64,000 bases of DNA, taken from Saccharopolyspora gregorii. GTDB taxonomy: Bacteria; Actinomycetota; Actinomycetes; Mycobacteriales; Pseudonocardiaceae. Location of the stretch: NCBI RefSeq assembly GCF_024734405.1, contig NZ_CP059556.1:2852001-2916000 (forward strand), read 5' to 3'. This document shows positions 1 to 64,000 of the stretch, piece by piece. The first letter of the stretch is position 1. Each line of letters starts with the position of its first letter. Made by a program: the position numbers and the translations under genes. The notes under the pieces are model-generated. The model did not search any database, had not been told where the DNA came from, and saw only the letters and a program-made list of their open reading frames with translations.

Positions 1-659
1 CGGTCGGGCTGCGCCGGGACGCGCTCGGCTGGCGCGTGCCCGTGCGCGGGCGCGGCGGTGAGGACGTGCTCAACGCCGACTCCGTGGTCGTGGCCGTGCC
101 GCACCAGCACGCCACCGCGCTGCTGACCGGGCTGCCGCTGCCCGCGGTGCCGCGCTGGTCCGGGCTCTCGGCGGCGCCCATCGTCAACGTGCACGTGCAC
201 TACGACCGGGCGGTGCTGGCCGAGCCGATGGCCGCGGTGCTCGACTCGCCGGTGCAGTGGCTGTTCGACCGGACCGCGATCGCGGGCGCGCGGCACGGCC
301 AGTACCTGGCCCTCTCATTGTCCGCCGCGCAGGACCTGCTCGACCGGCGCACCGACGAGCTGCGCGAGCTGTTCCTGCCCGCCCTGCGGGATCTGCTGCC
401 CGCGGCCCGGCAGGCCCGCGTCGACGACTTCTTCGTCACCCGCGAACCGCGCGCGACCTTCGACCAGGCCCCCGGCACGCGGGCGATGCGTCCCGCGGCG
501 GACACCGGGCTCACCGGGCTGGTGCTCGCAGGCGCGTGGACCGCCACCGGCTGGCCCGACACCCTCGAAGGCGCTGTGCGCAGCGGAGAACGGGCCGCGC
601 GCGTCGTGCGAGCGGCCACCGGCGACGCCCGGCAGGCGGGCGTGGAGGTGTCCCGATGA
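1..659 (+). CDS. hpnE: Squalene-associated FAD-dependent desaturase, C-terminal part
   Basis: The frame is open from base 3 into the window edge, so the 5' end lies outside; about 218 codons remain. Visible parts fit the C-terminal half of the HpnE/phytoene-desaturase-like amine-oxidase family: a stretch ending in VVVAVPHQHA, and a terminal FAD-binding segment (LVLAGAWTATGWPDTLEGAV) typical of these flavoproteins. HpnE works with HpnC and HpnD to make squalene from farnesyl diphosphate. The stop overlaps the ATG of the next gene (ATGA), which places it in the hopanoid operon. The N-terminal dinucleotide-binding motif cannot be seen, so the call rests on the C-terminal motif and context. Confidence 0.82.
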   Translation, partial: VGLRRDALGWRVPVRGRGGEDVLNADSVVVAVPHQHATALLTGLPLPAVPRWSGLSAAPIVNVHVHYDRAVLAEPMAAVLDSPVQWLFDRTAIAGARHGQYLALSLSAAQDLLDRRTDELRELFLPALRDLLPAARQARVDDFFVTREPRATFDQAPGTRAMRPAADTGLTGLVLAGAWTATGWPDTLEGAVRSGERAARVVRAATGDARQAGVEVSR

Positions 660-1669
660 CCATTGCCGTCCCCAGCGCGCTGACCACCTCGCGACGGCAG
701 GTGGAGCCCGCACTCCGGGCCGCGGTCGGCGAGCTCGACGAGCACACCCGGCTGGTCTGCGAGTACCACTTCGGCTGGGTGCACGCCGACGGCAGCCCCG
801 ACGGGCGCACCGGCAAGGCGCTGCGGCCCGCGCTGGTGCTGCTCGCCGCTGCCGCCGCCGTCGACGACGCCCCCGCGCCGTTCCGGGAAGCGGCCGCGGT
901 GGAACTGGTGCACAACTTCTCGCTGCTGCACGACGACCTGATGGACGACGACACCTCCCGGCGGCACCGGCCCACCGCGTGGACGGTGTTCGGCAGGCCC
1001 GCCGCGCTGCTGGCCGGGGACGCGCTGCTCGCGCTCGGCACCAGCGTGCTCGTCGACCCGCCCGCCCCGCACGCCGCCGACGCGGTGCGGATGCTCGGCT
1101 CGGCGACCGGGCGGCTCATCGTCGGGCAGGCCGCCGACCTCGACTTCGAGCGGCGGCACGACGTGGGGCTCGGCGAGTGCCTGCGGATGGTCGAGGGCAA
1201 GACCGCGGCGCTGCTCGGGTGCGCCTGCGGGCTCGGCGCGCTGGCCGCGGGCGCGGATCCGGCCGTCGTGTCGCGGCTGCGGACCTTCGGCGAGGAGCTG
1301 GGGATGGCCTTCCAGCTCGTCGACGACCTGCTCGGCCTGTGGGGAGACCCGGCGACCACCGGGAAACCGGTGCTCTCCGACGTGCGGGCGCGGAAGAAGA
1401 CGGCGCCCGTCGTGCACGCCCTCACCTCCGGGACCGCGGCGGGAGAGCGGCTGCACCGGCTCTACCAGGACCCCGAGCAGCTCGTCGGCGACCGCGCCGA
1501 ACTCGCCGCCGACCTGGTGCGCCAGGCCGGTTCGAAGGAGTGGGCCGAGAACGAATGCGAACGCAGGCTGACCGCCGCGCTCGCGCAACTGCCCACCGGC
1601 GGCCGGACCGGCCCCGCGGTGGACGCCCTGACCGAACTCGCGGAATTCATCGTGCGGAGGCAATGGTGA
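656..1669 (+). CDS. Polyprenyl (trans-isoprenyl) diphosphate synthase
   Basis: 337 residues, the normal size for a trans-prenyltransferase. Both aspartate-rich motifs are present: DDLMD beginning at Asp93 and DDLLGLWGD beginning near Asp223. They bind Mg-diphosphate and condense isopentenyl diphosphate with allylic substrates. The start at 656 overlaps the hpnE stop; an in-frame upstream extension from 257 merely shadows hpnE. Its own stop overlaps the cyclase start. By position it most likely supplies farnesyl (or geranylgeranyl) diphosphate to the squalene/hopene branch; chain length cannot be decided by eye. Confidence 0.88.
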   Translation: MTIAVPSALTTSRRQVEPALRAAVGELDEHTRLVCEYHFGWVHADGSPDGRTGKALRPALVLLAAAAAVDDAPAPFREAAAVELVHNFSLLHDDLMDDDTSRRHRPTAWTVFGRPAALLAGDALLALGTSVLVDPPAPHAADAVRMLGSATGRLIVGQAADLDFERRHDVGLGECLRMVEGKTAALLGCACGLGALAAGADPAVVSRLRTFGEELGMAFQLVDDLLGLWGDPATTGKPVLSDVRARKKTAPVVHALTSGTAAGERLHRLYQDPEQLVGDRAELAADLVRQAGSKEWAENECERRLTAALAQLPTGGRTGPAVDALTELAEFIVRRQW

Positions 1670-3600
1670 CCGAACAGCTGACCCGATCCGGGACCGAGGA
1701 GCAGACCCTGCCGGACCTGCCGCTGGGCAGCGGTGTCCGCGCGCACGCGGCGCTGCTGTCGGCCCAGGAGCACCTGCTGTCCCTGCAGGACACCGACGGC
1801 TGGTGGAAGGGGGAGTTGCAGACCAACGTCACCATGGACGCCGAAGACCTGCTGATGCGCCAGTTCCTCGGCATCCGCACCCCCGCCGAGACCGAGCGCG
1901 GCGCGCGCTGGATCCGCTCCCAGCAGCGGGAGGACGGCACCTGGGCGACCTACTTCGGCGGCCCCGGGGACCTGTCCACCACCGTCGAGGCCTACACCGC
2001 GCTCAAGCTCGCGGGCGACGACCCCGAGGCCGAGCACATGGCGGCGGCCCGCTCCTGGATCCTCGCCCGCGGCGGCATCGAGGAGACCCGGGTGTTCACC
2101 CGGATCTGGCTGGCGCTGTTCGGGGAGTGGTCCTGGGACGAGCTGCCCGCGATGCCGCCGGAAGTGGTGCTGCTGGGCAAGTCGGTGCCGCTGAACCTGG
2201 CGGACTGGGCGTGCTGGGCCCGGCAGACCGTGGTGCCGCTGACCGTCGTGTGCACGCTGCGGCCGAGCCGCGACCTGGGCGTGGGCGTCGGAGAACTGCG
2301 CACCGGACGGGTCCCGCAGCGCTCCACCGGCGCGTGGGACCGGGCGTTCCACGCGCTCGACGCGGTCCTGCACCGCTACCAGCGCCGTCCGCTGCGGTCG
2401 CTGCGGGAACTGGCGATGCGCCGGGCCGCGGAGTGGATCATCGCGCGGCAGGAGGCCGACGGGTCCTGGGGCGGCATCCAGCCGCCGTGGGTGTACTCGC
2501 TGCTGGCGCTGCACCTGCTCGGCTACCCGCTGGAGCACCCCGTGTTGCGGGAGGGCATCGCCGGGCTCGACGGGTTCACCGTCCACGAGCAGACGGCGGA
2601 CGGGCCGGTGCGCAGGCTGGAGGCGTGCCAGTCGCCGGTGTGGGACACCGTGCTGACCGTGCAGGCGCTGCGCGACTCCGGGCTGCCCGCCGACCACCCG
2701 GCGCTGCGCTGCGCTGCGGACTACCTGCTCGACGAGGAGGTGCGGGTGACCGGTGACTGGGCGGTGCGCAGGCCGAACCTGGCGCCCGGCGGGTGGGCCT
2801 TCGAGTTCGAGAACGACGGGTACCCCGACACCGACGACACCGCCGTCGCGCTGCTGGCGCTCAACCGGATCCAGCACACGAAGCCGGCCGAGGTCCGCCG
2901 CGCCATCGACCGCGGGGTGCACTGGCTGCGCGGCATGCAGTCCCGCGACGGCGGCTGGGGCGCGTTCGACGCGGACAACACCCGCAAGCTCGTCACCCGG
3001 CTCCCGTTCTGCGACTTCGGCGAGGTCATCGACCCGCCGTCGGCGGACGTCACCGCCCACGTGGTGGAGGCGCTGTCCGCGGTCGGGCACCGCGACGACC
3101 CGGCGGTGCGCGCCGGGGTCCGCTGGCTGCTGGAGAACCAGGAGTCCGGCGGTTCCTGGTTCGGCCGCTGGGGCGCCAACCACGTCTACGGCACCGGAGC
3201 GGTGGTGCCCGCGCTGGTCGAGGCCGGGGTGCCCGCGAACCACCCGTCGCTGCGGCGTGCGGCGCGCTGGCTGGAGCAGCACCAGAACGCCGACGGCGGC
3301 TGGGGCGAGGACATGCGCTCCTACACCGACGAGCGCTGGATCGGCGTCGGCACCTCCACCGCCTCGCAGACCGGGTGGGCGCTGATGGCGCTGCTCGCGC
3401 TGGGCAGGCACACCACCGAGGCGGTGCGCAACGGGGTCGAGCACCTGGCGGCCACCCAGCGCGCGGACGGAACCTGGGACGAGCCGCACTACACCGGCAC
3501 CGGGTTCCCCGGCGACTTCTCGATCAACTACCACCTGTACCGGCTGATCTTCCCGCTCACCGCGCTCGGCCGGTACGAGCGCGCGGTCGCCGAGCGGTGA
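1663..3600 (+). CDS. shc: Squalene-hopene cyclase
   Basis: 645 residues, full length for the family. The catalytic acid motif DTDDTA begins at Asp389 (Asp391 is the expected proton donor). Repeated QW motifs are visible (for example QEADGSWGG, QSRDGGWGAF, QNADGGWGED), and the C-terminal segment contains GDFSINYHLYRL as in bacterial hopene cyclases. The enzyme converts squalene to hopene/hopanol at the membrane. I chose the ATG at 1663, which overlaps the stop of the prenyl synthase; the longer in-frame reading from 979 shadows the upstream gene. hpnG follows after 13 bp. Confidence 0.95.
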   Translation: MVTEQLTRSGTEEQTLPDLPLGSGVRAHAALLSAQEHLLSLQDTDGWWKGELQTNVTMDAEDLLMRQFLGIRTPAETERGARWIRSQQREDGTWATYFGGPGDLSTTVEAYTALKLAGDDPEAEHMAAARSWILARGGIEETRVFTRIWLALFGEWSWDELPAMPPEVVLLGKSVPLNLADWACWARQTVVPLTVVCTLRPSRDLGVGVGELRTGRVPQRSTGAWDRAFHALDAVLHRYQRRPLRSLRELAMRRAAEWIIARQEADGSWGGIQPPWVYSLLALHLLGYPLEHPVLREGIAGLDGFTVHEQTADGPVRRLEACQSPVWDTVLTVQALRDSGLPADHPALRCAADYLLDEEVRVTGDWAVRRPNLAPGGWAFEFENDGYPDTDDTAVALLALNRIQHTKPAEVRRAIDRGVHWLRGMQSRDGGWGAFDADNTRKLVTRLPFCDFGEVIDPPSADVTAHVVEALSAVGHRDDPAVRAGVRWLLENQESGGSWFGRWGANHVYGTGAVVPALVEAGVPANHPSLRRAARWLEQHQNADGGWGEDMRSYTDERWIGVGTSTASQTGWALMALLALGRHTTEAVRNGVEHLAATQRADGTWDEPHYTGTGFPGDFSINYHLYRLIFPLTALGRYERAVAER

Positions 3601-3613
3601 TCGGGGCGCGGCG

Positions 3614-4255
3614 GTGAGCGCGGCGGCGCGACGGCGGACCGGTGGTGCAGCCACCGGTTCCCGGGTGCTGCTGTGCGCGCCGCTGCGCTGCGAGGCGGTC
3701 GCGCTGCGCGGCGCGACCGGTTCACCGGTGCTGCGCACCGGGCTCGGGCCGTGGCGCAGCGCGCGCCGTGTCGCCGGGGTTCCGCTCGGTCCCGAGGACG
3801 CGCCGGTCCTGCTCGGCCTGGGCGGGGGAGTGGGGGACACCGGTCCCGGCGCGGTCGTGGTCGCCGACGAGGTCCGCGACGAGGCGGGCAGCGTGCGGCT
3901 GCCCGGGGCGGCCGGGCTGGCCGAGCTCCTCCGCGGCGCCGGGTTCCCGGTGCTGGTCGGTCCCGTCGCCAGCACGGACCACCTTGTCGGCGGCGGCGAG
4001 CGCGCCGCGCTGGCCACCACGGGCGTGGTGGCGGTGGACATGGAATCGGCCGCGGTGGCGCGCTCGGCGGGGGACCGGTTGTGCGCCGTGGTGCGGGTCG
4101 TCGTCGACACCGCGCGGACCCCGCTGCTGCACCCGCGCACCGCCGACCGGGGGCTGCGCGCCCTGCTGCGGCTGCGGCGGCTCGCTCCCGCGGTGACCGC
4201 GTGGGCCGCCTCGTCGCGGCGATGTCGGCCCGCGGCGACCGACCACCCGCGGTGA
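3614..4255 (+). CDS. hpnG: Hopanoid-associated nucleosidase/phosphorylase (adenosylhopane cleavage)
   Basis: 213 residues from a GTG at 3614. The segment GVVAVDMESAAVA matches the purine-nucleoside-phosphorylase/MTA-nucleosidase fold (conserved Met-Glu-Ser that binds ribose), and LGLGGGVGDTGPG fits the phosphate/ribose loop region. HpnG removes adenine from adenosylhopane in bacteriohopanepolyol synthesis. Its position between shc and hpnH supports this over a generic nucleosidase. The N terminus (about 15 Arg/Ala-rich residues) is poorly conserved in appearance, so a slightly later start is possible. Confidence 0.82.
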   Translation: MSAAARRRTGGAATGSRVLLCAPLRCEAVALRGATGSPVLRTGLGPWRSARRVAGVPLGPEDAPVLLGLGGGVGDTGPGAVVVADEVRDEAGSVRLPGAAGLAELLRGAGFPVLVGPVASTDHLVGGGERAALATTGVVAVDMESAAVARSAGDRLCAVVRVVVDTARTPLLHPRTADRGLRALLRLRRLAPAVTAWAASSRRCRPAATDHPR

Positions 4256-4296
4256 CGACCCGCCGTCCCGACCCCACCCGAGCTGGAGGTACTGAC

Positions 4297-5298
4297 ATGG
4301 GAATTCCTCTGCGCCAAGCCGTCCGCGTCGGCTCCTACCTCGTGCGGCAGAAGCTCGCGCGACGCGAGAAGTTCGCCCTCACCCTGGAGCTCGAACCGCT
4401 GTTCGCCTGCAACCTGGCCTGCGCCGGCTGCGGCAAGATCCAGCACCCGGCCAGCGTGCTCAAGCAGCGGATGCCGGTGGACCGGGCGCTGGCCGCCGTC
4501 GAGGAGTGCGGCGCCCCGGTCGTGTCCATCGCCGGTGGCGAACCGCTGATGCACCCCGAGATCGAGGTGATGGTCGCCGAGCTGGTGCGGCGCAAGAAGT
4601 TCGTCTACCTGTGCACGAACGCGCTGCTGATGCCCCGCAAGATCGATAAGTTCACGCCGTCGCCGTACTTCTCCTGGGCGGTGCACATCGACGGGCTGCA
4701 GGAGCGCCACGACGCCTCGGTGTGCAAGCAGGGCGTGTTCGATCAGGCGGTGGAGAACGTGCGCGAGGCGCAGCGCCGCGGCTTCCGGGTCACCACCAAC
4801 AGCACGTTCTTCAGCACCGACACGCCCGCGTCGGTGATCGAGGTGCTCGACTACCTCAACGACGAGCTCCAGGTCGACCAGATGATGCTCTCGCCCGCCT
4901 ACGCCTACGACAAGGCGCCCGACCAGGAGCACTTCCTCGGCGTCACCGAGACCCGCGAGCTGTTCGCGAAGGTCTTCGCCGACGGCAGGCGCAAGAAGTG
5001 GCGGTTCAACCACTCGCCGCGGTTCCTGGACTTCCTGGAGGGCAAGGTCGACTTCGGTTGCACCGCGTGGGCGATCCCGTCCTTCTCGCTGCACGGCTGG
5101 CAGCGGCCCTGCTACCTGATGGGTGACGGGTACGCGCAGAGCTACCGGGAGCTGATCGACGAGACCGACTGGGAGTCCTACGGGCGCGGCCGGGATCCGC
5201 GGTGCGCCAACTGCATGGCTCATTGCGGTTATGAGCCCACCGCGGTACTGGCCACGATGGGTTCACTACGCGAATCGATTCGTGCCCTGAAGGGGTGA
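4297..5298 (+). CDS. hpnH: Radical SAM adenosylhopane synthase HpnH
   Basis: 333 residues. The radical-SAM CxxxCxxC motif is CNLACAGC with Cys38, Cys42 and Cys45 binding the 4Fe-4S cluster; IAGGEPLMHPEI follows as the GGE SAM-binding motif. The C-terminal part has a second cysteine set (CTAWAIPS, CYLMGDGY, CANCMAHCGYEP), as in the HpnH-associated DUF3463 region. HpnH joins 5'-deoxyadenosyl to hopene. A GGAGG lies 7 nt before the ATG. It is the last clear hopanoid gene of the operon; later tailoring genes (HpnO-like and others) are not seen in the window. Confidence 0.93.
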   Translation: MGIPLRQAVRVGSYLVRQKLARREKFALTLELEPLFACNLACAGCGKIQHPASVLKQRMPVDRALAAVEECGAPVVSIAGGEPLMHPEIEVMVAELVRRKKFVYLCTNALLMPRKIDKFTPSPYFSWAVHIDGLQERHDASVCKQGVFDQAVENVREAQRRGFRVTTNSTFFSTDTPASVIEVLDYLNDELQVDQMMLSPAYAYDKAPDQEHFLGVTETRELFAKVFADGRRKKWRFNHSPRFLDFLEGKVDFGCTAWAIPSFSLHGWQRPCYLMGDGYAQSYRELIDETDWESYGRGRDPRCANCMAHCGYEPTAVLATMGSLRESIRALKG

Positions 5299-5380
5299 GG
5301 GATACCACCCGAACCACTGTTGATCAGCAACGATGCGGTTACCCTTGTGGTCCCGCCCCCGACGACGGACACCGAAACGC

Positions 5381-6031
5381 ATGAAGCAGCCATCGCAGGT
5401 CGTGCACCTCGACGCGCTCCCATCGCACCTGTGGCACGCCGCCAAGCACCTGGGCGAAACGGTCGTCGCACCGCTGGTGCTGTTCTACGTCCTGTTCACC
5501 TTCACCGGTCTGACCGGTGGACTGATCGCCGCACTCGTGTGGGGCGTCGGCGCCGTCGCCGTCCGCCTCGTGCTCCGGCTGCGGGTGCCGCTGGTGCTGA
5601 TGCTGACCACCGGGGTGCTGGTGGTGCGGACCGTCGTCGGGTTCGCCACGAACAGCTCGTTCCTGTACTTCCTGGAACCGAGCCTGCAGAACTTCCTGGT
5701 GGCCGTGCTGTTCCTCGGGTCGCTGCTGTTCGAACGGACGCTCATCGCCAAGCTCGCCGACGACTTCTGCATCCTGCCGCCGTCGCTGATCGGCAACGCC
5801 CGGGTGCAGCGGTTCTTCCGGCGGGTGTCGCTGCTGTGGGCGCTGGTGTTCACGATCAACGGCTTCACCACGCTGTGGGCGCTCGCCCAGGCCACCATCG
5901 GGCACTTCCTGCTGGCCAGCACGGCAGGCTCGTTCAGCCTGGTCGCGGTGGCCGCGGTCGCCTCGATCTGGTGGCTGCGGCGCGAGCTGCGCGGTGAGGG
6001 GATCACGCTGCGCTTCGCCCGCGCGGCCTGA
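5381..6031 (+). CDS. VC0807-like integral membrane protein
   Basis: About 216 residues from the ATG at 5381 (an in-frame ATG at 5333 gives 16 more residues; neither start has a strong ribosome site). Around five to six hydrophobic helices are visible, with a segment NSSFLYFLEPSLQNFL resembling the VC0807 family of unknown function. It follows hpnH by about 80 bp on the same strand and ends just before a strong terminator hairpin, so it may be co-transcribed with the hopanoid genes. Its function is unknown. Confidence 0.7.
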   Translation: MKQPSQVVHLDALPSHLWHAAKHLGETVVAPLVLFYVLFTFTGLTGGLIAALVWGVGAVAVRLVLRLRVPLVLMLTTGVLVVRTVVGFATNSSFLYFLEPSLQNFLVAVLFLGSLLFERTLIAKLADDFCILPPSLIGNARVQRFFRRVSLLWALVFTINGFTTLWALAQATIGHFLLASTAGSFSLVAVAAVASIWWLRRELRGEGITLRFARAA

Positions 6032-6047
6032 GCAACCGCGGTCGCAC

Positions 6048-6082
6048 GGCCCACCGATCCGGTCCAGCCGGGTCGGTGGGCC
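6048..6082. terminator. Bidirectional intrinsic-type hairpin between convergent genes
   Basis: The arms 6048-6062 and 6068-6082 pair over 15 bp (one U-G wobble) around a 5-nt loop. It sits exactly between the end of the hopanoid-side operon and the end of the minus-strand SDR gene. There is no U-tract, which is usual in high-GC actinomycetes. Confidence 0.8.
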
Positions 6083-6099
6083 GCTCTCGTGAGCAGCCC

Positions 6100-6813
6100 T
6101 CAGCCGAAGCGGTGCGCGAGGCGGTGGAAGGTCGCGGGCAGCGCACCCTGCGCCCGGGCGGCGAGACCCAGCCAGCTCGGCACGAACACCTCCGCCGTGC
6201 CCTCCTCCAGCGCGCGCACCAGCACCCGCGCCACCCGCTCCGGCGGTACCGGCCGCGGGAAGCGGCGCTCCGGGGCACCCCGGCGGTCGAAGAAGCGGGT
6301 GGCGACCAAGCCCGGGAACACGGTGGTCACCGGCACGCCCTCGTGCGCCACGCTCGCCGCGAACGCCCGCAGCCCCGCCTTCGTCGCCGAGTACACCGCC
6401 TCCCCGCGCACCCCGGTCGCGGCGATCGACGAGACGAACCCCACCTGGCCGCCCCGAGCGACCAGCCCGGGCAGCGCCGCGCGCGTCAGCTGCAGCGGGG
6501 CCGTGAGGTTCAGCGCCACCAGCTCCGCCACCCGCGCCTCCGGCATCTCCGGCAGCGGACCCGCGCACCCGGCCCCGGCGTTGTTGATCAGCAGATCGGT
6601 GTCGGCGGCGACCTCGGCGACCCGGCGCACCGCATCCGGATCCGCCAGGTCCGCCACCAGCGCGCGCCCGCCGCTGCGCCGCGCCACCGCCGCCAGCCGC
6701 TCCCGGTTCCGGCCCACCAGCACCGGATCGCACCCGAGCGCCCCCAGCTCCAGCGCGAGCGCGGCGCCGATGCCGGAGGACGCGCCGGTGACCAGCGCGG
6801 AGCGCCACCTCAC
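6100..6813 (-). CDS. Short-chain dehydrogenase/reductase (SDR)
   Basis: 237 residues from a GTG at 6813. Classical SDR features: cofactor motif TGASSGIG near residue 9, LINNAGAG, and the catalytic YSATK preceded by SSIAATG. The start is fixed by a GTGA overlap with the stop of the upstream transporter gene; the longer frame from 7077 shadows that gene. The C-terminal part carries the SWLGLAARAQG type of tail seen in membrane-associated acyl-lipid SDRs. The substrate is unknown; its coupling to a glycosyltransferase/acyltransferase fusion suggests lipid metabolism. Confidence 0.85.
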   Translation of the reverse strand: MRWRSALVTGASSGIGAALALELGALGCDPVLVGRNRERLAAVARRSGGRALVADLADPDAVRRVAEVAADTDLLINNAGAGCAGPLPEMPEARVAELVALNLTAPLQLTRAALPGLVARGGQVGFVSSIAATGVRGEAVYSATKAGLRAFAASVAHEGVPVTTVFPGLVATRFFDRRGAPERRFPRPVPPERVARVLVRALEEGTAEVFVPSWLGLAARAQGALPATFHRLAHRFG

Positions 6814-7709
6814 CCGGCACCTTCCTCGATGGCCCGCCGCAGGTGCTCGCCGCGGTGCGTGAGCACCCAGATGCCCGCCATCAGCACCAGACCCGCCAGC
6901 ACCTGCCCGGCCACCGCGCCCGGCGCCGTCTCCACGCGCTCGCCGAGCCAGCTCACCCCGATCGCCATCCCCACCAGCGGATCCGCCGCGGTGATCACCG
7001 CGAGCGCCGGGGAGATGAACCGGCCCTGCTGGAACGTGTTCTGGCTCAGCAGGAACCCCACCGGCCCCAGCGCGCACACCACGTACAGCGTCGGATGCGT
7101 GAACGGTTCGGCGATGCCGCCGTGCCGCAGCTGCTCGGCCACCACCTTGATCAGTCCGGCGGTGACGCCGTAGAGCACGCCCGTCGCCAGCGCCAGCGCC
7201 AGCACCCGCACCTCACCGGGGAAGCGGTTCGCGGTGAGCACGCAGGCCAGCACCACCAAGGCCAGCGCCACCGCCAGTGGCCGCACGTCCGTCGCCCCCG
7301 TGAACCCCGTCCCCTCGCCGACGGGCCGCGCCAGCAGCAGGAACGCGGCGAGCCCCGCCATCACCGCCAGCGCGCCCAGCACCAGCACCCGGTCCAGCCT
7401 GCGGTGCGCCATCCCCGCCGCGAACACCGCGCCGAACAGCACCGAGGTCACCAGCAGCGGCTGCACCAGCACCAGCGGTCCGAACGCCAGAGCCACCATC
7501 TGCAGCGACAGCCCGGCCAGCACCGTCCCGATGCTGAGCAGCCAGACCGGCTTGCGCACCAGGTCCCACAGCAGCCGCGGGTCGAGCGTGCGGCTGGTGG
7601 GCACCTGCTTGGTGGCGCGCTGCTGCACCGCGCTGGCCAGCCCGAACCCGGCCGCGCCGAGGACGGCGGCCGGTACCGCGATCCCCAGCATCGTGCCCGT
7701 GGAACTCAC
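6810..7709 (-). CDS. DMT (EamA/NIPA-like) multi-helix transporter
   Basis: 299 residues with about nine to ten hydrophobic helices, starting at a GTG (7709) that overlaps the stop of the upstream fusion gene. The repeats of small residues and the segment SQNTFQQGRFISPALAVITA resemble actinobacterial DMT-superfamily proteins. Both ends overlap neighbours by 4 bp, so the three genes 10081-6100 are one translationally coupled operon. The transported molecule is unknown; export or flipping of the lipid made by the fusion enzyme is a reasonable but untested guess. Confidence 0.75.
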   Translation of the reverse strand: MSSTGTMLGIAVPAAVLGAAGFGLASAVQQRATKQVPTSRTLDPRLLWDLVRKPVWLLSIGTVLAGLSLQMVALAFGPLVLVQPLLVTSVLFGAVFAAGMAHRRLDRVLVLGALAVMAGLAAFLLLARPVGEGTGFTGATDVRPLAVALALVVLACVLTANRFPGEVRVLALALATGVLYGVTAGLIKVVAEQLRHGGIAEPFTHPTLYVVCALGPVGFLLSQNTFQQGRFISPALAVITAADPLVGMAIGVSWLGERVETAPGAVAGQVLAGLVLMAGIWVLTHRGEHLRRAIEEGAG

Positions 7710-10081
7710 GAGCCGACGCCCACCGGTGCGGGGTCGCCCAGCGCGGCGAACGCCTGCCGGAACCGGTCGGCGAACTCGGCCACGTCCGGGAACGACCCGG
7801 GGTCGGTGGTGATGCCGACGCCCGTGTGCTCGGACCAGTGGATCACTCCGAGCGCCAGGCCCACCCCGGCGGCCAGCGGCAGCACCGGGTGCACGGTGTG
7901 CAACCGCGCGCCCGCGATCCGCGGCGGTTCGGCCCGGCCCGGCATGACCGAGACGATGGCCTGGAAGAAACGTCCCCGGTACATCGACCGGACCGCTCGC
8001 GCGTGCAGCGGGGCCGGGAGCGCGCCCAGCGCGCCCACCACCGCGGCAGCGGCGACCGGCATGCCGCCGCGTTGCGCCCGGTCCAGGCGGGCGGCGATCT
8101 CGGAGAGGCGTCGGCGCGGCGCCATCGGACCCAGCGGCAGGTCCACCGCGATCCCCGCCGCGTGGTTGCCGAACCAGGACGTCCCGCCACCGGTGCCCCG
8201 GGGCACCATCGCGCGCAGCGAGCGCTGCGTGGTGTCGTTCTCGTCCACCAGGTGCAGCGCTTCGGCCAGCACCGCCAGCAGCAGCGCGGTCCGGCTGACC
8301 CGGTGGGCGGCGGCGGTGCGGCGCACCTGCTCGGTGGGGAGCTCCACCCACGCGTAGCGGCGGGCCGAGGTGCTGCGCCGCGCCGGCCCCGCCGCGGGCA
8401 GCGCGTTCGCCGCGGCCAGGCCCAGCAGACCGCGCAGCACCACCAGCGCCCGGCGCGCCCCCGACAGCTCCGGGGCGGCGGGCGGCGGCTCCTCCTGCGG
8501 GTCGTCGGAGAGCAACCGCAGCAGCGTCGCGGTCATCACCAGCCCGTCACCCAGCGCGTGGTGCATCGACACCAGCAGCACGACCTGCGCCGAGCCGGGT
8601 TCGCGCAGCACCTTCAGCGCCCACGGCGGCCGGTCGGCGCGCAGCGGGGCGGTGAAGAACTCCCGCTCGACCCGTTCCCGCTCGCCGGGAGCGCCGCTCA
8701 GCTCGTGGTGGCCGAGGTGCTCGGGCACCGAGATCTCCCGCACGGGGATCCAGCGCCCGCCGCTGAGCCGGTGGTGCAGCATCGGCAGCCGCGGCGCCCG
8801 GCTGGTGATCAGGGCGCCGAGGTGGTCGATCCAGTCCGCGGTCGTCATCACCCGGTCCGGGTCGCTCAGCGTCAGCACCGCGCCGGTGCGCTGCGGGACC
8901 TCCGGGGTGGCGGCGTGCACGAAGAACGCGTCCTGCCCGCGCAGCCGCCGCGGGCGCGGCGGGGGCCGCAGGTCGGCGAGCTCGGCCACCTGGTCGGCGA
9001 ACCGGCCGGTGACCCGCAGGTGCTCGTGCACGCGCTGCTCGACGGCGTGCAGCTCGTCCGGGTCGGTGAGCAGGCGGTCCAGCACCCGGGCCAGCGCGTC
9101 CGCGTCCTCGCACAGCTCGGCGAGCCCCGCGTCGGCCATCAGTTCGGCGTTGGCGCGGCCGTGCCCGGCGATCGGTTCCACCATGAGCACCGGGCGTGCG
9201 CACGCGAGCGCCTCCAGCGCGGTCGCACCGCCCGCGTTGGTCACCACCACGTCGGCGGCCGCGGTGTAGGCGGGCACGTTCCGCACCCAGCTCAGCGGCA
9301 CCAGCCGGGGGTCCTGTCCGGCGCGGTCCCGCAGCCGCCGCAGCAGCGCCTCGTTGTGCCCGCACAGCACCACCACCCGGTCGATCTCGGTGCGCAGCGC
9401 GGCGTCGGCGGCGCGCTCCACGGAACCGAAGCCGAGCGAACCGCAGGAGATCAGCAGGATCCGCCCCTCGGCGGGCAGCCCGCAGTCCCGGCGAGCCTCG
9501 GCCTTGTCCCGCGGCCGGAACCGGGACTCCACCGGCGGGGCGCTCACCGCGTGCACCGAGCGGGGCTGGGCACGGCGTGCGGCCCGCAGCCCGTTCTCGC
9601 TCATCACGTAGTGCAAGTCGATCCGCGAGTACACCCAGAACGGGTGCGGCGCGAAGTCGGAGATCACCGCGGCGATCGGCACGTCCAGCTCACCGCGCCC
9701 GCGCAGCCAGTCGAGGCCCGCGGTACCCAGCGGGTAGGTCGAGACGATCAGGTCCGGGCGGTGCTCGGCCAGCACCGGCCGCAGCCGCCGCCCGCACCAG
9801 GACCCGACGAAGCGGCGGCAACCGTCGGCGAACCAGCGCTGCCGCCACAGCGCGGCGTAGAAGAAGTCGTACAGCCACGGGGTGCTCTCGACGTTGGTGA
9901 CGTAGATGCGCTGGAACGCGGCCGGCACCCACGAACCCATGACCTGCAGCGCGTCCACCCAGGTGACGGCGCATCCCGGCCAGCGGGCGCGGGCGGCCTC
10001 CTCCACGGCCCGCGCCGTGGCGTTGTGGCCTTCCCCGATGGTGGCGCTGACCAGCAGGAGTCGGTGCGGTGGCTGAGTCAC
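7706..10081 (-). CDS. MGDG-synthase/MurG-like glycosyltransferase fused to WS/DGAT acyltransferase
   Basis: 791 residues with two clear enzyme halves. Residues 1 to about 380 form a GT-B glycosyltransferase of the diacylglycerol-glycosyltransferase type: N-terminal [17 protein letters not shown] (the MGDG-synthase lipid-acceptor motif) and a C-terminal sugar-nucleotide site [15 protein letters not shown]. Residues about 395-791 form a wax-ester-synthase/DGAT domain with the catalytic HHxxxDG motif (HHALGDG, His507-Asp512-Gly513) and a WES-type C-terminal domain. The whole is one uninterrupted frame without a stop or shift between halves. The glycosyltransferase would glycosylate a lipid and the acyltransferase would add an acyl chain from acyl-CoA. 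It leads a three-gene operon with a membrane protein and an SDR. Confidence 0.85.
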
Positions 10082-10255
10082 GAGGCGAGCTCCCCCCTCC
10101 GAGAACGGCTCGTGGTCCGGAGGCTAACGGCGTCCCGGAGGCCCGGCCGGATGAGCGAACGCCCCGCAGCCGGATGACTCGGCGGCCGGTTCCGGGCGAG
10201 GATGGCCGTGGTGGATCAGCTGAGGCCCGGGCGACCGGGCGGAACGGGAGTGGGC

Positions 10256-10698
10256 ATGACCAGCAAGCAGGAGGCGGCGGCCGCGGTCCGGGCGAAGAAG
10301 GTGGAGCTCGGCATCACGTGGGCGCAGCTGGCGGAGGCCGTGGGGCGCCCGGTGGCGTGGACGACGGCGGCGCTGCTGGGCCAGCACCCGATGCCGGAGG
10401 CGGAGGCGCGCGCGGCGGGGAGCTGCTGGAACTGGGACCGGACGTGCTGCACGCGCTGCGGCTGCAACCCACCAGGGGCGCGTTGGACCAGCCGGTGCCC
10501 ACCGACCCGACGATGTACCGGTTCTACGAGGTGCTGCAGGTCTACGGGCCGACGATCAAGGAACTGATCCACGAGGAGTTCGGCGACGGCATCATGAGCG
10601 CGATCAACTTCCGGCTCGACGTGAGCCGCGCGGAAGATCCGCAGGGCGACCGGGTGGTGGTGACGCTGGACGGCAAGTTCCTGCCGTACCAGTGGTGA
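10256..10698 (+). pseudogene. cynS: Cyanase with a single frame break
   Basis: Two frames together spell a full-length cyanase. From the ATG at 10256 (GGGAG 5 nt upstream) the first frame reads a good N-terminal helix-bundle domain up to about codon 55 ([19 protein letters not shown]). The match then continues in the next frame from about 10420 as [20 protein letters not shown] through the catalytic domain and the end DGKFLPYQW. The catalytic Arg, Glu and Ser (in [13 protein letters not shown] and [10 protein letters not shown]) all lie after the break. The shift falls in the G run at 10417-10420; one extra G would restore the frame. It is either a sequencing/assembly error in a homopolymer or a real lesion. 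Cyanase decomposes cyanate with bicarbonate to ammonia and CO2. Confidence 0.85.
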
Positions 10699-10723
10699 CC
10701 TCGCCGCGCGCCTGAGCGGGCGT

Positions 10724-11596
10724 TCAGCCGGTGGCCGCGAGGAACGCGTCGCGCAGGTCGTGGGTGATGTGCGCGGGCCACAGCGCGTGCAGCGGCGCGA
10801 ACAGCGCCGGGCGCAGCTCCACCACCCGGGTCCGCCCGCCCGCGGTGGGCCCGGGCGGGGCGGTCACCAGGGCCACGTGCCGGGTGCCGATCACCGCGGT
10901 GACCGGCGGGGTGCCCTGGATCGGATTGCGCAGGTGCTTCGGTTCGAACCCGGCGCGGCGGCAGTGCTCCAGCAGCAGGTCGGTGTAGCCGGACCGCCCC
11001 GGATCGCCCCAGACCACGAGCCGTTCCCCGGCGAGTTCGGTGAGCTCGACGTGGTCCCGGCCGGCCAGGTGGTGGTCCGCGGCGACGGCGAGCGACAGCC
11101 GGTCCTGGCTGAGGGTGCTGCGGGTCAGCCCGTGCTGGGGGCGCATGCCGCGGCAGAGCCCGAGGTCGAGTTCGCCGCCGAGCAGGTCCTCGGTGAGCTG
11201 CTGCGGGTAGTGCTGGTGCACTTCGGTGCCGAGCGCGGGCAGCTCGGCGAGCGCGGTGTGCACCAAGGTGGTGACTTCGTCGCTGGTCACGGCCGGGGTG
11301 TGCCCGATCCGCAGGGTCTCGGCGCCGCCGCGTCCGATGCGGCGGGCGCGGTGCAGCGCGGCGCGGGCGATGCCGTGCAGGACCCGCGCGTCTTCGATGA
11401 GCGCCTGCCCGGCGGGCAGCGGGGTGACCCCGCCGGTGTCGCGGCGCAGCAGCGGGACGCCGACCTCGCGTTCGAGGCTGCGCACCGAGGCGCTCAGGGC
11501 CTGCTGGGTGAGGTGCAGCCGGGCCGCGGCCCTGGTGAATCCGCCTTCTTCGGCCACGGCGACGAGGTGCTCCAGCTTGCGCAGGTCCAGTCCCAC
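10724..11596 (-). CDS. LysR-family transcriptional regulator
   Basis: 290 residues. The N-terminal winged helix is classic LysR (DLRKLEHLVAVAEEGGFTRA, then AARLHLTQQALSASVRSLER), followed by a periplasmic-binding-like effector domain. I start it at the GTG 11596, which has a purine-rich GGAGGTGGAGGA upstream on the minus strand; the frame's long upstream extension runs antisense or out of frame to the next SDR gene. It is convergent with the broken cyanase and on the same strand as the SDR that precedes it, so it might control either. No effector can be inferred. Confidence 0.9.
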   Translation of the reverse strand: MGLDLRKLEHLVAVAEEGGFTRAAARLHLTQQALSASVRSLEREVGVPLLRRDTGGVTPLPAGQALIEDARVLHGIARAALHRARRIGRGGAETLRIGHTPAVTSDEVTTLVHTALAELPALGTEVHQHYPQQLTEDLLGGELDLGLCRGMRPQHGLTRSTLSQDRLSLAVAADHHLAGRDHVELTELAGERLVVWGDPGRSGYTDLLLEHCRRAGFEPKHLRNPIQGTPPVTAVIGTRHVALVTAPPGPTAGGRTRVVELRPALFAPLHALWPAHITHDLRDAFLAATG

Positions 11597-11703
11597 GTCG
11601 GTCCTCCACCTCCTCGTCGGCTGCCGCGTCCCGCACTCGCCGGGGCGGCCGGCCCCCGCTCCGGCCGCCCCGGCATCCTGCTCCACCCTGGCGGGCGGTC
11701 CGG

Positions 11704-12459
11704 TCAGCGGGTGGTGTACCCGCCGTTGGCGAAGATCGTCTGCCCGGTGATCCACCAGCCGTCGGTGGCCAGGAAGCGGACCAGCGGTTCGATGTCCTCG
11801 ATCTTGGTGAGCTGGTTGCCGAGGGCCTGCGACTTGTGGAACTCGACCCGTTCGGGGGTCTCCTGCGGGTAGAAGAACGGGGTGTCCATCGGCCCGGGGG
11901 CGATGTTGTTCACCGAGATGCCGCGGTCGGCGAACTCCTTGGCCGCGGCCCGGGTGAAGTGCTCCAGCGGCGCCTTGCCGCCCGCGTAGGTGGAGTAGCC
12001 GTCGGTGAACGCCGCCAGCAGCGAGGTCACCAAGCTGATGATCTTGCCGTTGTCGTTGAGCCGGCGGCCCGCCTCCTGCAGGAAGAAGTACGCGGCCTTG
12101 GCGTTGATGCCGAACATCCGGTCGTACTCCTCCTCGGAGGTCTCCACGATCGGTTTGCGCAGCACCATGCCGGTGGTGTTGACGGCGACGTCGACGCCGC
12201 CGAACTCGTCGACGGCCGCGTCGAACAGCCGCCGGACGTCCTCGACGCGGGTCAGGTCGCCCGCGACGGTGATCGCCTGCGAACCCGCCGCGCGAACGGC
12301 CTCGGCGGTGCGCTCGGCGTCGTCCTTCGAGGACTCGGAGTGGTGGTGGACCACGACCTCGGCGCCGGCTTCGGCGAGCTTGGTGCTGATCAGTCCACCG
12401 AGGTTCTTGCCGCCGCCCGCGACCACCGCGACCTTGCCGTTCAGCGTGTGCTCGGTCAT
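11704..12459 (-). CDS. SDR-family oxidoreductase
   Basis: 251 residues. The cofactor loop is a variant (AGGGKNLGG in place of TGxxxGxG), followed by AGDLTRVEDV (the Asp that contacts adenine), a VAVNTTGM segment in place of NNAG, the catalytic YAGGK preceded by VTSLLAAFTDG, and a C-terminal GWWITGQTIFANGGYT. The unusual loop and NTTG make it an atypical but probably active SDR (such variants are common in 'classical' SDRs annotated as 3-ketoacyl reductases). The LysR gene follows on the same strand. Confidence 0.85.
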   Translation of the reverse strand: MTEHTLNGKVAVVAGGGKNLGGLISTKLAEAGAEVVVHHHSESSKDDAERTAEAVRAAGSQAITVAGDLTRVEDVRRLFDAAVDEFGGVDVAVNTTGMVLRKPIVETSEEEYDRMFGINAKAAYFFLQEAGRRLNDNGKIISLVTSLLAAFTDGYSTYAGGKAPLEHFTRAAAKEFADRGISVNNIAPGPMDTPFFYPQETPERVEFHKSQALGNQLTKIEDIEPLVRFLATDGWWITGQTIFANGGYTTR

Positions 12460-12607
12460 CTCGCCCTCCTTGCCGGAATCGGTCGACCGGCGTGTTCCGC
12501 CGGTCCGGCCCCGACGCTAGGGGCCGTCGCCCGGGCCCGGGAAACACGCGCTTCGCGTGCGCCGACAAGGAACGCCGATGGCCGCAGGTCGCGGCGGGTT
12601 CAGCAGG

Positions 12608-13195
12608 TCATCCGCAGATCTTCCCGGCGGCCGCGGTGAGGGCGTCCCGGTGCAGCGCGTCCAGCCGGTGCCCGAAGACCGCGGTGACCGCGGAGGCGGC
12701 GAGGTCCAGCCGGCATTCGTCGGTGGGTTCCCGCACCGCTTCGGTCTCCCGCAGCTCGCGCACCGCCTCCGCGCTGATCCGGTCCAGCTCGGGCCGCACC
12801 TCCGCGCCGAGGTCGGGGCGGTGGTCGGGACGCAGCTCCGGGTGCGCGTCCCACTCGGCGAACAGCCCGCGCTGCACGTCCTTGCCCGCCTCGATCTGGT
12901 CCCGGAAGAACCGGACCCCGTCGGCCGGGTCGAGCCCCGCTTCAGCGGAGAGCTCGGCGACGGTGTCGAGCACCTCCCGCTCCCGCGGCGGGTCCTCGAT
13001 GGGGGAGTCGGTGCCGTACTTGGCGGCGGCGACCTCGTCGGCCAGCAGCAGCCGTTGGGCGGCGAGGTCGACCAGCGCGGTCAGCCGGGGTTCGGCGCGG
13101 TCCGGTGCCGGTACCGGTGCCGCGCTGCCGGTGGCCGGGGCCGTCGTGGCGATCAGCGCGCTCAGCGCGAGTCCCGTGAGCATCCTTCGTCGCAT
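12608..13195 (-). CDS. Exported chorismate mutase (AroQ-gamma type)
   Basis: 195 residues from the ATG at 13195, with GAGGAG just upstream. The first about 28 residues form a Sec signal peptide (MRRRMLTGLALSALIATTAP then ATGSAAP). The mature part is all-helical and fits the secreted AroQ-gamma chorismate mutases such as M. tuberculosis Rv1885c: QRLLLADEVAAAKYGTDSPI supplies the expected Arg and Lys, and VRFFRDQIEAGKDVQRGLF the following helix. It would convert chorismate to prephenate outside the cytoplasm; the physiological reason for exported mutases is not settled. A further 23 codons upstream (to 13264) lack the signal-peptide logic. Confidence 0.85.
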   Translation of the reverse strand: MRRRMLTGLALSALIATTAPATGSAAPVPAPDRAEPRLTALVDLAAQRLLLADEVAAAKYGTDSPIEDPPREREVLDTVAELSAEAGLDPADGVRFFRDQIEAGKDVQRGLFAEWDAHPELRPDHRPDLGAEVRPELDRISAEAVRELRETEAVREPTDECRLDLAASAVTAVFGHRLDALHRDALTAAAGKICG

Positions 13196-13510
13196 GTCCG
13201 CTCCTCGTCGGTCGGTGTCGTGGAGGAGTCTGCCTCGACCGGGCCCGCGCACCACGTCCGACATGCCCCGGCGTGTCGGCCCGGCTCGAGTGCCGCCCCC
13301 GCCCCGGCCGACGCCCGGTCCACTGTGAACCCACTGTGGACCGTGCGGGAAACCGAGTTGAACCGCGCGGGAACGGTTTTCTCCCGACGGCGAGCACGCC
13401 GCGCCGCCGTGCGGCGATCGACAACGGTCCTCAGTGGTCCGATCGGCCGGTCCGCGACGGATCTCCGGGGTGCGCCGATTACGCCTTTCGGCGGAACCCG
13501 GGCTCCGGGT

Positions 13511-13528
13511 TTGTCATCGGCATGACAA
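13511..13528. promoter_or_regulatory. Operator-like palindrome
   Basis: TTGTCAT and ATGACAA are perfect 7-bp inverted arms around CGGC. The site lies 27 bp upstream of a TTGACG element and about 100 bp before the acyl-CoA ligase gene. The two-fold symmetry and AT-richness in a 70+% GC background suggest a dimeric repressor or activator site; no regulator gene is adjacent. Confidence 0.55.
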
Positions 13529-13554
13529 GAACATTCTCATGGCGAACCGCTAGC

Positions 13555-13583
13555 TTGACGTGCTCTGCGCGAAGTCGATAGGT
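13555..13583 (+). promoter_or_regulatory. Candidate promoter for the acyl-CoA ligase gene
   Basis: TTGACG (13555-13560) is followed after 17-18 nt by ATAGGT/TAGGTG near 13578-13584. The -35 is close to consensus and the -10 is only partial. Transcription from here would give a leader of about 40 nt before the ATG at 13630. Confidence 0.45.
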
Positions 13584-13629
13584 GTTCCCGATCTTTACCG
13601 GTTTCAGCGCGCAGTGGTGAGGGAGCGGC

Positions 13630-15264
13630 ATGGTTCGAGACGGTCGAACGGACGGCGCGGGCGGGGCCCGGCACGGTACGCACGCGTTGCGGGTGCTGGC
13701 CAGGGCGGGCATGGCCTCGCCCACCTCGCCGCGGCGCGCGCTGCGCGGGCTCGCCGACGTCCGCACCTGGGGTCCGCTGGTGGGGGCGCTGCGGCACATC
13801 ACGCGGACCCGGCCCGCCGACGTGGGCCTGGCCGACGAACTCGGCGAGGTCACCTACGGGGAGCTGGACCGCGCCTCCGACCTGCTGGCGGTCGCGCTGC
13901 GGGACCGCGGGTTCGACGACCGGCACACCGTCGCGGTGTGCTGCCGCGACCACCGCTGGCTGGTCCTGTCGCTGCTGGCCTGCGGGAAGCTCGGCGTGCA
14001 CGTGGTGCTGGTGAACACCGGTTTCGCCGCTCCGGAACTCGCCGACGTCGTCGATCGCGAGCAGGTCGCCGCGCTCATCGTCGACGGCGAGTTCGCCCCG
14101 CTGGTGGCCGGGGCTCGGCTGCGGGTCCCGTGCTTCGAGGCGTGGCCCGCGGCGGCCGCGACGGGAAGCACCACCCTGAAGGGACTGCTCGCGGAGGCCG
14201 AGCAGTCCCCGGAGGAACCCGTCATCCCCCGGCCCCGCCGCCCCGCGGGCGTCGTGTTGCTCACCAGCGGCACCACCGGCCGCCCCAAGGGGGCCCGCAG
14301 GCAGGTGCGCTCCGCGTTGAGCGCCGCCGAGTTCCTGGACCGCATCCCGCTGCGCGCCGGGGAACCCACCTTCATCGCCTCCCCGCTGTTCCACGCCATC
14401 GGCTATTCGCAGCTGACCGTGGCGTTCGGCCTCGGCAGCACCGTGGTGGTGCGGAGCCGGTTCGACGCCGCGCGGCTCGCGACGGCCGTGCGCGAGCACG
14501 GGTGCCGCGCGGTGGTGCTGGTGCCGACGATGCTGCGGCGGTTGCTCGACCTCGACCCGGAGTTTTTGCGCGCGAACCTGTCCGGGCTGCGCGCGGTGAT
14601 CGTGTCCGGCTCGGTGCTCGCCCCGGAACTGGCGCGGGCCACCGCGCAGCGGCTCGGCGACGTGCTCTACAACCTGTACGGCTCCACCGAGGCCGCGGTC
14701 GCCGCGGTCGCCACCCCGGCGGAGCTGCGCCGCGCGCCGGGCACCGCGGGGCGCAGCCCGCACGGCTGCGCGGTGCGGCTCTACGACGGGGCGAACCGGC
14801 GGATCACCCGATCCGACGTGCTGGGCCGGATCTTCGCCGGTGGCACGCTGACCTCCACCGGCTACACCACCGGGACCGGGCGGCCGCAGATCGGCGGGCT
14901 GGTGGACACCGGCGACCTGGGCCACTTCGACGAGTCCGGTCTGCTGTTCGTGGACGGCCGCGCCGACGACATGATCATCTCGGGTGGGGAGAACGTGTTC
15001 CCGGCCGAGGTGGAAAACGTCATCGCCACCCACCAGGCGGTGAAGGACGTCGCCGTCCTCGGCATCTCCGACCCCGAGTTCGGGCAGCGGCTGCACGCGT
15101 TCGTGGTGCCCATCCCCGGTGCCGCGCTGCACCCGCTGGAGGTCGTCGACTTCGTCCGCCAGCGGCTCGCCCGGCACAAGGTCCCGCGGCGGGTGGACCT
15201 GGTGCGGGCGGTTCCGCGCAGCGCCACCGGCAAGGTCCAGCGCGCGGCCCTGCCCGCGGGCTGA
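13630..15264 (+). CDS. Fatty-acid/acyl-CoA ligase (ANL superfamily)
   Basis: 544 residues. The AMP-binding P-loop is VLLTSGTTGRPKGARR, followed by YNLYGSTEAAVAAV, the hinge DTGDLGHFDESGLLFVDGR, and the C-terminal ISGGENVFPAEVENVI with the adenylation Lys in PRSATGKVQR. A GGGAGCGG precedes the ATG. It activates a carboxylic acid to acyl-AMP/acyl-CoA; chain length and identity are unknown. It is the first gene of a plus-strand set with a BVMO-type monooxygenase, GMC oxidase and acetoacetate-decarboxylase-like protein, so a role in oxidation of a lipid or terpenoid acid is likely. Confidence 0.88.
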   Translation: MVRDGRTDGAGGARHGTHALRVLARAGMASPTSPRRALRGLADVRTWGPLVGALRHITRTRPADVGLADELGEVTYGELDRASDLLAVALRDRGFDDRHTVAVCCRDHRWLVLSLLACGKLGVHVVLVNTGFAAPELADVVDREQVAALIVDGEFAPLVAGARLRVPCFEAWPAAAATGSTTLKGLLAEAEQSPEEPVIPRPRRPAGVVLLTSGTTGRPKGARRQVRSALSAAEFLDRIPLRAGEPTFIASPLFHAIGYSQLTVAFGLGSTVVVRSRFDAARLATAVREHGCRAVVLVPTMLRRLLDLDPEFLRANLSGLRAVIVSGSVLAPELARATAQRLGDVLYNLYGSTEAAVAAVATPAELRRAPGTAGRSPHGCAVRLYDGANRRITRSDVLGRIFAGGTLTSTGYTTGTGRPQIGGLVDTGDLGHFDESGLLFVDGRADDMIISGGENVFPAEVENVIATHQAVKDVAVLGISDPEFGQRLHAFVVPIPGAALHPLEVVDFVRQRLARHKVPRRVDLVRAVPRSATGKVQRAALPAG

Positions 15265-15266
15265 CG

Positions 15267-15331
15267 CCCGGGCGCGGACCGGGCGCGGACCGGGACGGGG
15301 CGGGGCGGGGCGGGGCGGGACGGGGCGGGGC
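15267..15331 (+). repeat. G-rich tandem repeat with G-quadruplex potential
   Basis: Two head-to-tail copies of CGGGCGCGGAC (15267-15277 and 15278-15288) run into a pentameric GGGGC array (15295 to about 15331) with one GGGAC variant. Six runs of four Gs separated by single Cs lie on the coding strand, the arrangement that favours a compact parallel G-quadruplex. It sits 3 bp after the acyl-CoA ligase stop and 130 bp before the monooxygenase. Confidence 0.85.
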
Positions 15332-15459
15332 GGACCGGAGAACCCGGTGGTCGCCGCCCTGTCCGAAAGTATCAATGATCTGGCCGTCGGCGTCAGACCG
15401 GACGGGCGAACCCGGCATAACGTGATCGTGTCCCCAGCGCACGACCACGAGGAGCCCGC

Positions 15460-16932
15460 ATGTCGCCGATCCGCCAACCCCATGTCGCCATCATCGGCAG
15501 CGGGTTCGCGGGCATCGCGGTGGCCGCGCAGCTCAAGCGGGCCGGCCACACCTCGTTCACGATCTTCGAACGCGCCCCCGGCGTGGGCGGGGTGTGGCGG
15601 GACAACACCTACCCGGGGGCCGCGTGCGACGTGCCCTCGCACCTGTACTCCTACTCGTTCCAGCCGGAACCGACGTGGCGGCGCCGGTTCGCCGAGCAGC
15701 CGGAGATCCTGCGGTACCTGCGGCGCTGCGTGGAGCAGAACCGGCTGACCCGGCACCTGCGGCTGAACACCTCCATCGAATCCGCCGCCTACGACGAGAA
15801 GGCCCGGAAGTGGCGGCTGCGCACCGGATCCGGCGACCTCGTCGAGGCGGACGTGCTGGTACCCGCGGTGGGCCAGCTCAGCGAACCGGTCGTGCCGAAC
15901 CTGCCCGGGCTGGACGAGTTCGACGGCCCGGCCTTCCACTCCGCCCGCTGGGACCACCAGCTCGACCTGCGCGACAAGCGGGTCGCGGTGATCGGCACGG
16001 GCGCGAGCGCGGTGCAGTTCGTCCCCGCGATCGCCGACCGGGTGCGGGAGATGACGGTGTTCCAGCGCTCGGCGCCGCACATCGTTCCCCGGCCGGACCG
16101 CGCCTACCAGTCCTGGCACCGGTTCGCGTTCCGCCACATCCCCGGCGCGCAGGCCGTCGGCCGGTTCGGCGTCTGGCTGTTCTTCGAGGCGGCCGGTCGC
16201 GGGCTGACCACCGCGCAGGGCATCGGCAGGCTGTTCACCGTGGTCGCGGGTGGCCACCGGCGCAGGCAGGTGCCCGCGGAGCCGCTGCGCGCGGACCTCG
16301 CGCCCGACCACCAGATCGGCTGCAAGCGGGTGCTGTTCTCCAGCGAGTACTACCCGGCGTTCTCCCGCGAGGGCGTCCGGCTGGAGCGCGGAGCGATCGA
16401 ACGGGTCACGTCGAACGGGGTGCGGACCGCGGACGGGGTCGAGCACCCCGCGGATGTGATCATCTTCGGGACCGGGTTCGACGCGAGCAACTTCCTGTCC
16501 ACACTGGACATCACCGGCGCCGGTGGCGCCCGGCTGGACGAGGTGTGGAAGCGGGGTGCGCGCGCCTACCTGGGCATGGCGGTGCCCGGCTTCCCGAACA
16601 TGTTCGTGATGTACGGCCCGAACACCAACCTCGGCTCCGGATCGGTGGTGCACGTGCTGGAGAGCCAGGCCAGGTATGTGGTGCGCCTCGTGCGCAGGCT
16701 CGCCCGGAGACCCGGTGCCGCGCTGGACGTGCTCCCGGCCGCCGCCGAGCGGTTCGACCACGAGATGCAGCGGCGGCTGCGCGACAGCGTGTGGACCTCC
16801 TGCCGCAGCTGGTACCGGGACGCCGACGGGCGGGTGAGCACCAACTGGCCCGGATCCATGACCGAGTACCGCAGGCGCACCCGCTGCCCCGACCTGAACG
16901 ACTTCCAGGTGCTGACGGCCTCCACCACGTGA
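15460..16932 (+). CDS. Baeyer-Villiger-type flavin monooxygenase
   Basis: 490 residues with two dinucleotide folds: GSGFAGIAVAAQL near residue 11 for FAD and VIGTGASAVQFVPAIA near residue 177 for NADPH. Between them is the type I Baeyer-Villiger fingerprint FxGxxxHxxxW(D), here FDGPAFHSARWDH. The WRDNTYPGAACDVPSHLYSY segment is also typical of the family. It would insert oxygen into a ketone or hydroxylate a lipid substrate using NADPH and O2. The ATG has GAGGAG about 7 nt upstream. Close relatives in context include mycobacterial MymA-type enzymes of cell-wall lipids, but substrate cannot be read from sequence. Confidence 0.9.
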   Translation: MSPIRQPHVAIIGSGFAGIAVAAQLKRAGHTSFTIFERAPGVGGVWRDNTYPGAACDVPSHLYSYSFQPEPTWRRRFAEQPEILRYLRRCVEQNRLTRHLRLNTSIESAAYDEKARKWRLRTGSGDLVEADVLVPAVGQLSEPVVPNLPGLDEFDGPAFHSARWDHQLDLRDKRVAVIGTGASAVQFVPAIADRVREMTVFQRSAPHIVPRPDRAYQSWHRFAFRHIPGAQAVGRFGVWLFFEAAGRGLTTAQGIGRLFTVVAGGHRRRQVPAEPLRADLAPDHQIGCKRVLFSSEYYPAFSREGVRLERGAIERVTSNGVRTADGVEHPADVIIFGTGFDASNFLSTLDITGAGGARLDEVWKRGARAYLGMAVPGFPNMFVMYGPNTNLGSGSVVHVLESQARYVVRLVRRLARRPGAALDVLPAAAERFDHEMQRRLRDSVWTSCRSWYRDADGRVSTNWPGSMTEYRRRTRCPDLNDFQVLTASTT

Positions 16933-17005
16933 CCGCCGTCCCCACCTGAACTGCACAGCGACCGAGCGGGCCGACGGCGGCCCGGACCCCCTGAGAGGTG
17001 CGCAC

Positions 17006-18694
17006 ATGCCCGACCACGACTACGACGTGCTCGTCATCGGATCCGGCTTCGGCGGCGGAGTGTCCGCGCTGCGCCTGACCGAGAAGGGCTACCGGGTCGG
17101 GGTGGTGGAGGCGGGCAGGCGGTTCCGCGACGAGGACTTCCCGAAGACCTCCTGGCGGCTGCGCGACTACCTGTACCTGCCGAAGCTCGGCTGCTACGGC
17201 ATCTTCCGGTTCGACCTGCTCAAGGACGTGCTGATCCTCAGCGGCGCCGGGGTCGGCGGCGGATCCCTGGTGTACGCCAACACCCTCTACGAACCGCCGG
17301 AGGAGTTCTACGCGCACCCGCAGTGGGCCGGCATCACCGACTGGCGCCGCGAACTCGCGCCCTACTACGACCAGGCGAAGCGAATGCTCGGCGTCGCCGA
17401 GAACCCGCGCGACACCCCGGCCGACGAGGCGATGCGCGCCGCCGCCGAAGACCTCGGCATCGCGGGCACCTTCCACCGCGCGCAGGTCGGCGTGTACTTC
17501 GGCGAACCCGGTGCCACCGCCGAGGACCCGTACTTCGGCGGCGCCGGGCCGCAGCGGCGGGGCTGCCTGCACTGCGGCGAGTGCATGACCGGGTGCAGGC
17601 ACGGCGCGAAGAACACCGTCGCGAAGAACTACCTGCACCTGGCCGAGAACGCCGGCGCCGAAGTGCACCCGCTGACCACGGTGACGGAGGTGCGCCCGCT
17701 GCCCGGCGGCGGCTACGCGGTCTCCACGGTGCGCACCGGCCGCCGGCTGCGCAAGCGGCGCCGCACGTTCACCGCGCGGGAAGTGGTGTTCTCCGCGTCG
17801 GCGCTGGGCACCCAGAAGCTGCTGCACCGGATGCGGGACACCGGTGCGCTGCCCGGGATCTCGTCCCGGCTGGGCCTGCTGAGCCGCACGAACTCCGAGC
17901 AGATCCTCGCCGCCCGCGCCCGCGGCGACGACCGCGACTACAGCGAAGGCGTCACCATCACGTCCTCGCTGCACCCGGACGCGTCGACGCACATCGAACC
18001 GGTCCGCTACGGCAAGGGCAGCAACCTGCTGGCGCTGCTGGAGGCCGCGCTGGTCGACCCGAAGCCCGGCCGCAACCGGTTCCTGCTGGGGCTGCGGCAC
18101 ATGCTGCGCCACTGGCGCGACCTGCCGACGCTACACTCGCCGCGCCGCTGGTCGCAGCAGACGATCGTGCTGCTGGTGATGCAGGCGGTGGACAACTCGC
18201 TGACGCTGCGCACCAAGCGGGGCCTGTTCGGGCGCAAGCTCAGCAGCGAGCAGGGCGACGGGGAACCGAACCCGACGTGGATCCCCGCCGGGCACGCCGC
18301 GGCCCGCTCGGTCGCCGAGAAGATCGACGGGGTGCCCGCGGGCAGCTGGGCGGACCTGGCGAACATCCCCATCACCGGGCACTTCATCGGCGGCTGCGCC
18401 ATCGGCTCCGACGCCGAGCACGGCGTGGTCGACGCCTACCACCGGCTCTACGGGCACCCGGGGCTGCACGTGGTCGACGGCTCGACGATCTCGGCGAACC
18501 TGGGGGTGAACCCGTCGCTGACCATCACCGCGCAGGCGGAGCGGGCGATGGCGATGTGGCCGAACAAGGGCGAACCGGACCGCCGCCCCGAGCTGGGTGA
18601 GCCGTACCGGCCGGTCGAGCCCAGCGTCCCGTCGGCCCCCGTGGTGCCAGCGGCGGCACCGGGGGCGCTGCGGCTGCCGCTGAGCCCGATCTGA
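17006..18694 (+). CDS. GMC-family (cholesterol-oxidase-like) oxidoreductase
   Basis: 562 residues. The N-terminal FAD motif is VLVIGSGFGGGVSALRL, followed by the GMC signature LSGAGVGGGSLVYANTL. The C-terminal end has GGCAIGSDAEHGVVDAYHR and VVDGSTISANLGVNPSLTI with the His/Asn positions of the active site. A cysteine cluster CLHCGECMTGC (residues about 189-199), also seen in mycobacterial ChoD-like proteins, may bind an Fe-S cluster or be structural. Membrane or steroid/terpenoid alcohol oxidation is the expected activity. The ATG has GAGAGGTG upstream, and the gene follows the monooxygenase by 73 bp. Confidence 0.85.
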   Translation: MPDHDYDVLVIGSGFGGGVSALRLTEKGYRVGVVEAGRRFRDEDFPKTSWRLRDYLYLPKLGCYGIFRFDLLKDVLILSGAGVGGGSLVYANTLYEPPEEFYAHPQWAGITDWRRELAPYYDQAKRMLGVAENPRDTPADEAMRAAAEDLGIAGTFHRAQVGVYFGEPGATAEDPYFGGAGPQRRGCLHCGECMTGCRHGAKNTVAKNYLHLAENAGAEVHPLTTVTEVRPLPGGGYAVSTVRTGRRLRKRRRTFTAREVVFSASALGTQKLLHRMRDTGALPGISSRLGLLSRTNSEQILAARARGDDRDYSEGVTITSSLHPDASTHIEPVRYGKGSNLLALLEAALVDPKPGRNRFLLGLRHMLRHWRDLPTLHSPRRWSQQTIVLLVMQAVDNSLTLRTKRGLFGRKLSSEQGDGEPNPTWIPAGHAAARSVAEKIDGVPAGSWADLANIPITGHFIGGCAIGSDAEHGVVDAYHRLYGHPGLHVVDGSTISANLGVNPSLTITAQAERAMAMWPNKGEPDRRPELGEPYRPVEPSVPSAPVVPAAAPGALRLPLSPI

Positions 18695-18750
18695 TGTTGC
18701 TGGGGCGGGAGATCCCGCCCGTGGAAGTCCTTGCCCGAACAGGAGAACGG

Positions 18751-19356
18751 ATGACCTATCCACCAGAACCGTGGGAGCTGCACGGCGACCTGCACCTGTC
18801 GCTGTGGTCGCTGCCGGAGGTGGAGCTGCCGGGAGTGCCGCTGGAGACGCCACCGGTGCTGATCGGCGACCGCGGTCTCGTCGGCACCGCGTGGGTGCGC
18901 TACGGGCCGGGCAGCGTCCTGGAGTACGACGAGCTGCTCGTGGCCGTCCTGGTGCGCGACGGCGCGGTGCCGCGGGTGCACATCAGCCAGATCTGGGTGG
19001 ACAGCCCGGAATCCTTGCGGGGCGGGCGCGAGCTGTGGGGGATCCCCAAGGAGAGCGCGGAGTTCCGCAGGCGCACCGGCGCGCGGGTCACCTCGTGCGC
19101 GGCCGGGGGCATCGCCTCCGCCGGTTTCTCCCGGTTGGCCCGGGTGCCCGGTCGCTGGCCGTTCGCCTACCGCGTCGCCCAGGACCTGCACGAGTTCCAG
19201 CAGTCCCCGGTGCGCGGATCGGCCGGGCTGACCTGGTGCTCGGCGGTGTGGCGGTTCGATCCGGACGGGCCGCTGGCGTGGCTGGACGGGCGGCGGCCGG
19301 TGGCGAGCGCGGCGCTCACCGACTTCTCGATGAGCTTCGGCGCGGCGTCCGGCTGA
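18751..19356 (+). CDS. Acetoacetate-decarboxylase-family protein
   Basis: 201 residues from the ATG at 18751, which has AGGAG 5 nt upstream; the frame opens at 18694 but that start has no ribosome site. The segment GRELWGIPKESAEFRR carries the lysine at the place of the Schiff-base Lys of acetoacetate decarboxylase, within the same structural fold. Actinobacterial members near GMC oxidases and monooxygenases are usually of unknown substrate. It ends the plus-strand oxidative set, 57 bp after the GMC oxidase. Confidence 0.75.
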   Translation: MTYPPEPWELHGDLHLSLWSLPEVELPGVPLETPPVLIGDRGLVGTAWVRYGPGSVLEYDELLVAVLVRDGAVPRVHISQIWVDSPESLRGGRELWGIPKESAEFRRRTGARVTSCAAGGIASAGFSRLARVPGRWPFAYRVAQDLHEFQQSPVRGSAGLTWCSAVWRFDPDGPLAWLDGRRPVASAALTDFSMSFGAASG

Positions 19357-19435
19357 TCCGCTTCCTCCCGGTTCTTCCGTTGCGGGCACGGGATTCCGGT
19401 TCGCGGTGCGGGGCGTTCGTGGGATCATGGGAGCC

Positions 19436-20116
19436 ATGACCGGTTCCGCGCGCGCCCTGCTGGACTCGATTCACCGCGAACTCGCCCCGAGGGAGGGGGA
19501 GAACCGGCTGGTGCCGCTGGTGCGGGACGGTGCCGCGCCGAGGTCGGTGCTGGCCGCGCTGGCGGCGGAGGAGTCCCGCATCGTGCCGTGCGACTGGCGC
19601 AGCTTCCTCACCCTGTCCGCGCGCGCAGCGGACCGGCCCACCCGCGAGTTCTTCGCCGGGCTCGCCGCGGGGGAGGGGGCGGCGCTGGGCGCGCTGCCGA
19701 AGCTGTCGGCGGCGCTGGGCTGGAGCGAGCAGGACGTCGCCGACTACCGGCCGAAGGCGGGCTGCCAGGCCTACCCCGCGTACATGTCGTGGCTCGCCCT
19801 GCACGCCGAGCCCGGGGACGCGGCGGTGGCGATCGTGTCGAACTTCGCCGCGTTCGGCGCCTACTGCGCGGAGGTGGCCCAGGCGCTGCGCAGCAGGTAC
19901 GGACTGTCCGATGCGGACTGCGAGTTCTTCGACCTGTTCGGCACCCCGGTGCCGGGCGCCGACGAGCAAGCGGAAGCGGCGGTGCAGGCCGAGCTCGACG
20001 CGGGCCGCATCACCGAGTCCCGCGCCCGCGAGTACGCGCGCCTGTTCCAGGACTACGAGCTCATGTTCTGGAACACCCTCCCCGACGAACTCGGAACCGC
20101 TGCGCCGAACGAGTGA
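19436..20116 (+). CDS. TenA/PqqC-like helical protein
   Basis: About 226 residues, all-helical, starting at the ATG 19436 with GGGAG immediately upstream (ATG 19427 is an alternative). The fold-level pattern (RSFLTLSARAADRPTREFF, YPAYMSWLALHAEPGDAAVAIV, NFAAFGAYCAEVAQAL) fits the TenA family of thiaminase-II-like and oxidase-like proteins. The active-site cysteine of true thiaminase II is not obvious, so enzymatic function is open; some actinobacterial members are labelled regulators without proof. Confidence 0.65.
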   Translation: MTGSARALLDSIHRELAPREGENRLVPLVRDGAAPRSVLAALAAEESRIVPCDWRSFLTLSARAADRPTREFFAGLAAGEGAALGALPKLSAALGWSEQDVADYRPKAGCQAYPAYMSWLALHAEPGDAAVAIVSNFAAFGAYCAEVAQALRSRYGLSDADCEFFDLFGTPVPGADEQAEAAVQAELDAGRITESRAREYARLFQDYELMFWNTLPDELGTAAPNE

Positions 20117-20154
20117 GCACCGTCCGGCGTGGACACCCGCCGATCCGCAGCCGT

Positions 20155-20160
20155 TAGGGT
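20155..20160 (+). promoter_or_regulatory. -10 element of the WXG-like cassette
   Basis: TAGGGT fits the actinomycete TANNNT -10 pattern and lies 40 bp before the first gene of the cassette; the -35 (TGGACA-like near 20130) is only partial. It marks the likely start of a four-gene transcript. Confidence 0.5.
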
Positions 20161-20199
20161 CGTGCCCGAATTTCCAGCGGAGACGTTCGGAGGAGACGG

Positions 20200-20580
20200 G
20201 TGAGCGAGTCGATCGCGGCCACGCACGAGGTGATGCTCGCTGCCGCCGGCCGGATCAGGGAAGCCGGCGACATCATCGGGATGGGCGGAACGGACTTCCG
20301 ATCCGATGCGGCGCTGGAGGACGCGGTGCCGGCGCCGACGGAGGAACAGGCGATGGTCGATCCGCTCAACTACGTGCACATGCAGGTGGCGCAGCAGGTC
20401 CGCGGCCCCTACCGGGACTGCCTAGTCGCCGTCGACGAATTCCGGCAGGTCGCGCAGGAGATGGCCGAGCGGTTGGCCCTCGACGTCCAACGTTCCGCCG
20501 AGGAGTACCTGGCCAGGGAACAGCAGATGGTGGACGACCTGGGACGGGTGCGGCGACAGCTCGACGAGGGCCCGCGGTAG
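20200..20580 (+). CDS. Small helical protein of the WXG100/ESX-associated kind
   Basis: 126 residues from a GTG with AGGAG 4 nt upstream. It is predicted to be a helix-turn-helix pair: an N-terminal helix (HEVMLAAAGRIREAGDII), a linker, and a long amphipathic C-terminal helix (YRDCLVAVDEFRQVAQEMAE, then RLALDVQRSAEEYLAREQQM). There is no signal peptide, enzyme motif or classical WXG. Its gene precedes a protein with a W-x-G turn by 19 bp, and such pairs are typically type VII secretion substrates or accessory proteins. The call is structural and contextual. Confidence 0.55.
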   Translation: MSESIAATHEVMLAAAGRIREAGDIIGMGGTDFRSDAALEDAVPAPTEEQAMVDPLNYVHMQVAQQVRGPYRDCLVAVDEFRQVAQEMAERLALDVQRSAEEYLAREQQMVDDLGRVRRQLDEGPR

Positions 20581-20599
20581 CGGGCGGGGGAGGACGGGC

Positions 20600-21256
20600 G
20601 TGCGCAATCCCCTCGATCACGTGTCCACCGACTTCTGGCAGGTCACCGGGGACTTCGACTCCGTGGTGAAGCTGTTGCCCCCAGCGGGGCCGGGGCAGGG
20701 GATCAACCCCATCACCGGGCAGCTGGTCGCCGTCCGGGAGTTGGACCTGGCCAGGATTCGCGAGGTCGCGAGGAAGAGCTGGGCGGACAGCTCTCGAACG
20801 GAGAGCATTCGCACGGCTGCCGGGGCAGCGGTGAACTCCCTCGAGGTCACCCGCGAATACATCGGCCAAGGTTGGCGGGGACGGGACTTCATCGCCTTCA
20901 GCGAGCGACTGGAGCGGCTGCGTTCGACGATCGAGAAGGTCCTCGGACCGGCGGACCGCATGTCGGAGGCATTGATCGAATTGGCCGGAGCGCTGGAAGA
21001 AGCACTGACCGAGACGATCACGACCATCACCGCATTGGGCAGCGTGATCTCCGCGGTCGCCGGGGTGGCGGCTGCGGCATTCGCATTTCCCGACCCGACC
21101 GTCAGCAAAATCATCGCCCTGATCGCTGCGGTGATCACGGCGATCCTCGCTGCTGTGTCCGCTGCCATGGCGATCGTCAAAGGCATTGCGAGCAGGCAGA
21201 AAGCAGTGTCCGGGGTGGTCCGGGAGTGCAGGATGGCAATCGATGCGATCAAGTGA
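20600..21256 (+). CDS. WXG-like helical protein with two hydrophobic C-terminal segments
   Basis: 218 residues from a GTG at 20600 preceded by GGGGGAGG. A helix-turn-helix with GQGWRGRDFIAF (a WxG-type turn) occupies the first about 130 residues. The C-terminal half has two strongly hydrophobic stretches (ITALGSVISAVAGVAAAAFA and IIALIAAVITAILAAVSAAM) followed by a charged tail. This layout resembles ESX-type LXG/WXG proteins with a pore-like or membrane-seeking tail. No known toxin domain is present. Confidence 0.55.
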   Translation: MRNPLDHVSTDFWQVTGDFDSVVKLLPPAGPGQGINPITGQLVAVRELDLARIREVARKSWADSSRTESIRTAAGAAVNSLEVTREYIGQGWRGRDFIAFSERLERLRSTIEKVLGPADRMSEALIELAGALEEALTETITTITALGSVISAVAGVAAAAFAFPDPTVSKIIALIAAVITAILAAVSAAMAIVKGIASRQKAVSGVVRECRMAIDAIK

Positions 21257-21266
21257 AGGAGATCAG

Positions 21267-21638
21267 GTGGACGCGCAGGCGCGGATCGAGGAGGCGATGG
21301 CGCAACTCGGGCGAAACATGCCGAAGGTGCGGGCGGACCCGCAGGCGGTGCTCGACGGCCGGTTCACGGGCGTCTCCTCGTCCGGTGGCGTCACCGTTGT
21401 GGTGGACTCGCTGGGGCGGGTCGAAGAGGTCCGGTTGGCTCCCGGGGCCTGCAGCCGTTATGGCGAGACCGAGTTGGCCTCGGAGGTCGTCGAGGCCAGC
21501 ACCGCCGCGCGCCGAGCGGCGGAGGAGCTGGACTTCGACGCGGAGCGGCCAGAACGTCCGGTGAGCGGTCGCGAGCCGTTGGAACCTGTTGAGGAAGAGG
21601 ACTTTTCGCGGCGAAGCTTCCTCGAGTCGGATTGGTGA
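21267..21638 (+). CDS. YbaB/EbfC-family nucleoid-associated-like protein
   Basis: 123 residues. AAGGAG lies 5 nt before the GTG at 21267. The core RFTGVSSSGGVTVVVDSLG, then RVEEVRLAPGA, matches the small beta-sheet core of YbaB/EbfC proteins, flanked by helices. In actinobacteria, extra YbaB-like copies commonly sit inside WXG100 cassettes next to the housekeeping one, where their role is unknown. It overlaps the following gene at the stop codon. Confidence 0.7.
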   Translation: MDAQARIEEAMAQLGRNMPKVRADPQAVLDGRFTGVSSSGGVTVVVDSLGRVEEVRLAPGACSRYGETELASEVVEASTAARRAAEELDFDAERPERPVSGREPLEPVEEEDFSRRSFLESDW

Positions 21639-22267
21639 GCAGGTCGGTGCGCGGCGTGGTGCGGGCGAGCGCGATCGTGGTGCTGGCGGCGTTGCTGGGC
21701 ACGTCGTGCGCGCTGACGACGCCGGAGGAACCGGGTTACCGGCACCTGCTCCATCCGTGCGCGGACGTACCGCCCGCGCTCGTGGCGTCCCTCGTCGGAT
21801 CGGCGGCCCCGATGTCGGGTCGGCAGCACGCCCCCGATCCGGACCAGCCCAGGGACTTCCTGTCGCAGCACTGCGGTTGGGACAACGCCAGTCCCGCCGG
21901 ATGGGGCGAACTGGCGTGGACGCGGCTCGAGGTCGACGTCGGCTTGGCGCTCAAGGACACCGGTGCGCCGGACCTCGAACTGGCCCGCGCGGGATCGGAC
22001 GGGAAGAGCCGGGACCGCTACTTGAGCCCTGCCCCGGCAGCTCAGCGGCTGGGTGACGTGACGCTGCAGTGCAACCGGGTGATCGATGGGAAGCGGATCG
22101 TCATCGTCTATTTCAGGCAGGCCAACGCCGAGGTCACCGTCCACTTCAGGGGCAGGGGCGAGAACTTGGACGGCACCCCCACCTCCCCACCGCCACCCGA
22201 AGACCTCGAACGCGCCGTCCACGCCATCGCCCGGCACCTGCACCAGGAGCTGGGTCCGCCGCGCTAG
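21635..22267 (+). CDS. DUF3558-like putative lipoprotein
   Basis: 210 residues from a GTG at 21635 that overlaps the YbaB-like stop. The N terminus is a lipoprotein signal: basic SRSVRGVVRA, a hydrophobic stretch AIVVLAALLG, then TSC as the probable acylated cysteine. The mature part has HPCADVPPAL and a second SQHCGWDN, a cysteine spacing like DUF3558 actinobacterial lipoproteins. It ends the cassette, convergent with the GGDEF gene (3-bp overlap of ends). It could be an immunity or secretion-associated lipoprotein, but no experimental link is visible. Confidence 0.65.
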   Translation: MSRSVRGVVRASAIVVLAALLGTSCALTTPEEPGYRHLLHPCADVPPALVASLVGSAAPMSGRQHAPDPDQPRDFLSQHCGWDNASPAGWGELAWTRLEVDVGLALKDTGAPDLELARAGSDGKSRDRYLSPAPAAQRLGDVTLQCNRVIDGKRIVIVYFRQANAEVTVHFRGRGENLDGTPTSPPPPEDLERAVHAIARHLHQELGPPR

Positions 22268-24342
22268 TCGACGACGGCGGGGAGCGGCGGCAGCTGGTGG
22301 ATCTCGCCCGCCTCGTGCAGGCGCAGGAAGGCGTCCACCACGCCGGGGTCGAACTGCGTACCGCTGCCGTCGCGCAGCTCCTGCACCGCCTCGTCCACGG
22401 TGAGGGTGCGCCGGTACGGCCGATCGGCGAGCATCGTCGCCCACGCGTCGCACACCGACACGATCCGCGCCTCCAAGCGGATCTCCTCGCCGCGCAGCCC
22501 CAGCGGATAGCCCTTGCCGTCCCAGCGCTCGTGGTGCTGGCGCACGATCTCGGCGATGTCGTCCAGGTCCGGCACCGCGCGCACCAGCCGGTAGCCGTGG
22601 TCGGGGTGCTCGCGCAGCAGCGCCCATTCGGCGTCGTCGAGCGCGGCGGGTTTGCCCAGCACCGACGCCGGGATCACGATCTTGCCGACGTCGTGCAGCC
22701 GTCCCGCGAGTTCCGCGTCCTGCACGGTGCCCGCCGCCGCACCCATGGCCTCGCACACGATCCGGGCGTAGGAGCCGACGGCGCGGCCGTGCGAGTGCGA
22801 GGACAGGTGCCGGTCGACCAGGTCGCTGACGGCGTGCAGGTAGCCCAGCGAGGCGGTGTGCTCCGACGCCGAGCCGGGCCGATCGCCGACGGAGATCCGG
22901 TCGCGGCCTTCGGCCTTCGCCGCGTACAGCGCGCGGTCGGCGGCGGCGACGATGCGCACCGGGTCGTCCTGGTGGCCGTCGGCGAGGGCGGCTCCGACGG
23001 AGGTGGTGACCGCGATGCTCGCCCGTTCGGCGCGGGCGACGGGTTCGCGGGCGATCGCGTTCCGCAGCCGTTCGGCGATCGCGGGCACGTCCTCCGGTGC
23101 GACGTCGGTGGCCAGCAGCGCGAACTCCTCGCCCCCGTAGCGGGCCAGCACGTCACCTTCGCGGACCACCGCGCGCAGTCGCGCCGAGACCTCCAGCAGC
23201 ACCCGGTCCCCGACGGGATGCCCGTACCGGTCGTTGATGGCCTTGAAGTGGTCGATGTCGGCGATGAACACGGCGAGCCGGGTGCGGGTGCGCCCCGCCC
23301 GCGCCAGCGCTTTCGGCAGTTCCGCCTCGAAGTACCGGCGGGTGTGCAGCCCGGTGAGCGAGTCGGTCACCGCGAGCCTGCGCTGCTCGGAGACCATCAC
23401 CACGAGCCTGCCGAGGGTGAGCAGGAACAGCACCGCGCACGCCACCGCGATCGCGTTCACCGAGCCTTCGGACACCCGCGAGTTCTCCAGCACCAGCACG
23501 CCCGGTGCGATGAGCGAGGCGGCCGCGAGCATCGTGACCCGCAGCGGGCTCAGGTTCAGGTCCTTGCCGGGTCCGGCCTGGGCCACCGCCGCCATCGTCG
23601 GGTGCAACCCGGCGGCGCCGAGCGCGATGTTGCCTGCCAGCCACAGCACGTCCAGGAAGTTGCCCGCCGCGTAGCTGCCGTCGATGCGTTGCAGCACGTA
23701 GATCGAGTCGGCGCCGAGGAACGCCAGCAGGTTCGCCACCAGCAGGAAGAACGCCGGCGGCCGCGGCCCGGGGTCGAGCAGCAGCCGCAGCCCCACCGCC
23801 AGCAGCGCCAGGTCCAGCACCGGGTACGCCACGTACGCCGAGGTCGTCAGCGTCGACTCGTCCGCGCTGGTCAACGGCTGGATCAGGTACAGCCAGGACA
23901 GCAGCGCCGCTGCCACGCCCAGCACGGTCGCGTCGATCAGGCTCGGCAGGTCGCGCCGCGGCGCGCGGGCCCGGATCAGCAGCAGCACCCCGGCGACGAT
24001 CAGCGGGTAGTGCGACAGGTACAGCACGTCGGCCACGAACGGGAACGTGGTGATGCCCAGCAGGTAGTGCGCGGTGTAGAAGCTCGCGTCGGCGAAGAAG
24101 TACACGGTCTGGCTGGCGGCGATCAGCAGCCACGGCAGCTGCCACCGCGGCCGGTACCGGCGCACACCCAGCAGCAGCGCCGGAACGGCGGAGGCGCTGA
24201 TCCCGCAGTACAGCACGATGCGCAGCGCACCGGTGCCGTCGACGCCCGCGAGCGCGAAGTAGACCAGCGCGACCAGCGCGCAGCCGATCGGATAACCCGG
24301 CCATCCGAGGCCGCCGAACGTCCGGCGGACGGTGCTGATCAT
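22264..24342 (-). CDS. Membrane GGDEF-HD-GYP cyclic-di-GMP turnover protein
   Basis: 692 residues. About 330 N-terminal residues form seven to nine transmembrane helices. A GGDEF domain follows with GGEEF at 403-407 and a YGGEEFALLA context, so the diguanylate-cyclase site looks intact (Glu at the third position is accepted). The C-terminal HD-GYP domain has HDVGK from His550, HHERWDGKGYP and RIVSVCDAW, as in active phosphodiesterases. Both making and breaking cyclic-di-GMP are therefore possible in one protein. The ATG at 24342 has GGAGAGG just upstream; the open frame further upstream to 24900 is not supported. Confidence 0.88.
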   Translation of the reverse strand: MISTVRRTFGGLGWPGYPIGCALVALVYFALAGVDGTGALRIVLYCGISASAVPALLLGVRRYRPRWQLPWLLIAASQTVYFFADASFYTAHYLLGITTFPFVADVLYLSHYPLIVAGVLLLIRARAPRRDLPSLIDATVLGVAAALLSWLYLIQPLTSADESTLTTSAYVAYPVLDLALLAVGLRLLLDPGPRPPAFFLLVANLLAFLGADSIYVLQRIDGSYAAGNFLDVLWLAGNIALGAAGLHPTMAAVAQAGPGKDLNLSPLRVTMLAAASLIAPGVLVLENSRVSEGSVNAIAVACAVLFLLTLGRLVVMVSEQRRLAVTDSLTGLHTRRYFEAELPKALARAGRTRTRLAVFIADIDHFKAINDRYGHPVGDRVLLEVSARLRAVVREGDVLARYGGEEFALLATDVAPEDVPAIAERLRNAIAREPVARAERASIAVTTSVGAALADGHQDDPVRIVAAADRALYAAKAEGRDRISVGDRPGSASEHTASLGYLHAVSDLVDRHLSSHSHGRAVGSYARIVCEAMGAAAGTVQDAELAGRLHDVGKIVIPASVLGKPAALDDAEWALLREHPDHGYRLVRAVPDLDDIAEIVRQHHERWDGKGYPLGLRGEEIRLEARIVSVCDAWATMLADRPYRRTLTVDEAVQELRDGSGTQFDPGVVDAFLRLHEAGEIHQLPPLPAVVD

Positions 24343-24740
24343 CGGTGCCTCTCCACTCGGGACCCGGCCGATCGGCGACGCGTCCGCGTGGTTCCGCGCG
24401 GTGCGGAGCGGGTCCGCCGAAGATCGACACCACCTTAGTGGCGCGGTCCCGGCCCGGGGAACACGTGGATCGTGGCCGGAATCCGCCCGCGCCGGTGCGC
24501 GATGTGGACGGTCCGCCGCCGTGGACGGTTCGTCCGAGCGATGATCGTCCCGCCCGGGTGCGGTGCACAGTGGACGCACCGCTGCACGGCGATCGTGGGG
24601 AAATTCCTCACCGCCGGACGCTGCCGCGGCCCGTGACGGGACCCGGCGGACCGGTGCGGCGCAACCGAGCAAGGGGAGCCGCGGCACCCCCGACCGCCGG
24701 AGCGCCGGAACGAGGACGGGGCGCCGGCCGGCCCCCGCGA
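24343..24740. other. Intergenic region upstream of the GGDEF gene
   Basis: About 400 bases without a convincing gene. It contains a minus-strand TAAGGT (24432-24437), fitting a TANNNT -10 box and giving a leader of roughly 80 nt for the GGDEF gene. I see no terminator or repeat of note in the remainder. Confidence 0.5.
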
Positions 24741-25133
24741 TCAGGTCAGCGCGCTCGGATCCGCGGGCACGTCCACCGCGTGCTCGCGCAGCGCGCTCAG
24801 CGGCACCACCTCGATGGCCTTCGCGTGCGTGGCGGCCAGCAGCACCGGCGGCGCCGCCCCCGCCGAGTACGCCTCCAGCCAGCGCGACGCGCACACGCAC
24901 CAGCGGTCACCCGGCTGCAACCCGGCGAACCCGTGCTCGGGGCGCGGCGTCACCAGGTCGTTGCCCGTTTCCTGCTGCTGCACCAGGAATTCGGTGGAGA
25001 CCACGGCGCACACCGTGTGCTCGCCGACGTCCTCCGGTCCGGTCGAGCAGCATCCGTCGCGGTAGAAACCGGTGAGCGGGTCGGTGCCGCAGGGCTCCAG
25101 CTCGCCACCGAGAACGTTGCGATCGGTCGTCAT
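24741..25133 (-). CDS. DUF2237-family protein
   Basis: 130 residues from the ATG at 25133. The sequence NVLGGELEPCGTDPLTGFYR, then DGCCSTGPEDVGEHTVCAVV, and GDRWCVCASRWLEA are hallmark segments of DUF2237, a small bacterial family with many conserved cysteines and unknown function. Several conserved Cys (CCS, CVC) suggest metal binding. The upstream in-frame extension to 25331 is not supported by a ribosome site. Confidence 0.85.
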   Translation of the reverse strand: MTTDRNVLGGELEPCGTDPLTGFYRDGCCSTGPEDVGEHTVCAVVSTEFLVQQQETGNDLVTPRPEHGFAGLQPGDRWCVCASRWLEAYSAGAAPPVLLAATHAKAIEVVPLSALREHAVDVPADPSALT

Positions 25134-25249
25134 GAGGGCACCTTCACTCCAACACCTGGACGCCGGTCCGGGCCGACACCTCAGGCCCGGAACCCGATGA
25201 GGTTCCAGTGTGGCGAGAACAGCGGTATCCGTCCAGTGGCCGCGGCGGT

Positions 25250-25993
25250 CTAACGGGGCATCCTGCGCCAGATCGGGCGCGGTACGTAGCGCAGCACCCC
25301 GAACAGCACCCGCAGCGCGAACGGCACCCACACCTCCACCCGGCCCCGGCGCAGCGCCTTCGCGGCGGCGTCGGCGACCTGGCCGGGCGTGCTGGAGAAC
25401 GGTGCCGGGGACATGCCCTCGGTCATCCGCCCGACGACGAACCCGGGCCGCACCACCAGCAGGTGGACGCCGCTGCCGGCCAGTGCGTCGGCGAGGCCGG
25501 CGGCGAACCCGTCGAGCCCGGCCTTCGCCGACCCGTACACGTAGTTGGCCCGCCGCACCCGCACCCCGGCGACGGAGGAGAACACCACCAGGCGGCCGCG
25601 GCCCTGGGCGCGCAACAGGTTCGCGAGGTGGGTGAGCACGGAGACGTGCGCGACGTAGTCGGTGTGCACGATCGACACCGCGTGCTCGGCGTCCTGCTCG
25701 GCCCGCTCCTGGTCGCCGAGGACGCCGAAGGAGACGATCACCTCGTCGAGCGAGCCGTGCCGCGCGGTGAGCTCGTCCAGCAGCGGGCGGTGCGATCCGA
25801 GGTCGTCGGCGTCGAACTCGACGCGTTCCACCGCCACCGCACCCGCTTCGCGCAGCCGCGCCTCCTGCTCGTCGAGGTCGCCGCTGCGGCGCGCGGCCAG
25901 GACCACTTCGCGGTCGCCGTCGCCGACGAGGCGGGCGGCCAGTTCGACACCGATCTCGCTGCGGCCGCCGAGGACCAGAACCGTGGAGCTCAT
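25250..25993 (-). CDS. dprE2: Decaprenylphosphoryl-2-keto-ribose reductase-like SDR (DprE2)
   Basis: 247 residues. SDR features are a LVLGGRSEIGVELAARL cofactor loop, the SSVAGVRVRRANYVYGSAKAG catalytic region (YGSAK), and a C-terminal VWVPFALRVLFGVLRYVPRP, as in DprE2. The family reduces decaprenylphosphoryl-2-keto-beta-erythro-pentose to DPA, the arabinose donor for arabinogalactan. A DprE1 oxidase partner is not beside it, so the reductase stands alone here. A related SDR with another prenyl-sugar or sterol substrate cannot be excluded. Confidence 0.72.
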   Translation of the reverse strand: MSSTVLVLGGRSEIGVELAARLVGDGDREVVLAARRSGDLDEQEARLREAGAVAVERVEFDADDLGSHRPLLDELTARHGSLDEVIVSFGVLGDQERAEQDAEHAVSIVHTDYVAHVSVLTHLANLLRAQGRGRLVVFSSVAGVRVRRANYVYGSAKAGLDGFAAGLADALAGSGVHLLVVRPGFVVGRMTEGMSPAPFSSTPGQVADAAAKALRRGRVEVWVPFALRVLFGVLRYVPRPIWRRMPR

Positions 25994-26017
25994 GGCCGAT
26001 CAGTGTGCCCGAGGGGT

Positions 26018-27742
26018 TCAGCGCACCTCGGGTGAGGGGGTGAGGCCGCCGCGGCAGAACGCCACGACCTTCTCCCGCAGCGCGCCGTCGGACACGGCGG
26101 CCACGGCGTCGTGCCCGGCGTCCACCTCGAGGTACCGCAGCGCGGGCCCGGACAGCGCCGGTCCGGCCAGCTGGTGGCGCAGCGACCTGGCCCGGTCCAC
26201 CGGCACCAGTTCGTCACCGGTGCCGTGCACCAGCAGCACCGGCGCCGTGTTCGCCGCGGCGGCGCGCGCCAGCTCGTCGCCTTCCACCAGCAGCGGCGCC
26301 AGCGCCGCGCACGCCGACCACAGGCCAGGGGTGCTGCCCGCGGCCTGCAGGGCGAGCCGCCCGCCGTGCCCGCCACCGAGCAGGACCGGTCCGGGCAGCC
26401 CGGCGCGCTGCGAGCGCAGGTGGTGCCCGAGCGAGATCACCCCGGCCAGGTCCGGCCCGCCCCACCGGCCGCCGTCGGACCGGCGGTTCGGCGCGATCAC
26501 GGCCACCCCGACCGACGCCAGGTCCTGGAACAGCGGGTGGAACTCCCAGCGCCACAGCTCGCCTTCGGTGTGGTGCAGCGCGAGCACCACGTGGTCGCAG
26601 GTCCGCCACTTGGTGCCGCCGTAGACGACGGCCTCGATGCCGCCGCCGAGGCGCAGCAGGTCCGCGGAGGCCCACGGCGGCAGCTCCGGGCCGGCCTCCT
26701 CGGGCAGCGCCGAGCAGGAACCGCTCGGCGACACCGTGACCAGCGTCGGCGGCCGCGCGGGCGAGGAGAACGGCACCCGCACCGTCTTGCCGTTCAGGTG
26801 CGCCCGGTCGCCGGTGCGGCCCGGCGGCAGGGTCAGCGCGGTCAGCTTGTCCTCCCGCGGCGCGTAGAGGTCGAGCGCCGACAGCGCGCCCGATTCCCGC
26901 CGCAGCAGCACCCGCTGCCCGCCGTCGTCGACGGTCAGCGGGATGTGCGTCGGGCACAGCCGGTCCGGGAACCGGACGCTGCCCGCCCCGTCCAGCAGCA
27001 CCCAGCCGACCCGGTCCGCGCCGCTGGAGGTGGAGCGCACCAGCAGCAGCTTGGACCGCTGGTGGTGCAGCAGGATCCGGTCGTCGCTGCTGGGGGACAG
27101 CGAGAACAGCGGTTGCCACGAGCCGCGCCGCAGATCGGCCAGCACCCCTTCCACGGCCTGCCCGGGCCGGGTCAGGTTCAGCGCCAGCAGATCCGCGTCG
27201 GTGTCGAGCCACACACCCCCAGTGGCGGCACCGGGCAGCCGCACGAGTGGCTCGACACCGGGCGGGCCGTCGGTGAGTCGCCAGACGGCCGTTCGTTCCG
27301 GGTCCTCCTGCGCGACCAGGAAGCCCAGTTGCGCCGCCGACGGGCTCGGCAGCAGGTAGCCGTCCGCGGCGCGCACCTGGCCGACGATGTGCGCGCGCGG
27401 TGCGGACGGGTCGACGAGTTCCAGTTCGGCGAGTCCGCCGCCGCGGTTCACCAGCAGCAGCACCCGGCCGTCACCGAGCGGCAGCACCTGGGCACGCGGG
27501 TCGACACCGGAGTCGGTGTGGATGAGTTCCGGTTCGCCGCGGACCTTCCCGGGCAGCTGGCCGAAGCGGCGGGCGCGCAACGAGTGCGGCCGGGGGCCGC
27601 GCGCGGCGAACGACCACAGCTCCAAGGTCGAGACCTCGGCGCTGGTGCGGATGCACGCGATCTCCCGGCCATCCGGGGAGAAGCCGAAGTTCGACCTGGA
27701 CACGGCGGACGTGGCCGGCCGGATCGGTGCGGGTGCGCTCAT
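26018..27742 (-). CDS. S9 (prolyl-oligopeptidase)-like protein with altered nucleophile
   Basis: 574 residues. The N-terminal two-thirds resemble a beta-propeller of S9 peptidases (repeated GRVLLLVNRGG-type blades), and the last about 200 residues an alpha/beta-hydrolase. The nucleophile elbow reads LLGGGHGGRLALQ: the GxSxGG serine is glycine (Gly458). The remaining triad positions look kept (Asp in HGTGDELVPVDRA, His in VDAGHDAV). It is thus probably not a serine peptidase, unless another residue serves. It follows the BTAD regulator gene on the same strand and has a distinct SARP-like operator. Confidence 0.75.
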   Translation of the reverse strand: MSAPAPIRPATSAVSRSNFGFSPDGREIACIRTSAEVSTLELWSFAARGPRPHSLRARRFGQLPGKVRGEPELIHTDSGVDPRAQVLPLGDGRVLLLVNRGGGLAELELVDPSAPRAHIVGQVRAADGYLLPSPSAAQLGFLVAQEDPERTAVWRLTDGPPGVEPLVRLPGAATGGVWLDTDADLLALNLTRPGQAVEGVLADLRRGSWQPLFSLSPSSDDRILLHHQRSKLLLVRSTSSGADRVGWVLLDGAGSVRFPDRLCPTHIPLTVDDGGQRVLLRRESGALSALDLYAPREDKLTALTLPPGRTGDRAHLNGKTVRVPFSSPARPPTLVTVSPSGSCSALPEEAGPELPPWASADLLRLGGGIEAVVYGGTKWRTCDHVVLALHHTEGELWRWEFHPLFQDLASVGVAVIAPNRRSDGGRWGGPDLAGVISLGHHLRSQRAGLPGPVLLGGGHGGRLALQAAGSTPGLWSACAALAPLLVEGDELARAAAANTAPVLLVHGTGDELVPVDRARSLRHQLAGPALSGPALRYLEVDAGHDAVAAVSDGALREKVVAFCRGGLTPSPEVR

Positions 27743-27774
27743 GAGCACCCCGGGAGGGCGGATTGCACTCCGCG

Positions 27775-27819
27775 AGAGTAGGAAACCGCAGTTCAGGGCG
27801 GTTTAGAGTTTCCTTAGAG
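27775..27819 (-). promoter_or_regulatory. SARP-type direct-repeat operator and -10 of the S9-like gene
   Basis: On the minus strand CTCTAA occurs twice with an 11-bp repeat distance (plus-strand TTAGAG at 27803-27808 and 27814-27819). A weaker copy CCTGAA sits a further 11 bp on (27792-27797). The -10-like TACTCT (27775-27780) follows, and no -35 consensus is seen where the repeats lie. SARP/BTAD activators bind such 11-bp-phased direct repeats just upstream of -10 boxes. The regulator gene ends 34 bp away. Confidence 0.6.
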
Positions 27820-27852
27820 GTGAGCTTGTATCACCCGTCCCGGGCAGGATCC

Positions 27853-30800
27853 TCACTCGGAGGTGTCAGCCGGGCGGCGAGTTCCGGGAACGCCGGGGAA
27901 CGGGCGCGGATCGATGGAGATCTCCTCCATCCGCTTGCGGTAGAGCTCGTAGCGCCGCCGCGCCTCGCCGAAGCGTTCCGCGCGCAGCAGGGTGGCGACC
28001 AGGTCGAGGTGCGCCTCCTCGTCGTACTGGTCGTCGCGCAGCAGCCGCAGCGCGAACCGCGCCACCCGGTCGGTGTCGCCCTCGTCGCGGGAGCGCCGGG
28101 TCAGCGCCCGCAGCAGCGCGGCGTGCGTGGTGCGCAGCTCGTCGGCCAGCGCGTCCGCCCACTCCTGGTACGGGTCGTCCTCCAGGAAGTCGCCGGTGTA
28201 GGCGGCCTCGGCGTCCAGCAGCAGCGCGGTCGCGGCGGGGGAGTCCTCGCGGTCGGCCTGCAACGCCCGGTCGGCGAGGGCGAGGAACGATTCGACGTCG
28301 ATGCGCACGCACCTCGGGTCGAGACCGACCGTGCCGGTCTCGCTGGTGCGCAGCACCGATCCCGCGGCCGGGCCGGAGGTGGCCAGCACGTCGCGCACGG
28401 TGGACAGCAGCACCGAGAGCCGGTTGCCCGCGCGCACCGGGTCCACCTCCGGCCACAGCAGTTCCATCAGCTCTTCGCGGCGCATCGGGCGCCGCTTGGC
28501 GACGAGGATCTTCAGCAGGTCGCGGGCCTTGCGGGACTGCCAGGCCGCGCGCGGCACCGGCACCCCCGCGTGCTCGATCCGGAACACGCCGAGCGCGCGC
28601 AGCAGGACCGGCGGCGCCAGCCGGGCGACCGCGGCCAGCGGGCCGGCGGCGGCGCGGGCGTCGGGGGCGGCACCGTGCTCCAGCAAGGTGCGTTCGGCGA
28701 GTTCGGCCACCGCGCCCGCCCCGCCGGGCGCCGGGGCCAGGCGGTGGCGCAGCAGCAGGGCCTGCGCCTCGTCGAAGGCGAAGCCGCCGTCGCGCCAGAT
28801 CTGCACCGCCTCGTCCAGCGCGGGCCCGTGCACCAGCGGATCGGTGGCGGTGACGGCGGTGAGCGCGAGCGCTTCGGCCAGCCCCGGCTCGTCCCCGCGG
28901 GCGCGGGCCTGCTCGGCGGCGAGCGCCGCGTCCGCCCTGGCCGGTTCCGCGTCCCCCGCCTCCCAGGAGATCCAGCCGCGGGTGAGCAGCGCGCGCACCT
29001 CGTGCAGGTGTTCGCCGAGGTCGATGGCGCGTTGGGCGAGCAGCCGGGCGCGCGCCGGGTCGTCGGCGGCGCGGGTGCGGGCGAGCCCGACCAGTGCGGA
29101 GCTCGTCGCGAGCACGTCGCGCGCGGGTTCGGCCAGCGACAGCGCCTCCTCGTAGGCGGAGCGGGCGCGTTCGAGCCTGCCGCGCAGGCGGTGCACGTCG
29201 CCGCGCACGCACAGCGGCCACGCGAGGAACCCGGTGCCGAAGCGGCCGAACACCTCGCAGGCCGTGTCCACCGCGACGGTCGCCTCGTCGAACCTGCCGA
29301 GCCTGGTCAGCGCGTGGGCGCGCTGGGTGAGCGCGTGCGCGCGCAGCAGCGGGTCGTGGTGCTGCTCCGCGGTCCGCAGCGCCGCGTCGGCCTGTCCCAG
29401 CGCCGCGCCGGGTTCGCCGGATTCGGTGCGGTGCAGCGCGCGCAGCACGTGCAGCCTGCCGAGGTGCGCGTCGGCGGCGTCGTCCGCGGCGGCGAACCAC
29501 GCGGTGCGCGCCGCGCGCTGGTCGCCGCGGGCCGCGGCGAGCACGGCACCGGCGAGCGCGGCGACCGGTGCGGTGCGCGGGTGACCGCGCTGCTCGGCGA
29601 TCTCGGCGGCCCGCCGCGCCTCCTGCTCGCCGCGGGCGGTGTCGCCGGTGAGCCGGTGCGCCAGCGCGGCGGTCGCGTGCAGCCGCACTTCGTCGGCCGG
29701 ATCGCCCGCGGTGCCCGCGGCGGCGGCGCAGGCGGCGAGCGCCTCGGCGGGTTCGGCCCTGGCGAGCGCGGCGTCGGCGATCCGCCACGCCAGGCCGGGT
29801 TCGGCGGGGTCACCGGCGCGGGCCCAGTGCGCGGCGGCTTCCGGCCACCGTCCGCGCAGCCGGTGCGCCTGCCCGACCACGCGGGCGATCCGCTGGTCGT
29901 GCTGCTCGCCGAGGAGGGTGGCGGCGTCGAGCACGACGTCCACGTGCCCGTCGTCGAGCAGCCGGGCGCCCGCCTCCACCAGCAGCGCGGCGCAGCGCTC
30001 GGTCTCGCGGGCCGCGACGAGGTGCCGCAGCGCGCGTTCGTGCCTGCCCGCGCGGTGGTGCTCGTCGGCGGCCTGCCGGTGCAGCGCGGTGCGGACCTCG
30101 GGGGTGACGGTGCGCGGTTCGGCCAGGAACTCCGCGAGCGGCGGCACCAGCGCCCACCGCCCGGTCGAGGCGGGCCGCAGGAGTCCCCGCCGGGCCAGGT
30201 CCGTGAACACCCCGCCCTGTTCCTCGTGGGTGACGTCGCCGAGCACGGCCAGCCGGTGCAGCGCGTGCCGCGCCCGCTCCGGTTCGCGGTCGAGGACTTC
30301 TTCGGCGAGGTACGGGTGGAACCGGGTGGCGGGTGGCAATCCGCCGCCGCGCGGTTCGGGCACGGCGCGCAGCGAGTCGATGGCCCGGCACACCGCGGCG
30401 GGCCAGCCGCCGGTGCGTTCGCCGAGCTCGTGGGCCAGCGCGATGTCCGCGGTGCCGAGGCAGCGCTCGATGAGCTCGGCGATCTCGTCGGCGTCGAAGG
30501 CGAGCAGCCCGGCGTCGATCTCGCTGACCTTGCCCTGCCCGCGCAGCCGTTCCAGCGAGAACGGCGGTTCGTGCCGGGACAGCAGTACGATCCGCAGCCG
30601 CGGGGGAGCGCTCCGGCACAGGTCGGCGAGGAGCGCCGCCGCGTGCTCCCCGGCCTCGTGCAGGTCGTCGACGACCAGGTGCAGGTCCACCGGCAGCTCG
30701 CGCAGCCACTCTCGGACGGCACCGCGGTCGGGTTCCGGGACGGGGCCGGGCAGGTGCGGGCGAGCGGCGTCGACGAGCGTCGCCAGCAGCCGTCCCGCGT

Positions 30801-30993
30801 CGTCCCCGGCCCCCTCGGGGAACCACCAGGCGGTGCCGCCCGCGGACGCCGCCCAAGCGCGGACCGCGGTGGTCTTGCCCCAGCCCGCCGCCGCGATCAC
30901 CAGGCAGACCCGGTTGCGGGTGGCGGTGGCGAGCGCGTCCGCCAGCACCGGGCGCGCGATGGTGCTCGTGCCGTGCCGGTCTCGACCTCGCAT
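27853..30993 (-). CDS. Large BTAD/SARP regulator with STAND-ATPase and TPR region
   Basis: 1046 residues in three parts. The N-terminal about 300 residues are a MalT/NB-ARC-like ATPase with Walker A AAAGWGKTTAV and Walker B LHLVVDDLHE. The middle is a long TPR/ARM-like helical array. The last about 250 residues hold an OmpR-type DNA-binding wing (LRALGVFRIEHAGVPVP, SRKARDLLKILVAKRRPMRR, EELMELLWPE) followed by the BTAD helical domain. The order (ATPase first, BTAD last) is the reverse of AfsR. Such proteins act as pathway or global activators. The start ATG at 30993 is the only good one. Confidence 0.85.
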   Translation of the reverse strand: MRGRDRHGTSTIARPVLADALATATRNRVCLVIAAAGWGKTTAVRAWAASAGGTAWWFPEGAGDDAGRLLATLVDAARPHLPGPVPEPDRGAVREWLRELPVDLHLVVDDLHEAGEHAAALLADLCRSAPPRLRIVLLSRHEPPFSLERLRGQGKVSEIDAGLLAFDADEIAELIERCLGTADIALAHELGERTGGWPAAVCRAIDSLRAVPEPRGGGLPPATRFHPYLAEEVLDREPERARHALHRLAVLGDVTHEEQGGVFTDLARRGLLRPASTGRWALVPPLAEFLAEPRTVTPEVRTALHRQAADEHHRAGRHERALRHLVAARETERCAALLVEAGARLLDDGHVDVVLDAATLLGEQHDQRIARVVGQAHRLRGRWPEAAAHWARAGDPAEPGLAWRIADAALARAEPAEALAACAAAAGTAGDPADEVRLHATAALAHRLTGDTARGEQEARRAAEIAEQRGHPRTAPVAALAGAVLAAARGDQRAARTAWFAAADDAADAHLGRLHVLRALHRTESGEPGAALGQADAALRTAEQHHDPLLRAHALTQRAHALTRLGRFDEATVAVDTACEVFGRFGTGFLAWPLCVRGDVHRLRGRLERARSAYEEALSLAEPARDVLATSSALVGLARTRAADDPARARLLAQRAIDLGEHLHEVRALLTRGWISWEAGDAEPARADAALAAEQARARGDEPGLAEALALTAVTATDPLVHGPALDEAVQIWRDGGFAFDEAQALLLRHRLAPAPGGAGAVAELAERTLLEHGAAPDARAAAGPLAAVARLAPPVLLRALGVFRIEHAGVPVPRAAWQSRKARDLLKILVAKRRPMRREELMELLWPEVDPVRAGNRLSVLLSTVRDVLATSGPAAGSVLRTSETGTVGLDPRCVRIDVESFLALADRALQADREDSPAATALLLDAEAAYTGDFLEDDPYQEWADALADELRTTHAALLRALTRRSRDEGDTDRVARFALRLLRDDQYDEEAHLDLVATLLRAERFGEARRRYELYRKRMEEISIDPRPFPGVPGTRRPADTSE

Positions 30994-31513
30994 CGCCCCT
31001 CCCCGCCGTTCCGCTCCGGGTTTCCGCGCCCGGTCCGCCGCGCCGGAGCCGTTCCGGTGGGCTGCCAGCCATGGTGAGATCGGTCCGGGCCCACCGCTGG
31101 GTGCGGGAACGGGGTGGTGGCGCGGGTCGGGACGCTCGGTGCTGAATCGAATCCGAGGTTCGCCTCAACGTGCTGGCGCGCCGGTGATCCGCTGCCACCT
31201 CGGGGGCGAGCCCGAGTCCGGTGCGTGGTCGGCCCGCGGTCGAGCCCCCGCGCATCGGGTGAAGTGCGCCGGGGGCTGGTCACCTGCCCGGGTAGGAACG
31301 TTCACCGAGTATTGACCGGCCGGTTCGGAACGCGGTGAAGCGGGACACGTCCGGTGGGCGCTGCCGCCGATCGTGCCGCTCACCAGGGGTAATGTGATCG
31401 TTCTCAGCGGCCGCGGAGGTGGGGTCCGCGGGCGGCGGCGGAAAAGGGTGGGACATGGGCGTCAACGGTGATCGAGTTCCGGCTGCGGGAGACCCGGGCG
31501 GAAGGACGCTCCG
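30994..31513. other. Divergent control region between BTAD regulator and Pls-like NRPS
   Basis: About 520 bases with no gene supported. A TAATGT -10-like box lies at 31390-31395. GGAAGG at 31500-31505 precedes the NRPS start by 8 nt. I saw no SARP-like phased repeats here as clear as those at 27792-27819. Length and divergence suggest promoters for both flanking genes. Confidence 0.5.
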
Positions 31514-34500
31514 TTGACGGTGTCGATGAACCGCGGGACCGGGCCGGCCGCGGGCACCACCCCCATCACCGATCTGCTCGCGCACTCGCCGGGGTCGACG
31601 GCCGCGGCGGCGGCGCTGGCCCGAGCCCTGCTGGAGCCCGATCGGACGGCCACCCGGCCCGGCCCGGGAGCAGCGGGAGAACCGGCCGTCCCGGAGGCCG
31701 TGGCCGACGGGCGAACGGAACCGGAGCAGGCCGCCGGTGCCGCGCCCGCCGCCGTGTTCGACTCCGGGCCGGCCGCGCCGGAACGCACCCTGCTCGACGT
31801 GTTCGCCGCGACCGCGCGCGCCCACCCGGACGCGCTCGCGCTGGACGCGGGCGAGCGGACCCTCACCTACCGGGAGCTGGCGGAGCGGGTCCGGGTCGCG
31901 GCGCGCGAGCTCACCGACCTCGGCGTCGGCCGCGGCGACCGGGTCGGCGTCCGCGTCGAATCCGGTACCGCCGAGCTGTACCTGGCGGTGCTGGCGGTGC
32001 TCGCCGCGGGCGCGGCCTACGTGCCGGTGGACGCCGACGACCCGCAGGAGCGCGCGGACCTGGTGTTCGGCGAGGCCGGGGTGTGCGCGGTGCTGACCGG
32101 CGGTGCCCCGGAACTGCTCGGCACGCCGGGTGGCCGCGGTGGCGCGCCGACCCCGGACGACGACGCGTGGATCATCTTCACCTCCGGTTCCACCGGCACC
32201 CCGAAGGGTGTGGCGGTGCCGCACCGCGCGGCGGCGGCGTTCGCGGACGCCGAGGCCCGGCTGTTCCTCCCCGACGACCCGATCGGGCCGGGCGACCGGG
32301 TGCTGGCGGGGCTGTCGGTGGCGTTCGACGCGTCCTGCGAGGAGATGTGGCTGGCGTGGCGGCGCGGCGCCTGCCTGGTGCCCGCGCCGCGGTCCTTGGT
32401 GCGCACCGGCGCGGACCTGGGGCCGTGGCTGGTGCGGCGGCGGATCAGCGTGGTCTCCACCGTGCCGACGCTCGCGGCGCTGTGGCCGCCGGAGGCGCTG
32501 GCCGAGGTGCGGTTGCTGATCTTCGGCGGGGAGGCGTGCCCGCCGGAGCTCGCCGAGCGGCTCGTCGCCGACGGCCGCGAGGTGTGGAACACCTATGGCC
32601 CGACCGAGGCGACGGTGGTGGCCTGCGCGGCGCGCCTCGACGGCGCGGGACCGGTGCGGATCGGGTTGCCCCTGGACGGGTGGCGGCTCGCCGTCGTGGA
32701 CGCCGCGGGAAGCCCGGTCCGGCCGGGCGAGCAGGGCGAACTGGTCATCGGCGGCGTCGGGCTGGCCCGCTACCTGGACGCGGCCAAGGACGCGGAGAAG
32801 TTCGCGCCGCTGCCCTCGCTGGGCTGGGAGCGGGCCTACCGCAGCGGTGACCTGGTCCGCGCCGACCCGGAGGGGCTGGTGTTCGTCGGTCGCGCCGACG
32901 AGCAGGTCAAGCTCGGCGGCAGGCGCATCGAGCTCGGCGAGGTCGACGCCGCGCTGCAGGCCCTGCCCGGGGTGGCGGGCGCCGCCGCGGCGGTGCGCCG
33001 CACGAAGGCGGGCGGCGAGCTGCTCGTCGGCTACCTGGCGGCGGAGGACTCGTTCGACACCGACGACGCGGTGCGGCGGCTGCGCGAGGTGCTGCCCGCT
33101 TCGCTGGTGCCGCTGCTCGCGGTCGTGGCCGAGCTGCCGACCCGCACCTCCGGCAAGGTCGATCGGGCCGCGCTGCCCTGGCCGCTGCCGAGCCGGGAGC
33201 CCGCGGCGGACGGCTCGCTGTCGGTCACCGAGTCGTGGCTGGCGGGGGAGTGGGCGGAGGTCCTGGGCATGCGCCCCGACGGCCCGCGTGCCGACTTCTT
33301 CGCCCTCGGCGGCGGCAGCCTCGCCGCCGCGCAGCTGGTCACCAGGTTGCGCACCCGGCACCCGCAGGTCTCCGTCGCCGACGTCTACCAGCACCCGCGC
33401 CTCGGCGAGCTGGCCGCGCAGCTCGACGAGCTGGACGCGGTGACCGCCGACCGGCGCGAGATCGCCGAGGTGCCGCGGCGGATGGGCTGGGCGCAGCTCG
33501 CGATGCTGGTGCCGCTGAGCACGCTCACCGGGCTGCGCTGGACCGCGGTGCTGGCCGCGGGCGGCACGCTGCTGGCGGCGGCGGGAGCGCCGTGGGCGCC
33601 GCGGGTGTCCTGGTGGCTGCTGCTGGTGGCGTGGCTGGTGCTGTTCAGCCCGCCGGGCCGGATCGCGCTCGCGGTCAGCGGCATCCGGCTGCTGCTGCAC
33701 CGGGTCCGGCCGGGCACCTACCCGCGCGGCGGCGGCGTGCACCTGCGGTTGTGGGCCGCGCAGCAGTGGGACCAGCGGTGCGGGGCGAGCGCGGTCTCCG
33801 GCGCGTTCTGGACCACGCACTACGCGAAGGCGCTGGGCGCGAAGATCGGCGACGACGTCGACCTGCACTCGCCGCCGCCGGTCACCGGCTTGCTCAAGAT
33901 CGGTCGCGGGGCGGCGGTCGAACCCGAGGTGGACCTGTCCGGGTACTGGGTCGACGGCGACATCGTCCACATCGGACGGATCAAGGTGGGCGCGGGGGCG
34001 CGGGTCGGCGCGCGCAGCACCCTGCTGCCGGGCGCGCACGTCGGCAAGGGCGCGGAGGCCGCCGCCGGATCGACCGTGCACGGCGTGATCCCCGCTCGGC
34101 AGCGCTGGTCCGGTTCGCCCGCGGCCCGCACCTCCGGTTCCCCGGCGAAGTGGCCGGCGCAGCGGGCGCCGCGCTCCCGCCGGTGGAGCGCGGTGTACGG
34201 GCTGACCTCGGTGCTGTTCGCGCTGGTGCCGGTGCTGGCGGTGCTGCCCGCGCTGCCCGTGGTCGTCCCCGAGCTGCTGGCGGCGGCCACCGCGCAGGAC
34301 GCGGTGCGGCGGGTGCTGCCGCTGGTCCCGGCCGCCACGGCCGCCTGCTTCGGCGGCTACGCGCTGCTGGTGCTGGTGGCGGTCCGCACCCTCGGCATCG
34401 GGTTGCGCGAGGGGCACCACCCGGTGCACGGCCGGATCGGCTGGCAGGTGTGGGCTTCGGAACGGCTGATGGGCATGGCGCGCACCGCGCTGTTCCCGCT

Positions 34501-35563
34501 GTACGCCAGCACGTTCACGCCGACGTGGCTGCGGCTGCTCGGCGCGAAGGTGGGGCGCGGCACGGAGATCTCGACGGTGCTCGCGGTGCCGAAGATGACG
34601 AAGGTCGCCGACGGCGCGTTCCTCGCCGACGACACGATGGTCGCCACCTACGAGCTCTCCCGCGGCTGGCTGCACGTCGCACCGGCCCGCATCGGCAAGG
34701 GCGCGTTCCTCGGCAATTCGGGGATGACCGCGCCGGGCCGCTCGGTGCCGAAGCGGGGGCTGGTCGGGGTGTTGTCCTCGACGCCGCGGAAGGCGAAGAA
34801 GGGTTCCTCGTACCTGGGCCTGCCACCGATGCCGCTGCGGCGCGCGCAGGTCGCCGCGGACGCCGAGCGCACCTTCGACCCGCCGCTGCGGCTGGTGTTC
34901 GCCCGCGCGCTGGTGGAGCTGTGCCGCATCGTGCCGGCGATGGTGTCGGCGGCGCTGGCCGTGCTGGTGCTCGGCGGCCTCGCCGAGGTGTGGCGGGTCG
35001 CGGGCCCGTGGGCGGCGGCGGTGCTGTCCGGGGTCGTGCTGCTGGTGGCGGGCGTGCTGGCCTGCGCGGTGACGACGGCGGCGAAGTGGCTGCTGATCGG
35101 CCGGTTCCGGGTGCGGCAGCGCCCGCTGTGGAGTTCCTTCGTGTGGCGCGGCGAGCTCGCCGACACCTTCGTCGAGGTGCTCGCGGTGCCGTGGCTGGCG
35201 GGCCCGGCGACCGGCACCCCGCTGCTGTCGATGTGGTTGCGCACCATGGGCGCGCGCATCGGGCGCGGCGCGTGGGTGGAGACCTACTGGCTGCCCGAGG
35301 CCGACCTGGTGCGCATCGGCAGGGGCGCCGCGGTCAACCGGGGGTGCGTGGTGCAGACCCACCTGTTCCATGATCGGATCATGAGCATGGACGAGGTGGC
35401 GCTGGAGCAGGGCGCGACGCTGGGGCCGCACGGCATCGTGCTGCCCGGCGCGGCCATCGGCGCCCGCACCACCGTCGGCCCCGGGTCGCTGATCACCCGC
35501 GGCGACGCGGTGCCCGCGGATTCGCGCTGGTGCGGCAACCCGATCTCGGCGTGGCGGGCATGA
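31514..35563 (+). CDS. Pls/PosA-type membrane-embedded non-ribosomal peptide synthetase
   Basis: About 1349 residues. An adenylation domain (residues about 90-560: FTSGSTGTPKG, NTYGPTEATVV, YRSGDLVRADPEGLVFVGRA, PTRTSGKVDR) is followed by a carrier domain with LGGGSLAAAQL, the phosphopantetheine site being Ser602. Then come three repeats of two transmembrane helices plus a hexapeptide-type left-handed beta-helix/acyltransferase-like domain (about 657-880, 893-1115, 1130-1349). There is no condensation or thioesterase domain. This is the Pls/epsilon-poly-L-lysine-synthetase architecture, in which the C-terminal tandem domains link monomers through side-chain amines. Start is a TTG at 31514 or GTG at 31520 with GGAAGG upstream. 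Confidence 0.9.
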   Translation: MTVSMNRGTGPAAGTTPITDLLAHSPGSTAAAAALARALLEPDRTATRPGPGAAGEPAVPEAVADGRTEPEQAAGAAPAAVFDSGPAAPERTLLDVFAATARAHPDALALDAGERTLTYRELAERVRVAARELTDLGVGRGDRVGVRVESGTAELYLAVLAVLAAGAAYVPVDADDPQERADLVFGEAGVCAVLTGGAPELLGTPGGRGGAPTPDDDAWIIFTSGSTGTPKGVAVPHRAAAAFADAEARLFLPDDPIGPGDRVLAGLSVAFDASCEEMWLAWRRGACLVPAPRSLVRTGADLGPWLVRRRISVVSTVPTLAALWPPEALAEVRLLIFGGEACPPELAERLVADGREVWNTYGPTEATVVACAARLDGAGPVRIGLPLDGWRLAVVDAAGSPVRPGEQGELVIGGVGLARYLDAAKDAEKFAPLPSLGWERAYRSGDLVRADPEGLVFVGRADEQVKLGGRRIELGEVDAALQALPGVAGAAAAVRRTKAGGELLVGYLAAEDSFDTDDAVRRLREVLPASLVPLLAVVAELPTRTSGKVDRAALPWPLPSREPAADGSLSVTESWLAGEWAEVLGMRPDGPRADFFALGGGSLAAAQLVTRLRTRHPQVSVADVYQHPRLGELAAQLDELDAVTADRREIAEVPRRMGWAQLAMLVPLSTLTGLRWTAVLAAGGTLLAAAGAPWAPRVSWWLLLVAWLVLFSPPGRIALAVSGIRLLLHRVRPGTYPRGGGVHLRLWAAQQWDQRCGASAVSGAFWTTHYAKALGAKIGDDVDLHSPPPVTGLLKIGRGAAVEPEVDLSGYWVDGDIVHIGRIKVGAGARVGARSTLLPGAHVGKGAEAAAGSTVHGVIPARQRWSGSPAARTSGSPAKWPAQRAPRSRRWSAVYGLTSVLFALVPVLAVLPALPVVVPELLAAATAQDAVRRVLPLVPAATAACFGGYALLVLVAVRTLGIGLREGHHPVHGRIGWQVWASERLMGMARTALFPLYASTFTPTWLRLLGAKVGRGTEISTVLAVPKMTKVADGAFLADDTMVATYELSRGWLHVAPARIGKGAFLGNSGMTAPGRSVPKRGLVGVLSSTPRKAKKGSSYLGLPPMPLRRAQVAADAERTFDPPLRLVFARALVELCRIVPAMVSAALAVLVLGGLAEVWRVAGPWAAAVLSGVVLLVAGVLACAVTTAAKWLLIGRFRVRQRPLWSSFVWRGELADTFVEVLAVPWLAGPATGTPLLSMWLRTMGARIGRGAWVETYWLPEADLVRIGRGAAVNRGCVVQTHLFHDRIMSMDEVALEQGATLGPHGIVLPGAAIGARTTVGPGSLITRGDAVPADSRWCGNPISAWRA

Positions 35564-36882
35564 CGGCCGCACCGGGAGCGGACCGCTCGACGGACTCGTA
35601 CCTGCCGGAGCACGGCAACGGCGGCTACCGGGTGGAGCACTACGACCTGGACCTGGACTACCGGGTCGGCCCGAACCGGCTGTCCGGGGAGGCGGTGCTC
35701 ACCGCGGTGGCCGGGCAGGCGCTGTCCGCGTTGAGCCTGGACCTGGCGGACCTGCGGGTGCGCCGGGTGACCGTCGACGACCGGCCCGCGAAGTTCACCC
35801 ACCGCGCGGGCAAGCTGCGCATCCGGCCGGCGGCGCCCATCGCCGGCGGCGCCCGGTTCCGGGTGCGGGTGCGGTACGCCGGGAACCCGAGCCCGATCCG
35901 CGGCCGGTGGGGCGACATCGGCTGGGACGAGCTGACCGAGGGCTCGCTGGTGGCCGGCCAGCCGGTCGGGGCGCCGTCTTGGTTCCCGTGCAACGACCAC
36001 CCGTCCGACAAGGCCGCCTACCGGGTCGCGGTCACCGCCGACACCGGGTTCGAGGTGCTGGTCACCGGAGACCTGGTGTCCCGGCGCGCGGCGGGCGCGG
36101 GCACCGAGCGGTGGGTCTACGAGCGGGCCGAACCGACCCCGACCTACCTGATGGGCGTGCACACCGGCCGCTACCGGGAGGTGCCGCTGGCCACCGGCCC
36201 GGTGCCGCAGCGCGCCGCGGTGCCGCCGCACCTGGTGGCGCCGTTCCGGGAGATGTTCGGCCGCCACGACGAGATCATGCGGGTGCTGTGCGGCCTGTTC
36301 GGCCCGTACCCGTTCGCCGAGTACGTCGTGGTGATCACCGACGACGAGCTGGACGAGCCGATCGAGGCGCAGGGCATGGCGGTGTTCGGCCGGAACCTGC
36401 TCGACGGCACCCGCACCTACGAGCGGCTGGTGGTGCACGAGCTGGCACACCAGTGGTTCGGCAACAGCCTCACCATCGGCGATTGGCGCGACATCTGGCT
36501 CAACGAGGGCTTCGCGACCTACGCGGAGTGGCTGTTCGCGGAGGCCGTCGGCGAGCGCACCGCCGCCGAGCACGCCCGCGACTGGCACCGGCGGATGCGG
36601 CAGGCCGAACCCGGACTGCGGGTGGCCGATCCGGGCGTGGCGCGGCTGTTCGACGAGGGCGTGTACAAGCGGGGCGCGCTGGCGCTGCACGCGCTGCGCG
36701 TCGAGCTCGGCGAGGAACCGTTCTTCGGCCTGCTGCGCCGCTGGGCCGCCGAGCACCGGCACGGCACGGTGCGCACCGCCGAGTTCACCGCGCTGGCCGA
36801 GGAGATCGCCGGTCGTTCCCTGGCCGAGTTCTTCGCCGGCTGGCTGCACGGCACCGAACCGCCCGCGGACCCCGGTTTCTGA
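35560..36882 (+). CDS. M1-family zinc metallopeptidase coupled to the Pls-like gene
   Basis: 440 residues starting at an ATG that overlaps the NRPS stop (ATGA). The zinc motif HELAHQWFGNS starts at His293 (HExxH: His293, Glu294, His297) with the distal Glu316 in WLNEGFATY. The exopeptidase motif is IEAQGMAVFG, as in bacterial aminopeptidase-N-like M1 members. No signal peptide is visible, so it acts in the cytoplasm or at the membrane face. In epsilon-polylysine producers, a Zn-dependent M1-type aminopeptidase (Pld) degrades the polymer for self-protection; the translational coupling here suggests the same for the local product. That is an inference. Confidence 0.88.
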   Translation: MTAAPGADRSTDSYLPEHGNGGYRVEHYDLDLDYRVGPNRLSGEAVLTAVAGQALSALSLDLADLRVRRVTVDDRPAKFTHRAGKLRIRPAAPIAGGARFRVRVRYAGNPSPIRGRWGDIGWDELTEGSLVAGQPVGAPSWFPCNDHPSDKAAYRVAVTADTGFEVLVTGDLVSRRAAGAGTERWVYERAEPTPTYLMGVHTGRYREVPLATGPVPQRAAVPPHLVAPFREMFGRHDEIMRVLCGLFGPYPFAEYVVVITDDELDEPIEAQGMAVFGRNLLDGTRTYERLVVHELAHQWFGNSLTIGDWRDIWLNEGFATYAEWLFAEAVGERTAAEHARDWHRRMRQAEPGLRVADPGVARLFDEGVYKRGALALHALRVELGEEPFFGLLRRWAAEHRHGTVRTAEFTALAEEIAGRSLAEFFAGWLHGTEPPADPGF

Positions 36883-36912
36883 CCCGCGGTCCGTCCCGCT
36901 GCGGGAGGTGGA

Positions 36913-37356
36913 TCAGCCGGGGTCGCGGATGCGTTCCCCGGCCTGCGCGACCCGCTCCAGCAGGCCGAGCAGCTGCTCGCGCTCCGCGCCGTCCAGCGGG
37001 GTCAGCAGGATCTCGATCATCCGCTCGGTGCGCCGCAGCAGACCGGCGTGCGCCTCGCGGCCGGTGCCGGTCAGCCGCAGCACGTTGCGCCTGCCGTCCG
37101 CGCTGTCCCTGGCGCGCTCGACCAGCCCGCGCCGCACCAGCCGCGCGATCACGTCGGCGGCGGTGGAGCGGTCCAGCGCGACCCGACCCGCGAGGGTGCG
37201 CTGGTCCAGCCCGGATTCGTCGGCGAGCCCGTTGAGCACGGCGAACTGCGGCGGCGTGATCTCCTCGGACACCGCGGCCGTCCACAGCATCGTGTGCACC
37301 TGCTGGACCCGGCGGATCAGGTGCCCGGGATGGCCGTTCAGATCGATGGAACCCAC
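36913..37356 (-). CDS. MarR-family regulator
   Basis: 147 residues from the GTG at 37356; the longer open frame to 37482 runs through the promoter region. The winged-helix core is visible (LDQRTLAGRVALDRSTAADV, then IARLVRRGLVERARD) with the wing SADGRRNVLRLTGTG. It is divergent from pobA across about 155 bp that contain an operator-like palindrome, so aromatic-acid control of pobA is the natural guess. MarR proteins usually respond to a phenolic ligand. Confidence 0.85.
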   Translation of the reverse strand: MGSIDLNGHPGHLIRRVQQVHTMLWTAAVSEEITPPQFAVLNGLADESGLDQRTLAGRVALDRSTAADVIARLVRRGLVERARDSADGRRNVLRLTGTGREAHAGLLRRTERMIEILLTPLDGAEREQLLGLLERVAQAGERIRDPG

Positions 37357-37431
37357 CGCGCCATTGTGCCCCGCCCGCAGAACGATCCGGATGCGGAGCA
37401 GATCTGCATCGAGCAAGGCGGCGCGAACTCG

Positions 37432-37487
37432 TTGACAAGCGGTCCTTCCGGGTGGAACGTGCAACCCAATTGATCCGTACACGGATC
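37432..37487 (+). promoter_or_regulatory. pobA promoter and palindromic operator
   Basis: A consensus -35 TTGACA (37432-37437) is followed after 17 nt by GAACGT (37455-37460) as a partial -10. Just downstream, GATCCGT-AC-ACGGATC (37472-37487) is a perfect palindrome with 7-bp arms, about where +1 to +20 would fall. A dimeric MarR repressor bound there would block transcription. A second 10-bp palindrome (GCAGATCTGC, 37398-37407) lies further upstream. Confidence 0.6.
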
Positions 37488-37511
37488 GAATCGAGCCCGG
37501 AGGAGCGGTCG

Positions 37512-38681
37512 ATGCGGACCAGCGTGGCCATCATCGGAGCGGGACCGGCGGGCCTGCTGCTCGCGCGGCTGCTGCAGCAGCGGGGCATCGAGTCGGTCGT
37601 GCTGGAATCCCGCTCCCGCGACCACGTCGAGCACCGGCAGCGCGCCGGGATCCTGGAGCAGGGCACCGTCGACGTGCTGCGCGCGTGCGGTGCGGGGGAG
37701 CGGATGGACCGCGAAGGCCTGGTGCACGACGGCATCGAACTGCGCTTCGGCGGCGCCGCCCACCGCATCGACCTCGCCGCGCTCACCGGCGGGCGCCGGG
37801 TGGTGGTCTACGCGCAGACCGAGGTCGTGCGCGACCTGGTGGCGCTGCGCCTCGACTCGGGCGCACCGCTGCTGTTCGACGCCGAAGTCCTCGCGGTGCA
37901 CGACGCCGAGACCGAGCGGCCGCGGGTCCGCTACCGCCACGGCGGCGCCGAGCACGAGCTCACCGCCGACCACGTGGTCGGCGCGGACGGGTTCCACGGC
38001 GCGGCGCGCAGATCCATCCCCGCCGACCGCATCCGCACCTACGAGCGCAGCTACCCGTTCGCCTGGCTGGGCGTGCTCGCCGACGTGCCACCGTCCACCG
38101 ACGAGCTCGTCTACGCCTGCCACGACAGGGGATTCGCGCTGCACAGCATGCGCGGGCCGCAGGTGAGCAGGCTGTACCTGCAGGTCCCGCCGGACGCCGA
38201 CCTGGCCGACTGGCCGGACGAGCGGATCTGGGACGAGCTGGACGTGCGCTTCGCCGCCGACGGGTGGCGGCTGCGGCGCGGACCGATCACCGACCGCTCC
38301 ATCACGCCGATGCGCAGCTTCGTCGCCGAACCGATGCGCCACGGCAGGCTGCTGCTGGCCGGGGACGCCGCGCACATCGTGCCGCCCACCGGGGCGAAGG
38401 GACTGAACCTCGCGGTCGCCGACGTGGTGCTGCTGGACCGGGCGCTGGCCGCGGCGGTGCAGCACGGCGACCCGCGCCCGTTGGAGTCCTATTCGGACAC
38501 CGCGCTGCGGCGGGTGTGGCGGGCCGAGCACTTCTCGTACTCGATGACGACGCTGCTGCACGCCGATCCGGCGGCCGACGAGTTCGGCCGCCGGTTGCAG
38601 CGCGCGCAGCTGGACCAGCTCGTCGACTCGGCCGCGGCCGCCACCTCGCTCGCCGAGAACTACGCGGGCCTCCCGCTGTAG
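37512..38681 (+). CDS. pobA: 4-hydroxybenzoate 3-monooxygenase
   Basis: 389 residues, the expected length for PobA (about 390). The FAD motif GAGPAGLLLARLLQQRG begins near residue 9. Central DHVVGADGFHGAARRSIP and LLAGDAAHIVPPTGAKGLNL are highly characteristic of PobA. It hydroxylates 4-hydroxybenzoate to protocatechuate with NAD(P)H. Start is fixed by AGGAG 6 nt upstream of the ATG. No protocatechuate ring-cleavage genes are present in the window. Its stop abuts the stop of the convergent ligase gene with no base between. Confidence 0.88.
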   Translation: MRTSVAIIGAGPAGLLLARLLQQRGIESVVLESRSRDHVEHRQRAGILEQGTVDVLRACGAGERMDREGLVHDGIELRFGGAAHRIDLAALTGGRRVVVYAQTEVVRDLVALRLDSGAPLLFDAEVLAVHDAETERPRVRYRHGGAEHELTADHVVGADGFHGAARRSIPADRIRTYERSYPFAWLGVLADVPPSTDELVYACHDRGFALHSMRGPQVSRLYLQVPPDADLADWPDERIWDELDVRFAADGWRLRRGPITDRSITPMRSFVAEPMRHGRLLLAGDAAHIVPPTGAKGLNLAVADVVLLDRALAAAVQHGDPRPLESYSDTALRRVWRAEHFSYSMTTLLHADPAADEFGRRLQRAQLDQLVDSAAAATSLAENYAGLPL

Positions 38682-40343
38682 TCAGCGGTCCCGCAGGGCG
38701 CGGCGCAGCAGCTTGCCGGTGGCGGTCTTCGGCAGCTCGGGCAGCACCTCGACCTGCCGCGGGTACTTGTAGGCCGCCAGCCGCGCGCGGCAGAACTCCA
38801 CCAGCTCCGCGGGATCGGCGCGCTGCCCGGCGCGGAGGCTCACGTACGCCCGCACCGTCTCGCCGCGGTACGGGTCCGGCACGCCGACGACGGCGGCCTC
38901 GCGGACGGCGGGGTGCTCGTAGAGCACGTCCTCCACCTCCCGCGGCCACACCTTGTAGCCGCCCGCGTTGATCTGGTCCTTCTTGCGGTCCACCAGGTAG
39001 AACCACCCGTCGGCGTCCCGGTGCGCGACGTCGCCGGTGCGCAGCTCGCCGCCGGGCAGCGCCGCCTCGGTCTCCGCGGGCCTGCCCCAGTAGCCGGGCA
39101 CCACCTGCGGACCGGAGATCGCCAGTTCGCCGATCTCGCCGGGCGGCACCTCGCGGCCGTCCTCGCCGAGGACGCGGGCGCGCGTCGAGCCCACCGGCAC
39201 CCCCACCGACAGCGCGCCCGAGGCCACGTCGACCCGGCCCGCCACGCCCCACGGCTGCGCGAACGCGGCCGAGGTGGTCTCGGTGAGGCCGTAGACGTTG
39301 TGGATGCGCTGCCCGAACCGCCGCTCGAAGTCCCGCACCGCGCTCGGCGGGATCGGCGCGCCACCGGAGTAGACGCGGCGCAGGCTCGCCAGGTCCGCCG
39401 CCGTGCCCTCGGTGCCGAGCAGCGCGATGAACGCGGTGATCGCCCCGACCGCGAAGGTGGGCCGGTGCTCGCGGATCGCGTCCAGCACCACTTCCGGCTC
39501 GAACCGGTGGGTGAGCACCAGCGGCACCGGCGTGAGCAGCGCCAGCGCCACGTGCCCCACCAGGCCGGTGATGTGGAACAGCGGCGCCACGCCGAGCACC
39601 GAGCCGTCCGCGCCGAGCCCGGCCAGGTCCCGCCACACCCGCGCGTCGAACACCACGTTGCGGTGGGTGTTCATCGCGCCCTTCGGCGGGCCGGTGGTGC
39701 CGGAGGTGTAGCTCAGCGCCGCCACGTCCTCCGGGCCCGGTTCCACCGGCTCCGGCCGGCGCCCGCGGTGCGCCGCGAGCAGCTCGCCGAGATCGGTGGT
39801 GCCCGCGGGCACCGGCCCGTCCGGTTCCGGCAGCACCCGCGCGTCGTCGCGGCCCTGGAAGGCGCGTTCGGCGGTGGTGATCACCAGCCGCACCGCGGTC
39901 TCCGGGAGCACCTCGGCGGCCACCGACTCGTGCAGCCCGCGCAGCGCCACCAGCACCGCCGCTCCCGAATCGGCCAGCAGCAACGCGAGCTCCCGCCGCT
40001 TGTTCATCGGGTTGACCGGCACCGCGGTGCAGCCGGCCTTCCACGCGCCGAGCAGCGCGATGGCGAACTGCGGCGTGCTCTGCAGGTACAGCGCCACCCG
40101 CTCGCCCGGTACCACCCCGCGGTCCTGCAGCGCTGCGGCGAACGCGTCGGTGAGCTCGTCGAGCTCGGTGGTGGTGATCGTCGCGTCGAAGTAGCGGATC
40201 AGCGGGGCGTCCGGGCACCGGCGCACCGCGTCGGCGAACGCGGCCACCGCGTTCGGGGGCTCGGGCTCGGAGGGCCGGGAGTGGGGCGGCGCCAGGTCGT
40301 GCTGCGCCGCGTCGTGCCGGGAGTGCTCCTCGTGGGCGGCCAT
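38682..40343 (-). CDS. Acyl-CoA synthetase/AMP-dependent ligase
   Basis: 553 residues. ANL features are ALSYTSGTTGPPKGAM, YGLTETTSAAF, TGDVAHRDADGWFYLVDRKK and the C-terminal LPKTATGKLLRR lysine. It resembles long- or medium-chain fatty-acid CoA ligases, but the substrate is not determinable. It lies 31 bp downstream of metX on the same strand and could be the third gene of the metY-metX transcript, an unusual partner for sulfur-amino-acid genes. The first about 25 residues (His-rich) may be a poorly conserved extension or a later start. Confidence 0.87.
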   Translation of the reverse strand: MAAHEEHSRHDAAQHDLAPPHSRPSEPEPPNAVAAFADAVRRCPDAPLIRYFDATITTTELDELTDAFAAALQDRGVVPGERVALYLQSTPQFAIALLGAWKAGCTAVPVNPMNKRRELALLLADSGAAVLVALRGLHESVAAEVLPETAVRLVITTAERAFQGRDDARVLPEPDGPVPAGTTDLGELLAAHRGRRPEPVEPGPEDVAALSYTSGTTGPPKGAMNTHRNVVFDARVWRDLAGLGADGSVLGVAPLFHITGLVGHVALALLTPVPLVLTHRFEPEVVLDAIREHRPTFAVGAITAFIALLGTEGTAADLASLRRVYSGGAPIPPSAVRDFERRFGQRIHNVYGLTETTSAAFAQPWGVAGRVDVASGALSVGVPVGSTRARVLGEDGREVPPGEIGELAISGPQVVPGYWGRPAETEAALPGGELRTGDVAHRDADGWFYLVDRKKDQINAGGYKVWPREVEDVLYEHPAVREAAVVGVPDPYRGETVRAYVSLRAGQRADPAELVEFCRARLAAYKYPRQVEVLPELPKTATGKLLRRALRDR

Positions 40344-40374
40344 GCGACCACCGTTGGCCCCGCCGAGCCCCGCG

Positions 40375-41502
40375 TCAAGCTCCCTTGAGCAGTTCGGCGA
40401 CCAGTTCGGCGACCTGCTCGGTCTCCACCAGGAACCCGTCGTGGCCGTGCGCGGACCGGATGATCCGCGCGCTGGTCCCCAGCCCCTCCGCGAGGGCGTG
40501 CTGGTCGGCGGGCGGGAACAGCCGGTCGCTGTCCACCCCGGCGACCAGCGTCCGCGCCCGCACCCGGCCCAGCGCCGCCGCCACCCCGCCGCGGTCGCGC
40601 CCCACGTCGTGCCCGCTCATCGCCTCGGTGAGCCGCACGTAGCTGGCGGCGTCGAAGCGCCGCACCAGCTTCGCCGCGTGGTGGTCCAGGTACGACTCCA
40701 CCGCGTAGCGCCCGCCCGCCGCCGGATCTTCGCCGTCCTGGGGAGCCGAACCGAACCGGGCTTCGAGCTCCTGCGGGCTGCGGTAGGTCAGGTGCGCGAT
40801 CCGCCGCGCCAGCCCGAGCCCGGCGTGCGGTCCGCGCCCGTCGGGCAGCTCGTGGAAGTCACCGCCCAGCCAGTCCGGATCGGCGCGGATCGCGTGCAGC
40901 TGCGTCGACGACCAGGCGATCTGCTCCGCCGTCGCGGCCGCCCCGCAGCACAGCACCAGTGCGGAACCGACCCGGTCCGGCTGGTCCACGGCCCACTCCA
41001 AGGCGCGCATCCCGCCCAGGGAACCGCCGATCACCGCCGCCCACCGGGGCACGCCCAAGGCCTCCGCGAGCGCGACCTCCGAACGCACCAGGTCCCGCAC
41101 GGTCAGCGACGGGAACCGGCCGCCCCACGGTCGCCCGTCCGGTGCCGGGTCGGCCGGGCCGGTGCTGCCCTGGCAGCCGCCGAGCGCGTTCGGCGCCACC
41201 ACGAACCAGCGGTCGGTGTCCAGCGCCAGGCCGGGCCCGACCACGCCTTCCCACCAGCCCGCGGCCGGATGCCCCGGCCCGGCGGGCCCGCGCAGGTGCG
41301 CGTCACCGGTGAGCGCGTGCAGCACCAGCACCGCGTTGCCGCCGTCGGGGTCGAGGGAACCCCACGTCTCGTACGCCAGGCGCGCGCCGGGCAGCACAGC
41401 ACCCGACTCCAGACGTGGCCGATCGAGGTGCAGGAACCGCCGCCGCCCCGGCGGATCCCCTTCCCGCCAGGCACCGGTGGCGGGAAGGGACCGCGTGTTC
41501 AT
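40375..41502 (-). CDS. metX: Homoserine O-acetyltransferase
   Basis: 375 residues, typical of MetX. The nucleophile elbow is VIGGSLGGMRALEWAV (Ser in GGSLGGM), followed by VDSDRLFPP (Asp) and SAHGHDGFL (His), and the family GGCQGSTGPADPA loop is present. It makes O-acetylhomoserine from homoserine and acetyl-CoA. The gene starts 4 bp after the metY stop, so metY and metX form one transcript. A SAM/sulfur-sensitive control upstream would therefore regulate both. Confidence 0.93.
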   Translation of the reverse strand: MNTRSLPATGAWREGDPPGRRRFLHLDRPRLESGAVLPGARLAYETWGSLDPDGGNAVLVLHALTGDAHLRGPAGPGHPAAGWWEGVVGPGLALDTDRWFVVAPNALGGCQGSTGPADPAPDGRPWGGRFPSLTVRDLVRSEVALAEALGVPRWAAVIGGSLGGMRALEWAVDQPDRVGSALVLCCGAAATAEQIAWSSTQLHAIRADPDWLGGDFHELPDGRGPHAGLGLARRIAHLTYRSPQELEARFGSAPQDGEDPAAGGRYAVESYLDHHAAKLVRRFDAASYVRLTEAMSGHDVGRDRGGVAAALGRVRARTLVAGVDSDRLFPPADQHALAEGLGTSARIIRSAHGHDGFLVETEQVAELVAELLKGA

Positions 41503-41506
41503 CCGC

Positions 41507-42844
41507 TCAGCTCTCCAGCTCGGCCTTCGCCGCGCGGAACGCCGACTCCAGGTCCGCCTTCAGGTCGTCGACGTTCTCGATGCCGACGGACAGGCGCACC
41601 AGGCCGGGCGTCACGCCCGCGTCCAGCTGCTCCTGCTCGGTCAGCTGGCTGTGCGTGGTGCTCGCCGGGTGGGCGATGAGGCTGCGCACGTCACCGATGT
41701 TGACCAGGTGGCTGAACAGCGAGACGCCCTCCACGAACTTCCGGCCGGCCGACACCCCGCCGCGCAGCTCGAAGGACACGATGGCGCCGAAGCCGTTGTT
41801 CAGGTAGCGGTTGCCCAGCTCGTGCCACGGGCTCGACGGCAGGCCCGCGAAGTGCACCTTCGCCACCTCGTCCCGCTCCTCCAGCCAGCGGGCCAGCTCC
41901 AGGGCGTTCGCGCCGTGCCGCTCGATGCGCAGCGACAGCGTCTCCAGGCCCTGCAGGATCAGGAACGCGTTGAACGGCGAGATCGCCGGACCGAGGTCCC
42001 GCAGCCCCTGCACCCGCAGCTTCGCGGCGAACGCGCCGTGCCCGAGCGCGGGCCAGTAGCGCAGGCCGTGGTAGCTCGGGTCCGGCTCGTTGAAGCCGGG
42101 GAAGCGCTCCGGGTCGGCGCCGAAGTCGAAGGTGCCGCCGTCCACCACGATGCCGCCGACCGCGGTGCCGTGGCCGCCGAGGTACTTGGTCGCCGAGTGC
42201 ACCACGATGTCCGCGCCGTGCTCCAGCGGCCGCAGCACGTACGGCGTGGTGACCGTGTTGTCCACGACCAGCGGCACCCCGGCCTCGTGCGCGATGTCGG
42301 CGACCGCCCGCACGTCGAGCACGTTGCTGCGCGGGTTGCCCAGCGATTCCGCGAACAGCAGCTTCGTGTTCGGGCGGATCGCGGCCCGCCAGGCGTCCGG
42401 GTTGTCGAAGTCGTCGACGAAGGTGACCTCGATGCCCAGCTTCGGCAGCGTGTGGTGGAACAGGTTGTAGGTGCCGCCGTACAGCGAGGAGCTGGCGACC
42501 AGGTGGTCCCCGGCCTGCGCCAGGGTCAGCACGGTCAGCGTCTCCGCGGCCTGCCCGGAGGACACCGCGACCGCGCCGACCCCGCCCTCCAGCTTGGCGA
42601 CGCGCTGCTCCAGCACGTCCTGGGTGGGGTTGTTGATGCGGGTGTAGATGTTGCCGGGCTCGGCCAGGCTGAACAGGTCCTGCGCGTGCTGGGTGTCGCG
42701 GAAGACGTACGAGGTGGTCTGGTAGATCGGCGTCGCGCGGGCGCCGGTCGCCGGGTCGGGCTGCGCCCCGGCGTGGATCTGGAGCGTGTCGAACGACCAG
42801 TTCGCCTCGGGCGACTCGTTCTGGGCGGGGACGTCAGCGGACAT
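41507..42844 (-). CDS. metY: O-acetylhomoserine sulfhydrylase
   Basis: 445 residues from the ATG at 42844 (GTGGAG about 5 nt before it); a longer frame to 42952 reads through the leader region. Cys/Met-metabolism PLP-enzyme features are [38 protein letters not shown], and [11 protein letters not shown] with the PLP lysine. The length and the [12 protein letters not shown]-like region ([13 protein letters not shown]) point to MetY rather than MetB/MetC. It makes homocysteine from O-acetylhomoserine and sulfide. A leader-peptide ORF precedes it. Confidence 0.93.
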
Positions 42845-42862
42845 GAGTACTCCACGGTGTGA

Positions 42863-42878
42863 CGACGCGGACGCGTCG
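42863..42878 (-). promoter_or_regulatory. Small hairpin just before the metY ribosome site
   Basis: CGACGC and GCGTCG pair perfectly around a 4-nt loop in the minus-strand transcript. The stem ends about 8 nt before the GTGGAG ribosome site of metY. It lies between the leader ORF and metY, the place of an attenuator or sequestrator. A longer-range pairing (CGAGGCC near 42945 with GGCCTCG near 42890) could compete with nearby folding. Confidence 0.4.
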
Positions 42879-42968
42879 AGATCGAGCGTGCGGACGAGGC
42901 CCCCGCGGCGGATGCGCGGCGGCGGGCCGAGAGGAAGGCGGCCGCGGTTCAACGGCCTCGCGAGGAGA

Positions 42969-43040
42969 TCAGCGAGTGCGACAAGCGGACGCGGTCACGC
43001 GCACGAGGTCGACGTGGCGGCGCTCCACTAAGCGGATCAT
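42969..43040 (-). CDS. Sulfur-gene leader peptide (23 codons), apparently leaderless
   Basis: A 23-residue peptide, too short for usual ORF lists. It begins MIRLVERRHVDLVRV and has one cysteine at position 20 (ASACRTR end). Short peptides with an H-(V/I)-DL-x-R-V core and a C-terminal Cys are widespread in actinobacteria ahead of sulfur-assimilation genes, annotated as putative leader peptides. Here it precedes metY by 124 nt. Its ATG lies 7 nt after a TAGGCT -10 box, so the transcript probably starts at the ATG. Slow translation of the Cys codon is the proposed sensor for low cysteine. Confidence 0.75.
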   Translation of the reverse strand: MIRLVERRHVDLVRVTASACRTR

Positions 43041-43047
43041 GGCGGCG

Positions 43048-43075
43048 AGCCTAACCGCTGCACCACCCGGAGCAA
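43048..43075 (-). promoter_or_regulatory. Promoter of the leader-metY-metX transcript
   Basis: TTGCTC (43070-43075) and TAGGCT (43048-43053) on the minus strand are spaced by 16 nt. With a start 7 nt after the -10 the transcript would begin at the leader ATG (43040). Confidence 0.6.
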
Positions 43076-43106
43076 CAGAACGTTCACCATTCGGGAGCAA
43101 GGCCGG

Positions 43107-44093
43107 TCACCCAGCGTGCCCTGGGTGCCGTACGCAGCGGAATCCGAGGTTGCCGCCGGAGCTGTCCGGGGTGTTGGAGGTGCGGGCCGCGACGCGGTAG
43201 CGGTTGCAGTACGAGTCGTGGCACAGGTAGGAGCCGCCGCGCATCACCCGGTTCTCGCCCTCGGCGGGCCCCTGCGGATCGGTGGCGCCCGCCGCGGCGT
43301 GCTCGGTGCCCCAGCGGTCCGCGCACCACTCCCACACGTTGCCCGCCGCGTTGTGCAGCCCGAAGCCGTTCGGCGGGAACGCGTCGGCGGGCGCGGTGCC
43401 CCGGTGGCCGTCCTCGGCGAGGTTCTTCACCGGGAACGTGCCCTGCCAGATGTTGCAGCGGTGCTCGCCGTCCGGGGTGAGCTCGTCGCCCCACGGGTAG
43501 CGGCGCTGCTCCAGGCCGCCGCGCGCCGCGAACTCCCACTCCGCCTCGGTGGGCAGCCGCGCTCCCGCCCACCGGCAGTACGCGACCGCGTCGTGCCAGG
43601 ACACGTGCACCACCGGGTGGTCGGCGCGGTCGTCGACGTCGGAACCGGGGCCTTCCGGCCGGTTCCAGGTCGCGCCTTCCACGCCGCACCACCAGGGGGT
43701 CTGCTCCGGCCGGGGCGCCGAGCGCCGCAGCGAACCGGGCAGGAACGAGGCGAAGACGTAGGACCAGCCGAAGCGCTCGGCGTCGGTGGTGAACCCGGTG
43801 TCGGCGACGAAGCGGGCGAACTCGGCGTTGGTGACGGCGAGCGCGCTGATCTCGAACGGGCTCACCCGCACTTCGCGCACCGGGCCTTCGCCGTCCTGCG
43901 GGAACCCGTCCGCGTCGGCGGTGCCCATCAGGAACGCGCCGCCGTCGAGCGCGATCCACCGGTGCTCGACGGTCTCGGCCGCGGCGCCCGGCGCCGGGTC
44001 CGGGGCGTCGCCGGCTTCGCGGGTGCGCCCGGGCGCGCAGCAGCCGTCGTGCCGCTCGGAGGTCTTCGGGTCCGCTTCGCTCACGGCGTCCAC
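43107..44093 (-). CDS. Formylglycine-generating enzyme (sulfatase-modifying)
   Basis: 328 residues from a GTG at 44093. The FGE-type core is clear: [66 protein letters not shown]. The active-site cysteine pair is [14 protein letters not shown], Cys291 and Cys296, with the five-residue spacing of copper-dependent true FGEs rather than EgtB or SUMF2. It converts Cys in CxPxR of a sulfatase to formylglycine. No sulfatase gene with a CxPxR site is seen in the window, so the substrate is elsewhere. The N-terminal 40 residues include a CC pair and are poorly conserved. Confidence 0.9.
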
Positions 44094-44198
44094 TCTAGGA
44101 GCGCTCGGCGCCGGAACCGGGGAGCGGGGTGGGCCGCCTCCGGAGGCACGGGGACCGATCCGGCCGGGTCCACGACCGGATCAGTCCACTGAGGACGG

Positions 44199-44336
44199 TC
44201 AGCGATGCGTGCGCGGCCCGCGCAGCCGCTGCACCAGAGCGGCACCGGCGCCCCGGAAACCGTCGTCCAGGACGTCGGTGAACATCACCGCGCCCACCAC
44301 GAGAACGAACAACATCACCACGACAACAGCGAACAT
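44199..44336 (-). CDS. 45-residue single-helix membrane peptide
   Basis: A short frame from the ATG at 44336 to a TGA at 44199-44201. The N terminus is strongly hydrophobic (MFAVVVVMLFVLVVGAVMF), followed by an acidic turn (TDVLDDGF) and a basic tail (RLRGPRTHR), so it is one transmembrane helix with a cytoplasmic tail. AAAGGGG lies about 10 nt before the start. Third-position GC bias is less perfect in the helix codons because of GTT/TTG use. I do not recognise the family. Confidence 0.6.
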   Translation of the reverse strand: MFAVVVVMLFVLVVGAVMFTDVLDDGFRGAGAALVQRLRGPRTHR

Positions 44337-44452
44337 ATCGACACAACCCCTTTCACCTGGATCATCGTCGACCGGCCATGATCGTTACGGGGCGTCCGGG
44401 TGACGCGCGCGACGCGGTCACCCGCACCCTTCGGGAGTTCCGCCGGGACCAC

Positions 44453-44458
44453 TAATCT
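44453..44458 (+). promoter_or_regulatory. -10 box of a leaderless gene
   Basis: TAATCT is a TANNNT match whose last base lies 6 nt before the GTG at 44465, the geometry of leaderless actinomycete transcripts. It would start transcription of the DUF5313/FAD-oxidoreductase pair. Confidence 0.55.
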
Positions 44459-44464
44459 AGGCGG

Positions 44465-44881
44465 GTGCGGACACCTCGGCCACCTTCACCGCGGCCGGTC
44501 TCCGGGCGGCCCAACCCGGCGCAGTGGGTTTGGTACGCGTTCGGCGGCCGGTTGCCCGCGCGCTGCGCGGAATGGGTGCTGCACGACGTGACCTGCCGGA
44601 CCTGGGCGCTGCGGCACGTGGCCCGCGCGCTGACCCAGCTCGCGCCGTTCTGCCTGCTGCTGCTGTTGCTGCCCGGGCCGCTGGACCTGCGGCTCAGCAC
44701 GATCGGGATGGGGTTGTTCGTGGGGCTGTTCTGCTCGCTGTACCTGATGGGGGAGGCGTGCGAGCACCGGTCGATCAAGCACGGCCACCCGCCCGGCCTG
44801 GCCCGCGAGACCCGGCAGGTGCGCAAGGACGTGGAGCGGGCCGGCAAGCACGGCACCGGGTTCCGCCCGTGGTGGCACTGA
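44465..44881 (+). CDS. DUF5313-family membrane protein
   Basis: 138 residues from a GTG. The N-terminal motif RPNPAQWVWYAFGGRLP is the signature of DUF5313, an actinobacterial family. Two hydrophobic helices follow (LAPFCLLLLLLPG and the STIGMGLFVGLFCSLYLMG stretch) and a basic tail. Function is unknown. The stop overlaps the start of the FAD oxidoreductase, so the two are translationally coupled. Confidence 0.8.
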   Translation: MRTPRPPSPRPVSGRPNPAQWVWYAFGGRLPARCAEWVLHDVTCRTWALRHVARALTQLAPFCLLLLLLPGPLDLRLSTIGMGLFVGLFCSLYLMGEACEHRSIKHGHPPGLARETRQVRKDVERAGKHGTGFRPWWH

Positions 44882-46272
44882 CCGTCCCGCGTTCCGCGCT
44901 CGCCGACGCGGAACCGGTCGCGTTCTGGCCGCAGCGCTCGCCGATCGCGCCGCGCCCGCCGCTGCCCGGTCCGGGCCGGGCCGACCTCGCCGTGGTCGGC
45001 GCCGGGCTCACCGGGTTGTGGACGGCGGTGCTGGCCAAGCAGCGCGACCCGGGCCTCGACGTGCTCGTGCTGGACGCGGGCCGCGCCGGGTCCGGCGGCA
45101 GCGCCCGCAGCGGCGGATTCCTGTCCGAGTCCCTCACCCACGGCCTCGCCCACGGCACCTGGCTGTGGCCGGCCGAGATCGGCGGGCTGGTGGAGCTGGG
45201 CAGGCGGAACCTGCGCGAGATCGGGGAGTTCCTCGACGCGGAGGGCATCGACGCCGACCTGAGCTGGTGCGGCAAGACCGCCGTGGCCACCGAACCGCAC
45301 CAGGTCGGCGAGCTGCGGGACGAGGCCGACCTCTACCGCGAGCACGGGTTCACCGCGCTCTTCCAGGGCGCCGGCGGCGTCCGGGCGGACCTGCGCTCCG
45401 ACTCGTTCCGCGCCGGACTGCGCCTGCCAGAGGCCGGGGGACTGGTCGACCCGGCGAAGCTCGTCGGCGGCCTGCTCGCGGCCGCCGAGCGGGCCGGGGT
45501 GCGGGTGCACGAGGGCAGCCCGGTCCGCTCGGTGCGCGCCGGTGCGGCGGCCGTGCGACTGCGGTGTCCACAAGGGACTGTCGAGGCCGGACGGGTGGTG
45601 CTCGCGACCAACGCGTTCCCCGCCCCGCTGCGCGGGCTGCGCCGCCGGGTGCTGCCCGTCTGGGACCACGTGCTGGTCACCGAACCGCTGTCCGCGGCGG
45701 CGTGGGACTCCCTGGGCTGGCGCGAACGCCAGGGCGTCACCGACTCGCACAACCTGTTCCACTACTTCCGCCCCACCCCGGACGGCCGGGTCCTGTGGGG
45801 CGGCGGCGCCCCGGAGTACTTCTTCGGCGGGCGCACCTCCGCCCGCTTCGCCGACCGGCCGGAGGTGCACCGCAGGCTCGCGGCCCGGTTCTTCGCGACG
45901 TTCCCGCAGCTGGAGGGCACCCGGTTCACCCACCGCTGGGGCGGGCCCATCGACGCCACCACCCGCTCGACCCCGGTGTTCGGCACGGCCTGCGCGGGCC
46001 GCGTCGCCTACGCCACCGGCTTCACCGGGCTCGGCGTGGCCGCCTCCCGGTTCGGCGCGCAGGTCGCGCTGGACCTGCTGGCGGGCGCCGAGACGCGGCG
46101 CACCCGCTCCGCCCTGGCGCGGACCCGGCCGCTGCCGTACCCGCCGGAACCGCTGCGCTGGCCGCTGGTGCGGCTGACGCACCGGACGCTGGCCCGCGCC
46201 GACGCCACCGCCGGCCGCCGCGGGCGGTGGCTGCGGCTGCTGGACCGGCACGGGATCGGCCTCGGGAGTTGA
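44869..46272 (+). CDS. FAD-dependent (DAO-family) oxidoreductase
   Basis: About 467 residues from GTG 44869 (or 44872), overlapping the DUF5313 stop. The FAD fold is ADLAVVGAGLTGLWTAVLA, then DVLVLDAG, and the active-site-side SARSGGFLSESLTHG; the C terminus has YATGFTGLGVAAS. The overall arrangement fits DAO-type amine oxidases such as gamma-glutamylputrescine/glycine oxidases. It oxidises an amine or amino acid with O2 or another acceptor. The pyrimidine operon follows after 260 bp with its own promoter, so a link to pyrimidine breakdown is only by proximity. Confidence 0.82.
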   Translation: MVALTVPRSALADAEPVAFWPQRSPIAPRPPLPGPGRADLAVVGAGLTGLWTAVLAKQRDPGLDVLVLDAGRAGSGGSARSGGFLSESLTHGLAHGTWLWPAEIGGLVELGRRNLREIGEFLDAEGIDADLSWCGKTAVATEPHQVGELRDEADLYREHGFTALFQGAGGVRADLRSDSFRAGLRLPEAGGLVDPAKLVGGLLAAAERAGVRVHEGSPVRSVRAGAAAVRLRCPQGTVEAGRVVLATNAFPAPLRGLRRRVLPVWDHVLVTEPLSAAAWDSLGWRERQGVTDSHNLFHYFRPTPDGRVLWGGGAPEYFFGGRTSARFADRPEVHRRLAARFFATFPQLEGTRFTHRWGGPIDATTRSTPVFGTACAGRVAYATGFTGLGVAASRFGAQVALDLLAGAETRRTRSALARTRPLPYPPEPLRWPLVRLTHRTLARADATAGRRGRWLRLLDRHGIGLGS

Positions 46273-46463
46273 TCGCCCGCCCGGCGGCCGCCGGACCGCC
46301 GTCCGCCGCACCACGTCCACCGGTGCCGACACACCGGCGCTTCCTCCTTCCGAGCGAACCCGCGGCCCCGCGCCGGGAGTCCGCCGCACCCGTTCCCGCA
46401 GCGAGCGACCGCGCCCGCTGCGCCGGTGGTGCTCAGCGCCGGTGATCCTGGGCCGCGCGGTCA

Positions 46464-46492
46464 TTGCAGGTCCCGGTACCGCGCCATATGTT
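46464..46492 (+). promoter_or_regulatory. Promoter of the pyrimidine-catabolism operon
   Basis: TTGCAG (46464-46469) and TATGTT (46487-46492) are separated by 17 nt, a near-consensus spacing. Transcription would start about 46499, giving a 34-nt leader with GAGAGGTG before the ATG at 46533. Confidence 0.6.
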
Positions 46493-46532
46493 CGGAGCGT
46501 CCCCGGCCGGTCACAGTCCGAGAGGTGCCGCC

Positions 46533-47375
46533 ATGCCGAACCTGGTTCGCGCCGCACTGGTCCAGGCGAAGTGGACCGGCGACGCCCGGTCCATGATCGA
46601 CGTCCACGAGCAGCACACCCGCGCCGCCGCCGCGCAGGGCGCGCAGGTGATCGGGTTCCAGGAGGTGTTCAACGCCCCCTACTTCTGCCAGGTGCAGAAC
46701 ACCGAGCACCAGCGGTGGGCCGAAGCCGTTCCGGAAGGCCCCACCACCGAGCGGATGCGCGCGCTGGCCCGCGAGCTGCGGATGGTGATCGTCGTGCCGA
46801 TCTTCGAGGTGGACGGTCCCGGCTTCTGCTACAACACCGCCGCCGTCATCGACGCCGACGGCGAATACCTCGGCAAGTACCGCAAGCACCACCTGCCGCA
46901 CCTGCCCGGGTTCTGGGAGAAGTTCTACTTCCGCCCCGGCAACCTCGGCTGGCCGGTGTTCGACACCGCGGTCGGCAAGGTCGGCGTCTACATCTGCTAC
47001 GACCGGCACTTCCCGGAGGGCTGGCGGGCCCTCGGGCTGGCCGGGGCGCAGATCGTCTACAACCCGTCCGCGACCAGCCGGGGCCTGTCCTCCTACCTGT
47101 GGCGGCTGGAGCAGCCGGCCGCCGCGGTCGCCAACGAGTACTTCGTCGCCGCGATCAACCGGGTCGGCGTGGAGGAGTACGGGGACAACGACTTCTACGG
47201 CAGCAGCTACTTCGTCGACCCGTACGGCCGGTTCGTCGGCGACGTCGCCGGCGACCGCGACGAGGAACTCGTGGTGCGCGACCTCGACCTCGACCTGATC
47301 GACGAGGTCCGCGCCAAGTGGGCCTTCTACCGGGACCGCCGCCCGGACGCCTACGGGCCGCTCACCGCGCCCTGA
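46533..47375 (+). CDS. Beta-ureidopropionase-like carbon-nitrogen hydrolase
   Basis: 280 residues from the ATG at 46533. The nitrilase triad is visible: Glu in GFQEVFNAPYF, Lys in YLGKYRKHHLPHLPG, and Cys in VYICYDRHFPEGWRALG. The last motif and the YRKHHLPH strand match N-carbamoyl-beta-alanine amidohydrolases of reductive pyrimidine catabolism. It would hydrolyse N-carbamoyl-beta-alanine to beta-alanine, CO2 and ammonia. The first of five or six genes on the same strand that fit the same pathway. Confidence 0.87.
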   Translation: MPNLVRAALVQAKWTGDARSMIDVHEQHTRAAAAQGAQVIGFQEVFNAPYFCQVQNTEHQRWAEAVPEGPTTERMRALARELRMVIVVPIFEVDGPGFCYNTAAVIDADGEYLGKYRKHHLPHLPGFWEKFYFRPGNLGWPVFDTAVGKVGVYICYDRHFPEGWRALGLAGAQIVYNPSATSRGLSSYLWRLEQPAAAVANEYFVAAINRVGVEEYGDNDFYGSSYFVDPYGRFVGDVAGDRDEELVVRDLDLDLIDEVRAKWAFYRDRRPDAYGPLTAP

Positions 47376-47415
47376 CCGACACCCGTTCCGGACCCGCTGG
47401 AGAGGAAGGACGGCC

Positions 47416-48726
47416 ATGACCGACGAGGGCACGCACGAAGAGCTGGCGAAGCGGCGCAGGGCGGTGCTGCCGGACTGGCTGTCCACCTACTACGAGCAGC
47501 CGATCGACCTGGTCAGCGGCGAGGGCCGCCACGTCCAGGACGCCGAGGGGAACCGGTACCTGGACTTCTTCGGCGGGATCCTCACCACGATGACCGCGCA
47601 CGCGCTGCCCGAGGTCACCGCCGCCGTCTCCGAGCAGGCCGGGCGCATCCTGCACTCCTCCACGCTGTACCTGAACCGGCCGATGGTCGAGCTGGCCGAA
47701 CGCGTCGCCGAGCTGTCCGGCATCGACGACCCGCGGGTGTTCTTCACCGCGAGCGGCACCGAGGCCAACGACACCGCGCTGCTGCTGACCACCGGCTACC
47801 GCGGCTCCAACCAGGTGCTGGCGCTGCGCAACAGCTACCACGGCCGGTCCTTCTCAGCGCTGGCCATCACCGGGAACCGGGCGTGGTCGCCGACCAGCCT
47901 GTCCCCGGTGCAGACCGGCTACGTGCACGGCAGCAGGCGGCGCGGCACCCCGCTCGCCGACCTGCCCGACGCGGAGTTCACCGACGCCTGCGTGCAGGAC
48001 CTGGAGGACGTGCTCGGGCAGCTGCACGGCAACGTGGCCTGCCTGATCGCCGAACCCATCCAGGGCGTCGGCGGGTTCGCCGTCCCACCGGACGGGCTGT
48101 TCGCCCGGTTCAAGGAGGTGCTGGACCGGCACGGCATCCTGTGGATCAGCGACGAGGTGCAGACCGGCTGGGGCCGCACCGGCGAGCACTTCTGGGGCTG
48201 GCAGGCGCACGGCGGCAACGGGGCGCCGGACGTCGTGACCTTCGCGAAGGGGCTCGGCAACGGGCTGTCCATCGGCGGCGTCGTGGCCCGCGCCGAGATC
48301 ATGAACAGCATCGGGGTGAACTCGCTGTCCACCTTCGGCGGCAGCCCGGTCACGACCGCCGGGGCGCTGGCCAACCTGGAACACCTGCTCCAGCACGACC
48401 TGCAGGGCAACGCGCTGCGCGTCGGCGCCGTGCTGCGCGCGGCCATCGACGAGGCCCGGCCGCGGCTGCCGCTCGTCGCCGACGTGCGCGGCAAGGGGCT
48501 GATGCTCGGCGTGGAACTCGCCGACCCCGGCACCGGCGCGCCCGACCCGGCCGCCGCCACCGCGGTGCTGGAGCACACCCGCCGCGACGGGCTGCTCATC
48601 GGCAAGGGCGGGCTGGACGGCAACGTGCTGCGCATCGCCCCGCCGCTGAGCCTCACCGAGCAGGAGGCCCGCGAGGGCGCCGCGATCCTGGTCGACGCGC
48701 TGGGCAGAGCGGGGGAGCGGCCATGA
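47416..48726 (+). CDS. Class III aminotransferase (beta-alanine type)
   Basis: 436 residues with AGAGGAAGGA before the ATG. PLP features are TASGTEANDTALLL, NSYHGRSFSALA, LWISDEVQTGWGRTG and the lysine TFAKGLGNGLSIGG. In this operon it most likely transaminates beta-alanine (from uracil) or beta-aminoisobutyrate (from thymine) to malonate or methylmalonate semialdehyde. Its stop overlaps the dihydropyrimidinase ATG. Alternatives are other omega-amino-acid transaminases. Confidence 0.85.
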   Translation: MTDEGTHEELAKRRRAVLPDWLSTYYEQPIDLVSGEGRHVQDAEGNRYLDFFGGILTTMTAHALPEVTAAVSEQAGRILHSSTLYLNRPMVELAERVAELSGIDDPRVFFTASGTEANDTALLLTTGYRGSNQVLALRNSYHGRSFSALAITGNRAWSPTSLSPVQTGYVHGSRRRGTPLADLPDAEFTDACVQDLEDVLGQLHGNVACLIAEPIQGVGGFAVPPDGLFARFKEVLDRHGILWISDEVQTGWGRTGEHFWGWQAHGGNGAPDVVTFAKGLGNGLSIGGVVARAEIMNSIGVNSLSTFGGSPVTTAGALANLEHLLQHDLQGNALRVGAVLRAAIDEARPRLPLVADVRGKGLMLGVELADPGTGAPDPAAATAVLEHTRRDGLLIGKGGLDGNVLRIAPPLSLTEQEAREGAAILVDALGRAGERP

Positions 48727-50123
48727 CCAGGACGGTGATCCGCGGCGGACTGGTGATCACCGCGACCGAGGAGGTCGAAGCCGACGTGCTCGTGGTCGAC
48801 GAGCAGGTCGCCGCGCTCGGCACCCCCGAACTCGCCGAGCAGTGGCTGCCCGGCGCCGACGCGGTCCTCGACGCGGAGGGGCTCTACGTCATCCCCGGCG
48901 GCGTCGACGGGCACACCCACATGGAGATGCCGTTCGGCGGCACCTCCTCCGCCGACACCTTCGAGACCGGCACCCGGGCGGCCGCGTGGGGCGGCACCAC
49001 CACGATCATCGACTTCGCCATCCAGTCCATCGGCGGATCCGCGCGGGAAGGACTCGACACCTGGCACGCGAAGGCCGAGGGGAACTGCGCGGTGGACTAC
49101 GGGTTCCACCTGATCCTGTCCGACGTGCACGACGGCTCGCTGGCCGAGCTGGACGGGCTGGTCGGCGAAGGAGTCACCAGCTTCAAGTTGTTCATGGCCT
49201 ACCCCGGCGTGTTCTACAGCGACGACGGGCGGATCCTGCGCGCCATGCAGCGGGCCGCGGGCAACGGGGCGCTGACCATGGTGCACGCCGAGAACGGCAT
49301 CGCCATCGACGTGCTCGTCCAGCAGTCCCTCGCCGCCGGGCGCACCGACCCCCGCGAGCACGGCCGGGTGCGCCACCCGCTGCTGGAGGCCGAGGCCACC
49401 CACCGCGCGATCCAGCTCGCCCGCGTCGCGGGAGCCCCGCTCTACGTCGTGCACGTCTCGGCCGCCGAAGCGCTCGACGAACTCGTCCGCGCCCGCGACA
49501 CCGGGATCCCGGTGTTCGGCGAGACCTGCCCGCAGTACCTGTTCCTCACCGTCGACGAGTTGTCCCGGCCCGGGTTCGAAGGGGCCAAGTACGTCTGCTC
49601 CACGCCGCTGCGGCCCGAGGAGCACCAGCGGGAGCTGTGGCGCGGTCTGCGCACCGACGACCTGTCGGTCGTGGCCACCGACCACTGCCCGTTCTGCTTC
49701 GCCTCGCAGAAGGAGCTCGGGATCGGCGACTTCTCGAAGATCCCGAACGGCATGCCCGGGGTGGAGCATCGGCTGGACCTGCTGCACCAAGGGGTGGTGG
49801 ACGGCCGCCTCACCCGCCGCCGCTGGGTGGAACTGGCCAGCACGACCCCGGCGCGGATGTTCGGCCTGCACCCGCGCAAGGGCACCATCGCGCCCGGGTC
49901 CGACGCGGACGTCGTGCTCTACGACCCGCGCGCCGAGCACGTGCTGTCCGCCGGGACGCACCACATGAACGTCGACTACAACCCCTACGAGGGCCGGACC
50001 GTCACCGGTGCGGTGCGCACCGTGCTATCCCGCGGCCGGGTGATCCTCGACGGGGGCGAGTACCGCGGCCGTCCCGGCCACGGGCGCTTCCTGCGGCGGG
50101 ACACCTGCGGATACCTGACCTGA
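48723..50123 (+). CDS. Dihydropyrimidinase (hydantoinase)
   Basis: 466 residues. The metal ligands are in order: GGVDGHTHMEMPFGG, carboxylated Lys in VTSFKLFMAYPGVFY, His in VHAENG, His in YVVHVSAAEAL, and Asp in VATDHCPFCFASQKE. The enzyme opens dihydrouracil or dihydrothymine to N-carbamoyl amino acids; hydantoins are also typical substrates. The start ATG overlaps the aminotransferase stop (ATGA). With the neighbouring hydrolase and transaminase it completes the ring-opening side of reductive pyrimidine breakdown. Confidence 0.93.
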   Translation: MTRTVIRGGLVITATEEVEADVLVVDEQVAALGTPELAEQWLPGADAVLDAEGLYVIPGGVDGHTHMEMPFGGTSSADTFETGTRAAAWGGTTTIIDFAIQSIGGSAREGLDTWHAKAEGNCAVDYGFHLILSDVHDGSLAELDGLVGEGVTSFKLFMAYPGVFYSDDGRILRAMQRAAGNGALTMVHAENGIAIDVLVQQSLAAGRTDPREHGRVRHPLLEAEATHRAIQLARVAGAPLYVVHVSAAEALDELVRARDTGIPVFGETCPQYLFLTVDELSRPGFEGAKYVCSTPLRPEEHQRELWRGLRTDDLSVVATDHCPFCFASQKELGIGDFSKIPNGMPGVEHRLDLLHQGVVDGRLTRRRWVELASTTPARMFGLHPRKGTIAPGSDADVVLYDPRAEHVLSAGTHHMNVDYNPYEGRTVTGAVRTVLSRGRVILDGGEYRGRPGHGRFLRRDTCGYLT

Positions 50124-50139
50124 CACCACGGAGGTGCGC

Positions 50140-51159
50140 ATGCGGTTCGGGCTCGTGCTCCAAACCGACCCCCCGGCCTGGTCGGTCGTGGAACTGATGC
50201 GGCGCGCCGAAGCGCTCGGCTTCGACCACGGCTGGACCTTCGACTCCTGCGTGCTCTGGCAGGAGCCGTTCGTGATCCACAGCCAGATCCTCGCCGCGAC
50301 CGAGCGGATGGTCGTCGGGCCGATGGTCACCAACCCGGCCACCCGGGACTGGAGCGTCACCGCGTCCACCTTCGCCACGCTCAACGAGATGTTCGGCGAC
50401 CGCACCGTCTGCGGCATCGGGCGCGGCGACTCGGCGCTGCGCGTCACCGGTGGCAAGCCGAACACCCTCGCGGTGCTGGAACGCGCGGTCGGCGTGATCC
50501 GGGACCTCGCGGAAGGGCGCGAGACCGAGGTGGACGGCACCGCCGTCCGGCTCCCGTGGGTGCGCGGCGGGCGCCTGCCGGTGTGGATCGGCGCGTACGG
50601 GCCGAAGGCCCTCGACCTGGCGGGCCGGGTCGGGGACGGCGTGATCCTGCAGCTCGCCGACCCGCTGCTGGTCCGGTGGATGGTCCGGCACGTCCGCGAG
50701 GCGGCCGAGGCCGCGGGGCGCGACCCGGACGCGATCACCGTGTGCGCCGCCGCACCCGCCTACGTCGGTGCGGACCTCGCGCACGCCCGCGAGCAGTGCC
50801 GGTGGTTCGGCGGCATGGTCGGCAACCACGTGGCCGACCTGGTGCGCCGCTACGGTTCGGATTCGGCGGAGATCCCCGCGGAGCTCACCGACTACATCCG
50901 CGGCCGCGCGGGCTACGACTACTCCCACCACGGGCGCGCGGGCAATCCCAGCACCGACTTCGTGCCCGACGAGATCGTGGACCGGTTCTGCCTGCTCGGG
51001 TCGCCCGAGGTGCACCTGGACAAGCTCGCCGAACTGCGCGCGGCAGGCGTGCACCAGTTCGCCGCCTACGCCATGCACGACGCCGTCGAGTCCACGGTGG
51101 AGGAGTACGGCCGGGCGATCATCCCGCGCGCCACCGCTCCGGAGTCCGCCACGCGCTGA
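50140..51159 (+). CDS. LLM-class flavin/F420-dependent oxidoreductase
   Basis: 339 residues from the ATG at 50140 with GGAGG 6 nt upstream. It is a luciferase-like TIM-barrel: FGLVLQTDPPAWSVVELMRR, RMVVGPMVTNPATRDW, TVCGIGRGDSALR, PVWIGAYGPKALDLAGRVGD. The TIGR03842-type members (MSMEG_2249 family) are repeatedly found beside dihydropyrimidinase genes. In the absence of a dihydropyrimidine dehydrogenase gene here it may perform the ring reduction or oxidation step, but that is inference. Confidence 0.82.
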   Translation: MRFGLVLQTDPPAWSVVELMRRAEALGFDHGWTFDSCVLWQEPFVIHSQILAATERMVVGPMVTNPATRDWSVTASTFATLNEMFGDRTVCGIGRGDSALRVTGGKPNTLAVLERAVGVIRDLAEGRETEVDGTAVRLPWVRGGRLPVWIGAYGPKALDLAGRVGDGVILQLADPLLVRWMVRHVREAAEAAGRDPDAITVCAAAPAYVGADLAHAREQCRWFGGMVGNHVADLVRRYGSDSAEIPAELTDYIRGRAGYDYSHHGRAGNPSTDFVPDEIVDRFCLLGSPEVHLDKLAELRAAGVHQFAAYAMHDAVESTVEEYGRAIIPRATAPESATR

Positions 51160-51280
51160 CGCGTAGGCCCACCGCACCGGCCGGGTGAACCCGGGCCCGC
51201 TCCGCGCCGGCGCGCCGACCAGGTCACATCGGCGCGACCACCACGGACGACCGGGCCGCCGCCGGGGCAGACTGTCCGCC

Positions 51281-52609
51281 ATGCGAGGGCGAACGGGTTT
51301 CGGGTGGGCACTGCACGGTGACGGCAGCACGCCGCGCCCCGGCGAGTCGGTGGCCCCGCACGAACGGCTCACCTGGGGCCGCACCATCGGGTTCGGCGCC
51401 CAGCACGTGGTGGCGATGTTCGGCGCCACCTTCGTGTTCCCGGTCCTGATGGGACTGGACCCGAACCTCGCGATCATGGTGTCCGGTGGGGCGACGATCC
51501 TCTTCTTGCTCGTGGTGCAGGGCAAGATCCCCAGCTACCTGGGCAGCAGCGCCTCGTTCGTCGGCGCCGTCACCGCGATCCGCGCGGGCGGCGGGGACAC
51601 CGCCACCGTCACCGGCGCGATCCTGGTCTCCGGCGCGGTGCTCGCGATCGTCGGCCTGGTCGTGCACTTCGCCGGTCCCGGGGTGGTGCAGCGGTTGCTG
51701 CCGCCGGTGCTGTCCGGGGCGGTGGTGCTGCTGATCGGGTTCAATCTCGCGCCGGTGGTGGCCGAGACGTACTGGCCGCAGGACCAGTGGACCGCGCTGC
51801 TCACGATGATCATCGTGGTGGCGGGCAGCGTGCTGCTGCCCGGGTTCTGGGGCCGCATCGCGGTGTTCCTCGGGCTCGCCGGCGGTTACCTGCTGTCCTG
51901 GGCGTTCGACGTGCTGCTCGGCCCGATCACCGCGCCCGGCTCCGACGGGGTGGTCAGCACCCACCCGCGGGTGGACCTCAGCGGCGTCGCGGACGCGGCC
52001 TGGTTCGGGCTGCCCGAGGTGCACGCGCCGTCCTTCTCCGCCTCGGCGATCATCGTGGTGCTGCCCGCGGTGATCGCGCTGCTGGCCGAGAACACCGGGC
52101 ACGTCAAGGCCGTCGAGGAGATGACCGGCACCGACCTGCAGGGCAGCCTCGGTCGGGCGGTGTTCGCCGACGGGTTCGCCACCACGCTCTCCAGCGCGCT
52201 CGGCGGCCCGCCGACCACCACCTACGCGGAGAACATCGGCGTCATGGCGGCCACCCGGGTGTACTCGACCGCGGCGTACTGGGTGGCGGCGCTGGTGGCC
52301 ATCGGATTCGGCCTGTGCCCGAAGTTCGGTGCGATCGTGGCCGCCGTGCCCGGTGGGGTGCTCGGCGGGATCACCGTCGTGCTGTACGGCATGGTCGGGT
52401 TGCTGGGCGTGAAGATCTGGGTGCAGAACCGCGTCGACTTCGCCGATCCGGTGAACCTGCTCCCGGTCGCCGCCGGGGTGATCGCCGGCATCGGCGGGGT
52501 GTCGCTGACCTTCACGCCGAGCCTGAGCCTCAGCGGCATCTCCCTCGGCACCCTGATCGTCCTGATCGGCTACCACCTGCTCCGCGCCTTCGCCCCCGCC
52601 CGGGACTGA
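51281..52609 (+). CDS. NCS2-family uracil/xanthine permease
   Basis: 442 residues from the ATG at 51281 (an upstream frame start at 51185 lies in a non-hydrophobic region). About 12 helices are visible; NCS2 motifs are LAENTGHVKAVEEMTG, GGPPTTTYAENIGVMAATRV and SSASFVGAV. It imports uracil or another nucleobase using proton motive force. It ends the pyrimidine operon just before a strong hairpin (52624-52640). Confidence 0.92.
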   Translation: MRGRTGFGWALHGDGSTPRPGESVAPHERLTWGRTIGFGAQHVVAMFGATFVFPVLMGLDPNLAIMVSGGATILFLLVVQGKIPSYLGSSASFVGAVTAIRAGGGDTATVTGAILVSGAVLAIVGLVVHFAGPGVVQRLLPPVLSGAVVLLIGFNLAPVVAETYWPQDQWTALLTMIIVVAGSVLLPGFWGRIAVFLGLAGGYLLSWAFDVLLGPITAPGSDGVVSTHPRVDLSGVADAAWFGLPEVHAPSFSASAIIVVLPAVIALLAENTGHVKAVEEMTGTDLQGSLGRAVFADGFATTLSSALGGPPTTTYAENIGVMAATRVYSTAAYWVAALVAIGFGLCPKFGAIVAAVPGGVLGGITVVLYGMVGLLGVKIWVQNRVDFADPVNLLPVAAGVIAGIGGVSLTFTPSLSLSGISLGTLIVLIGYHLLRAFAPARD

Positions 52610-52623
52610 CCGCCGTCGGGGTC

Positions 52624-52640
52624 GCCGCGGGAGCCGCGGC
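52624..52640. terminator. Terminator hairpin at the end of the pyrimidine operon
   Basis: GCCGCGG-GAG-CCGCGGC is a perfect 7-bp stem with a 3-nt loop followed by CGTTTC. It separates the permease from the convergent monooxygenase gene. Confidence 0.65.
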
Positions 52641-52644
52641 CGTT

Positions 52645-53700
52645 TCAGCGGGGCGCGGTGGACGACCGCAGGAGGCGGTGGACCTCGCGGGCGGCGGCGC
52701 GGCCGGCGCGGTTCGCGCCGATGGTGCTGGCGGACGGGCCGTAGCCGACCAGGTGCAGCCGCGGTTCCGCGACGACCCGGGTGCCGTCCATCCGGATGCC
52801 ACCGCCCGGTTCGCGCAGGCCCAGCGGTGCCAGGTGGTCCAAGGCGGCGCGGAACCCGGTGGCCCAGAGGATCACGTCCACCTCGACCTCGGTGCCGTCG
52901 GCCCATCGCAGGCCGCCGGGCGTGATCCGCTCGAACATCGGGTGCCGGTCGAGCACCCCGGAATTCCGCGCGCGCAGCACCGCCCGCGTCGGTGGCAGCC
53001 CGGTCGCGCTCACCACGCTGCCCGGGGGCAGCCCGGCGCGGACCCGGCGGTCCACTTCGGCCACCGCGCGCCGCCCCGCGTCCGGGGTGAACTCGGCGTC
53101 GCCGAACACCGGCGGGCGGCGCGTCACCCAGGTCGTGATGGCCACCTCGGCGATCTCGGTGAGCAGTTCCACCGCGGAGATCCCGCCGCCGACCACCGCG
53201 ACCCGGCGCCCGCGGAACTCCTCGGCGCCGCGGTAGTCCGCGACGTGCAGCTGCCTGCCGGTGAACGACTCCTGGCCGGGGTAGTGCGGTACGAACGGCT
53301 TGGTCCACGTCCCGGTCGCGTTGATCACCGCCCGCGCCGACCAGGTGTCCGCGCCGGACTCCACCAGTAGCCGCTCGTCCGGTCCGCGCCGCACCGACCG
53401 CACCTGCACCGGCCGCCGCACCGGCAGCTCGAATTCGTCCTCGTACCGGGCGAAGTACTCGGCGAGCACCTCGGAGGCGGGCCGCGCCCCGTCCTTCTCC
53501 GCCAGCGCCAGGCCCGGCAGGTCGTGGATCCCGTGCACCCCGCCCAGCCGCAGCGACGGCCAGCGGTGCCGCCACGCGCCGCCGGCGCCGGTGCCCGCGT
53601 CCAGCACCACGAACCCGGTCCCGGTGCGCCGCAGGTGGTGCGCGCTGCTCAGCCCGGCCTGCCCGGCCCCGATCACGACCACGTCGACCTCGTGCTCCAC
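52645..53700 (-). CDS. Flavin-containing monooxygenase-like protein
   Basis: 351 residues from a GTG at 53700; the long frame further upstream to 53790 lacks a good start. FAD motif VVVIGAGQAGLSSAHHLRR, then WRHRWPSLRLGG, NAD(P)H fold VAVVGGGISAVELL near residue 160, and the ATGFRAALDHLAPLGL linker. It resembles YUCCA/FMO-like or putative flavoprotein oxygenases. The Baeyer-Villiger FxGxxxHxxxW fingerprint is replaced by a partial form (FTGRQLHVADYRGAEEF), so it is an FMO-like enzyme with unknown substrate. Confidence 0.82.
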   Translation of the reverse strand: MEHEVDVVVIGAGQAGLSSAHHLRRTGTGFVVLDAGTGAGGAWRHRWPSLRLGGVHGIHDLPGLALAEKDGARPASEVLAEYFARYEDEFELPVRRPVQVRSVRRGPDERLLVESGADTWSARAVINATGTWTKPFVPHYPGQESFTGRQLHVADYRGAEEFRGRRVAVVGGGISAVELLTEIAEVAITTWVTRRPPVFGDAEFTPDAGRRAVAEVDRRVRAGLPPGSVVSATGLPPTRAVLRARNSGVLDRHPMFERITPGGLRWADGTEVEVDVILWATGFRAALDHLAPLGLREPGGGIRMDGTRVVAEPRLHLVGYGPSASTIGANRAGRAAAREVHRLLRSSTAPR

Positions 53701-53958
53701 ACCGGCATGAACGCCGGGAGCGCCCGCGGGCGTCCCGCACGGGCTGTGGCGTCGGGCACCCGCGCATTGGTCCGCTCGGGTGCGACGCACACCACCGCGA
53801 CCCCTCCTTAACGCATCCGAAACGAGGTCCTAGTATCGGGGTGCAAGTGGGTGTTCGGCCCCGAACCTCTTTCGATCGCGAGACCAAGCGCGGGCAAGCG
53901 CGTGCGCCCGTTCGCGCGCTCGGAAGACGGGGAGGTCAGCAGAAAGGAGGCAAGGAAA

Positions 53959-54126
53959 GTGGCAATGGTGTGGGTGGCTCTCGCAATTGAGGCGATCGTG
54001 CTGCTGGCGGTGGCAGGCGTGGCGGTCAGGTGGGTGAACAAGCCTGCGCTGAACACTCCCGCTCAGCCCGCTGAGCAGGTCCCGGCGGTGGAACCGGCGG
54101 GTGCGATGGTCCAGCAACCTGCCTGA
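53959..54126 (+). CDS. 55-residue small membrane protein
   Basis: A GTG at 53959 has AAAGGAGG 8 nt upstream; ATG 53965 is an alternative. One hydrophobic helix (VWVALAIEAIVLLAVAGVAV) is followed by a Pro/Ala-rich, weakly charged tail (NTPAQPAEQVPAVEPAGAMV). The frame is open upstream to 53851 but that extension has no ribosome site. It ends 12 bp before a very strong hairpin. I do not recognise the family; it may be an extracytoplasmic-tail small protein. Confidence 0.6.
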   Translation: MAMVWVALAIEAIVLLAVAGVAVRWVNKPALNTPAQPAEQVPAVEPAGAMVQQPA

Positions 54127-54138
54127 ACGCGGCGCAAC

Positions 54139-54163
54139 GGGCTTGTCCGGACCGGACAAGCCC
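54139..54163. terminator. Long perfect hairpin
   Basis: GGGCTTGTCCGG and CCGGACAAGCCC are perfect 12-bp arms around one A; as RNA it folds as a 10-bp stem with a 5-nt loop. It lies 12 bp after the small membrane protein gene and probably terminates its transcript. No U-tract follows. Confidence 0.75.
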
Positions 54164-54413
54164 TGCGCATGTGCCGACCCTTATCGCCGCACTTTCTCAC
54201 CGCGTTACACATTGTTCGAGTGAATTGCCGCGCGCTTTAATCGTGCCGCTGTCGAATGGCCGTTCCCCGGGACCGCGGAACGGCCCGGGCGGCGTCCGCG
54301 GCGGCGAAATCACCTGCACGCGCACCCGGCCTCGGCGGCTCGGGCGACGACGGCTGCCCGCCCGCGACCGATAGGGTGACCGGGACCTCGCCCGACGAAC
54401 GCGGAAGGCAGCT

Positions 54414-55058
54414 GTGACCACATCCCGGCAACGGCCCCAGACCGGACGGCCCGCATCGGTGTTCGCGGACTACCGGAAGTTCGCCGCCCGCGCGGCGCGC
54501 AAGCCCGGACTGGTGGGGGCGGTGGCGCCGAGCTCGCCGCACCTCGCCCGCGAGATGGCCTCGATCGTTCCCCGCACCGCGTCCGAGACCGGACCGGTCG
54601 TCGTGGAACTCGGCCCCGGCACCGGCGCGCTCAGCCGCGCCGTCCGCGACCGTCTGCCCGAAGGCGGCAGGCACCTGGCGATCGAACTCGACAGCGGCAT
54701 GGTGGAGCACCTGCGCGCCGACCTGCCCTGGCTGGAGGTCGTGCAGGGCGACGCGGCGAAGCTGCGGACCCTGCTGGCGGACCACGGGGTGGACCGGGTC
54801 GACGCGGTGATCAGCGGGCTCCCGTGGTCGATCTTCCCCGGCGAGCTGCAGCGCGACATCCTCGCGGAGATCGGCCAGGTGCTCGTCCCCGGTGGCGCGT
54901 TCACCACGTTCGCCTACGTGCACGCGCTCGGCATGTCCGGCGCGCGCGCGTTCCGCAACCGCCTGGACCTCGCCTTCGACGAGGTCCTCACCAGCCGGAC
55001 GGTGTGGCGCAACGTGCCGCCCGCGCGGATCTACACCTGCCGCCGCCCGATCTCCTGA
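54414..55058 (+). CDS. SAM-dependent methyltransferase of the phospholipid N-methyltransferase type
   Basis: 214 residues from a GTG with GGAAGG upstream. The SAM site is VVVELGPGTGALSRAVRD, then LAIELDSGMVEHLR, followed by VVQGDAA and SGLPWSIFP, the order in PmtA/KsgA-like class I enzymes. The motif-IV NLPW-type is SGLPWS, which in this family fits phosphatidylethanolamine N-methyltransferases as well as rRNA dimethyltransferases. A -10-like TAGGGT (54372-54377) lies 37 bp upstream of the start. Confidence 0.78.
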   Translation: MTTSRQRPQTGRPASVFADYRKFAARAARKPGLVGAVAPSSPHLAREMASIVPRTASETGPVVVELGPGTGALSRAVRDRLPEGGRHLAIELDSGMVEHLRADLPWLEVVQGDAAKLRTLLADHGVDRVDAVISGLPWSIFPGELQRDILAEIGQVLVPGGAFTTFAYVHALGMSGARAFRNRLDLAFDEVLTSRTVWRNVPPARIYTCRRPIS

Positions 55059-55116
55059 CCGATCCGGACCGGCCCGACCACCGGAACAGAGCATGTGCAG
55101 CGGAGCGTGATCGGTC

Positions 55117-55122
55117 TACGGT
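55117..55122 (+). promoter_or_regulatory. -10 box of a leaderless GNAT gene
   Basis: TACGGT fits TANNNT and its last base is 6 nt before the GTG at 55129. The -35 is weak. The arrangement suggests a transcript starting at the start codon. Confidence 0.45.
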
Positions 55123-55128
55123 CGCGAT

Positions 55129-55659
55129 GTGGGGACCATTGTGCTGCTGAGGCCGGTGCTCGAAGACGACCTGACCGATCTCGACCGGATGCTCAACACC
55201 CGCGAGGCCACCCATCCCTACAACTGGTTCGGCTACCACGGCGCGGGGCATTTCCGGCGCCGCTGGGCGGAATCCGGGCTGCTGGGCGCGGACGAGGGCG
55301 TGTTGCTGGTCGTCGCCGAGCAGGACCCGCAGCGCCGGCTCGGCTTCGTGTCGTGGGCGAAGAACCCGACCGGGCAGACCTCGTACTGCTGGAACATCGG
55401 GATCACGCTGCTGCCGGAGGCGCGCGGCCGCGGTCACGGCACCGACGCGCAGCGGCAGCTCGTCGCGTACCTGTTCGCCCACACCCAGGTGAACCGGGTG
55501 GAGGCGGGCACCGAGGTGGACAACCTCGCCGAGCAGCGCGCCCTCACCAAGGCCGGGTTCACCCGGGAGGGCGTGCTGCGCGGCTGGTTGTTCCGCGACG
55601 GGCGGTGGCGGGACTGCGTGCGCTACAGCGTGCTGCGCGACGAGGTCGTCGGCCGCTGA
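55129..55659 (+). CDS. GNAT-family N-acetyltransferase
   Basis: 176 residues. The acetyl-CoA pyrophosphate loop is LPEARGRGHGTDAQRQL (Q/RxxGxG/A-type: RGRGHG), with a preceding beta-strand GFVSWAKN and a C-terminal NLAEQRALTKAGFTREGVLR. It resembles RimJ/RimL-type ribosomal or small-molecule acetyltransferases. The substrate is unknown. It is convergent with accC, whose stop is 1 bp away. Confidence 0.85.
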   Translation: MGTIVLLRPVLEDDLTDLDRMLNTREATHPYNWFGYHGAGHFRRRWAESGLLGADEGVLLVVAEQDPQRRLGFVSWAKNPTGQTSYCWNIGITLLPEARGRGHGTDAQRQLVAYLFAHTQVNRVEAGTEVDNLAEQRALTKAGFTREGVLRGWLFRDGRWRDCVRYSVLRDEVVGR

Positions 55660-55660
55660 G

Positions 55661-57000
<1,340 letters not shown>

Positions 57001-57004
<4 letters not shown>

Positions 57005-57240
57005 GGTGCCACGACCTCGGCGACGCCTTGACCGGCCTCCACCTCGTCGCCCTCGTCGAGCAGGAACCGGCCGAGGGTGCCCGCCTGTTCGGCCTTCACC
57101 TCGCTGAAGGTCTTCATCACCTCGATGAGCGCGATGGTCTGCCCTTCTTGGACCATCGCGCCGACTTCCACGAAGGGTTCCTGGTCCGGCGCGGGACGTC
57201 GGTAGAAGACGCCGGGGAGCGCGGCGTTGACGGTCGACAT
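57001..57240 (-). CDS. accB: Biotin carboxyl carrier protein domain
   Basis: 79 residues, only the lipoyl/biotinyl domain. The biotinylation site is EVMKTF with Lys43. The N terminus lacks the Ala/Pro-rich linker of full AccB, so it is a minimal carrier, like those near YcsF/PxpBC loci. It starts 31 bp after the pxpC stop and overlaps accC. Confidence 0.9.
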
Positions 57241-57271
57241 GGTGGCCTCCTCCGTAACTTGGGGTGCGGGA

Positions 57272-58249
57272 CTAGCTGACGGCGGCGCGGACCTTCTCCA
57301 GCCGGATCCCGCGGTCCCGGCGGGCGGCGATCGCGGCGTCGACGTCGACCGAGGTGAACGCCACCCGGTCGCCGGTGCGGGCCTGCGCGATGCGGTCCCG
57401 GTCGACGGAGATCACGGTGCCGACGGTGGCGTAGCCGCCGCCGGTGACCGCGTCGCCGAGCAGCACGATCGGTTCGTCCCCGCCGGGAACCTGGACCGAG
57501 CCGATGGGGTACCCGAGGTCGACGACGTTCGCCGGGTCGCTGCCCGCGCCGAACGGTGGCTCGCGGTCGACGAAGTCGATGGTGCCGCCGCGCAACCGGT
57601 AGCCGACGCGGTCGGCGTCCTTGGTCACCTTCCACTCGGTGTCCACGAAGGACTCCATCGCGGTCTCGGTGAGCCGGTAGGAGCACAGCCCCACCACGAG
57701 CCGCAGCTGCGCCGGTCCGCCGAGGGCCGGCCGCAGCCCCGCGGGCACCGAGGTGCCGGGGGACGGCCCGGACACCGGCGGCGAACCCAGCGGCAACCGG
57801 TCGTCCGCGCGCAGCGCCCTGCCGTGGAAGCCGCCGATGCCGGTGAGCGTGTAGGTGGAGCGCGAACCCAGGTACTCCGGTACCGCGATCCCACCGCTGA
57901 CGGCCACGTACGGGCGGGCGCCCGCGGTGAGCATCTCGAAGGACAGGACGTCCCCGGCGCGCACCGCGATCGCCTCCCACAGCGGGACGGGTTCGCCGTT
58001 GACGCGGGCCGGGGCGTCGGCGCCGGTGACGGCGATGCGGCGCTCGTCGGTGAACTCCAGCTCCGGCCCGATGTAGGTGGCCTCCAGCGCGGCGGCCCCC
58101 TCCGGGTTGCCCACCAGCAGGTTGGCCACGCGGAAGGAGTACTGGTCGAGCGCGCCGGAGGGCGGCATCCCGATGGCGTACCAGCCGTCGCGCCCGGCGT
58201 CCTGCACCGTCGTGTACAGCCCTCCGGAGCGCACGATGACCTCGCTCAT
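57272..58249 (-). CDS. pxpC: PxpC/KipA-like carboxyltransferase-type subunit
   Basis: 325 residues from the ATG at 58249 overlapping the pxpB stop. Family segments are TTVQDAGRDGWYAIGMPPSG, GALDQYSFRVANLLVGNPEG and PYVAVSGGIAVPEYLGSRST. It is homologous to the allophanate hydrolase subunit 2 / AHS2 domain of urea carboxylase. With PxpB and PxpA it forms 5-oxoprolinase in many bacteria. Here the operon also encodes a biotin carrier and carboxylase, which points to a biotin-dependent reaction as an alternative. Confidence 0.87.
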   Translation of the reverse strand: MSEVIVRSGGLYTTVQDAGRDGWYAIGMPPSGALDQYSFRVANLLVGNPEGAAALEATYIGPELEFTDERRIAVTGADAPARVNGEPVPLWEAIAVRAGDVLSFEMLTAGARPYVAVSGGIAVPEYLGSRSTYTLTGIGGFHGRALRADDRLPLGSPPVSGPSPGTSVPAGLRPALGGPAQLRLVVGLCSYRLTETAMESFVDTEWKVTKDADRVGYRLRGGTIDFVDREPPFGAGSDPANVVDLGYPIGSVQVPGGDEPIVLLGDAVTGGGYATVGTVISVDRDRIAQARTGDRVAFTSVDVDAAIAARRDRGIRLEKVRAAVS

Positions 58250-59145
58250 CACAGCACCTCCAGCAGGTTCCGGTTGAAGCCGTCCGGGTCCGCGAGGAAC
58301 GCGGTGGGGGAGAACTCGACCTCGGCGGTGCGGTAGCGGAAGGTGCCCGCTTCCACGTCGGCCCGGATGCGGTCGTACTCGGCGCGGTCGATCGCGCGGT
58401 AGTGCAGGATGTCGCTCGGTTTCGGGAACGCGATGTGATCGGCGAAGTCCGGCAGCGATTGCGCGAGGTCGAACACCGGCGCGGGCGCGATCCCGAAGAG
58501 TTGATATCCGCCCGCGCCGCGAACCGGGTAGATCACCGAGAACGCACCGCCGTATCCGAAGGCGCGTTCCGGAGTATCGGTGCGCGGCCGCACGTACTTG
58601 GGAACTTCGATCTGCCGTTCGCGCGGGACCATCTGATAGCAGAACGGCAATCCGGGCACGAATCCGAGCATGGTGACGATGAACGGCGCACCGGTGATCG
58701 CGTCGATCAGTTCGGGGACGCCGCGGAACCCGTTGATCCGCGCCGCGTAGTCGAGATCGGTGCCGGACGGGTCCTGGTGGTGGTCCCGGAAGCGCAGCAG
58801 GGTCTCCCGGGTCCACGGGTCGTCGAAGAGGATCGGCACGTCCACGATCCGGGTCGGCACCACGTGGTCTTCCGGCAGGTCGCCCGCGGTGATCTCCAGC
58901 CTGCGCAGCTCGTCGACCAGTTCCGCCGGGTGCAGGCGGTCCGGGTCGAGCCGGACCATGTAGGAGGCGTTGGACGGGCAGATGTCGACGACGCCGTCGA
59001 TGCCCTGCTCGCGCAGCGCGCCGGTGATCGCCATCGCCTTGAAATTCGCTTCCAGGCTCATTTCCTGATCGAGTTCGACGAAGACGAATTCATCGCCGCC
59101 GAACTCGTACCGAGCGGGAGGCAGGTGCGTGGTAGTCGCTGCCAT
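58249..59145 (-). CDS. pxpB: PxpB/KipI-like (AHS1) subunit
   Basis: 298 residues, longer than most KipI-type proteins (about 230-250); the core has GFVPGLPFCYQMVPRERQ, VPKYVRPRTDTPERAFGYGG and YPVRGAGGYQLFG, characteristic of AHS1/KipI. The start ATG has GAGGAGG upstream. It leads the minus-strand operon and faces pxpA across about 350 bp. The N-terminal about 60 residues form the extension and are not typical of PxpB. Confidence 0.85.
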   Translation of the reverse strand: MAATTTHLPPARYEFGGDEFVFVELDQEMSLEANFKAMAITGALREQGIDGVVDICPSNASYMVRLDPDRLHPAELVDELRRLEITAGDLPEDHVVPTRIVDVPILFDDPWTRETLLRFRDHHQDPSGTDLDYAARINGFRGVPELIDAITGAPFIVTMLGFVPGLPFCYQMVPRERQIEVPKYVRPRTDTPERAFGYGGAFSVIYPVRGAGGYQLFGIAPAPVFDLAQSLPDFADHIAFPKPSDILHYRAIDRAEYDRIRADVEAGTFRYRTAEVEFSPTAFLADPDGFNRNLLEVL

Positions 59146-59497
59146 GTCGACCTCCTCAACCGGTTACGGAGGTGATCTGCCGTGGACCAGAGCATGCGCC
59201 GAAGTGATTCCCGGCGCAGAACCTGAGCTGAGAACTCGTTGGACGGCACGAAAAAAATCGCACGTTCGGGTCACCATAGCCCGCGCACCACGAAGATCGG
59301 TACGCGCGAACGCACGCACCGGAATGGGCCGAAAGGACCCGCGTAGATCGGGAAAGGACCGGCGAGGACAACCGAAAGGAGCACTGCGCGGTCCGGGGGC
59401 GTGCGGGAACATGGCTCTGACCATCGGCGCGCGGCCGGGGATCACCGCAGGGCACACCCCGTCGGGTCGCGGTCGGCAGCTGCGGGAGGTGGGTCCG
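59146..59497. other. Divergent control region between pxpB and pxpA
   Basis: About 350 bases without a supported gene. A minus-strand TATGGT (59273-59278) could be a -10 for pxpB. A run of seven As at 59251-59257 is unusual in this GC-rich background. A plus-strand AAAGGAG near 59378 and an in-frame ATG at 59411 offer an alternative longer PxpA start. Confidence 0.5.
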
Positions 59498-60313
59498 GTG
59501 CAGGAACTGGTGGATCTCAACGCGGACGCGGGGGAGAGCTTCGGCCGGTGGAAGCTCGGTGACGACGAACGGGTGATCCCGTTGGTCACGTCGGTGAACA
59601 TCGCCTGCGGCTGGCACGCGGGCGACCCGGCGACGATGCGGGAGTCGCTGCGCATCGCGCGCGACGCGGGCGTGGCCGCAGGCGCGCACCCCGGATTCCC
59701 CGACCTGACCGGGTTCGGGCGGCGCGCGCTCGCGCTGAGCCCGCGGGAGGCGGCGGACGCGTGCCTGTACCAGTTCGGCGCGCTGCGGGCGCTGGCCGAC
59801 GAGCTGGGCGTGCCCATCACCCACGTGAAGCCGCACGGCGCGTTCTACGGGCTCACCTCGCGGGAACCGGACGTGGCCGCGGCGGTCGGCGAGGCCGTCG
59901 CCGCCGCGGCGCCGGGCGTGCCTGTGGTGCTGCTGGCCGGTGCGACCGCCGACCGGGTGGCCGAACGGGGCGTGCCTGTGGTGCGGGAGGCGTTCGCCGA
60001 CCTGGACTACGACGAGACCGGGCGGATCATCATCGAACCGAACCCGGTCGCGAAGGATCCGCTGGCCTGCGCGGAGCAGGCGCTGGCGGTGCTGCGCGGC
60101 TCGGTGACCTCGGTGCGCGGCACCGACGTCCCGGTGGCGGCCGACTCGATCTGCCTGCACGGCGACCGCCCGAACGCGGTGGAGGTGGCGCGCGCGGTGC
60201 GGGACGCGCTGAGCGCGGCGGGCGTGCGGCTCGCCCCGATGCGGGACGTCCTGGCGGCGCGGGGAACCGGTGCGGCCCCCGCGGCGGGGAAGGCGGCGAC
60301 CGCACCGGCGTGA
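59498..60313 (+). CDS. pxpA: LamB/YcsF-family 5-oxoprolinase subunit A
   Basis: 271 residues from GTG 59498 with GGAGG 8 nt upstream; ATG 59411 would add 29 residues of low quality. Family motifs are LVDLNADAGESFGRWKLGDD, VNIACGWHAGDPATMRE, AAGAHPGFPDLTGFGRRA and ITHVKPHGAFYG. The PxpABC complex cleaves pyroglutamate with ATP; some family members act on other amides. It is divergently transcribed from the PxpBC-AccBC operon. Confidence 0.9.
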   Translation: MQELVDLNADAGESFGRWKLGDDERVIPLVTSVNIACGWHAGDPATMRESLRIARDAGVAAGAHPGFPDLTGFGRRALALSPREAADACLYQFGALRALADELGVPITHVKPHGAFYGLTSREPDVAAAVGEAVAAAAPGVPVVLLAGATADRVAERGVPVVREAFADLDYDETGRIIIEPNPVAKDPLACAEQALAVLRGSVTSVRGTDVPVAADSICLHGDRPNAVEVARAVRDALSAAGVRLAPMRDVLAARGTGAAPAAGKAATAPA

Positions 60314-60356
60314 TCGGGGCCAGGCCGGACGAGGCTGCTCCGGCCCGGCACCCGGG

Positions 60357-61292
60357 TCAGTTCACGGGCAGCAGCTCCTCGCGCAGCGCGACCCGGTTGT
60401 CGGTGAAGTGGTCGCCCTCCGGGCTGAACGGCGCCACCTTGTCCGGCACGCAGTCGGCGACGAGCAGCGTGTCGTCGCTGCGCTCGTCCGGCCCGGCCGC
60501 GATCATCGGCGTGCCGTCCGGCGCCCACACCCCGGAGTTGCCGCGGTACTGCCACTGCCCGCGCTCCGAGGTCTCCCAGCCGCGCCGGTTCACGTACGCC
60601 ACGAACACCCGCCACACCGAGGCCATCGCCGGGATGATGTGCTCGGTCGCGTCCGGGTACGGCACCTGGGTGGGGTTGCCGTCGTGCAGCGTGAAGTGGT
60701 GGTCGGCGGCGGTCGGACCCACCACGAGCCGAGCCCCGCGGCCCACCAGGCTCTGGTAGAGCGGCGGGAACTCGCACTCGTAGCAGTTGAGCAGGCCCAC
60801 CGGGAACTGGTTCACCTTCACCACCGGCGGCAGCTCGGTGCCCGCCGTGAAGTTGATCCGCTCCGCCGCCCCGTACAGGTGGGTCTTGCGGTAGTTCGCG
60901 GCCAGTTCACCGCCGAGGACCAGCGCGATGGAGTCGTGCACGGTGCCCGCGTCCCGGTCGAGCTCCACGTAGGGCACCACGATTCCCACGTCGTGCGCGG
61001 CCGAGAGCTCCCGGGCGGCCTGCACGGCGGTGCCGTCCGAAGGCTGGGCGAGGGCGCGGGCTTCGGCGGCGCCGAGCGAGTAGCCGGTGGTGTAGCACTC
61101 GGGGAAGGCGCACAGCTGGGCCTGGTAGCGGGCGGCGACCTCGACGACCTCCCGCATCCGGGAGAGGTTCGCGGTCACCGCTTCCGGGGTGCCCACCGGG
61201 TTCTCGCCTTGGAACAGCGCGAGGCGCACGCCGGTGCCGGGCTGCGGGGGTTCGGGCTTGGTGAGCTTGCTGGCGATGCGGATGGGGCGCAA
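60357..61292 (-). CDS. Nitrilase-superfamily carbon-nitrogen hydrolase
   Basis: 311 residues from a TTG at 61292 with GAGAGGAC upstream. The Glu-Lys-Cys triad is visible: CAFPECYTTGYS, YRKTHLYGAAER, GLLNCYECEFP. It would hydrolyse an amide or nitrile; the substrate is not readable. It follows the decarboxylase gene by 35 bp on the same strand, so it may process a product or precursor of the decarboxylation (for example an amide of a C4 acid). Confidence 0.83.
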   Translation of the reverse strand: MRPIRIASKLTKPEPPQPGTGVRLALFQGENPVGTPEAVTANLSRMREVVEVAARYQAQLCAFPECYTTGYSLGAAEARALAQPSDGTAVQAARELSAAHDVGIVVPYVELDRDAGTVHDSIALVLGGELAANYRKTHLYGAAERINFTAGTELPPVVKVNQFPVGLLNCYECEFPPLYQSLVGRGARLVVGPTAADHHFTLHDGNPTQVPYPDATEHIIPAMASVWRVFVAYVNRRGWETSERGQWQYRGNSGVWAPDGTPMIAAGPDERSDDTLLVADCVPDKVAPFSPEGDHFTDNRVALREELLPVN

Positions 61293-61327
61293 CGGTTCGT
61301 CCTCTCTGCAGGGGTGGGGAACGGGTT

Positions 61328-62638
61328 TCACGCGGGGGTGGCGATGGCGCCGGACAGGTAGCCGCGCACCGCGTCGAGCAGGTCCTCGGCGTGCCGCGCG
61401 GTGAGTTCGGTGCGCACCACGATGCGCAGCACGTCGGTCTGCTGGCGGTCCGGCGGCAGCGAGTAGACCGGGACCGACCAGCCGTGCGTGCCCAGGTGCG
61501 CGGCCAGCTCCCGCAACGTCCAGCGGTGCGCGCCTTCGCGCTGGGCCAGCACGACGACGGGGAGTTCGCGGCCGTCGCCGAGCACCTGGAACGGGCCCAT
61601 GCCGCCGAGCGCGTCGGCCAGCGCGGTGGCGGTGGCGCGGCTGCGGGCGTGCAGCTCGCGGAAGCCGTCGAAGCCGAGCCGCAGGAAGTTGTAGTACTGC
61701 AGCACCACCGGCGCCGCCGAGCGGGAGAAGCTCAGCTCGTGGTTGGCGCGCGTGCTGCCCAGGTAGTTCGTGTCGAAGCTGAGCCAGTTCGTGCGCGCCT
61801 CCGGGTCCCGCCACACGATCCACCCGAGCCCGGCCGGGACCATGCCGTACTTGTGCCCCGACGCGTTGATCGAGTGCACCCGCGGCAGCCGGAAGTCCCA
61901 TGCCAGCCCCGGATCCAGGAAGGGCGCGATGAAACCGCCGGAGGCGGCGTCCACGTGGATCGGAACGTCCACACCGGACTCCGCGGCGAGATCGTCGAGG
62001 GCGGCGGCTATCTCGGCGATCGGCTCGTAGCTGCCGTCGATCGTGGACCCCAGGATGCTGACCACGCCGATGGTGTCCTCGTCGCAGCGTTCCGCCGCCT
62101 GCTGTGCGGTCAGGTGCAGCCGGTCCTGCTGCGCGGGGGCGATGCGCGGCTCCACCTCCCAGTAGCGGCAGAACTTGTGCCAGCACACGTGCGCGTTCGA
62201 GCCCAGCACCAGGTTCGGCTTCCGCCCGCCGGTGTCCCCGCGGTGCCGCCACCGCCGCAGCAGCGAGGTGCCGGCCAGCAGCGCGGCCTCGCTGGACCCG
62301 GTGGTGGCGGTGCCGACGGCGGTGGACAGGTCCGCGTTCCACAGCCCCGCCAGGGTCTGCACGCAGTGCCGCTCCAGCTCGGTGGCGCCCGGGTACTGGT
62401 CCCGGTCGATGAGGTTGTACGGCAGGTAGTCGCTGAAGAGCCGTTCGGCCTCCGGTTCGACGGAGCTGGTCAGGAACGTGGCCAGGTTCGACGCCGGGGC
62501 GATGTCCTCCCGGAGCTTGATCCGGACCGCGTTGGCCGCCGCCGAGGCGGTCCAGCCCTTGCTGGGCATCGCTCCCGGTGGTCGCGCGGTCGTCGTGGGT
62601 GGTGCGCTCGCCCGGCTTGCCGCCTGCGGACACGACAT
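61328..62638 (-). CDS. gad: Glutamate decarboxylase-like PLP enzyme
   Basis: 436 residues with AAGGAGG before the ATG at 62638. Core motifs of glutamate decarboxylases are present: NLATFLTSSVEPEAERLFSD, GTATTGSSEAALLAG, VDAASGGFIAPFLDPG and the PLP lysine in INASGHKYGMVPAGLGW. The N terminus is shorter than in E. coli GadB. It would convert glutamate to GABA plus CO2. An internal ATG near 62569 is a possible alternative start. No GABA/glutamate antiporter gene is adjacent, but the nitrilase-family hydrolase is. Confidence 0.88.
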   Translation of the reverse strand: MSCPQAASRASAPPTTTARPPGAMPSKGWTASAAANAVRIKLREDIAPASNLATFLTSSVEPEAERLFSDYLPYNLIDRDQYPGATELERHCVQTLAGLWNADLSTAVGTATTGSSEAALLAGTSLLRRWRHRGDTGGRKPNLVLGSNAHVCWHKFCRYWEVEPRIAPAQQDRLHLTAQQAAERCDEDTIGVVSILGSTIDGSYEPIAEIAAALDDLAAESGVDVPIHVDAASGGFIAPFLDPGLAWDFRLPRVHSINASGHKYGMVPAGLGWIVWRDPEARTNWLSFDTNYLGSTRANHELSFSRSAAPVVLQYYNFLRLGFDGFRELHARSRATATALADALGGMGPFQVLGDGRELPVVVLAQREGAHRWTLRELAAHLGTHGWSVPVYSLPPDRQQTDVLRIVVRTELTARHAEDLLDAVRGYLSGAIATPA

Positions 62639-63123
62639 GGCGAAGACCTCCTTGAGGGGGACTGCGACGTGGTTTCACTGGGGGCTGCGAACTCAGGTGG
62701 CCTCGCAGCCGAGTGCAGCGGGAGGGATTGGGACGTGCGACGTTTCGAAACCTAGGCCCCGCTCGGCGGGGCAAACATGGTCACAAAGGCCTGCTCCGCC
62801 GGACCTGGTCCTCCGAATGGCACCTCCGCGGTCGCTCGAACGTGTCCTTGATTGCGGCATCCGGGGGAAATCGGTGGCCGGTCGGTCACTTCTGCGGGGG
62901 CTCCTGACGACATAGCCAGTGGAGGCAGCGACCGGTCCGGTGCAGGTGGGAAGGCCTTGCCCGGTGGTGAAGCGTCGGCCTGCGACGGTGCTCGAAGAAG
63001 ACCTGGTCATGGCGGTGGTGCGCCGCGATGTCCCGGTCCTGCGCCGGAACGATCTCGCGTCGTCCGGGGCACCCGTGTGCCCGGTGGCGCGGCCGATGTC
63101 ACCGAACCTGTGGGAGTCACCTG
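62639..63123. other. Intergenic region between glutamate decarboxylase and LuxR-type regulator
   Basis: About 485 bases. No gene is supported; a plus-strand frame beginning near 62919 overlaps the regulator and is not coding in character. The region presumably holds promoters for both divergent genes. I did not find a strong palindrome or repeat. Confidence 0.45.
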
Positions 63124-63621
63124 ATGGCCAGTTCGTACCGGCGAGCCTTGGACACCGCGATCACCGCGATGATGCGGGAGGCGATCGAGCACTCCGCGGC
63201 GCTGGAGCAGGTGCTCGGGCAGGTGAACCAGCTGGTGACCCTGCGGGTGCGCCTGGGCCACAACGGGCTCGTCGCGGGCGAGGTCTACCGGGACGCGCTG
63301 CAGCGCGCGGCCGGCGCCGGGGTCGGCGGCGAACCGCGCTCGCAGGCGGCACCGCTGCTGCAGCGGCTCACCCCGCGCGAGCACGAAGTGCTGGGGCACC
63401 TGGTCCGCGGCAGCTCCAACCGGCAGATCGCCCGGTCGCTGGGCATCTCCGAGCGGACCGTGAAGAACCACCTGCGGGCCGTGTTCACCAAGCTGGAGGT
63501 CGCCGACCGCACCTCCGCCGCCGTCAAGGCGCTCACCGCGGGCCGCGCACCGGGCGAGCAGGGCGGCGGAGAACCTGGCCCCGTCGAAATCCCCCGGCAG
63601 AGCGCGGTGCACCGCGGTTGA
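63124..63621 (+). CDS. Orphan LuxR-type (GerE) regulator
   Basis: 165 residues from the ATG at 63124 with GGGAG 7 nt upstream. The C-terminal HTH is LTPREHEVLGHLVRGSSNRQ, then IARSLGISERTVKNHLRAVF, then TKLEVADRTSAAVKAL. The N-terminal about 80 residues are helical and do not look like a phosphoryl-receiver (no conserved Asp/Lys set) or an ATPase. It may be a solo regulator with an unknown effector, divergent from gad and facing the PrsW-type gene. Confidence 0.75.
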   Translation: MASSYRRALDTAITAMMREAIEHSAALEQVLGQVNQLVTLRVRLGHNGLVAGEVYRDALQRAAGAGVGGEPRSQAAPLLQRLTPREHEVLGHLVRGSSNRQIARSLGISERTVKNHLRAVFTKLEVADRTSAAVKALTAGRAPGEQGGGEPGPVEIPRQSAVHRG

Positions 63622-63672
63622 CCGACCGCGCCCGATCAGCGGGTGCGGGCCACCCCGAACGCGACGATCTTC

Positions 63673-63678
63673 TACTCT
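63673..63678 (+). promoter_or_regulatory. -10 box of a leaderless PrsW-type gene
   Basis: TACTCT is a TANNNT match ending 7 nt before the ATG at 63686, so transcription probably begins at the start codon. Confidence 0.5.
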
Positions 63679-63685
63679 GCCGGAC

Positions 63686-64000
63686 ATGCCCGCGCTGAGT
63701 CCCAGGTCGATCCTCGAAGGCCGCAGCAGCGACCGCGTGCCGCTCCCGTTCATCATCGGGTTGATCGGGTGCGGCCTGTGCACGCTGCTGGCGGTCGCCT
63801 ACTACCTGCTCACCGGTGGCGTGCTCAGCACGGTGCTGAGCGGGTTGCTGGCGTTGCCGACGGTGGTGGTGCTGGTGGCGCTGGTGCTGCTGATGGACCG
63901 GCTGGAACCGGAACCGCGGGTGAACCTGCTGCTCGCGTTCGCGTGGGGCGCCGGAGTCGCCATCGTCGGCTCGTTCCTGGTGAACACGCTCGGCGGGTCG
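63686..64000 (+). CDS. PrsW-family intramembrane protease, N-terminal part
   Basis: 105 codons are visible before the window ends. Three hydrophobic helices are present, with the segment LMDRLEPEPRVNLLLAF, in which the E-P-E-P and the following helix match the PrsW family (glutamate-type intramembrane proteases that cleave anti-sigma factors in some bacteria). The catalytic glutamates lie further downstream and cannot be checked. The 3' end is outside the window. Confidence 0.75.
   Translation, partial: MPALSPRSILEGRSSDRVPLPFIIGLIGCGLCTLLAVAYYLLTGGVLSTVLSGLLALPTVVVLVALVLLMDRLEPEPRVNLLLAFAWGAGVAIVGSFLVNTLGGS

What the first reader, a model, noticed from the sequence alone, without database searches (positions are those of the whole stretch)
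31514..36882. Pls/PosA-type isopeptide homopolymer locus with a coupled M1 hydrolase
The 1349-residue protein has A and T domains followed by three TM/hexapeptide modules and no condensation or thioesterase domain, the architecture of epsilon-poly-lysine synthetase and relatives that make side-chain-linked amino-acid polymers. Its stop overlaps the start of an M1 zinc peptidase. In polylysine producers a Zn-type aminopeptidase degrades the product. The pair therefore looks like a polymer-making and polymer-cleaving unit, with a large BTAD regulator transcribed divergently from it. The product is not known from the sequence.
Basis: partly seen in the sequence, partly recalled or inferred. Interest (0 to 1): 0.85.

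Follow-up and report, generated by a model that had tools for sequence, protein, structure and literature searches.

The report
Saccharopolyspora polylysine synthetase and hydrolase operon
This looks like the ordinary actinobacterial gene pair that makes the antimicrobial polymer epsilon-polylysine and codes for an enzyme thought to cut it up for self-protection; the pair is already described in other bacteria.

Summary
Window 31514-35563 (+) encodes an A-T-(TM hairpin + beta-helix)x3 protein, overlapped by a two-domain M1 zinc peptidase (35560-36882). It is best read as an orthologue of the known pls-pldII operon. The protein passes the curated "Pls/PosA family" model (719 bits, cut-off 423). 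Its closest solved structure is the A domain of epsilon-poly-L-lysine synthase, 7wew (668 bits). The pocket DAESIGTVVK is shared by all 113 Pls-type proteins aligned, so L-lysine is the predicted substrate. An M1 gene lies downstream in the best 80 of 80 named loci and in 21 of 22 full-length Pls of a phylum draw. In five genomes with A domains 87-94% identical to 7wew it is 1401-1413 bp, 1404 bp in three; published pldII is 1404 bp. Papers describe pls with this peptidase as an operon and a polylysine cluster in Saccharopolyspora sp. NFXS83. The BTAD regulator is not part of the conserved unit (3 of 118 loci). First reading supported; novelty low; product and peptidase substrate are predicted, not shown.

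The parts
31514..35563 (+). pls orthologue: single-module NRPS-like epsilon-poly-L-lysine synthetase (A domain, T domain, three TM-hairpin/beta-helix modules), 1349 aa
   Evidence: TIGR02353 719 bits over a 423.1 cut-off; 7wew A domain 668 bits; pocket DAESIGTVVK; C-terminal model
31784..33193 (+). adenylation domain (residues 91-560), predicted L-lysine pocket
   Evidence: alignment to 7wew; tree puts it in one clade with 7wew, apart from six A domains of other architecture
33236..33421 (+). thiolation (carrier) domain, residues 575-636, with the GGGSL serine
   Evidence: PF00550 48 bits; GG(G/S)SL in the eight commonest variants, 94 of 124 rows
33434..35560 (+). three tandem membrane-hairpin plus beta-helix modules (residues 641-1349), the presumed peptide-bond-forming part
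   Evidence: TIGR02353 721.8 bits on this piece alone; AlphaFold2 model pLDDT 84.9; Foldseek gives only weak matches, first to serine acetyltransferases
35560..36882 (+). pldII orthologue: two-domain M1 zinc peptidase, start ATG overlapping the pls stop by 4 nt (alternative GTG at 35530)
   Evidence: PF01433 and PF17900; closest solved structures are the D. radiodurans two-domain M1 peptidase; in one clade with M1 genes next to other pls genes, 100/100 support

Best explanation
This is a Saccharopolyspora-type orthologue of the pls-pldII operon. Pls adenylates L-lysine in the A domain and loads it on the T domain. [quoted passage not shown] that mechanism is described for Streptomyces Pls (passages) and inferred here. 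The overlapping M1 peptidase hydrolyses the polymer and most likely protects the producer. Shown here: architecture, lysine-type pocket, conserved coupling, and that the M1 gene belongs to the pls-linked clade. Inferred: the product, the peptidase substrate, export, and expression.
For: TIGR02353 'Pls/PosA family' over cut-off. Closest PDB chain is epsilon-poly-L-lysine synthase 7wew, 668 bits against 404 for the next, with the same pocket residues in the alignment. Code DAESIGTVVK in 113 of 113 Pls-type rows (window, 80 named loci, 32 unnamed loci, chosen by similarity or M1 adjacency); the other 11 of 124 rows are A domains of other architecture or pieces without an A domain. A-domain tree of 43 rows: the 37 Pls rows, 7wew and the window among them, are one side of a branch with 100/100 support against 6 outgroup rows. 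M1 downstream on the same strand in 80 of 80 named loci, the first aligned codon within 115 nt of the pls stop in 78 and 634-664 nt away in 2. In an even draw of 396 genomes of the phylum, 21 of 22 full-length Pls have an M1 match within 400 nt downstream, against 0 of 5 short TIGR02353 proteins. In five genomes with A domains 87-94% identical to 7wew the M1 gene can start at a 4-nt GTGA overlap and is then 1404 bp in three, 1401 and 1413 bp in two; published pldII is 1404 bp, next to pls and translationally coupled (passages of PMC9223678). M1 tree of 53 rows: 33 pls-linked rows plus 3 check rows form a 100/100 clade apart from 17 unlinked rows, two of them paralogues from this genome. In the genus sample 4 of 6 genomes, this one included, have both genes; the other 2 lack the synthetase, and their best M1 match is only of paralogue strength. 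PMC8117764 passages: C. variabile pls and a peptidase gene form an operon as in Streptomyces, and that Pls made epsilon-PL in S. coelicolor.
Against: No product was measured; C. variabile has a functional pls yet gave no polymer in the culture conditions tried (passage). One of 22 full-length Pls in the phylum draw (G298) has its M1 on another contig. The M1 protein has no membrane or signal-like segment by hydropathy (highest value 1.5; 2 of 81 in the set reach 1.6), although PldII is reported on the outside of the membrane. No record named S. albulus was compared; the equation of this M1 gene with pldII rests on place, overlap, length and clade. Identity to the five 7wew-like genomes is only about 56-57% for Pls and 42-44% for M1, and within the Pls clade 7wew and its kin form a subgroup separate from the one that holds the window. 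Reports disagree on what PldII does to chain length.
Confidence: 0.9

Rival explanations
1. The synthetase is of the Pls type but makes another isopeptide polymer, such as epsilon-poly-beta-lysine, poly-ornithine or a mixed chain.
For: PosA and related enzymes of similar architecture make other polymers; pocket codes do not separate all related substrates.
Against: The pocket has Ala at position 2, which the PosA paper gives for lysine activators, against Met in PosA and Phe in PDAP synthetase; same pocket residues as 7wew; the A domain falls in one clade with 7wew.
Confidence: 0.06
2. The M1 enzyme is a general aminopeptidase that is co-transcribed by chance and does not act on the polymer.
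For: Closest solved relative is a two-domain M1 peptidase of D. radiodurans with no known link to Pls; polymer-cleaving activity cannot be read from sequence.
Against: M1 downstream in 80 of 80 named loci and 21 of 22 in the phylum draw; clade of its own against unlinked M1 paralogues; S. albulus pldII in the same place degrades epsilon-PL.
Confidence: 0.05
3. The BTAD protein is a dedicated pathway regulator and the unit is a three-gene system.
For: Divergent orientation with 520 nt between the starts; kept in the three closest relatives.
Against: Found in 3 of 118 loci, which also share the other neighbours on both sides, so plain synteny explains it; not found in L107, Saccharopolyspora shandongensis.
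Confidence: 0.1

Closest known systems
pls-pldII operon of Streptomyces albulus (epsilon-poly-L-lysine synthetase and epsilon-PL-degrading enzyme II)
   Same: gene order, overlap of the genes, A-T-three-module architecture, lysine pocket, downstream peptidase of about 440-470 aa
   Different: identity to the five 7wew-like genomes about 56-57% for Pls and 42-44% for M1; another genus; no product data here
Corynebacterium variabile pls with its peptidase gene (PMC8117764, passages)
   Same: operon of pls and a peptidase gene; single-module synthetase
   Different: that synthetase was shown to make epsilon-PL on heterologous expression; this one was not tested
Saccharopolyspora sp. NFXS83 NAPAA cluster, OOZ19_07305 (PMC10145562, passages)
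   Same: same genus; the NFXS83 Pls is 81% identical and has the same neighbours on both sides
   Different: reported there as an antiSMASH hit to the synthetase; the passages that I saw do not mention the peptidase
PosA of Acinetobacter baumannii (delta-poly-L-ornithine synthetase)
   Same: same curated family name and overall architecture
   Different: pocket DMEHNGTVSK against DAESIGTVVK
Two-domain M1 zinc peptidase of Deinococcus radiodurans (6a8z, 6iff)
   Same: two-domain M1 fold, TM-scores 0.81-0.84 by query length
   Different: 31-32% identity in the fold alignment; any link to Pls there was not looked for

Membership tests
epsilon-poly-L-lysine synthetase (Pls) | region scoring over the Pls/PosA family model TIGR02353 | tested here: met
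   719 bits, cut-off 423.1
epsilon-poly-L-lysine synthetase (Pls) | A and T domains, no condensation or thioesterase domain | tested here: met
   Pfam list at E 0.01 holds AMP-binding, PP-binding, Hexapep and a sub-threshold AMP-binding_C only
epsilon-poly-L-lysine synthetase (Pls) | six membrane helices around three tandem acetyltransferase-related domains | tested here: met
   model shows three helix pairs, each followed by a beta-helix; the plain hydropathy scan marks five of the six helices at its cut-off, and one false segment in the A domain
epsilon-poly-L-lysine synthetase (Pls) | L-lysine-specific pocket | tested here: met
   same pocket residues as 7wew; a prediction, no assay
epsilon-poly-L-lysine synthetase (Pls) | makes epsilon-poly-L-lysine | not testable with these tools
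   needs expression and mass spectrometry
[quoted passage not shown]
   4-nt ATGA overlap possible at 35560-35563; M1 downstream in 80 of 80 named loci; coupling of translation itself not tested
[quoted passage not shown]
   HEXXH and distal Glu in 81 of 81 rows, the window included
[quoted passage not shown] albulus | tested here: inconclusive
   same clade as the M1 of three of the five genomes with A domains 87-94% identical to 7wew; length there fits the published 1404 bp; no record named S. albulus was compared
[quoted passage not shown]
   no signal-like or membrane segment by hydropathy in the window protein, nor in three M1 proteins of the 7wew-like genomes
[quoted passage not shown]
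   needs an enzyme assay
PosA (delta-poly-L-ornithine synthetase) | ornithine pocket DMEHNGTVSK | tested here: not met
   pocket is DAESIGTVVK (PosA code)

The most novel reading that the evidence does not exclude
In this lineage the pair makes a lysine polymer whose length or linkage differs from epsilon-PL, with the M1 enzyme working as a chain-trimming rather than a protective enzyme, under control of the lineage-specific STAND-TPR-BTAD regulator.
Probability: 0.06. Interest if true: 0.45.

Novelty: new member of a known kind. Interest (0 to 1): 0.15.

Why it matters
It adds one more likely epsilon-polylysine locus, in a genus where one has been listed before. The wider count is of some use: the hydrolase gene stays with the synthetase in 21 of 22 full-length cases of the phylum draw and in 80 of 80 named loci, which fits a need for self-protection, and the pocket is the same in the 113 Pls-type proteins aligned. 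Neither changes what is known about the system.

Tried and rejected
Ordinary hexapeptide transferase: rejected, because the C-terminal piece alone scores 721.8 bits on TIGR02353 and at most 58.3 bits on acetyltransferase models, all under their cut-offs. PosA-type ornithine polymer: rejected on the pocket. BTAD regulator as a conserved part: rejected. Lysine-supply or export genes beside the pair: none recognised among 12 neighbouring ORFs scanned between 22264 and 47375, which include a MarR regulator, a 4-hydroxybenzoate 3-monooxygenase-like gene, an acyl-CoA ligase, hydrolases, an SDR, a homocysteine-synthase-like gene and a GGDEF/HD protein. The first Pfam scan of the regulator used the wrong strand and gave nothing; redone. 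A translation that ran past the regulator's start was uninformative. Two paper searches on homopolymer mining gave little: nothing specific, only the PosA paper.

Limits of the counts. The genome searches score only the few best candidates of each genome (2, 4), so second or third copies can be missed; the adjacency counts were made by me from the printed tables. In the family draw 150 of 220 genomes are over the TIGR02353 cut-off, but adjacency was not counted there because the tables are cut. The tree warns of long outgroup branches (L089).

Papers, what I saw: PMC10522769, PMC9223678, PMC8117764, PMC10145562, PMC8506220 and PMC9205021 by passages only; all others in search listings only. 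The 2010 pldII paper is not held; what is said of it comes from passages of other papers. The positions of the ten-residue code and the classical M1 motif are recalled; the residues were read by script.
Full report
What is there. The window lies in a 6.34-Mb actinobacterial chromosome. The first ORF, 31514-35563 (+), encodes 1349 aa with an adenylation domain, a carrier domain and, from about residue 660, the TIGR02353 region named 'Pls/PosA family non-ribosomal peptide synthetase' (719 bits, cut-off 423.1). There is no condensation or thioesterase match. It is the only match of the genome over that cut-off.

Anatomy. The A domain is closest to the solved A domain of epsilon-poly-L-lysine synthase 7wew: 668 bits, the next chain 404. 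The ten code positions are the same in the alignment. Read by script the code is DAESIGTVVK, and it is the same in all 113 Pls-type rows of 124 rows aligned (window, 80 named loci, 32 unnamed loci); the other 11 rows are A domains of other architecture or pieces without an A domain. The set was chosen by similarity or by M1 adjacency, so it says little about distant members. The PosA paper gives Ala at the second position for lysine activators, Met for PosA and Phe for PDAP synthetase. The C-terminal 709 residues, modelled with 27 relatives, came out at mean pLDDT 84.9: three repeats of two long helices followed by a beta-helix. Against solved structures this gives only weak matches, first to serine acetyltransferases (best E 2.4e-4). 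In the sequence search no listed chain (60 of 77 shown) covers that part of the protein.

The second gene. P0002 is an M1 peptidase of two domains. The model (pLDDT 87.3) matches the D. radiodurans two-domain M1 peptidase best (TM 0.81-0.84, 31-32% identity). HEXXH and the distal Glu are present in 81 of 81 proteins. Where classical M1 enzymes have GxMEN (recalled), at least 60 of 81 have P-[IVL]-E-A-Q-G. An in-frame ATG at 35560 gives a 4-nt overlap with the pls stop; a start with this overlap is possible in 40 of 81 loci.

Conservation of the pair. The alignment was built from Pls proteins that have an M1 neighbour, but the loci were ranked on the synthetase alone. All 80 have the M1 downstream on the same strand; its first aligned codon lies within 115 nt of the pls stop in 78, and 634-664 nt away in two (Williamsia). 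A less selected sample is the even draw of 396 genomes of the phylum: 27 matches over the TIGR02353 cut-off, of which 22 are full length (open frame over 1250 aa) and 5 short. Of the 22, 21 have an M1 match within 400 nt downstream on the same strand; the exception is G298, where the M1 lies on another contig. None of the 5 short ones has one nearby. From the M1 side, 22 matches reach E 4e-110 or better, and 21 of them are the pls neighbours; the next is at E 7e-95, in a genome without a TIGR02353 match over the cut-off (counted by me from the tables, in which only the 2 or 4 best candidates per genome are scored). In the genus, 4 of 6 sampled genomes, this one included, have both genes; 2 lack the synthetase and show only M1 matches of paralogue strength. 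A tree of 53 M1 proteins puts the 33 pls-linked ones (28 taken from the window and the named loci, 5 Streptomyces) plus 3 check rows (G298, and two close M1 genes whose context was not examined) on one branch with 100/100 support, apart from 17 unlinked ones, two of them from this genome; one of those two (L197) has a very long branch.

Link to pldII. Passages of PMC9223678 say that pldII of S. albulus is 1404 bp long, adjoins pls, is translationally coupled to it, degrades epsilon-PL and serves self-protection. In a draw of 373 Streptomyces genomes, 169 have an A domain matching 7wew at E 1e-120 or better; five are 87-94% identical to it. In those five the gene after pls is an M1 peptidase that can start at a GTGA overlap and is then 1404 bp long in three, 1401 and 1413 bp in two. 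Three of the five were put in the M1 tree and fall in the pls-linked clade. I therefore take the M1 gene of the window as the pldII orthologue. I could not compare it with a record named S. albulus, and the organism of 7wew was not shown by any search.

Tree of the A domains. Of 43 rows, the 37 Pls rows, 7wew and the window among them, are one side of a branch (100/100) against six outgroup rows with long branches. Inside, 7wew and the Streptomyces rows nearest to it stand apart from the larger subgroup of 31 rows (91/100) that holds the window. So this is the Pls clade, but not the closest kin of the studied enzyme.

What is known. PMC8117764 (passages) states that the C. [quoted passage not shown] coelicolor, while C. 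variabile itself gave none in the conditions tried. PMC10145562 (passages) lists an NAPAA cluster with an epsilon-PL synthetase homologue in Saccharopolyspora sp. NFXS83. PMC9205021 and PMC8506220 (passages) review the enzyme and the two degrading enzymes; the latter notes that loss of both had no effect on production or chain length in the 2010 work, whereas PMC9223678 reports longer chains on repression, so the role in length control is disputed.

The regulator. The divergent gene 27853-30993 (-) has an ATPase-like N-terminus, TPR repeats and a C-terminal BTAD domain. It is found in 3 of 118 fetched loci, L077, L078 and L103, which also share the other neighbours; it was not found in L107, Saccharopolyspora shandongensis. 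The unnamed loci, most about 10 kb long, show little of the upstream side, so a displaced copy could be missed there; the named loci mostly show 7 kb. Whether it acts on pls is open.

Verdict. It is a new member of a known kind, with low novelty. What remains to be shown is that the genes are expressed, that the product is epsilon-poly-L-lysine and that the M1 enzyme cuts it.

Noticed in passing
L088, L099, L091, L102 (and a similar A-domain protein in L089 7489-10947): Split versions in other actinobacteria: an A-domain protein next to a separate carrier-plus-TIGR02353 protein, pocket DIWQST(A/T)DDK, which has Trp where the diamino-acid activators have Glu; no M1 match at E 1e-20 in these loci. 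The substrate is unclear and may not be a diamino acid.
   Followed up: partly
L090 1797-6425: A full-length relative, 31% identical, with pocket DFECLSVVTK: Phe at position 2, as the PosA paper gives for PDAP synthetase.
   Followed up: no
L191 and L192 (G298): The one full-length Pls of the phylum draw without an M1 beside it; a pls-clade M1 sits on another contig of the same genome.
   Followed up: partly
L156 and L159 (Williamsia): The M1 open frame begins 268 and 430 nt after the pls stop (first aligned codon 664 and 634 nt) instead of overlapping it; what lies between was not examined.
   Followed up: no
window 27853-30993 (-): STAND-like ATPase, TPR and C-terminal BTAD regulator, with the domain order reversed against the usual SARP order (order recalled); kept only in the three closest relatives.
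   Followed up: partly
Streptomyces genomes G737, G826, G837, G880, G902, G932, G956, G963: Eight of 373 Streptomyces genomes show two Pls-type A domains each; in the five where both are listed, one is clearly nearer to 7wew than the other.
   Followed up: no
window 43107-44093 (-): FGE-sulfatase-type protein with weak resemblance to SenA and EgtB, below their cut-offs.
   Followed up: no
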